A model generated the notes under the pieces. The model ran no database searches, had not been told where the DNA came from, and saw only the letters and a program-made list of their open reading frames with translations. DNA of 36,065 nucleotides from positions 1 through 36,065 of the forward strand of contig CAMWPG010000008.1 in NCBI GenBank assembly GCA_947176075.1, read 5' to 3'. This DNA is from an uncultured Ruminococcus sp. (lineage in GTDB: Bacteria; Bacillota; Clostridia; Oscillospirales; Ruminococcaceae). Below, one piece after another: positions 1 to 36,065 of the stretch; position 1 is the first letter of the stretch; every line of letters begins with the position of its first letter. A program made the position numbers and the translations under genes.

Positions 1-1980
1 ATAATTTACAATGGAATTACTACTATTAAAGATAAAGGTTTAGAAGAAATATCTGGTGGTGCTACAAAAATTCCTGACTTGCTAATGAAAAATATAAAAT
101 ATGTTCCTGGAATAGATTCATTACTTAGTACTTCTGAAAAGTTAGGAAAGGTTAAAGACTGTTATTTTATTCAAGAGACATTAAAGAATCTTTGTAGTAA
201 AGAGTTTTTTGAAGAAACACAAAATGAATATTATAATGTTAGATTCATTCTACAATCTTCATTAACGGCATATGAGTTACTGTTAGATAGCGGAGCAGTA
301 ATTAAACCAGATGATAAACAATTTATTGAACAGAAGTGCAATAAAATAAGCGATATGATAAGCAATTTGAAAACTTGTAACATAAATTTCTATTCCACTA
401 ATATGGTATCTAACAACTTAAAAAATTTAAATGAGTTATTTATTCATAATAATTCAAATGAAAAATCAACTACTACCACATCAACCGAACCCAACCCCCA
501 AATCACCGCTATAGACTTAATAGACAAAAGCATACCCGAAATAATATCGCTTATGAATGGAGAATACCAGATTATACAAACAGAGATGGGCGGATATTAT
601 AATGGAACTTACAGCGGAATATTCTATATTCAAAATCAGTCGGTATTTCCCGGAATGGAGTTTTATGTAGAAACTCTTTTAAATGAATCCGTTGATTTTA
701 AAGGCGGACAATCAATCGGTAAGGAAATACAAAGTAAGGGATTAAGGAAAAAACTTGAAGCCGGAAAATACGCTTTAGATGCAATACAAGTCAATAAATC
801 CGGAAAAGCCACTGATTCCATTAGTGCTGATATGGATTATGTTGAATGTAGTAAGGCATTAGACAATTTTGATTGTATTGAAGGCAATGGTGGTTATATA
901 GGAGGTTCACCGCTTTCAGCATTGTATACATACAATGAAAAAAATGCAAAAATCGAATTGCATTTCATAGCAACGTCAGAAATGTTTAACGCATTTCGTT
1001 TAAGTGAAAATAACAAATTGTCATCTGAGCAAATGAAATCCTTTAATCCTTCAATCATGAATGTTGTTATAAGAAAAACTAATGAACCAGAGCAAACAGT
1101 TCTCCCTACCGAATCCACATCAGAAGAAATCACTAATAACTTTGATATAAGTGACTATAATGGTATGTTTTATCCTAACGATTCCAATGTTCATGCATAT
1201 GTAGATATTCAATCTAAATCGGAAAAATATGCTGATATTGAAGTAAATATTTCAAATACAAATGCTACACATATAAGTCAAGTCTTTTTTTCTGGAAATA
1301 TAGATTCTAATACTCTGACATTTGAAAATGAAGATGAGTATAGATTATATGGGAAAAATAGCTATACATTGGAATTTAAAGATGGAAAAGTCTATTTAAC
1401 TTCAAAGTGTATAAAACAAGGTCACATATTGGATATACCAGAGCTTAATAAAGTTGAATTGACGTTGTTAAGCGAAGAAGATAAATTGAAGCTTATAATG
1501 TCATCATACGGAAACATCTGTGCATGGGAATATGCGGATTATGATGGGAATGGAATGAAAGAAGCCTTTGCAATTGTTGGTAAAAATTCTATGCCTGATT
1601 ATTATATTTCTGATTCCATTCAAGGAGTATATTTTATTAGCGCAAAAGGAGACGTAAAGGAGCTCAGTAAAGTTTCTAACGGTCTTATGTGTAGCAAAGA
1701 ACATTGTACAGAATATTCAGGAAAGAAATTTTTTTCATATAATGCTACAGCAGGCGGTTCGGGTAGTCAGACATACTTATTTAGTGTGAAAAATGGAAAT
1801 TGCTATGAATTAAGTATTTCTGGAACAATTGTTGATTTTTATAATGATAGCAGTAAATGTTATGCTACAATAAGCGAATTTCTGCCAGAGGGTGGTCATA
1901 TTTGGGCGGAATATGCGCTGATTTATGATAAAAGTTCACAGGAATTTTCCATAGGAAATGATACTGGAAATATTTTTTAG
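1..1980 (+). CDS. Large probable secreted/surface protein with Thr/Pro-rich linkers and a C-terminal DxDGNG motif (YADYDGNGMKEAFAI); 5' end cut by window edge
   Basis: Frame is open from base 1 (IIYNGITTIKDKGLEEISGGATKIPDLLMKN...), so the track start at TTG 79 is probably artificial. Linkers TTTTSTEPNP and TVLPTESTSEE. Confidence 0.7.
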   Translation: MIYNGITTIKDKGLEEISGGATKIPDLLMKNIKYVPGIDSLLSTSEKLGKVKDCYFIQETLKNLCSKEFFEETQNEYYNVRFILQSSLTAYELLLDSGAVIKPDDKQFIEQKCNKISDMISNLKTCNINFYSTNMVSNNLKNLNELFIHNNSNEKSTTTTSTEPNPQITAIDLIDKSIPEIISLMNGEYQIIQTEMGGYYNGTYSGIFYIQNQSVFPGMEFYVETLLNESVDFKGGQSIGKEIQSKGLRKKLEAGKYALDAIQVNKSGKATDSISADMDYVECSKALDNFDCIEGNGGYIGGSPLSALYTYNEKNAKIELHFIATSEMFNAFRLSENNKLSSEQMKSFNPSIMNVVIRKTNEPEQTVLPTESTSEEITNNFDISDYNGMFYPNDSNVHAYVDIQSKSEKYADIEVNISNTNATHISQVFFSGNIDSNTLTFENEDEYRLYGKNSYTLEFKDGKVYLTSKCIKQGHILDIPELNKVELTLLSEEDKLKLIMSSYGNICAWEYADYDGNGMKEAFAIVGKNSMPDYYISDSIQGVYFISAKGDVKELSKVSNGLMCSKEHCTEYSGKKFFSYNATAGGSGSQTYLFSVKNGNCYELSISGTIVDFYNDSSKCYATISEFLPEGGHIWAEYALIYDKSSQEFSIGNDTGNIF

Positions 1981-2051
1981 TACAATTTAAGTATGAAACG
2001 GTATAATGTACCGTGACATAAAAATTTTATAAAAACACAAAGGAGCGTATT

Positions 2052-2552
2052 ATGATGAAAAAACGGTATAACAAATTGGTGGCATATTTGCTGATGGACT
2101 TTTCAACGGTTGGTGTTGTAGCATTACCATTAGGATTGGTAGCATTTATTGTAACTTTAGCAACAGGAGAAAAAGAAAATATTGCTATGGGTGTGTCAGC
2201 TTTATTTACAGGTGTTTTTTGCTTGCTTGTTACATTTTTACTCACTTTGTACATAAACAGCAGAACTCCAAAAGGTGAACGTGTAGGAACTTGGCTTCGT
2301 GCATGGTGGCTTGGATTTAAAATAGCTTGGAAAATTGCACTGTGCTGTACATTAGTCCTTATACCAGCTATGTTAAAATGGAGTATTAATATTGATTCTT
2401 GTGATTTGACTTCAAATTGGAATAAGGGAGAACGGTTTGTTTACGATGAAAATGGAAATTCATACGAAGTGATGGATAGTGAACATATCAAAGATGAAAG
2501 TGGAAATTGGCACAAGGTATGGACAGATAGCAATGATTATAAATTTATATAA
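2052..2552 (+). CDS. Small multi-TM membrane protein with polar C-terminus, unknown function
   Basis: 166-aa ORF with RBS (aaaggagcg) and ATG. Hydrophobic segments, then a YDENGNSYEV tail. Confidence 0.7.
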   Translation: MMKKRYNKLVAYLLMDFSTVGVVALPLGLVAFIVTLATGEKENIAMGVSALFTGVFCLLVTFLLTLYINSRTPKGERVGTWLRAWWLGFKIAWKIALCCTLVLIPAMLKWSINIDSCDLTSNWNKGERFVYDENGNSYEVMDSEHIKDESGNWHKVWTDSNDYKFI

Positions 2553-2611
2553 ATTAATGTAAATAAAGTTTATTTAAGATAATATGTTTCCTTATCCCCA
2601 AAACAAAAATA

Positions 2612-2662
2612 TTCAAAAAGTCCCCGATATGTTCTTTCAAAACATATCGGGGACTTTTTGAA
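2612..2662. terminator. Bidirectional intrinsic terminator between convergent genes
   Basis: Perfect 22-bp inverted repeat ttcaaaaagtccccgatatgtt / aacatatcggggactttttgaa, 7-nt loop, A-run and T-run at the ends. Confidence 0.9.
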
Positions 2663-2692
2663 CTGTAGGTCATTAAGGGGTTAAGGAAAACT

Positions 2693-3586
2693 CTACTTCG
2701 TTAAAACTTCGTCCAGCTCTTCAAGATGTTTAATCCTAAGAGTAATTCTGGGGTGACTTGCAATCATTTTCTGAATTATGGAACTATTATCACCCAAAGA
2801 AATTTTTTCAAGCAGATACAAAGCTTCAATCATATCTGAATCATAACCAATGGAATAAGAAAACATATCAGCGTTAAATTCATTTTTACGGCTATTGACT
2901 GATAAAATCACCTGTAAACCAAAATTCAATATCCAGATGGAAATTTCAAACCAGAACTTCAATAAAAATATTAATAGTGCAAGAAAACCATGTTTTCCAT
3001 TAAATGCACTCTGCACCCAATCAAGCAATAGTAAGAACAATCTTGCAATCATTACAAATATGGAAAAAATACCATTTCCAATAATAGCATATATAGTTGC
3101 CATTGTATCACCATGTACAAGATGTGCTATTTCATGTCCGATAACTGCTTTTAGTTCTTCTTCTGTGAAAGTTTGCATTGCCCCTTTTGTAACTGCTATC
3201 GTACGTCTGCCTAATGCCATTGCATTGACTGTCATGTTGTCAACAATACAAATTTCAATTGCCCTTAGCCTTTTATATTTTCCTTTTGCACGTGCATAAA
3301 CTTCATCAAATATTGGTTGTAAGTACTCGATTTCCCGTTTTGTTTCAAGTGGTCGAACTCTGTTTAATAATCTTAAAAGCTTCTCTCCTAAAGAACTAAA
3401 TCCAATAATAAGCGATATAGAATATACTGCAAGTACAATTAAAAAACTTTCTGCCGTACCACCTAAAATCAAAGAAGAAATTATATAATAAAACAGCGAA
3501 CAAACAAGATAAATCGGGTTATTTTTCCAAAACTCAAAGAGAAAATGTATGCTTCTTTCTATACCATCAATAAATCTGTCAATCAT
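2693..3586 (-). CDS. M48-family (HtpX-like) integral membrane zinc metallopeptidase
   Basis: HEIAH motif (VIGHEIAHLVHGD), downstream NEFNAD motif, several TM helices. Confidence 0.9.
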   Translation of the reverse strand: MIDRFIDGIERSIHFLFEFWKNNPIYLVCSLFYYIISSLILGGTAESFLIVLAVYSISLIIGFSSLGEKLLRLLNRVRPLETKREIEYLQPIFDEVYARAKGKYKRLRAIEICIVDNMTVNAMALGRRTIAVTKGAMQTFTEEELKAVIGHEIAHLVHGDTMATIYAIIGNGIFSIFVMIARLFLLLLDWVQSAFNGKHGFLALLIFLLKFWFEISIWILNFGLQVILSVNSRKNEFNADMFSYSIGYDSDMIEALYLLEKISLGDNSSIIQKMIASHPRITLRIKHLEELDEVLTK

Positions 3587-3598
3587 AAGAAGTTCCCC

Positions 3599-4891
3599 CT
3601 AAAATGGTTTGTTTACGTGCAGTTTACTATGGAAATATTCATCTCTGGAAAGGAAAATGCCGTTTCCCATATGTAATTGCTTTATCTCGTCTGGGTGATA
3701 TAAAAATTCTCGCACTCGTCTTGCTGAACCAAAACCAGTTTGCGTTGTATCCAGTCCTTTTTGCTGTAGCTGATATGTCACTTCCATTGTCTGCCTTGTT
3801 CCTAAAATATTCGCCCAATTTTCGGAATTTACTGCACTGTTCTGACGTAAGACAAGATAATTATTGCAGTTTTCAATAATTTGCTGTGTAAAATCTTCAT
3901 CTTCTGCACTTGAAAGGTCGGAAAGACTTTGAGTTGCCAAAACACAAGTTACATTTGCACTTCTGGACTTGTTCACAAGGTCAATGAGCGTTTTTGATGC
4001 ATATACATTGATTTCATCAAATAGGAAAAGTGTTCGGTTCTGATTCTGAAAATGCTGACTTATTGCCTTTTTGCTGTCAATCAAGACTAATCGACCAAAA
4101 GCAGGCGATATTTCGGGATAAATAAGAGGATTCAAAACAAATAGTATAATCGCTTTTTCTTTTAGTGCTGTAGCAATATCAATTCCAGTATCGGCAAACA
4201 ATTCTCCTAATTCACTTTCTGCTATGGTTGAAAATCTTGCAATTGAATTTTCAGCGATTTTTCCCGATGTCTTCGCAATTTCGAGATTTTCTAAATGCTT
4301 TTCTTTGGAAATTCTTTTTTCTCTCACTAACTGCATAGATAATTCGGAGAATTTATCCAGTTCCATATGTTTTACAATCGCTTTGAATGAAAGGGATATT
4401 TCCGCCTTATTTAATAACAAAATCAATCGCTGTAAATAACGTTCTGCATTGACCTTATAATGTTCCTCTGACCAGTTCGTCATATTTATCAGCATATCTT
4501 TTGCAACAGTAGGAGAGGTATTGCAAAATGAATTGTATGTATCACATAAAGACGGATTTGTAAGGTCAATTCGATAAATTTTCTTGTGATAATGCTTGTT
4601 TAACTGTGTAAGTACATCTAAAATACTATCTTTTCCCGTATCGCCTTTACCGTCAACAATCAGCATGGGAAAGTCTTTTTTCATGCAGTTATGCATATAA
4701 TTGCTGAGTGCAACGGTTTTTCCACTGCCTGTTGTACCGCAAATGAAAATATGCTTGGCATTATCAGAACAGTAAACAGGCTTTCTTCCATTAAATCCCA
4801 ATAATGTAGAATTGGATTCATTTAAATTTTTCTGGTTCATCTTCTGTTTGCCCCTCTTAAAATCACGGCGAAAATTGAATAGCTTTCGCAT
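3599..4891 (-). CDS. VirD4/TraD/TraG-like conjugative coupling ATPase (AAA/HerA fold)
   Basis: Walker A ICGTTGSGKT, Walker B-like TLFLFDEIN, ATQSLSDL motif. In-frame reading continues upstream into a TM segment (see finding on T5 run). Confidence 0.85.
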   Translation of the reverse strand: MRKLFNFRRDFKRGKQKMNQKNLNESNSTLLGFNGRKPVYCSDNAKHIFICGTTGSGKTVALSNYMHNCMKKDFPMLIVDGKGDTGKDSILDVLTQLNKHYHKKIYRIDLTNPSLCDTYNSFCNTSPTVAKDMLINMTNWSEEHYKVNAERYLQRLILLLNKAEISLSFKAIVKHMELDKFSELSMQLVREKRISKEKHLENLEIAKTSGKIAENSIARFSTIAESELGELFADTGIDIATALKEKAIILFVLNPLIYPEISPAFGRLVLIDSKKAISQHFQNQNRTLFLFDEINVYASKTLIDLVNKSRSANVTCVLATQSLSDLSSAEDEDFTQQIIENCNNYLVLRQNSAVNSENWANILGTRQTMEVTYQLQQKGLDTTQTGFGSARRVREFLYHPDEIKQLHMGNGIFLSRDEYFHSKLHVNKPF

Positions 4892-5083
4892 AAAAACGGT
4901 TTGTCTGCACCCATGAATGATAATACAAACAGGAACTACAAAAATAAGTATTTTAACAATCAGCTGATATTTTTGAAATCCGTTCCAATAAATGAAAAAG
5001 CATTGTCTGCCACCTCCAATTAATTTTATTTACTACAGTATATTCCGTGAAATATGTTTCAATGATACAAGCTATAGATTTTG

Positions 5084-5728
5084 TTATTTTAATCCGTTCA
5101 TATAGTCCTTTATTTGATGTAGGAAATGAATTTGTATATTCGTATAATAACGCTGACTATCTGTTAATGTCTGTAGAATTGATTTTTGAAAATCTGGCAC
5201 TATCCAGATTTGAGTATCGTACTCCATAAAGTTATCTTTTATAATATTTAACAAACGAGATTTAGCTTTCTTGGTCAGCTCTACTTCCACACAATAAGTC
5301 AATTCGTCTTTAGTAAAAATGAAATCGGGTCTGTGTTTTCGTACTCCAAATCCGTCTAATTGATGTAATTGTTTTTCTGTTGTGATATTCTGCAAGGACA
5401 AGTTTTCTTTCTGCATGAAATAAATCGCTGTATCTAAAACTGTTCTATCATGAATGATTTGTTCAATCTTAATTTTTTCTGAACGTGTTCCAGCTTGTAT
5501 TAAGGTTTTACCTTTCGATGTCAAAAAATAAATATATGGAACGCCGTATAAATATTTTTTGCGTTCCATATATCCTGTGTCTATTAGAATCTTTAATCTT
5601 CTGTCTGTTGCTCTTTGCCCTGAAAAGCCTGCTAAAAAACGAATGTGTTTACTGCCACACGCTCTAAAGCGGTCAACCTCTCTTAAAATTAGTTCGTCTC
5701 TATCGGTTATTCTCACCTGTTCCACCAC
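5084..5728 (-). CDS. Replication-relaxation (Replic_Relax, PF13814-type) family protein
   Basis: N-terminal winged-helix signature (ITDRDELILREVDRFRACGSKHIRFLAGFS...RRLKILIDTGYMERKKY) followed by a nuclease-like half (HRPDFIFTKDELTYCVEVELT). GTG start with nearby AGGTGG. Confidence 0.7.
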   Translation of the reverse strand: MVEQVRITDRDELILREVDRFRACGSKHIRFLAGFSGQRATDRRLKILIDTGYMERKKYLYGVPYIYFLTSKGKTLIQAGTRSEKIKIEQIIHDRTVLDTAIYFMQKENLSLQNITTEKQLHQLDGFGVRKHRPDFIFTKDELTYCVEVELTKKAKSRLLNIIKDNFMEYDTQIWIVPDFQKSILQTLTDSQRYYTNIQIHFLHQIKDYMNGLK

Positions 5729-5764
5729 CTTTAATAATAATAAATATAATAAAATAAATAATAA

Positions 5765-5957
5765 GAATAGAAATAAAAATAAATAATACTACTTGCTCTG
5801 CATACGCTGTATTGCAAATATAATTTATTATATGTATTGCACGATGTTTGTGTGGGGTCTCGTATGAAATAGGAGACCCCACACAAACATTGGCAATTGA
5901 AATACAGCGTACTTGCAGAGCTTTTCTGTGTTTTATTATTTATTTTTATTTCTATTC
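5765..5957. repeat. 193-bp nested imperfect palindrome upstream of the Replic_Relax gene; candidate oriT/replication origin
   Basis: Outer arms 5765-5788/5934-5957 (24 bp perfect). Middle arms 5795-5813/5901-5921 (19 bp with a 2-nt bulge). Inner arms 5844-5861/5873-5890 (18 bp perfect, 11-nt loop). Confidence 0.85.
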
Positions 5958-6016
5958 GCTGTCTTTTATGATTAGAACACTTTTGTCATGGGTCAGTGGA
6001 GCATATAGAAATAGAA

Positions 6017-6054
6017 AAAATCACAATGACAAACCATATCGTCATTGTGATTTT
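6017..6054. terminator. Terminator-like hairpin
   Basis: 14-bp perfect stem aaaatcacaatgac / gtcattgtgatttt, 10-nt loop, A- and T-rich flanks. Confidence 0.7.
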
Positions 6055-6176
6055 AATATGTTTTATTGAAAATGTATAAGTTATAGGATACTGATTTTTT
6101 TGTTTATTCTACCAAGCACTATAATATGTGTTATTGCTGACAGAAAGAAGTAATTATAATTCTTTCCGAGACTATA

Positions 6177-6334
6177 CATAGGATAGACTATTTGTGAATG
6201 TGTCCTCGTTGGCATTCACAAAGCAACCACACATAGATTGTTGTTTGGTTTTATATATCTTTGCATTCTATCAGCAACCATTCATAGGATAGTACATAAG
6301 TGAAAGCTTTTTTGCATTCCGATAGCAACTAACC
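6177..6334. repeat. Element-end repeat array: GCATTC-N4-AGCAAC at 6212, 6263 and 6314, period 51 bp
   Basis: Three exact copies of both half-sites with constant 4-nt spacer, at 6212-6227, 6263-6278 and 6314-6329. Associated CATAGGATAG at 6177 and 6283, and CATAGATTG at 6232. Confidence 0.85.
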
Positions 6335-7358
6335 ACATCGTAAGCGCCTGCTTTCCGCAAGCTCCCGCACATTGAAATCGTTTATCTAAAAGAAAAGCTA
6401 TCCTCGGTAAAAATCCTGAATCTTCAAGAAGCGTGAAAAGCGGGAAAAATATTGCCATAGGCGGCAGCATAACCGCAATAACCCATGTAAGTACCTTATA
6501 TATTCCATCAAGCAGAATGCCGCTTAGCCATAACGGAGCGCCAGACATAAGGCCATAGAGATACTGACCCAAAACAGAAAATCCCTTTTGAAGCCACTGA
6601 GACGGATAATTAGCACCTGATATCGTTATCCATAAAACCAATCCCAGCAGCAGAAAAAGAACCGGAAAGCCCGTATATTTTCCAAGGATTATACGGTCGA
6701 TCTTTCTTTTATGGTCGCAAACGCATTCCGGTTTAGTTACTGTTTCAGCGCATATTTTTTCCGAAAGCTGCACTGCTGATTCTATATCATCAAGAATACC
6801 GTCAAAGCTCATAAGTTCCGTCTGCTGCTCCTCTGTATTTTCCGAAATTAGTACACTCAGACTATCAAGCAGCGTTTCGATACCGCTCTTATTTCTTGCA
6901 GAAATGCTTACTGCCGGAGAACATATAAGCTCACTCAATCTTATTAAATCTATGGAAATATTCTGCTTTTCCGCTTCATCTTTCATTCCGGCGCAAAGAA
7001 TAAGCTTTTGCCCCATCGCTTTTATCTGCAATGCTAAAATAAGACTTCTCTCAAGACATGTGCTGTCGCATACTACTATAACAGCATCCGGTTTTTCATT
7101 CAATATAAAATCTCTGGCAGCCTTTTCCTCAGCAGACTCAGAGCTGAGGCTGTATATTCCTGGTAGATCGGCTAAAATAATATCCTTTCCATTATAGCTG
7201 AACTGCCCGTAGGCACTTTCAACTGTTTTGCCTGCCCAGTTCCCTGTATGCTGACGCATTCCGGTCAGAGCGTTAAACAGGGTAGATTTTCCAACATTAG
7301 GGTTGCCTGCAAGCGCTATAACATAGGGTCTTATCTCATTTGACTCCTCACTTTGCAT
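6282..7358 (-). pseudogene. feoB: FeoB ferrous iron transporter, 3'-truncated by element insertion
   Basis: N-terminal G domain (GNPNVGKSTLFNALTG, DLPGIYSL) and first TM helices. Homology stops at GACGKQALTM; the last 17 residues (WLVAIGMQKSFHLCTIL) come from the element end repeats. Confidence 0.9.
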
Positions 7359-7429
7359 AGTTATGACCTCCCGTTTGACTATATATTACACATTATGCAC
7401 TCTCTGCTGAATATATGACCAAACACAAA

Positions 7430-7465
7430 GGCTGCTGCATCTTTAAAAATGCAGCAGCCCTTTTT
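7430..7465. terminator. Intrinsic terminator hairpin
   Basis: ggctgctgcat-ctttaaaa-atgcagcagcc, 11-bp stem followed by ccttttt. Confidence 0.75.
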
Positions 7466-7468
7466 AAA

Positions 7469-7756
7469 TTATTTTACCGAACGCTCCAGCCATGCGTTTG
7501 CAAGGTCGAGAGCATCGAAAAGACTTGCTCTTTCAGAGGTCTTTACTATAGCCTCCATAGGATTAAGCTTTTCATCTGTAGATATCTGATACACCTTTAT
7601 CTTATCAGCAATATCTATCCCATTTTGCTTTGTTTTATGCAGTATCTGAAGCTGCGTTACATACGGATCCGACATATATCCGTAGTATATAGAGTTACCG
7701 TTGCGTACCAGAGGAAATCCTTTATACATAAAATATTCCTGTCCCATTTTTACCAT
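7469..7756 (-). CDS. Conserved-looking small protein of unknown function
   Basis: 95-aa ORF with an upstream purine-rich RBS (aggaaaggatggtaaaaATG). Coding-like composition. Confidence 0.65.
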   Translation of the reverse strand: MVKMGQEYFMYKGFPLVRNGNSIYYGYMSDPYVTQLQILHKTKQNGIDIADKIKVYQISTDEKLNPMEAIVKTSERASLFDALDLANAWLERSVK

Positions 7757-7770
7757 CCTTTCCTGTTTTT

Positions 7771-7804
7771 ATAGTAAACGCCAAATAAATTTGTAGTTCA
7801 CTAT
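7771..7804 (+). repeat. 34-nt palindromic intergenic repeat, copy 1
   Basis: ATAGTAAACGCCAAATAAATTTGTAGTTCACTAT; 31/34 identical to the reverse complement of 24033-24066. Confidence 0.75.
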
Positions 7805-7811
7805 AACAATA

Positions 7812-9314
7812 TCAGCTCCACGTCTGGATAAAATCTTTATCAGTATCGAAAAGCTTCATATTTTCCTTCAGAGTATCTATGAATGAAGCTCTGCATTTGA
7901 AACATGATAAACCATCTATCGTGATAAGACAAGTATAGCTGTCCTGACGATAAAAAGCTATTTCCTGTTTTTTCTTTCCATTTTTTGTTTCAAAATTCAA
8001 AACTGCTTCCGGCTTGCCTGACGGCTCTTCACCTATAGCAGTTCCCTCAGCCGTCGTTTGCAAAAGGAATGAATAGAATTTTCTGTAACGTTCAGAATCA
8101 GCGCTCTTACCGTTAAGCGTTACTTTTGCATTTTCCTTATCATCGCCCTCAATGGTGAAATCCATTTTCTCCTGTCCCTCAGCCTCGAGTGAAAGACGGC
8201 TTATATCCCAGACAAAGGTTGTAAGCACAAGACTTGATGCAAGGTCTGTAGGCTCTGCTGTTGCCCATAAGCATTTATCAGCCGACATTGCATATACAGC
8301 ATCTACTCCTTCAAGCATTACAGGATAATAGCTTGAAGATACACCTGTCTCCTTGTCTGTTTCAACATACTTTTTACCTATATTCAAGGTGTACGTATTT
8401 TCGTCGTCACACTCCATTATTACTGTTCCAAATGGCTTATCATCAAGACCATACTTTGCAAGATCTGCCTTTTCGGGATAAATTTTAAGTATCTTACTGG
8501 CTGATGCTCCGAACATTCCAGTAATAATATCATTTGAACGCTCCACGCTGAGATATGCCGGAATAGGCGATATCATTTCATGAGTTGCTGCTGTGCCGCC
8601 TGTATTTTCATTATTTGCATCCTGTGCATAGCTAAGAACTATATCATAATCCATATCTTCACGCTTTATAGTGAGATAATTTACTATCGGATATTCGTCC
8701 TCTGCCGGTGCTTTCAGCATTACAAGCGACAAAAAGCTCTCAGCCTTATTTTGATAGTTTGCTATAAGTGATGTTTTTACAGCGTAAACTGTATCATCAC
8801 CCTCAACTGCAAAGTAATTGTTCTCACCATCTGAAACAGAATTGCCTACTCTGAATGCAAAACTGCTGCCGTCATCAAAGTGAAGCACTCCCTTTGCTGC
8901 ATCATCGCCAAGGCCGTATTTATTCATATCAGTACAGTTTTCCAGCACAACAGAGCTTGCTGAAAGTCCTGCTATATTATTTGCCAACGTACTTGTAAGC
9001 GCTGTATTAGTTGGAATATCTTCAAAGCCCTTTACTCCAAATGTGACTGCCGTACCAGCTTCCTCATCTGCCTTTGCAGTCCGCACTATAGTATATGAAC
9101 CGGTGCTGTTTTTCACCTCTATAGATGATACATTGTCAGCTGTCTGAGAGGAAAGCACCAGATCCGCCGGATCTGTATCGTTAGCTGATAATGATATCTC
9201 CGCTTCGCTGCTGCTTTCATCTGCTGCCTGCTGACGTGAAACCACCACAACTGCTGCTGAAAGTCCTGCAACAAGAATACAGCCGCCTACAAGTCCCAGT
9301 ATTTTCTTATTCAT
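7812..9314 (-). CDS. DUF4340-domain protein of a Gld-like ABC transporter operon
   Basis: Signal anchor plus repeated 'LENCTDMNKYGLGD...LHFDDGSSFAFRVGN' and 'YALDDKPFGTVIME' type DUF4340 pattern. Operonic position after the GldG-like gene. Confidence 0.8.
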   Translation of the reverse strand: MNKKILGLVGGCILVAGLSAAVVVVSRQQAADESSSEAEISLSANDTDPADLVLSSQTADNVSSIEVKNSTGSYTIVRTAKADEEAGTAVTFGVKGFEDIPTNTALTSTLANNIAGLSASSVVLENCTDMNKYGLGDDAAKGVLHFDDGSSFAFRVGNSVSDGENNYFAVEGDDTVYAVKTSLIANYQNKAESFLSLVMLKAPAEDEYPIVNYLTIKREDMDYDIVLSYAQDANNENTGGTAATHEMISPIPAYLSVERSNDIITGMFGASASKILKIYPEKADLAKYGLDDKPFGTVIMECDDENTYTLNIGKKYVETDKETGVSSSYYPVMLEGVDAVYAMSADKCLWATAEPTDLASSLVLTTFVWDISRLSLEAEGQEKMDFTIEGDDKENAKVTLNGKSADSERYRKFYSFLLQTTAEGTAIGEEPSGKPEAVLNFETKNGKKKQEIAFYRQDSYTCLITIDGLSCFKCRASFIDTLKENMKLFDTDKDFIQTWS

Positions 9315-9338
9315 AGGGCAAAATCCTTTCTGCCTGAA

Positions 9339-10940
9339 TCAGCGGCTTCTTCTGCGCATTGCCACAACAACGCCAATTGCTATCACCAGAAGCGGAATTA
9401 CAAGCCATACGATCCACTTGATAACATCGATCTTTTCTGTTGTGATATCAAGAGTAGATGCTGAAATATTTTTAGAAGCAATAACTGTATTTGCCTCTTT
9501 ACCGCAAATTGTATTCAGTGCGCTGATAACATATGTGCCGTTATTATATGCTGCGTCTGATATTATCATTGAGTCTATCATAGAAATTGATGTCAGTACC
9601 AGCATATCGCTTTCATAAATATTACCATCTGTATTTACCTGATTCTGTACTATGCAGGCAACTGTGCGGGATTTCTTTTCTGCTGCATCCGATTCTGAGA
9701 CAGAAGAATCCTTAAGCACCAGTTCTGTAGAACCCTCTGATGTCTGCCACAGAGGTACTACCACCTTACCATTGTTAAGCTTTTCTTCTATGATAGGTCT
9801 GCCAAACGGCGCAACTATAGGCAAAGAGGAATTTTCAAGACTTCCGCTGTAATTCTGTGATACAACTGTTACACTCGGTGCAATCATGGATTGTCCTCTG
9901 CCATAAAGTACATCATAGGTATTTACAACCTGACTTTTATCCTCTGTGTCATTTACAACGCTCTTTGAAATTGTGATGTTCCATTCCTTCAGGAATGCAT
10001 CAAGATTAGGTGTCTCTCCCTGTGTATAATCTGCAATATACAGCATATGCTTGCCGTATTTACCATCATTATACATAAAATCAGACAGGCGTTTGGTAGC
10101 ATCAACGCTGAGATCGCTGACAGGTGCAGGCAAAATCAGAATGTCATACTTCTCCGGATCAAGTGCAGCTGACGCTATATCAAGACTACGTTCAACATCG
10201 TAGCCATTATCATCAAGAAGATCATTAAGACTGTTTAAAGCATAGACATTGCCCTGAGTCTGGCTGAATATATAGCTGCCGTTCGCTATTTCAATAAGAC
10301 CTACGTGCTTTACATTTGCATCAGTTACATTCATGACAGCATTTGTAAGCATCTGCTCGCCCTTATAACCTGTAATAATATCTGAAAAAGCACATTGACC
10401 GTACATATATGAATAATATTTATTGCTGTCTATATCAAACATTTCAAGGAGACTGCTTACCTTTATACGATCACCGCATGATACTATAACTGCACCAGAA
10501 CCGATATCCCCACCATACATTGTCTGATACTTGGACAAAATATCCGGATCTTTAGTGGTATCAAAATAGGTAACTGTGATATGATCGGAGTAATTCTCAT
10601 ACTTGGAGAGAGTTTCGCTCACCATCATTTCAGTTGTTCCCAAAAGGCTTTTGATAGTATCCTTTTCAACAGAAATGGCGATATCAACATCCTTATCAAG
10701 GTTCTTTATATAGTCAATAGTTTCTTCGGAAACATCATATACATTATCTGTTGTAAGATCAAGGCGGATATCGGCAAGCATACTTACAAGAACATTTATA
10801 AGAACTACCACAACTATAACTACTGCGGTAATTGCTGTTGCCATAGAACCGTATTTCAGCTTCTTACGCATTTTCAGCTTCTTGCGCTGCTTGTCGGTCA
10901 TATTGCCGCTTTCTAAAATTTCCTGCATATTTTCTTTCAT
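9339..10940 (-). CDS. GldG-like ABC-type uncharacterised transport system protein
   Basis: N-terminal TM, LDLTTDNVYDVSEETIDYIKNLDKDVDIAI signature, C-terminal TM anchor. Confidence 0.85.
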   Translation of the reverse strand: MKENMQEILESGNMTDKQRKKLKMRKKLKYGSMATAITAVVIVVVVLINVLVSMLADIRLDLTTDNVYDVSEETIDYIKNLDKDVDIAISVEKDTIKSLLGTTEMMVSETLSKYENYSDHITVTYFDTTKDPDILSKYQTMYGGDIGSGAVIVSCGDRIKVSSLLEMFDIDSNKYYSYMYGQCAFSDIITGYKGEQMLTNAVMNVTDANVKHVGLIEIANGSYIFSQTQGNVYALNSLNDLLDDNGYDVERSLDIASAALDPEKYDILILPAPVSDLSVDATKRLSDFMYNDGKYGKHMLYIADYTQGETPNLDAFLKEWNITISKSVVNDTEDKSQVVNTYDVLYGRGQSMIAPSVTVVSQNYSGSLENSSLPIVAPFGRPIIEEKLNNGKVVVPLWQTSEGSTELVLKDSSVSESDAAEKKSRTVACIVQNQVNTDGNIYESDMLVLTSISMIDSMIISDAAYNNGTYVISALNTICGKEANTVIASKNISASTLDITTEKIDVIKWIVWLVIPLLVIAIGVVVAMRRRSR

Positions 10941-10954
10941 AGCTATCTGCCTCC

Positions 10955-11692
10955 TTATCTCCAGCGGCGTGTTTCAAGGACACGAACTGTCAGGAAGTTG
11001 AAAATAGCAGCGCAGCTTACATAGAAGAGTACGCTGGACAGATCGAAAAGTCCGCACGTAAAATCGTAAAACTTATTATAGAAGGACAATGCGTTCATTC
11101 CGGCTGCAATAGCACCTACTACTGGCTGGAAGAAATCAGGTACACTTGCATTTTCCACAAAGCCTGCCAATGACTGCACTATGCACATCACAAATATAAG
11201 CAGCAGTCCTATGATGTAGGCAATGAACTGATTTTCTGTAAGGGATGAGATAAACACGCCTACAGAAATAAACGCTGCACCAAGAAGAAAAAGTGCAATA
11301 AAGTTTGCAAGAACTATTCCCCATGCAACTGCGCCGAAAAAGCTTAATATAAGCGCATATACAAATACAATCGCAACTCCTATGGTATACATCGCAAGAG
11401 CTGCAAAATACTTGCCAAGTACGATGCTTCCAAGAGATACAGGTGCTGTCAGCAGTCCCTGTTCAGTTTTTTTCATCTTTTCTTCGCTGAAGCTGCGCAT
11501 CGTAAGTACGGGGATAAGCAGGAATGTAGCCCAGAAGAGCATTGAAAAAAGACCTGACATATCTGCAATACCACGGGAAAGGGTAAACAGATAGAAGCAT
11601 ACTCCTGCAAATAAATAATAGATAGTCAGATAAACATAAGCTATAGGAGACGCAAAGAAGGCTCCCATTTCACGCCTGAAAATAGCACCCAT
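10955..11692 (-). CDS. ABC-2 type permease (GldF-like)
   Basis: Six hydrophobic segments, 'RREMGAFFASPIAYVYL' start, 'MRSFSEEKMKKTEQGLLTAPVS' motif. Confidence 0.9.
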   Translation of the reverse strand: MGAIFRREMGAFFASPIAYVYLTIYYLFAGVCFYLFTLSRGIADMSGLFSMLFWATFLLIPVLTMRSFSEEKMKKTEQGLLTAPVSLGSIVLGKYFAALAMYTIGVAIVFVYALILSFFGAVAWGIVLANFIALFLLGAAFISVGVFISSLTENQFIAYIIGLLLIFVMCIVQSLAGFVENASVPDFFQPVVGAIAAGMNALSFYNKFYDFTCGLFDLSSVLFYVSCAAIFNFLTVRVLETRRWR

Positions 11693-12744
11693 TATTCTTC
11701 TCCTCCCTTATTTTCAGCTGCTTCTTGTGCAGTTTCTTTAGCGGCTTTCTGCTCCTCCGGTGTGATAAGCTTTATTACCGGAACAGACTTATTCTCCTTT
11801 GTCATATCTTCACCCATTGTTATTCTCATGAAGATATCCTCAAGAGTCATCTCGTCATTTGCCATCCTATAAATAGACAGACCCATATCACGGCACATAT
11901 CATTTAGCATTACTGTGATATCTGCGCCGTCTTCCATTACTATCTCATAATCAAAAGTACCGCCGCTGCGCTCCATATCAGCACGAACGCTCTTAACTCC
12001 CGGTATCTTACGAATAGCTCCCAGTACATCTTCACGTTTGCCGTCAAGACGTACAGTCATACGATTTATGTTCGATACGCTTTTTGTAAGGTTGTCCAAA
12101 GTATCATCAGCCGCCATTTTACCCTTGTTTATGATAATAACACGATCACAGACTGCCTGAATTTCTGACAATATATGAGAAGAAAGTATAAGCGTATGAC
12201 GTTTGCCAAGCTTCTTTACAAGATTTCTTATCTCAATGATCTGCTTCGGATCAAGACCTACTGTAGGCTCATCCAGTATCAGTATAGGCGGATTACCAAC
12301 AAGTGCCTGAGCCATGCCAACTCTCTGACGATAGCCCTTTGAAAGCTTGCGGATAATTCTGCCTGATACATCAGATATCTTGCAGAGATTGCATATTTCC
12401 GTAAGATGAGCCTTTCTCGGCAGCTTACACTTTTTCAGGTCATATACAAAATTAAGATAGCCCATAACCGTCATATCCTGGTAAAGCGGCGGCAGCTCCG
12501 GCAGATAGCCTATATTTGCCTTTGCTTTGATTGGATCTTCCAAAATGTCTATTCCATTTATAAGCACCTGACCAGAGGATGAACTTATATATCCGGTCAG
12601 CATATTCATAGTAGTGGATTTACCGGCACCGTTAGGGCCTAAGAAGCCTAAGATCTCGCCGTCCTCAACAGTAAAGCTGATATTGTCTACTGCCAGATGA
12701 TCGCCGTAGTATTTTGTAAGGTTTTTTACCTCAATCATTGACAA
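11692..12744 (-). CDS. ABC transporter ATP-binding protein (GldA-like)
   Basis: Walker A GPNGAGKST, signature LSKGYRQRVGMAQAL, Walker B LILDEPTVGLDP. Confidence 0.95.
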   Translation of the reverse strand: MSMIEVKNLTKYYGDHLAVDNISFTVEDGEILGFLGPNGAGKSTTMNMLTGYISSSSGQVLINGIDILEDPIKAKANIGYLPELPPLYQDMTVMGYLNFVYDLKKCKLPRKAHLTEICNLCKISDVSGRIIRKLSKGYRQRVGMAQALVGNPPILILDEPTVGLDPKQIIEIRNLVKKLGKRHTLILSSHILSEIQAVCDRVIIINKGKMAADDTLDNLTKSVSNINRMTVRLDGKREDVLGAIRKIPGVKSVRADMERSGGTFDYEIVMEDGADITVMLNDMCRDMGLSIYRMANDEMTLEDIFMRITMGEDMTKENKSVPVIKLITPEEQKAAKETAQEAAENKGGEE

Positions 12745-12819
12745 ATGCCTCCTTTAATGCAAAATGCAATACAATTATACAACTGCACTGTGATAATAAT
12801 GTGATAGATCATTGAAAGC

Positions 12820-14271
12820 TCATGAGAGCCTTTCAATGGCAATGCGGATTCTTCTGAGAGTCTCTTCCTTACCAAGGATAGCACAGAGATCAGTTCCGCC
12901 GCCCGGTGTACACTGCTTACCGGAAACCGCTGTACGCAGCGGCCAAAGCATGAAACCATTCTTAACCTCAAGCTGCGCAATAAGTCCGAATACTGTCTCA
13001 TGAATATTCTCTGCTGTCCAGTTTTCAAGTGATTCCAGAACAGGCAGCAGCTTTGTAAGCGCATCAAGGGATGTTTCAGGAGTGGTTTTCATCTTCTTGT
13101 GACGGTACATTTCAAGATCGTACTCCGGAAGATCATCTATAAAGTCTATATGCTCTGCAATATCTGTGAATATCTCAGTTCTTGGCTTCAGTACACGACA
13201 AAGAAGAGGCATATCTGCGATCTCACGCTTTACCGACTCCTTAATGTACGGCACTGCGATCTGCGCATACTGTTCTTCTGTAAGAGCCGCAACATATTTT
13301 GCATTTATTGCACGGAGCTTCATGCCATCAAAGATAGCAGGTGATTTACTGATACCCTTGATATCAAAAACACTGCACAGCTCCTCTAAGGAATATATCT
13401 CCTGTTCGCCTGTAGGCGCCCAGCCTAAAAGGCAAATGTAATTGAGTACAGCCTCCGGCAGATATCCCTTTGCCATCAGATCCTGAAAAGAGGCATCACC
13501 GTTACGCTTAGAAAGCTTATGAGACTGATCCTTCATAACCGGTGCGCAGTGGATATATACCGGGACATCCCAGCCGAATGCCTTGTAAAGCAGGTTATAT
13601 TTCGGTGCAGATGACAAATATTCATTTCCTCTTATAACATGAGTAATGCCCATCAAATGATCGTCTACAACATTTGCAAAATTATATGTCGGCATACCGT
13701 CTGTCTTTATAAGTATCTGATCGTCAAGAGTAGCATTTTCAACAGAAATGTCCCCATATATCTCATCATGAAATGTTGTTGTTCCCGTAAGCGGCATTTT
13801 CTGTCTTATAACATATGGAATCCCTGCATTTAGCTTTTCCTGTACCTCTTCCTTGGACAGATCACGGCAGTGACGATCATACATAGGGTCAAGACGTGCT
13901 TCCTCCTGAGCCTTACGAACGCTGTCCAGTCTTTCCTTGTCACAGAAGCAATAGTATGCCTCGCCCTTTTCAACCAGCTGCTCTGCATATGATTTGAACA
14001 TACCCATTCTCTCTGACTGTACATACGGTCCGACAGGTCCTCCTATATCAGGACCTTCATCCCATTTAAGTCCTGCAATGCGCAGGGTATTATAAATTAC
14101 ATCAACAGCACCCTCAACATATCTCTCCTGATCGGTATCCTCAATACGCAGAATGAAGTCACCGCCATCTTTCTTTGCAATCAGATACGCATAGAGTGCG
14201 GTTCTTAAATTACCGATATGCATATATCCCGTAGGACTTGGTGCAAATCTGGTTCTTACTCTTTTTTCCAT
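12820..14271 (-). CDS. gltX: Glutamyl-tRNA synthetase
   Basis: [20 protein letters not shown] (HIGH-like) and KLSKRNGD (KMSKS-like) motifs. Confidence 0.97.
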
Positions 14272-14294
14272 GGAATTTCTTCCCTTTCTGTTTC

Positions 14295-15206
14295 CTATAT
14301 AGATTCCGCAAATCTGCGGGCATTTTCTGTGTCCGTAATGATAGCCCTTTGAAGTGCGGTTATATTTTCAAATTTCTTTTCAGGCCGCAAAAATCGTCTG
14401 AGTCTCGTGCGGCAGCGTTTTCCATACAGATCACCGCAAAAATCAAGTATATGCGTTTCTGCAAGAGGAATATTCTCCGTTGAAACAGTCGGCTTTATCC
14501 CTATATTAGTAACTCCTATGTGCGATATTCCGTCCGGAGTGATGACCTCGCTCAGATATACACCGTTTGCCGGAACAAGCTGACCTTTCTGAAAGCTTTG
14601 ATTTATTGTGGGAAAGCTTATTGTCCTGCCAAGAGCCTTGCCGTGAATGACCTCTGTGTCTATTTCATAGCAGCTGCCAAGCAGCTCAGACGCCTTTTCA
14701 GGACTGCCGCTGCGAAGATATTCTCTTATACGGGTGGATGATACCTCTGCACCGCCAATACACACCGGTTCTATACATATTGCCTCAAAGCCCAGCTGCC
14801 GTCCAAATTCCAGAAGTTCAGAAAAGCCCCATGCAGCATCCCGCCCAAAACGAAAGTCGCCGCCGCAGAATACCTTTCTCACATTCAGCCTTTCACGCAG
14901 TATATATCTGCAAAAGCTCTCGCCGTCCATTTCTCCTATATCGGAAAAGCTGCCGGCGTAAACCTCTTCTATGCCTATAGCTTCAAAAAGGTGTTCCTTA
15001 TGCGCCTGCGTATAGAGATATTCAAATTCCCTGCCATGCTTTTTCGGAAAGGTTTCTGTATTAAAGGTAAACACACAAGGGCGAAGTCCGTCTGCCCTGC
15101 AATGCACTGCCGCTGAAAGAACCTTTCTATGTCCAAGATGAACACCGTCAAAAAGTCCAAGTGCTGCCGCACTTTCCTCCAAAACAGGTCTTGCTGCATT
15201 TATCAT
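14295..15206 (-). CDS. ribF: Bifunctional riboflavin kinase/FAD synthetase
   Basis: [25 protein letters not shown]...[15 protein letters not shown]-type pattern. Confidence 0.95.
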
Positions 15207-15217
15207 GATATCAAGTC

Positions 15218-16120
15218 TTACCTTTCTTCAAAATTCTTTCCGCATCTAAGCTCACTGTGCTCAAAATCAGCCTTAGCCGTTCCTATGAATGCTCCATCGC
15301 AGCTATAGACTGTATAGTCACTCTTATCAGGTATTATATTATGAATGCGTCCAAGATCAAGCTTTACGCCGTTGCGGTACATTCTCGTCTGCACGTCATT
15401 AAGATGAAGCTTTGGGTAAGCATCAAAAAGTCTTTCTGTAGGGATAAGAAGATTTTCTATACTGCCATTGTCTACAGCCCACTTTACTTCCTCAAAGGTA
15501 TAGCATTCAGATATATCAAAGCCGGATGCCATTGTTCTGCAAAGTGATGTCATAACAGCGCCTCCGCCAAGTGCTTTTCCCATATCGTCAAGAAGCGTCC
15601 TTATATATGTGCCCTTACCGCAGCTCACAAGAAGAGATGCCTCCTGCTTTTCTTCGCAAAAGCTTTCAAGCTCTATAGAATAAACCCGAGCCTTTCTAAC
15701 AGGACGCTCTGTTTCAATACCTTTTCTTGCCAATTCGTAAAGACGTTTTCCTCCCACAGATACCGCTGAATACATAGGCGGCAGCTGCTCTATTTCTCCT
15801 GTAAACGCAGGAATAATTTCACGAAGAGCCTGCTCGGTTACATACATATCAGGATATTCACAAAATTCATTGCCCCAGATATCAAGCGTATCAGACGTAC
15901 ACCCAAAACGCACGCCTGCCCTGTAGATCTTGTCCTGACATGGCATTATATCACAAGCCTTTGCCGCCGTTCCTACAAGTACGGGTAAAACGCCTGTTGC
16001 CATCGGATCAAGCGTCCCTGTGTGTCCAAGCCTTTTAATATGAAGTATTCCTCTGAGTTTTCCAATAACATCAAAAGAAGTAAACTCCTGCGGCTTATTC
16101 ATGCACAAAATACCATTCAC
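15218..16120 (-). CDS. truB: tRNA pseudouridine(55) synthase
   Basis: GILCMNKPQEFTSFDVIGKLR and GHTGTLDPMATGVLPV. Likely GTG start at 16120 overlaps the nrnA stop (TAGTG); the ORF-track extension to 16237 is probably not translated. Confidence 0.95.
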   Translation of the reverse strand: MNGILCMNKPQEFTSFDVIGKLRGILHIKRLGHTGTLDPMATGVLPVLVGTAAKACDIMPCQDKIYRAGVRFGCTSDTLDIWGNEFCEYPDMYVTEQALREIIPAFTGEIEQLPPMYSAVSVGGKRLYELARKGIETERPVRKARVYSIELESFCEEKQEASLLVSCGKGTYIRTLLDDMGKALGGGAVMTSLCRTMASGFDISECYTFEEVKWAVDNGSIENLLIPTERLFDAYPKLHLNDVQTRMYRNGVKLDLGRIHNIIPDKSDYTVYSCDGAFIGTAKADFEHSELRCGKNFEER

Positions 16121-17085
16121 TATTTCTGCATTCCCTTCATAACTGCCTCTACAAGCATCCTTTTTGCATCCTCCGCAGAAGCTTCTATACTGCATCCTGC
16201 CGCCTTTATGTGTCCGCCGCCGCCAAAGCACTTGCATATATCAGAGACATTCACCTTATCCGCAGAACGCATTGATATCCTGAAAAAATTTTTTTCGCGC
16301 TCTTTAAGCACGATGCCTACCTCTGCGCCTTCCACCTGTAACGGAAAACCAGCCACGCCGTCAAGCTCGGATTCGTCAATGCCGTATTTATCCATAAGCT
16401 CCTTCGTGATGCAAACAAGCATACATTTTCCGTCTGCATAGCTTTCAAGCTGCTTTGTGAGTATGCTGTCAAGCTGCATTCTGCCCATGCTTTTAACAAT
16501 GAACATATTTCTGTTGATAGCCGCATATGGGATATCGGGATATTGCTCCATTATCTCTGCTGCAATGCGCAAAGTACGGGGACTGACATTATCATACATA
16601 AAGCAGCCAGTATCAGTAGCAAGTCCCGTATAAAGGCATACTGCCATTTCTCTTGTTACAGAAATATTCATTGCCTTTAATATCTCATATACCACCTGAC
16701 AAGCAGCGGCAGCATTTCCGTCAAGACAAAGCTCCTTTGCATAGCCTGTATTTGAAATATGATGATCTATGCAAAGGTCTGTCTTGCCTGCGTACTGCTC
16801 AAAAAGAGTATCTCCAATAAGCTTTTCGTCTGCCACGTCTGCTGATATTATAATATCCGGCTCGAAATGCTCAATAGTTTCGGCTTCGGGAAGCATAAAG
16901 TGATATCTTTCCGGAATAGCATCACTGCAAAGGACTTTTGCCTTTTTGCCTTGGCTGCGTAAAGCAAGTGCCAAAGCATAGCCAGAACCTATGCAGTCAC
17001 CATCCGGACTTCTGTGAATGAGAATATATGCGTTTTCTGCTTCCAAAAGACGCTTTGCAGCTTCATTTACTGTAAACTCTCTCAC
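16120..17085 (-). CDS. nrnA: DHH/DHHA1 bifunctional oligoribonuclease/PAP phosphatase (NrnA)
   Basis: HRSPDGDCIGSGYALA, IDHHISN, GGGGHIKAAGC. Confidence 0.95.
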   Translation of the reverse strand: MREFTVNEAAKRLLEAENAYILIHRSPDGDCIGSGYALALALRSQGKKAKVLCSDAIPERYHFMLPEAETIEHFEPDIIISADVADEKLIGDTLFEQYAGKTDLCIDHHISNTGYAKELCLDGNAAAACQVVYEILKAMNISVTREMAVCLYTGLATDTGCFMYDNVSPRTLRIAAEIMEQYPDIPYAAINRNMFIVKSMGRMQLDSILTKQLESYADGKCMLVCITKELMDKYGIDESELDGVAGFPLQVEGAEVGIVLKEREKNFFRISMRSADKVNVSDICKCFGGGGHIKAAGCSIEASAEDAKRMLVEAVMKGMQK

Positions 17086-17456
17086 TGCTCTTCCTCCTGT
17101 GTATCTTCCACTACGGAAGGCTGAACGTGATGAAGCATTTCATTTATTCTTGCACTGTGTGCAATTGAATCATCTGCTATGAAATGAAGAGCTGGTACCT
17201 TACGCATTTTAATACGATGGAATACCTCTCGCTTTATATATCCCTCTGCACTTCTTAGCCCCTTTGCGGATTCCTCTGCCTTTGTCTGACCGCTAAGACT
17301 TGATACATAGATCTTGCAGTTAGACATATCTCTCGACAGCTCCACACGGACTATGCTCAGAAGAGGATCTATTCTCGGATCTTTAAGAGTGCGTATAACG
17401 GCTGTCAATTCTCTGAAAAGATCTTCTTCTGTGCGGCTTATATTAAAACTTGCCAT
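17082..17456 (-). CDS. rbfA: Ribosome-binding factor A
   Basis: Size, position between infB and nrnA, DPRIDPLLSIVRVELSRDMSNCKIYVS, IKMRKVPALHFIADDSI. Confidence 0.95.
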   Translation of the reverse strand: MASFNISRTEEDLFRELTAVIRTLKDPRIDPLLSIVRVELSRDMSNCKIYVSSLSGQTKAEESAKGLRSAEGYIKREVFHRIKMRKVPALHFIADDSIAHSARINEMLHHVQPSVVEDTQEEEQ

Positions 17457-20014
17457 TAGTCTCTATACTCCTCCATAATAAAGGCTTCAAAAATGTCGCC
17501 TTCCTTGAAGTCACGGAATTTTTCAAGAGTGATACCGCACTCGTAGCTTTCTGTAACTTCCTTTACATCATCCTTGAAACGTTTAAGACTGGACATCTTA
17601 TCTTCTGCAATTACAACGCCGTCACGTACAATACGTATCTGGCACTGTCTTGTTACCTTGCCATTGAGAACATATGCACCTGCAACTGCGCCTACATTAG
17701 AGATCTTATAAACCTGACGAACTTCAATGCGTCCCATAACGACTTCACGGAATTTCGGATCAAGCATACCCTTCATAGCTGTCTCTACATCTTCGATCGC
17801 ATCGTAGATAACACGGTATGTGCGGATCTCGACCTTGTCTCGTGATGCTGTTTCCTCTGCAATAAGATCAGGACGAACATTAAAGCCGATTATAATTGCG
17901 TTTGATGCGCTGGCAAGCATAACGTCACTTTCCTTGATTCCGCCTACGCCGCCATGTATGACGCTTACTCTAACCTCGTCATTTGAGAGCTTTTCAAGAG
18001 ACTGCTTTACAGCTTCTACAGAGCCTTGTACGTCAGCCTTGACAACAATAGCCAGCTCCTTCATTTCGCCCTCTTCGATCTGACTGAAGAGATTGTCAAG
18101 AGTTACCTTATGATACTCGCCGAACTTCGCCTGCTTTGCCTCGTGCTTTCTCTGTTCAACGAGTGTTCTTGCAAGACGCTCATCTTCAACTGCATTGAAA
18201 GTATCGCCAGCCTCTGGAACTTCCGCCATACCTGTGATCTCTACCGGTACGGAAGGTCCTGCACTGTCTACTACCTTACCCTTATCGTTTGTCATAACTC
18301 TTACTCTGCCCACTGCTGTACCTGCAATGATAACATCACCTGTATGAAGCGTACCATTCTGTACAAGAACTGTTGCGATAGGACCTCTGCCCTTATCAAG
18401 ACGGGCTTCTACTACAGTACCCTTGGCACGTCTGGTTGAATTAGCCTTAAGCTCCTGCATTTCTGCAACAAGGAGAACATTTTCCAGAAGATCATCAATA
18501 CCTTCGCCTGTCTTAGCCGATACCGGAACGCATATAACGTCTCCGCCCCAGTCCTCGCAAACCATATCATATTTTGTAAGTTCTTCCTTAACTCTGTCAG
18601 GATTTGCACTTTCCTTATCCATCTTATTGATAGCAACTATAACAGAAACTCCTGCTGCCTTTGCATGGCTTATGGATTCAACCGTCTGCGGCATTATACC
18701 ATCGTCAGCAGCTACAACAAGGATAGCAATATCGGTAATATTTGCACCTCTTGCTCTCATTGCAGTAAATGCCTCATGTCCGGGAGTATCAAGGAATGTT
18801 ATCGGTCTTCCCTCATGGATAACCTGATACGCACCAATATGCTGTGTAATACCGCCTGCTTCACCGGCAGTTACATGAGCATGACGAATCTTGTCAAGGA
18901 TAGATGTCTTACCGTGGTCAACGTGACCCATTACGCAGACAACAGGGCAGCGCTCCTCTGTATCCTCACTTTCATCGACCTCTTCAATAAGACGTTCTTC
19001 GATAGTAACGATAACTTCCTTTTCAACCTTTGCACCCAGCTCTTCTGCAACCAGTGATGCTGTATCAAAGTCGATCTCTTCATTGATAGACGCCATAACT
19101 CCAAGCAGCATGAGTCTCTTGATAACCTCAGTAGCTGTGACCTTGAGACGTGCAGCCAATTCGCTTACTATGATATTATCAGGTATCATTACCTTCAGCT
19201 GCTGCTTTCTTGCTCTCTCAAGCTCCAGACGTCTGAGTTTATCCTGCTCAGTCTCACGCTTGCTTGAATATTTCTGCTTATTTCTCTGCGCCGACTTCTG
19301 ATTTATCTTCTGCTTCTTTGTAGAATAATTATCTTTGCTGTACTTACCCGCAGGAGCTATCTGCTCATAACGCTGGTTGTACTTATCAAGATCTACATAT
19401 GAACCTCTTGTATCAACTGTACGGCGTTTTTCAACTGTAGAGCTTCCGCCTGAGGAAAGCTCTACCTCTACGTGAAGTCTCTCTCCATGCTTCTTAGCCT
19501 TCGGCTGTTTCTTCTTGTCATTTTTCCTGTCATTCTTATTATTTTCTGTCTTAGCCTGAACCTGCTGCTGGGAATTGAGAACCGAATTATTCTGTTTTGT
19601 CTCATCCGTTACCGGTTCTGCCTTGTTTACTTTTTTTTCTGCAGCCGCCGGCTTTTCTGCCTTTTTCTCCGGCTTATTCTTCTTAGGAGCAGTCTTTGCT
19701 GTTTCAGCAGCTGCTGCCGGTTTCTTTTCTGTCTTCTTCATACTCTTCTTTTCCTGCTTCTTTTCTTCAGTCTTAGGCTTCTTTTCAAATGCGCTTCTCG
19801 GCAAATTTCTTGTTGCAAAATACTCATCGAAGCTTTCAACCTGCTGTTTCTGAGTGAAATGCTCAAGGGCAGCATTTATCTCAGCTTCTGTAATGCTGCT
19901 TCCAGCCTTTTTCTTTTGTCCGTCAGTGCTGCTGCTTTCATAAAAGGCGATCAGCTCAGCTGCATCCATTTGCAGATCCTTTGCCACATCACTAAGTTTT
20001 CTCTTCTTCGTCAT
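17456..20014 (-). CDS. infB: Translation initiation factor IF-2
   Basis: [21 protein letters not shown]. Start assigned to [10 protein letters not shown] with RBS gggaggg. Lys/Ala/Glu-rich N-terminal region. Confidence 0.97.
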
Positions 20015-20030
20015 AGGCGAACCCTCCCGT

Positions 20031-20366
20031 TCATTGTACATTGTCAATATCAGATATTTTTAAATCTGAAAGCTCCATAAATCTTTTCGCAAAGCCGTCA
20101 TCACATACTGCAATCACACCGGCTTTTCTGCCGATCGCTTTTGCAATCTCATCCATTGCAACGCCTATCTCACAAACAGAAACATTGTATTTCGTACAGA
20201 AAAACATGACTTCCTTTTTAGTTTTTGGCGAGGCATCTGACGTTATAAATATGCCCTTTGCACGTCCTGCAACAATCTCTTCCTTTGCAGGATCAAAGCC
20301 CAGCGCAAGCCTGCCTGCCTTACGGCATATTGTCAGCAAGCTTAGCCATTTCTCTTTGCAATTCAT
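20031..20366 (-). CDS. ylxQ: L7Ae/L30e/S12e-family ribosomal-associated protein (YlxQ)
   Basis: [16 protein letters not shown]...[14 protein letters not shown], located between ylxR and infB. Start chosen at MNCKEKW. Confidence 0.85.
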
Positions 20367-20613
20367 TTTTAAGCTCCTCATACACAGCTGCATCTACCTT
20401 ACATGAAAATGCTCTCTCCAGCTTTCGTCCCTTCTGTGCATTTTCAAAACACTCCATGCTTCTACATAGGTATGCCCCTCTGCCCGACTTTTTTCCTGTA
20501 GGATCAAGCAAAATTTCATCATCCGGTGTTTTTATTACACGGACAAGATCTCGTTTTTCTTTCATCTCACCGCAGCCTACACACATTCGCATAGGTATTT
20601 TTTTTACTTTCAT
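20320..20613 (-). CDS. ylxR: YlxR (DUF448) family RNA-binding protein
   Basis: KKIPMRMCVGCGEMKEKRDLVRVI...GRGAYLCRSMECFENA. Start chosen at MKVKKIP. Confidence 0.93.
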   Translation of the reverse strand: MKVKKIPMRMCVGCGEMKEKRDLVRVIKTPDDEILLDPTGKKSGRGAYLCRSMECFENAQKGRKLERAFSCKVDAAVYEELKNELQREMAKLADNMP

Positions 20614-20617
20614 GGCA

Positions 20618-21811
20618 TCACTCCTCAGCTGCCGCTTCGTCAAATCGTCTAAGCTCTGCCTCTGCCTCCTGCTCTGTCAGCTCGGAAGCATTCTCAAGCT
20701 CTGCCGTCTCATCTATTTCTAATGCTTCTTCCTCAGGTGCTATCTCATTTGCGGCATCTGCCGGAACTATTTCAAACTCCGGCTTTATATCAATCTTAAA
20801 GCCTGTAAGCTTAGCTGCAAGCTTAGCATTCTGTCCACGATTACCTATTGCAAGTGAAAGCTGATTATTCGGAACTACTATGCTGCAAGTGCGATCCTTT
20901 TCCTCATTTGTAAGTATATCAACACGCAAAACGGTGGCAGGCGCAAGCGCTCTTGCAATAAATTCCTCCGGCTTTTCACTGTATGGAATTATATCTATCT
21001 TTTCTCCTGAAAGCTCTGCCACAATAGCGGATATTCTTGAACGCTTAGGTCCTATACAAGCGCCTACAGCGTCAACGTTCGGATCATTTGACCATACAGC
21101 GATCTTTGTTCTTGAACCGGCTTCTCTGGAGATTGCCTTTATTTCAACAGTACCATCAAAAATTTCCGGTACGGTCATTTCAAAAATACGCTTTACAAGC
21201 TCCTTGCGCACACGGGAAATTTTTATGACAGGCTTCTTCTGCTTATTAGCAATAGCAGTTATATACACCTTTACCATTTGACCCTCTTTTAGTATCTCTC
21301 CCGGTATCTGCTCCTTGCGGAAAAGATAGATCTCTGTATTATCATAAATGAGCGTAGCTGTACCGCCTGCTTCAACCTGCGATACCTGACAGGTTATACA
21401 CTCAAATTCTTTCTTCTCAAACTTTTCAAGTATTCTTGCACGATTTATATCACGAAGATCGCCCTTTATAGACTGCTTTGCAGAAAGCGCAGCCGCTCTT
21501 CCGAACTTATCAATATTAAGTCTCTTCTGAACAGTACCGCCTACAACCGCATATGGATCTATAACTCTTGCTGCAGCAATATTTATCTCATTTTCATCGA
21601 TAGGTTCATCGTCTACAATTGTCTGCCTTATATACATCTCAAACTTCTGAGCAGCCGGATCAATATCAATAGTGATATTCTCCTCACAGTCCGGATATGC
21701 CTTTCTTGCTGCTTTAAGCATAGCAGATTTTATCTTTTCGATCAAGATGTCTACATCCACACTGTTCTCTGTTCCCAGTGCATCCAGTGCTTCAAAGAAA
21801 TTTTTATCCAT
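20618..21811 (-). CDS. nusA: Transcription termination/antitermination factor NusA
   Basis: S1 and KH-domain patterns, CIGPKRSRISAIVAELSGEKIDII, LAIGNRGQNAKLAAKLTGFKIDI. Confidence 0.97.
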   Translation of the reverse strand: MDKNFFEALDALGTENSVDVDILIEKIKSAMLKAARKAYPDCEENITIDIDPAAQKFEMYIRQTIVDDEPIDENEINIAAARVIDPYAVVGGTVQKRLNIDKFGRAAALSAKQSIKGDLRDINRARILEKFEKKEFECITCQVSQVEAGGTATLIYDNTEIYLFRKEQIPGEILKEGQMVKVYITAIANKQKKPVIKISRVRKELVKRIFEMTVPEIFDGTVEIKAISREAGSRTKIAVWSNDPNVDAVGACIGPKRSRISAIVAELSGEKIDIIPYSEKPEEFIARALAPATVLRVDILTNEEKDRTCSIVVPNNQLSLAIGNRGQNAKLAAKLTGFKIDIKPEFEIVPADAANEIAPEEEALEIDETAELENASELTEQEAEAELRRFDEAAAEE

Positions 21812-21833
21812 GTCCTTTCATTCCTCCATTAAA

Positions 21834-22313
21834 TCAAAAATAAATTTCAACATACAGCTTTACATATGAAAGCTCAGACAGCCTAAGCTGCATAGTTTTT
21901 TCGTTTTCAAGTTCGATATTAATATTCTCGCCGTCAAATTGGCTAAGAATGCCTATCCACTCCTTTTCACCATCAACAGGACGGATCGCATGAGCCTTTA
22001 CTGTCTCACCAATACACCTTTCAAAATGCCATCTCTGACACAGCGCTCTTTCAAGACCTGCCGAGCCTACCTCCAGAATATAATTCTGTGAAATAGGATC
22101 CTTTTCGTCAAGAACCTGATTTACCGGTCTTGTCATTTTCTCGCAGTCATCAATGGTTATACCGTCCTCATGGTCAATAAATACCCTGAGATACCAATAT
22201 GCGCCTTCTTTCTCAAAGCTTACGTCCCATATCTCAAAACCAAGCTCCTCTGCTATAGGCAGTACCATATCGTATACCATTTTTTCAGTGCCGCCGAATT
22301 TTTTCAGTTTCAT
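21834..22313 (-). CDS. rimP: Ribosome maturation factor RimP
   Basis: LGFEIWDVSFEKEGAYWYLRVFID, ITIDDCEKMTRPVNQVLDE, LEVGSAGLERAL; upstream of nusA. Confidence 0.95.
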   Translation of the reverse strand: MKLKKFGGTEKMVYDMVLPIAEELGFEIWDVSFEKEGAYWYLRVFIDHEDGITIDDCEKMTRPVNQVLDEKDPISQNYILEVGSAGLERALCQRWHFERCIGETVKAHAIRPVDGEKEWIGILSQFDGENINIELENEKTMQLRLSELSYVKLYVEIYF

Positions 22314-22346
22314 TCAAACGCCTCCGTCCTTTCTGTAACATAAGCA

Positions 22347-22370
22347 AAAGACCGGTGGCTGCCGGTCTTT
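22347..22370 (-). promoter_or_regulatory. Leader hairpin of rimP operon (attenuator-like)
   Basis: aaagaccgg-tggctg-ccggtcttt; on the minus strand the stem runs into TTTTGC, between the promoter and rimP. Confidence 0.6.
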
Positions 22371-22388
22371 GACTGAGTGTATAAACAT

Positions 22389-22417
22389 ATTATACCATAC
22401 TTCTTTTTAAAAATCAA
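22389..22417 (-). promoter_or_regulatory. SigA-type promoter of the rimP-nusA-infB operon
   Basis: Minus strand TTGATT - 17 nt - TATAAT. Confidence 0.75.
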
Positions 22418-22462
22418 GGGGTTTCTGAGATTTTTTATTTAGCATTTATGCACTTCATGAAA

Positions 22463-23938
22463 TCATTTGGAATTATACTCCTTCAGTATCCCATCTATTA
22501 CAGATGACCACTCATCTCGGATAACTGCCCATGAATCCTTATCTCCATTGAGCAATGCAGAGGTGATATTATCCATAATTCCTCTCGTTTCATATGTATA
22601 CTTACCATCGCTGAACATTCTGCTGCCCATGCCGTAGCCAAAATCGAACAGCGGAGTTATATTAGCAGGATCTCTGTACTCGCACAATGCATCATACTGC
22701 TCCTCAGTTATATAACGTTTAAGTACTCCGGCAGCATTTCTCTCAGGAATAAGCGCCTTTTGCTTGCTGACCTCCTTATATTCATCCATAACAGATGCAA
22801 GCCGTTCGCATTTTATATACGCTCCGACAGCCTCTGGATTTGAAGAATTTTTAACAAGCATTTTTGCGCCGAAATTGCAATTCAGATAATATTTATCAGC
22901 ATCCGGATTTTTCGGAAACGGTACCACCATAAGATCGCCTTTTTCAACAAATCCCTCTTCGCCTATATCAGGTTCGGAATCATTCTTGATATTCGATTCA
23001 CTTAAAGCCCACTCTGACATTGCAAAGAACAGCGTTGATTCGTCATTATTAAGATATCCATGCCATATATTATCGTAAAGTCCTCGACGCATGATCTCTT
23101 CCATCGTATTTTCCGCTTCCTCAACTGCCTTGCTTTTTATGTTATTTAAAAATTTCTCTCCGTCATATTTAATAATAGTCTCGCCTGTGGACTGTATCAT
23201 AGCCTGTCCGAACCATCCGTTTATACCATAACGTGTTTTGCCGTCCTGTGCATCGCCTACAAAATCAGTCATCATATCCATGAATATATCCCAGTCCCAT
23301 TTTCCCTGCTTATAAAGCTCATACGGGTCAGGCAGACCGTTTTCCTCACAAATACTGCGGCTATATGTCAGTATAAGCGGATCAGAAATAGTATATGGTA
23401 CTACATAATGACTGCCTTTATACTCATACATATCAATAACATCCTTCATATCTGACCATATATCATCATCTAAGTCAATATAATCATCAAGAGGCATATA
23501 TTGATTCTTTACAACCCCGTTTGGCAGGGCTTCCCATTCATACGGAAACATATCTACCGGATCACCACTCAGCAAACGGCTCGCCAGCACATCGAATTTA
23601 TTATCGCTTGTACAGCTGATATACTCGACCTTGCCGCCGTATTTATCCTCAAAAAGTGAAAGTGCTACGCTTCTGTCCTGATTATTGATAGGATTTATAT
23701 CATAATATGAAAGCCAATAAATAGTCCTGCCCTTTACTTTCTCAAGATTAGGATCGTTATTGATATATTCATCAGCAAGCGAAACATTTGTTTTAAATTC
23801 GTCTGAGTGTTTATAAAGTTCAGCGCTGTCACTGCCTGCCTCTTTAGAACTTTCATTTCCTCCGCAGGCAGAAAGCGTTAAAAATGATGACACGATCAAC
23901 AAGAACACGAGCATTCGTTTCAGATAATTCATATTCAA
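22463..23938 (-). CDS. ABC transporter extracellular solute-binding lipoprotein
   Basis: Lipobox LTLSAC, then a periplasmic-binding-protein pattern (YISCTSDNKFDVLASRLLSGDPVDMFPYEW). No permease genes adjacent. Confidence 0.85.
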   Translation of the reverse strand: MNMNYLKRMLVFLLIVSSFLTLSACGGNESSKEAGSDSAELYKHSDEFKTNVSLADEYINNDPNLEKVKGRTIYWLSYYDINPINNQDRSVALSLFEDKYGGKVEYISCTSDNKFDVLASRLLSGDPVDMFPYEWEALPNGVVKNQYMPLDDYIDLDDDIWSDMKDVIDMYEYKGSHYVVPYTISDPLILTYSRSICEENGLPDPYELYKQGKWDWDIFMDMMTDFVGDAQDGKTRYGINGWFGQAMIQSTGETIIKYDGEKFLNNIKSKAVEEAENTMEEIMRRGLYDNIWHGYLNNDESTLFFAMSEWALSESNIKNDSEPDIGEEGFVEKGDLMVVPFPKNPDADKYYLNCNFGAKMLVKNSSNPEAVGAYIKCERLASVMDEYKEVSKQKALIPERNAAGVLKRYITEEQYDALCEYRDPANITPLFDFGYGMGSRMFSDGKYTYETRGIMDNITSALLNGDKDSWAVIRDEWSSVIDGILKEYNSK

Positions 23939-24032
23939 GCCTTCCTTTCACGATTAGAAAAAGTTCTCACTTAACAGGCAGCACTGTACAAGTCTCTGCT
24001 CTAAGCCGCCTTAAACAAATTTAAAAGCATAT

Positions 24033-24066
24033 ATAGTAAACGACAAATTTATTTGCCGTTTACTAT
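24033..24066 (-). repeat. 34-nt palindromic intergenic repeat, copy 2
   Basis: Reverse complement ATAGTAAACGGCAAATAAATTTGTCGTTTACTAT; 31/34 identical to 7771-7804. Confidence 0.75.
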
Positions 24067-24125
24067 TTGCCGATTCGCACGTAGTAAACACAGTGAGCAG
24101 ATGTGCGAGGCATTTTAAAATAATT

Positions 24126-26069
24126 TTATCTGATCTTTGCGCCGCATGGCAGGCTCTGATCTGGAAATACCACCTTTGCACTGCCGTCTGCTGCGTCTGC
24201 TGCACATATCATGCCGTTACTCTCAACACCGCAAAGCTTCACCGGTTTCAGATTGGCTACTATCATAACTTTCTTGCCGATAAGATGCTCCGGAGTGTAC
24301 CACTGCGCTATACCTGATACTACCTGCCGTCCGCCCATTCCGTCGTCCAGCTGTAAGCACAACAGCTTCTTGGATTTCTTGACTTTCTCGCAGGCTGTTA
24401 CCTTAGCAACACGAAGATCCGTCTTCACGAAATCATCAAACTCGATCTCCGGCAGTACCGGCTGAACCTCGATGGTTTCTTCCTCAGGCTCCTTAGGAAG
24501 ATTTTGGCTTATAATCGCATTAAGCTCATCGATTTCCTTTTCAACATCAATTCTCGGAAAGATTATATTACCCTTCTTAACCTCAACATCCGCACGAAGA
24601 ACACCAAATTTATCTGCATTTTCATACGTCCTATCAGACTCGCTTGCTCCGATCTGTTCCCATATTACAGGCATAGTAGTCGGCATAAATGCAGAGAGAA
24701 GTGTAGAAATAATTCTTATAGTATCAAGCAGATTGTAAAGCACTGTTGCCAGACGTGTCTTATTAGCTTCGTCCTTTGCAAGTATCCACGGTGCTGTCTC
24801 ATCAATATATTTATTAGCTCTTGATACTACCTTAAAGATCTCTGCCAATGCGAGATTGATCTGTGTCTGATCTATAAAACCGTCAACTGCACTGCGCAGT
24901 CCGGAAGCCATAGCGATAAGATCATCATCAAACTCTCCTGCCTGACGCTCTGCCGGAAGCTTGCCGCCGAAATACTTGTCCACCATTGCAACCGTACGGG
25001 AAACAAGGTTTCCAAGACCATTTGCAAGGTCAGAATTGATACGATTTATCATAATTTCATTAGAGAATGAGCTGTCTGCGCCAAGAGCCATCTCTCTGAG
25101 TATATGATAACGTATAGCATCTGCACCATAGCGCTGACCGAGAACAAGCGGATCAACGACATTTCCCAGAGACTTACTCATCTTCTGTCCGTTGAAGGTT
25201 ATCCAGCCGTGAACCGCAAGATGCTTCGGCAGCGGCTGATCCAGTGCCATGAGCATTGCAGGCCATATGATAGCGTGGAAACGCATGATATCCTTTGCTA
25301 CCATATGAACATCTGCCGGCCAGTAGTTTTCATAATCACTATATGCGTCATTATAAAAGCCCAGTGCGGAGATATAGTTTGACAAAGCGTCTATCCATAC
25401 ATATACAACGTGCTTTTCATCAAATGTAACTGGAATTCCCCACTTGAATGAGGTTCTCGATACGCAAAGATCCTCAAGACCCGGCTTTATAAAGTTGTTT
25501 ACAAGCTCTGTTGCTCGTGTCTTGGGCTGAAGATAATCTGTTTCAGTCAGAAGCTTTTCGATACGCTCTGCAAAAGGTGACATTTTAAAGAAGTACGCTT
25601 CTTCCTTTGCTTCAACAACATCACGTCCGCATTCAGGGCATTTTCCGTCCACAAGCTGAGAATCTGTCCAAAAGCTTTCACAAGGAGTACAATACTTTCC
25701 CTTGTATTCTCCCTTGTAGATATAGCCCTTGTCATACAGTTCCTTGAATATCTTCTGCACTGTTTCAATATGGTAATCGTCTGTTGTACGGATATAGCGG
25801 TCATAGCTTATATTCATGTACTTCCAGAGATTCTTGAAAATTGCAACTATCTCATCAACATACTCCTTTGGAGTAACACCCTTTTCAGCAGCCTTCTGTT
25901 CAATTTTAAGTCCATGCTCATCAGTACCTGTCAGGAACATAACCTCATTGCCCTGCATACGGCGATAACGGGCAATTGAATCGCAGGCTACTGTAGTGTA
26001 ACAGTGTCCGATATGGGGATTGCCCGAGGGATAATAAATCGGTGTGGTGATATAATATTTTTTACACAT
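24126..26069 (-). CDS. metG: Methionyl-tRNA synthetase with C-terminal tRNA-binding domain
   Basis: TTPIYYPSGNPHIGH, FNGQKMSKSLGN, C-terminal DLRVAKVTACEKVKKSKKLLCLQLD. Start MCKKYYITTP at 26069 with GGAGG upstream. Confidence 0.97.
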   Translation of the reverse strand: MCKKYYITTPIYYPSGNPHIGHCYTTVACDSIARYRRMQGNEVMFLTGTDEHGLKIEQKAAEKGVTPKEYVDEIVAIFKNLWKYMNISYDRYIRTTDDYHIETVQKIFKELYDKGYIYKGEYKGKYCTPCESFWTDSQLVDGKCPECGRDVVEAKEEAYFFKMSPFAERIEKLLTETDYLQPKTRATELVNNFIKPGLEDLCVSRTSFKWGIPVTFDEKHVVYVWIDALSNYISALGFYNDAYSDYENYWPADVHMVAKDIMRFHAIIWPAMLMALDQPLPKHLAVHGWITFNGQKMSKSLGNVVDPLVLGQRYGADAIRYHILREMALGADSSFSNEIMINRINSDLANGLGNLVSRTVAMVDKYFGGKLPAERQAGEFDDDLIAMASGLRSAVDGFIDQTQINLALAEIFKVVSRANKYIDETAPWILAKDEANKTRLATVLYNLLDTIRIISTLLSAFMPTTMPVIWEQIGASESDRTYENADKFGVLRADVEVKKGNIIFPRIDVEKEIDELNAIISQNLPKEPEEETIEVQPVLPEIEFDDFVKTDLRVAKVTACEKVKKSKKLLCLQLDDGMGGRQVVSGIAQWYTPEHLIGKKVMIVANLKPVKLCGVESNGMICAADAADGSAKVVFPDQSLPCGAKIR

Positions 26070-26142
26070 AGAATAATTCCTCCTTGGCGGTATTGCATTT
26101 GTGTCATACACAAAATTCTTTGTGTCATGAACAATTACTTCT

Positions 26143-26171
26143 ATTATAACATAAAAATTCAATTTTGTCAC
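26143..26171 (-). promoter_or_regulatory. Probable metG promoter
   Basis: Minus strand GTGACA - 17 nt - TATAAT. Confidence 0.6.
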
Positions 26172-26289
26172 CTAAAAAATAAAAGTTTTTTCAAGTTGTT
26201 TTTCTATACGGCTATTGTCCGTCTCACAAGCACAAGCGTATTTCACAAATAAACACTCTATATTGAGAGAAATTTGTGGGAAATAACAG

Positions 26290-26318
26290 TTGATTTTTCT
26301 GACAAAATCTAATATACT
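26290..26318 (+). promoter_or_regulatory. Probable aspartokinase promoter
   Basis: TTGATT - 17 nt - TATACT. Confidence 0.55.
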
Positions 26319-26371
26319 ATAATGTATGGAGTAATGCGAAAGGAGTAGGGAGAATAAAAGAAATCTCCTGT

Positions 26372-27712
26372 ATGAAGAAAATGAGTCTTAAAGTTGTAAA
26401 ATTCGGCGGAAGCAGTCTTGCAGATGCAGAACAGATGAAGAAAGCTGCTGATATTATAAAGGCAGACAAAAACCGACGTTATGTTGTACCTTCTGCACCG
26501 GGTAAAAGATTTTCTGATGATATAAAGGTAACTGATCTTTTGTACAAATGCTATGATTTAGCTGAAAAGGGTGAGAATTTCAGCGAGGTACTCGAAGAGA
26601 TCCACAACCGTTATCGTGAAATTATTTCCGGACTGGGAATGGATTTCTCCATTGATGAAGATATAAAGACAATTGAAGTTGATTTCAAGAAACGCTTTGG
26701 CAGTAATTACGCTGCAAGCCGAGGCGAATATTTAAATGGTAAGGTCATCGCAGCATATCTTGGTTTTCCATTTGTGGATGCTGCTGATGTTATCTTCTTC
26801 TCAGAGGATGGCAGTCTGAATCAGGAAAAAACAGCTGCTGCACTGAGAAATGCACTGGCAGACAAGGAATATGCAGTAATTCCGGGATTTTACGGCTGCG
26901 GTGCTGACGGATATGTAAAGACATTTTCAAGAGGTGGCTCAGATGTTACAGGTTCTATCGTAGCTGGTGCAGTCAGAGCTTCTCTGTATGAAAACTGGAC
27001 AGATGTTTCCGGTTTCCTTGTTGCAGATCCGAGAATAGTAAATGATCCTGCTCCTATCAGAACTATCACTTATACTGAGCTTAGAGAGCTTTCATATATG
27101 GGAGCGTCCGTACTTCATGAGGAAGCTATTTTCCCGGTACGTTCAGCAGGCATACCAATAAATATAAGAAATACAAACGACCCGTCAGCTCCGGGAACAA
27201 TGATCGTTCCAGAAAGCCATGACGAGGAAGCAAGCGCATATACTATCACAGGCATTGCAGGAAAGAAAAATTTCTCAGCAATAAACCTTCACAAGGACAG
27301 AATGAACAGTCAGATCGGTTTCTGCCGTGACGTACTGGACGTTCTCGCTGAAAACGGTATCTGTATTGAGCATATGCCGTCCAGTATCGATTCTATGACT
27401 GTTATAATCGACAGCACACATTTGAAGAATAAGTGTGACGACATACTCACTCAGATTCGCAAGAGAGTAAATCCGGACGATATTTATGTAGAAGAGGGAA
27501 TAGCCCTTGTAGCCGTAGTTGGCAGAGGAATGTGCAGAACAAGAGGTGTAGCAGCAAGAATATTTGCAGCTCTTGCTCATGCAAGAATAAATGCTAAGAT
27601 GATAGATCAGGGTTCAAGCGAGCTGAATGTCATCGTAGGCGTAAATGAAGAGGACTTTGAACAGGCTATACGCTGCATTTATGATATTTTCGTAACAGCA
27701 GTCAACGAATAA
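26372..27712 (+). CDS. lysC: Aspartate kinase with ACT domains
   Basis: VKFGGSSLADAEQMKKAADII, YENWTDVSGFLVADPRIV, C-terminal ACT repeats. Confidence 0.93.
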   Translation: MKKMSLKVVKFGGSSLADAEQMKKAADIIKADKNRRYVVPSAPGKRFSDDIKVTDLLYKCYDLAEKGENFSEVLEEIHNRYREIISGLGMDFSIDEDIKTIEVDFKKRFGSNYAASRGEYLNGKVIAAYLGFPFVDAADVIFFSEDGSLNQEKTAAALRNALADKEYAVIPGFYGCGADGYVKTFSRGGSDVTGSIVAGAVRASLYENWTDVSGFLVADPRIVNDPAPIRTITYTELRELSYMGASVLHEEAIFPVRSAGIPINIRNTNDPSAPGTMIVPESHDEEASAYTITGIAGKKNFSAINLHKDRMNSQIGFCRDVLDVLAENGICIEHMPSSIDSMTVIIDSTHLKNKCDDILTQIRKRVNPDDIYVEEGIALVAVVGRGMCRTRGVAARIFAALAHARINAKMIDQGSSELNVIVGVNEEDFEQAIRCIYDIFVTAVNE

Positions 27713-27719
27713 AAATTAC

Positions 27720-27754
27720 TGACCCGAAAGAAAACGATCTTTCGGGTCACTTTT
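27720..27754. terminator. Intrinsic terminator between lysC and spoVT
   Basis: tgacccgaaag-aaaacgat-ctttcgggtca followed by ctttt. Confidence 0.85.
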
Positions 27755-28294
27755 CTACAGCTCAATCTGTTTTCCAAGAAACTGAGAAGCTGCCTGTATG
27801 AGTGTTTTCTGACTTTCACTCAATGCAGAATCTGTTCCGTTATCAAGGAACGCAACAGCGCCTGTCACATCTCCTGAGGAAATAATTGGCAAACACGCAA
27901 CAGCGCCCTTGGCAACACCTTCTGCCGGAATAAAAGAACAGTTTGAATCCTCGCAGTAATACTGTCTGCGGTTCTCCATAAGCTCTTCAAGCTCAGGCGA
28001 TACCCGTCTTGCATTCCATTCTTTCTTTGCTGCACCAGAAATAGAAATAACATGATCTCTATCAAATACTGCAACAGGGCAGCCTGACAGCTTGTGCATG
28101 ATATCTGCTACCTGAGCTGCGTTTTCACTGATTTCTCCTATGGGAGAATATTTTTTGAAAATCACTTCACCATCTGTATTGGTATAAATTTCGAGAGGAT
28201 CGCCCTCACGGATACGCATTGTTCTGCGGATCTCCTTTGGGATAACAACACGACCTAAATCGTCGATTCGTCTTACGATACCCGTAGCTTTCAT
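27755..28294 (-). CDS. spoVT: Stage V sporulation protein T (AbrB-type N-terminus plus GAF-like domain)
   Basis: MKATGIVRRIDDLGRVVIPKEIRRTMRIREGDPLEIYT. Start at 28294; the upstream extension is probably artificial. Confidence 0.95.
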   Translation of the reverse strand: MKATGIVRRIDDLGRVVIPKEIRRTMRIREGDPLEIYTNTDGEVIFKKYSPIGEISENAAQVADIMHKLSGCPVAVFDRDHVISISGAAKKEWNARRVSPELEELMENRRQYYCEDSNCSFIPAEGVAKGAVACLPIISSGDVTGAVAFLDNGTDSALSESQKTLIQAASQFLGKQIEL

Positions 28295-28391
28295 TTTTAC
28301 TACCTCCGTAAAATTTCGGTTTGTGGAAATAGTATGTGCATAGCTTGTCATAATATGCGAACGTTATATGGGAAATAATGGCTAATATTAA

Positions 28392-28423
28392 GGGCTGCTG
28401 CATTTTTATCCATGCAACAGCCC
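28392..28423. terminator. Hairpin resembling the 7430 terminator
   Basis: gggctgctgcat-ttttatcc-atgcaacagccc, 12-bp stem with one mismatch, 8-nt loop. Confidence 0.6.
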
Positions 28424-28442
28424 ATTTATTTTATTTTTTATC

Positions 28443-28592
28443 ACTATCTACAACTTAGCAGGATCCTGTTTTCTTTTCTTCTGCCAAGAGCAGAAACTCT
28501 TGAAATTTGTGAAAATGGGATGCCAAAGGGCGTATCTGCTCTTTGGCAGGGGCTTACAGGGACAGCGTCCCCTTGCCTGATTTGTAGATAGT
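28443..28592. repeat. 150-bp structured intergenic element with terminal inverted repeats
   Basis: Ends actatctacaa / ttgtagatagt. Internal hairpins at 28479-28495, 28521-28548 and 28559-28571. Confidence 0.55.
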
Positions 28593-28599
28593 ATATTTT

Positions 28600-29523
28600 T
28601 TATCGGTGATTTCCGCCGCCGCCGCCGCCGCTTCTTGTTCCGCCGCCGCCACCGCCGCTGCTGCTGCTTGTTTGACGTTTTGTACGAATCTGATATTTTC
28701 TTATAAACATATCCGATCTATCTCCGAAAAGCACATTTTCTAAGCGCAGATAATGTAGACTTGAAGGAGCGCTCTTGAATTTATACTGCCTCTTTATACA
28801 GAAAAACGTTATAATTGAAACAATAAGAGAAATAAAAACCCCTATTAAAAAGCTCTTTCCCCAATTCTTCGGACGGCTGTCATTCAAAATCAGCTCACCA
28901 GCAGAATTCATTGTTACATATTTTTCAGTATCCCGAACATAGAAATATTTCAGATTGGAAACGCCTTTATCATAATATCCCTTTAGTCCGCTTAAGAACT
29001 GTTCTATAGCAGGATATGGCTGCTCTCCGCCTCTGGGAAGATATGTATTCATTCTGCTAAAGATGCTGGAGATACGATCCTCTGCATCATCCGTATCGCT
29101 CGGATAATAAAATCTTGCACGATTCCTTGTATATATGAAATCAAAGGGCGCATAGCTCGTATCACCATGTCCTGCAAGATCCATGTAAAGCACAACACTG
29201 TCAGCATTACGGTCATAATAATCAAAGCAAAGCTCTTCGCAGAACATCTGCGTTCTGTAATCACTTCCGCCGATCGCCGTACCGCTTACATAAACCAGAA
29301 TATTCATGTCAATATATTCAGCGGTCGCCTGTATTTTAGCGGTAAGCTCATCCTCTTCACTGTCAGAAAGAAGCCCTGCATCGTCAATAAGTATACTCTC
29401 AGAAGCGTCTACCGGTATATCGTTCATAACTTCTGAAGCTGCGCTTGCAGTAACAGGTGCTGCAATTCCGATAATAATTGCACAGGATAAGCAAGCAGCC
29501 ATATTTCTTATAAGCTTTATCAT
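28600..29523 (-). CDS. TPM-domain membrane protein with Gly-rich C-terminus
   Basis: LIDDAGLLSDSEEDELTAKIQATAEYIDMNILVYV (TPM pattern), one TM, tail SSSSGGGGGGTRSGGGGGGNHR. Confidence 0.85.
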   Translation of the reverse strand: MIKLIRNMAACLSCAIIIGIAAPVTASAASEVMNDIPVDASESILIDDAGLLSDSEEDELTAKIQATAEYIDMNILVYVSGTAIGGSDYRTQMFCEELCFDYYDRNADSVVLYMDLAGHGDTSYAPFDFIYTRNRARFYYPSDTDDAEDRISSIFSRMNTYLPRGGEQPYPAIEQFLSGLKGYYDKGVSNLKYFYVRDTEKYVTMNSAGELILNDSRPKNWGKSFLIGVFISLIVSIITFFCIKRQYKFKSAPSSLHYLRLENVLFGDRSDMFIRKYQIRTKRQTSSSSGGGGGGTRSGGGGGGNHR

Positions 29524-30620
29524 AGCAGCATACCTCCTATAATAGTAATTATCAGAGTCAATACTGCCAAAAGCGCACCACAGAATCCAAAGAGCTTTCC
29601 AAAACTAAGCGGAGGAGTTCCGGCAAGCTTGCCTGTCTGCGCATTCATCGCAAAGCTATAGATCTTGTCGTTATGCTTATATGTCATGAACCATACGGGC
29701 ATAAGAGCATATTCACGGTTCACATTTTTATAGTTTATATTCAGCTGCTCAGCCTTAGTTCCGCTATAACCCTGCAAGGTCTCATGTATTTTCTGCCTAC
29801 AGCCTTCGTTAATACGGGTTCTTGCCCGATCTATTACCTGTTCCCATGAAACATCGTACTTTTCAGCCATAAATCCGCTGAGGTATTGCATAGAAAAATC
29901 ACGCATTTCACGGTAATTATAAGGCTCTATAGCATCCATAAGAGCATCCTCTATCTTACTTGCTCCGTCTGACGGTACTCTTTCAAATGGAAATATACCG
30001 TTTCTCTTAACTGCAAATTCACTTATCTCAGTGATATTATAGTCACCTGATGTCCAGTGACGTTTCTTCTCACCTATACAGGAAAATTTTGCATCTGCTT
30101 CGCAGCTTGTAAGCCAGAAAGGAACATATACTCCGCTCATTTTTTCAAGCTGCTGCTTTGATTTAAATGCAGATGGCAAAAACCACCTTTTTCTACACCA
30201 TGCCTTAAATTTTTCGACAGCTTTTTCTCTGGGAATTGCAAAAGGAATAACAAAATTCGGCTTGTATTGTCCTGTAAGCCGTCCTGCCAGCACAACAGGA
30301 TTATGACAATAATAGCAAAATGATGCCGCTGTAGTATCATCTGCAATTATCTGAGCTCCACAGGAATCACAAGTATATAGTTTGGTATGTTCTGTGAATT
30401 CATTATTATCATCAAATTCCGGAAAATCATTTTCATTTTCAAGAGTCTTGGCGTTTGGATCGGCATTTTCCTCAGCCATCTTGTTGACTTCTTCATACAT
30501 TTTGGCGATCTCAGACTCTTCAAAGAAGCTGCCGCAGTAATCGCAGCCGAACTTCTGCTGTTCCGGCTTGAATACCAACTCACCGCCGCAATAAGGGCAT
30601 TTATATTGCACTGCGTTCAA
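29520..30620 (-). CDS. TFIIB-type zinc-ribbon membrane protein
   Basis: YKCPYCGGELVFKPEQQKFGCDYCGS, a second CDSCGAQI...CYYC ribbon, C-terminal TM. Overlaps the TPM gene by 4 nt. Confidence 0.8.
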   Translation of the reverse strand: MNAVQYKCPYCGGELVFKPEQQKFGCDYCGSFFEESEIAKMYEEVNKMAEENADPNAKTLENENDFPEFDDNNEFTEHTKLYTCDSCGAQIIADDTTAASFCYYCHNPVVLAGRLTGQYKPNFVIPFAIPREKAVEKFKAWCRKRWFLPSAFKSKQQLEKMSGVYVPFWLTSCEADAKFSCIGEKKRHWTSGDYNITEISEFAVKRNGIFPFERVPSDGASKIEDALMDAIEPYNYREMRDFSMQYLSGFMAEKYDVSWEQVIDRARTRINEGCRQKIHETLQGYSGTKAEQLNINYKNVNREYALMPVWFMTYKHNDKIYSFAMNAQTGKLAGTPPLSFGKLFGFCGALLAVLTLIITIIGGMLL

Positions 30621-30649
30621 AGGATACCATCCCTTTCTGTTAAATATTC

Positions 30650-31918
30650 TTATGCGCGCTTATTTCCACAGTTTGTACAGAAATTACCCTTGTTCAATGT
30701 ACCGCAGGAACATTTCCATTCACCCGCTGTCTCAGGCTTTTTGCTGCCGCAGTTAGTACAGAAATTACCGCTGTTCGCCTGACCGCAGGAGCATTTCCAT
30801 TCACCTGCAGGAGCTGGCTTCTTGCCGCCGCAGTTCGTGCAGAAATTTCCTGTATTAGTCTGACCGCAGGAACATTTCCAGCCGTCTGCCGCTGCCTGAT
30901 TCTGCGCTGCTGCCTGCTGCTGCATCTGCATTTGAGCCATATTGGCATTAGAGGACGCTCCCATGAATCCGCCTGCATTCTGCATTCCCATGCCCATAGC
31001 CATAAATGCCTGACCTGCACCGGCAGAATTACTTCCAGCAGCTTCCATTCCTCTTGCAACAGAACCCTGTACATAGCCCTCTCGGATAGTCGGATCTGAA
31101 AGCATTGCGCCCTGATTACGCATATTGATAAGCTTCTTGCTTTCCTCGTCATAGCTTATGCTTGCAATGCCAACAGAAGATATCTCAATACCACGAACAT
31201 TTTTCCAATCCTCGTCCAGAACATCGCCCATATATTTTGCAAGCTTCATTCCCTGTGACGGAAGTGTTGAAATACGTACACCGTCAACCGACATCTGATT
31301 TACAGCGCTTGACAGAGCGTTCAAGAACTCAGCGTTAAATTGCTCGCTTATATCCTCAAAATCCACACGATCCTTATTACGTGCCGTACATTCCATATAA
31401 AACTTCAGAGGATCTGCAACCTTTACTGAATATGTACCATGGCAGCGCAGGAAAAGCTCTGCATTATAGAAATTATCAAAATACTGTACAGCATTTCTTG
31501 TTCCAAACTTAATACCTCTGATCTCAGCCAGATTTACAAAATAAACCTGTTGAGCGCTTGAAGGCTGACCTCCAAACTTGAATCGCTTGAATGTATCTTT
31601 AAGCGTATCGCCGAACTGACCATTAAAGAGAGACGGCGCAGAAGACATAAACACCTCATAATAGCCTGCTTCAGCAGTATAATCGATGATCTTTCCGTCC
31701 TCAACAAGGAACATCATCTGATTAGGTCCAACTACTATCTTAGAGCCGTTGGATATTACATTTTCGTTACCCTTTTTATTACTGCTTCGCTTGTTGTTTA
31801 CCTGTACTCCACGGCACATAATGGTAGTAGGTCCCATTTCAGCCGCCTGAATATAATCAAGCCATGAATCTGCAAGCTGTCCTCCAACAGCACCTACTGC
31901 CGCTTTAATAAGTCCCAT
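30650..31918 (-). CDS. SPFH/Band-7-type (YdjI/'virion core protein'-like) protein with three tandem C-terminal zinc ribbons
   Basis: MGLIKAAVGAVGGQLADSWLDYIQA start with RBS GGAGG, SPFH-like body, three WKCSCG...NFCTNCG repeats. Confidence 0.85.
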   Translation of the reverse strand: MGLIKAAVGAVGGQLADSWLDYIQAAEMGPTTIMCRGVQVNNKRSSNKKGNENVISNGSKIVVGPNQMMFLVEDGKIIDYTAEAGYYEVFMSSAPSLFNGQFGDTLKDTFKRFKFGGQPSSAQQVYFVNLAEIRGIKFGTRNAVQYFDNFYNAELFLRCHGTYSVKVADPLKFYMECTARNKDRVDFEDISEQFNAEFLNALSSAVNQMSVDGVRISTLPSQGMKLAKYMGDVLDEDWKNVRGIEISSVGIASISYDEESKKLINMRNQGAMLSDPTIREGYVQGSVARGMEAAGSNSAGAGQAFMAMGMGMQNAGGFMGASSNANMAQMQMQQQAAAQNQAAADGWKCSCGQTNTGNFCTNCGGKKPAPAGEWKCSCGQANSGNFCTNCGSKKPETAGEWKCSCGTLNKGNFCTNCGNKRA

Positions 31919-31983
31919 AATAATTTCCTCCATAAACAAAAGTAAGTTTAATCAAATCATTTTATAATAATAAAATATATCTT

Positions 31984-32012
31984 ATTATATCACATATATT
32001 TAACCTTTGCAA
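31984..32012 (-). promoter_or_regulatory. Promoter of the SPFH/zinc-ribbon/TPM cluster
   Basis: Minus strand TTGCAA - 17 nt - TATAAT. Confidence 0.6.
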
Positions 32013-32074
32013 GCATTTTTTGATTTTATTTTCATGGTTCATTTTTGGGAAAAATTATTTCAATAAACAAACTA

Positions 32075-32104
32075 AAGGCAGTGCTTAAAGCACTGCCTTA
32101 TTTT
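32075..32104. terminator. Intrinsic terminator between SPFH and DUF378 genes
   Basis: aaggcagtgc-ttaaa-gcactgcctt followed by atttt. Confidence 0.75.
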
Positions 32105-32309
32105 AGCCAACTTCTCTGACTGCCTCCCGACGAAACAGGAGTGAAATGCACCATACAGCGCATATAGCTACAATAATATAGACAGCACGGCTGAGGAGAG
32201 AATCTGCTCCGCCAAAAAGCCATGCGACCAGATCAAACTGGAAAATACCTATAAGTCCCCAGTTCAGTCCTCCTACAATAAGAAGGATCAATGCAAGCTT
32301 ATCCCACAT
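32103..32309 (-). CDS. DUF378-family small membrane protein
   Basis: MWDKLALILLIVGGLNWGLIGIFQFDLVAWLFG. Confidence 0.92.
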   Translation of the reverse strand: MWDKLALILLIVGGLNWGLIGIFQFDLVAWLFGGADSLLSRAVYIIVAICAVWCISLLFRREAVREVG

Positions 32310-32490
32310 AAAATTCACCTCTTTCCGAAGCAATAGGTTTGAGCTCCGCTTTTATTATGACTCGCTTTTGTTGTTCATATTCAGAAAAAAGCAAGGAAAT
32401 CTCTGCAAAATGCATGAATTTATTTTATTTGAAAAATGTGTGCAGAATAAACAAAGCGAGCAGCTGCGGGTAATTTTTTTCCAAAATCCC

Positions 32491-32519
32491 TTGACTACAT
32501 ATCTGAAATCGTGTATAAT
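32491..32519 (+). promoter_or_regulatory. Strong SigA-type promoter of candidate sRNA
   Basis: TTGACT (32491-32496) - 17 nt - TATAAT (32514-32519). Confidence 0.75.
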
Positions 32520-32525
32520 AATCGT

Positions 32526-32645
32526 AGTGAGAGTAATCCATATTTATTTTGAATTATTATCACTCGTTTTGTTGTCTCCTTTCTTTTGTTCTATTTTTTT
32601 ATACTTTTTGTTTAATCCGGAGTTTTTAACTCCGGTAATTTTTTT
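32526..32645 (+). ncRNA. Candidate stand-alone small RNA
   Basis: Promoter at 32491 and terminator ccggagtt-ttt-aactccgg-taattttttt at 32617-32645, with no convincing ORF between. Confidence 0.55.
32617..32645 (+). terminator. Intrinsic terminator of candidate sRNA
   Basis: 8-bp stem ccggagtt/aactccgg, 3-nt loop, T-rich tail. Confidence 0.8.
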
Positions 32646-32738
32646 GTATTGTTTATGGTATGCATCTATTGACACATCACTGCATATTCTGCTATACTAA
32701 AGGTAAAAATATAAGCATTACAAGGAGACATGTATATT

Positions 32739-33503
32739 ATGAAACTTCTTTTTATCGGAGATGTTGTCGGCAATGCCGGCTGCCAATTCGTACAAAACAA
32801 CCTGCATCGGCTAAAAAATGAGCATGAAATAGATATAACTGTAGTAAACGGAGAAAATTCTGCTCAGGGAAACGGTATTACAAAATATTCGGCACAGCAG
32901 CTGTTTAATGCAGGCGTCGATGTTATAACTACAGGCAACCACTGCTTCAAAAGACGTGAAGCGTTATCTATATATGATAATAGCGCTATAATTCGTCCTG
33001 CTAATTACCCTGATGGCTGCGCAGGACGCGGCGTATGCAGACTGGATCTCGGAAAAACACAAATAGCTGTTATAAATCTCTCAGGTACTACCTATCTTGA
33101 TCCGCTGGATAATCCGTTTACCTGCATTGAAAATATACTTGAAAATATTGATACTCCTAATATTTTTGTGGATTTCCATGCAGAAGCTACTGCTGAAAAA
33201 AAAGCAATGGGGCATTTTCTGACAGGCAAGGTCACAGCGGTAATGGGCACTCATACCCATGTACAAACGGCAGATGAGATCATTTTAGGTTCTCATACAG
33301 GCTATATAACAGATACAGGAATGACAGGTCCTGAGCTTTCAATTTTGGGCGTAGACATTCAACCGGCTCTTGACAGATTCCGTTTTAGATTCCCTACTCG
33401 CTTTACAGAGGCATCATCACCATGCTTTCTTAATGGCATAGTTATCACTTTTAATGAAAAAAATGGCAAATGCACAAAAATCGAGAGAATTATTATTAGA
33501 TAA
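32739..33503 (+). CDS. ymdB: YmdB-family metallophosphoesterase (TIGR00282-type)
   Basis: MKLLFIGDVVGNAGCQFV, VNGENSAQGNGIT, TGNHCFKRREAL, MGTHTHVQTADE. Start at 32739. Promoter TTGACA-18-TATACT just upstream. Confidence 0.95.
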   Translation: MKLLFIGDVVGNAGCQFVQNNLHRLKNEHEIDITVVNGENSAQGNGITKYSAQQLFNAGVDVITTGNHCFKRREALSIYDNSAIIRPANYPDGCAGRGVCRLDLGKTQIAVINLSGTTYLDPLDNPFTCIENILENIDTPNIFVDFHAEATAEKKAMGHFLTGKVTAVMGTHTHVQTADEIILGSHTGYITDTGMTGPELSILGVDIQPALDRFRFRFPTRFTEASSPCFLNGIVITFNEKNGKCTKIERIIIR

Positions 33504-33526
33504 TGCACAAAATTATTGGAAAAGGC

Positions 33527-33555
33527 TTGCAATTTTATTAGAGTTGTTGTATAAT
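33527..33555 (+). promoter_or_regulatory. Probable spoVS promoter
   Basis: TTGCAA - 17 nt - TATAAT. Confidence 0.6.
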
Positions 33556-33628
33556 ATAAAATGCAGGAAATGCTTTTCTATTTGACATATTAAAAAATGA
33601 ATTACAATTTTTATGAGGAGGTCATAAC

Positions 33629-33889
33629 ATGGAAATTTTGAAGGTATCATCACATTCATCCCCTAATTCTGTAGCAGGTGCTATTGCGGCTGTGATTCGT
33701 GAGAAGAAAGTCGTAGAAGTACAGGCAGTCGGCGCTGGTGCAGCTAATCAGGCTGTAAAGGCTATTGCCATTGCACGTGGATATCTTGCCCCTATTGGCG
33801 TTGATCTGGTATGCATTCCTGCATTTGCAAATATTCAGATCGACGGCGAAGAGCGTACTGCTATCAAGCTTATCTGCGAAGAACGCTGA
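33629..33889 (+). CDS. spoVS: Stage V sporulation protein S
   Basis: MEILKVSSHSSPNSVAGAIAAVIREKKVVEVQAVGAGAANQAVKAIAIARG. Confidence 0.97.
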   Translation: MEILKVSSHSSPNSVAGAIAAVIREKKVVEVQAVGAGAANQAVKAIAIARGYLAPIGVDLVCIPAFANIQIDGEERTAIKLICEER

Positions 33890-33956
33890 CGAATATGGGT
33901 ACAGAAACGCTGCTGAAAGGTGGCGTTTTTTTGTATAGCGGCATTAATGCCGCCTT

Positions 33957-34118
33957 AGAGCCTGTTTAGTATCTTTTTATGTGCGGATTTTCGAGCATAA
34001 TTTTGCTGAGGACAAGGCAAAAATCCGCAAGCAGGCTGTCGCCTTACAAGGATTTTTAACGAAGTTATCGGCAAAATTTACCGAAAAGATGTGTGAAAAA
34101 AGATACTAAACAGGCTCT
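33957..34118. mobile_element. 162-bp MITE, possibly derived from an IS5-group element
   Basis: Perfect 22-bp TIRs agagcctgtttagtatcttttt / aaaaagatactaaacaggctct. TTA on both sides of the GAGCCTG...CAGGCTC core. No transposase. Confidence 0.8.
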
Positions 34119-34160
34119 TATAATATGGTGACAAGCCATAATTTGAAAGGAGAAAAATTT

Positions 34161-35474
34161 ATGGACATCGACGACGGTCGATTAGGGTGCTGCCTGATAG
34201 CTGCTGCTGTTCTGCTTTTGATACATGGGTATATAGCAGCAATTCAGGCAGCACTGGACAAAATTCGTCCGAAAGTGAAAAATCTTGCGGAAAAAGACAA
34301 AGTTTTCAGAAAGATAGCAAAACATCTCGAAAAAAACAGAAAGCTCGAAATAACATTTCTGACAGAACAAGGTCTGAGCGCTGCTCTTATTACGTTCATA
34401 ATCTATCGCATCGGCTGGCAGTTTATGCTTCCGCTGCTTATAAACGACTGCGGACTTGATAATTTTCTGTCAAAAGTTCTCACAATACTTACTGTATTTC
34501 TTGCAGCGGCATTTCTCACTGCACTTTGCAACGCTGTAGCATCAAGAATAGGTATGAAGAAATCAGAACAGATTATGCAAAAAAGCAGTCGGATGATAGA
34601 TTTTATAGTAGTGATTTTTATGCCGCTTAGTGTACTTGTAAGAGGTGTTGACTGGATACTCGGCGGCGGCGAATATGATGGGGAAGATCTACAGGTGACG
34701 GAAGAAGATTTTCTCATGATGGTTGATGCCGGAAACGAAACAGGACTTATTGAAGAGAACCAGAGGGATATGATAAACAACATCATAGACTTTGAGGATG
34801 TTACCATCACAAATGTAATGACACACCGTACAGAGCTTGTTGCGATAGACGTTGACATGAAGATAAGCGATGTAGTATATCTTGCAATGAACGAGGGATA
34901 TTCAAGAATGCCTGTATATAAGGACTACATTGACAATATTATAGGAATACTTATGGTCAAGGATCTTCTGGGACTTATCGGTGCTGAAGATATATCGCAT
35001 TTTAGTGTAAAGCATTTTGTCAGACCTGCGCTGTTTGTGCCGGAGACGGCAAAATGCAAGTATGTTTTGGAAGATATGCTAAGAGATAAAGCGCAGCTTG
35101 CTGTAGCAGTAGATGAATACGGAGGTACAGCAGGCATTGTTACGATGGAGGATCTTCTTGAAGAAATAGTGGGCAGCATACGTGATGAGTATGACGACGA
35201 GGAGATAGAAGTTCGTGATATGGGTTCTGGTTTATTCACTATAGAGGGAAATGCTGATCCGGAAGAGACCCTCAGTCAGCTCGGTATAGCCTTACCCGAG
35301 GAACAGGACGGTGACACGAAGTTTGACACTATGAGCGCATGGCTCGTGGAGCTTTTGGGAAGAATACCAGACGAGGACGAAAATTCTGAGATAGTATATG
35401 AAAATGTTAGATTCACCGTGCTTTTAATGGAGGATAATTGGATATCCAAGATCAAAGCAGAGATATTGAAATAA
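34161..35474 (+). CDS. CNNM/CorC-family (hemolysin-like) transporter with CBS pair
   Basis: DUF21-like TM region, CBS region (VMTHRTELVAIDVDMKISDVVYLAMNEGYSRMPVY), CorC_HlyC-like C-terminus (EEIVGSIRDEYDDEE). Start at 34161 with RBS AAAGGAG. Confidence 0.92.
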   Translation: MDIDDGRLGCCLIAAAVLLLIHGYIAAIQAALDKIRPKVKNLAEKDKVFRKIAKHLEKNRKLEITFLTEQGLSAALITFIIYRIGWQFMLPLLINDCGLDNFLSKVLTILTVFLAAAFLTALCNAVASRIGMKKSEQIMQKSSRMIDFIVVIFMPLSVLVRGVDWILGGGEYDGEDLQVTEEDFLMMVDAGNETGLIEENQRDMINNIIDFEDVTITNVMTHRTELVAIDVDMKISDVVYLAMNEGYSRMPVYKDYIDNIIGILMVKDLLGLIGAEDISHFSVKHFVRPALFVPETAKCKYVLEDMLRDKAQLAVAVDEYGGTAGIVTMEDLLEEIVGSIRDEYDDEEIEVRDMGSGLFTIEGNADPEETLSQLGIALPEEQDGDTKFDTMSAWLVELLGRIPDEDENSEIVYENVRFTVLLMEDNWISKIKAEILK

Positions 35475-35480
35475 AACGAA

Positions 35481-35519
35481 AAAGTCCCCGGAATTGCTGA
35501 TCCGGGGACTTTACTTTTT
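35481..35519. terminator. Bidirectional intrinsic terminator
   Basis: aaagtccccgga-attgctga-tccggggacttt with T/A-rich flanks between convergent genes. Confidence 0.88.
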
Positions 35520-35653
35520 TGCGTGTTTACTTTGCTTAAACACAGCTTCTCTTTACTGCTTTTATTATACTATAAATATATTATAAAGTCAATAATAAAT
35601 TTGCAATTTCAGAAAAAATTTCTCGATCGTGAGACTGCTTTTCTTGCAGGGGA

Positions 35654-36065
35654 TTATCTTAAACTTGCTTTAAGCAGAGTTAAATCAAATATATTTACTC
35701 TTCCATCGCTGTTAATGTCAGCAATCTGTAGCTGTTCTGAGGTGAGATTTTTGAGATTTAGAAGATACTTTTGAAGGAGGACGGCATCGCTCATTGAGAG
35801 AGTTGCATCGGTGTTTAGGTCGCCTAAGATAAAGGTAGTTCCTATTCCTGCTGAGCCGCCACTCGCTGTACCACTCACTGTAACTGAAAAATTATCTTTA
35901 TATGTGTTTCCATTTAAAATATATGATACGTTTACATTTGATTTTCCAGCTTTTGAAAAATCGTAGCTATAAATAACTTTATCAGTAATATCCCTGAATG
36001 TGTCTACTGAATAAATTTCTCTTACAGAAATACCAGTTAAGTTTATTTCATCTCCTATATTATAA
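35654..36065 (-). CDS. C-terminal part of a secreted dockerin-containing protein (Ig-like segment plus type I dockerin); 5' end outside window
   Basis: GDLNTDATLSMSDAVLLQKYLL...ADINSDGRVNIFDLTLLKASLR duplicated dockerin motif. The frame is open upstream of the track start (...NVNVSYILNGNTYKDNFSVTVSG). Confidence 0.85.
   Translation of the reverse strand, partial: YNIGDEINLTGISVREIYSVDTFRDITDKVIYSYDFSKAGKSNVNVSYILNGNTYKDNFSVTVSGTASGGSAGIGTTFILGDLNTDATLSMSDAVLLQKYLLNLKNLTSEQLQIADINSDGRVNIFDLTLLKASLR

Follow-up and report, generated by a model that had tools for sequence, protein, structure and literature searches.

A nested palindrome beside a MOBC-type relaxase gene as the predicted transfer origin of a feoB-integrated mobilizable element of Ruminococcus

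Here, we describe a nested palindrome at positions 5765–5957 of a 36,065-nt stretch of DNA from an uncultured Ruminococcus sp. (the whole stretch analysed is called the window below), and we consider it very probable that this palindrome is the transfer origin (oriT) of an integrative and mobilizable element (IME). The prediction is made because the palindrome adjoins the gene for a MOBC-type relaxase that is accompanied by a coupling protein of its own, because compensatory changes keep the structure among relatives, and because unrelated plasmids carry comparable structures in their MOBC modules, among them pAM373 with an oriT identified in earlier work. The preliminary description of this DNA had named a transfer origin, a replication origin and a single-strand origin as alternatives. 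On these comparative grounds, relaxase homology included, the transfer origin is strongly favoured among the three, and replication is retained as a rival in the form of a second role.

Structure and conservation of the palindrome

Three concentric pairs of arms make up the palindrome: perfect outer arms of 24 bp (5765–5788, pairing with 5934–5957), middle arms of 19 bp (5795–5813, pairing with 5901–5921 with a 2-nt bulge), and perfect inner arms of 18 bp (5844–5861 and 5873–5890) that enclose an 11-nt loop (5862–5872). The left inner arm ends in GGGGTCTC, and the right one begins with GAGACCCC and includes a GACC core. These arms and the loop had already been given in the preliminary description, together with a start about 37 bp upstream of the GTG of the Replic_Relax-type gene. 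Repeat search, reading of the sequence and folding led to the same arms, and the GTG was placed at 5728, which leaves 37 bp between the palindrome and the start codon on the 5' side of the 214-aa gene. That description lacked an AT-rich side hairpin (5818–5833), which is supported by folding and by covariation among relatives and gives the fold a three-way junction.

When folded as single-stranded DNA, the region 5755–5967 reached −65 kcal/mol, compared with −15.8 ± 2.9 kcal/mol in dinucleotide shuffles (z −17.3; none of 200 shuffles was as low). Structure calculations of this kind are biased toward GC-rich stems, and in a GC-corrected 200-nt scan the palindrome was the top structure across the whole window. 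A tRNA/tmRNA search found none. Two other structures of the window may be mentioned: the second strongest (33926–34125) reached −46 kcal/mol, and at 30666–30880, in the 3' end of the ORF 30650–31939, a 135-bp stretch is repeated at an 81-bp offset with 81% identity.

Outside the arms, a candidate inverted repeat has its left copy (CTGTTCCACC, 5717–5726) inside the relaxase gene, in its first codons, and its right copy (GGTGGAACAG, about 5995–6004) in a form that is degenerate in the window; it is clear in some relatives only, with 1–4 mismatches in 16 positions in four of them. No series of short direct repeats like that of pAM373 was found beside the palindrome. The outer inverted repeat is a putative binding site, which may stand in place of the direct repeats of the pAD1/pAM373 type.

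A scan of genome contigs gave three loci, and a wider genome search supplied further ones. The structure was kept in eight close relatives, in which 93% of cells paired and compensatory double changes affected 15 of the 63 pairs. The covariation score was 0.195; shuffles gave 0.074 ± 0.012, and with the partners slid it never exceeded 0.052. One pair of the side hairpin occurred as A-T, C-G or G-C among the relatives. The preliminary description had proposed compensatory changes in homologous elements as a check and loss of the palindrome upstream of homologues as a possible refutation; the former are present, and the palindrome is conserved at that position. Mismatches within the paired arms were few, with 10 of the G-T and 12 of the A-C kind in these small numbers; G-T was no commoner than A-C, as would be expected of a constraint that acts on DNA and not on RNA. 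In locus L038, the relaxase gene is broken and the palindrome is halved.

The relaxase, its module and the element in feoB

The gene next to the palindrome (5084–5728, minus strand) encodes a protein of 214 aa with a winged helix-like N-terminal half and a PD-(D/E)XK-like C-terminal half. A Pfam Replic_Relax match covers the N-terminal half with a score below the gathering cut-off, and the NCBIfam model MobC_subf matched under its cut-off as well (E 0.0026). Comparison by hhalign with an alignment containing the pAM373 relaxase and Klebsiella MobC gave 98.2% (E 3.4e-14, 184 columns), and a transitive BLAST chain led from P0001 through Carboxydocella to Klebsiella mobC. Residues D135, E148, E150, K154 and R158 are aligned to D152, E170, E172, K176 and R180 of pAM373; these five and Y203 are among the invariant residues of the pAM373/Klebsiella MobC alignment, which we take to be the restriction-enzyme-like residues of pAD1 TraX. 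Y181 of TraX, the tyrosine after the conserved arginine, has reportedly been proposed as catalytic. Its equivalent here is a leucine (L159, codon 5252–5254), and because this position is variable across MOBC proteins, a tyrosine of the Y181 type is not family-defining. A PDB sequence search with the relaxase gave no significant match, and its predicted structure (mean pLDDT 51) was left out of fold searches. On the basis of profile comparison and the PD-(D/E)XK residues, the 214-aa protein is a predicted MOBC relaxase of the pAM373/TraX type. MOBC relaxases are related to PD-(D/E)XK enzymes (PMC5714925, PMC8152469) and, unlike other relaxases, have no lasting attachment to the DNA end (PMC8152469).

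Counted from the palindrome, the relaxase gene is followed by genes for a VirD4/TraG-like coupling protein of 430 aa (3599–4891) and an M48/HtpX-like peptidase (2693–3586) that is conserved in the module, both on the minus strand and both assigned by family profiles. The coupling protein gene was again the next gene in the plasmid homologues of the relaxase that were compared, and the B. cereus plasmid NZ_CP053967.1 has relaxase, coupling protein and HtpX in the same order. The peptidase gene (3086–3895 in L072) is a fixed third gene, found in Clostridia and on the B. cereus plasmid. Between it and the ORF 2052–2552 lies a near-perfect short inverted repeat (2612–2662, GTCCCCGATATG...CATATCGGGGAC), which is probably a bidirectional terminator. 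The 5.6-kb S. mutans plasmid pUA140 (L065, 1–5640) carries a MOBC relaxase, a coupling protein and a NikA-like protein.

The element is inserted in feoB via a large serine recombinase, and the mobilisation cassette with the palindrome forms one end of it. The junction with feoB lies at the att core CACAT (6334–6338; ATGTG on the feoB strand), next to the 5' part of the interrupted gene (6339–7358, minus strand), whose open frame continues to 6282. The interruption falls at the motif GKQALTM. The 3' part of feoB was found on contig C18 of the same genome, adjoining the large serine recombinase, and when the two parts are joined at the common ATGTG, the FeoB motif GKQALTMCMGFGC results. The assembly of the window's own genome lacks the middle of the element; a relative (G020, contig C31) has a complete 9.8-kb element between two feoB parts, in the order recombinase, integrase-like ORF (recognised by eye), cargo, M48 peptidase, coupling protein, relaxase and palindrome. 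Its longest frame is the recombinase, which is too short for VirB4; judged by frame length, this element therefore appears to have no mating-pore ATPase of VirB4 size.

Three direct repeats, 51 bp apart, occupy 6209–6338 of the window and reach as far as the att core. Repeats of this kind, each about 27 bp long (GGTTGCTGATAGAATGCA-like) and spaced by 50–54 bp, lie between the palindrome and the att core in three feoB-inserted copies, that is, in the window, in L034 (8439–8570) and in L035 (522–650); the three repeats are perhaps binding sites of the recombinase or of its directionality factor. In L047 (2845–5211), feoB is interrupted at another point, and a different, distant serine recombinase adjoins the palindrome.

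Nested palindromes and the GACC core in distant MOBC modules

Nested palindromes were present in nearly every MOBC module examined. They lie 5' of the MOBC genes, with unrelated arm sequences, in four Clostridia loci (L048, L060, L061 and L063), and also in S. mutans pUA140, Carboxydocella, Enterococcus pDY31-optrA, pAM373, B. cereus, B. thuringiensis, S. aureus, Paenibacillus, Peribacillus and Streptomyces, in a weaker form in Francisella, and in pTW9 and other Enterococcus plasmids. The palindrome follows the M48 gene in L062, where it is not directly upstream of the relaxase gene; it lies about 3 kb 5' of the relaxase gene in L064, elsewhere in the module in Sporomusa and in a Klebsiella plasmid, and at 9581–9780 in CloDF13. 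Inspection of 700–900 bp upstream had missed the palindromes of L062, L064, L069 and CloDF13, which whole-locus scans recovered; such scans also gave those of Sporomusa and the Klebsiella plasmid. The palindrome was the best-scoring structure in 12 of the 15 loci scanned; it came second in L063 and B. thuringiensis, and pUA140 also departs from this pattern. Since the modules were selected by homology and 20 regions were selected for good folding, these frequencies are not a census.

GACC occurred on both strands in 18 of 20 representative 200-nt regions, compared with at most nine for 4-mers of the same composition. Within the hand-read inner arms it was likewise found in 18 of 20, whereas no 4-mer exceeded 16 in 2000 shuffles; hand-read arms are open to selection bias, and the equal count came from the unselected 200-nt regions. 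With automatically chosen arms, GACC ranked first (14 of 19). Most plasmids have it as CTGACC, reading toward the loop, whereas the Clostridia group that includes the window has GAGACC, which reads away from it, so that the equivalence of the two cores is not proven. A fold of this type with a common GACC core recurs beside MOBC relaxases from Ruminococcus through Enterococcus, Bacillus and Staphylococcus to CloDF13, a plasmid of E. coli.

The predicted transfer origin and alternative readings

The oriT of pAD1 and pAM373, studied by Francia and Clewell in 2002 and Francia et al. in 2013, is said to consist of a large inverted repeat that holds the nic site beside short direct repeats. The Francia studies are cited in PMC5714925, PMC5587640 and PMC8152469, and the second of these papers places inverted repeats in the oriTs of both plasmids. 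In our scan, the pAM373 palindrome was the top structure of 36 kb and was flanked by five 12-bp tandem repeats. The window shares with these plasmids a large nested inverted repeat adjoining the genes for a MOBC relaxase and a TraG-like protein, GACC in the inner stem, and the D, E, E, K and R residues of the relaxase. It differs in its arm sequences and side hairpin, in the reversed orientation of GACC to the loop, in having neither the 12-bp tandem direct repeats that adjoin the inverted repeat of pAM373 nor a tyrosine equivalent to Y181, and in being part of an IME and not of a plasmid. CloDF13, whose mobC we found via homology to Klebsiella mobC, also has a nested, GACC-containing palindrome that ranks first among the structures of the plasmid, but this palindrome is GC-rich, lies about 2 kb from the gene and belongs to a colicin plasmid of Enterobacteria. 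NZ_CP053967.1 resembles the window in its gene order and in the nested palindrome on the 5' side of its relaxase gene, whereas it is a replicating plasmid with a distant relaxase that was reached through the Carboxydocella homologue. Among IMEs, class 8 of Coluzzi et al. is described in PMC5357655 as having a Rel_PF13814/MobC relaxase, VirD4 and a serine integrase, and the feoB element has this gene set. By description, it is similar to the compact streptococcal members (PMC5357655; IME_SsalCCHSS3_ND, PMC5704250), but differs from them in its insertion in feoB, its Ruminococcus-type Clostridia hosts and its M48 peptidase. No oriT of class 8 is described in the available excerpts of these two papers.

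If the palindrome is the oriT, the large serine recombinase would excise the element from feoB, and the 214-aa relaxase would recognise the palindrome on the excised circle, probably via the GACC-bearing inner stem. The palindrome may be extruded as a cruciform or hairpin, and one strand would be cut, most likely in or near the inner stem. The VirD4-like coupling protein of the element would then pass this strand on to a presumed helper, a conjugative element resident in the cell, through whose mating pore the small mobile element could move between gut bacteria, starting at its oriT. Some observations count against this reading: the palindromes of L062, L064 and CloDF13 are not immediately upstream of the relaxase gene, GACC points away from the loop in the window and toward it in most plasmids, the relaxase scores under the cut-off in both Pfam and NCBIfam, and short direct repeats like those of pAM373 are missing beside the palindrome.

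We regard it as rather unlikely, but worth weighing, that the palindrome is, or also is, a replication origin used by the relaxase for copying the element after excision. The name of the relaxase family in Pfam ('replication-relaxation') and a match of the protein to a PHROG annotated as replication initiation agree with such a role, as does pUA140, which carries the module and in which no other obvious replication initiator was seen among ORFs of at least 80 aa. Some integrated elements have relaxases that drive replication as well (PMC5357655). However, a separate replication protein is encoded beside the module in pAM373, Francisella pFPK_1 and Sporomusa pSSP59, and the relaxase gene is always accompanied by that of a coupling protein, which is dispensable for replication. 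Replication of the excised circle from the palindrome would be compatible with its role as oriT.

Strong folding and a place directly 5' of the relaxase gene would also suit a large terminator, or a structured RNA or regulatory hairpin belonging to the operon's leader. Such a reading seems improbable, since Rfam gave no match, G-T mismatches were not in excess of A-C, and the positions in L062 and L064 are impossible for a leader. It is considerably less probable still that the palindrome belongs to the att site of the serine recombinase. It lies about 380 bp from the att core and adjoins the recombinase gene in L033, L036 and L038, but plasmids without such a recombinase alongside (pAM373, B. 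cereus and CloDF13) carry it as well, and a distinct array of repeats separates it from the att core. The long, terminal-looking inverted repeats without coding content are reminiscent of a MITE or another relic of a palindromic transposon, and copies elsewhere had been named in advance as the sign of a MITE. We found a single copy in the window's own genome and no dispersed ones, and this candidate was rejected. The sequence has no target duplication at the ends of the palindrome, whose position is conserved and whose compensatory evolution goes together with the relaxase module, and the chance of such a relic appears negligible.

To our knowledge, little is known about how MOBC enzymes find and cut their sites, and their transfer origins have been studied in few cases. 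With the palindrome read as an oriT, we suggest quite tentatively that the MOBC relaxases of Firmicutes, Proteobacteria and Actinomycetota might share one kind of oriT. This would be a nested cruciform whose inner stem holds a GACC core, and it would be recognised and cut as folded DNA by a PD-(D/E)XK enzyme without HUH tyrosine chemistry. If this is true, recognition would depend on the fold and the GACC core and not on the arm sequence, and computation alone could suffice to find such oriTs. A structural rule with a GACC core, extending from CloDF13 to Ruminococcus, offers a way of locating MOBC origins computationally, may help in the design of nicking substrates, and could make several plasmids that are at present typed as non-mobilizable recognisable as mobilizable. 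The small feoB-integrated elements of gut Clostridia also gain a predicted oriT.
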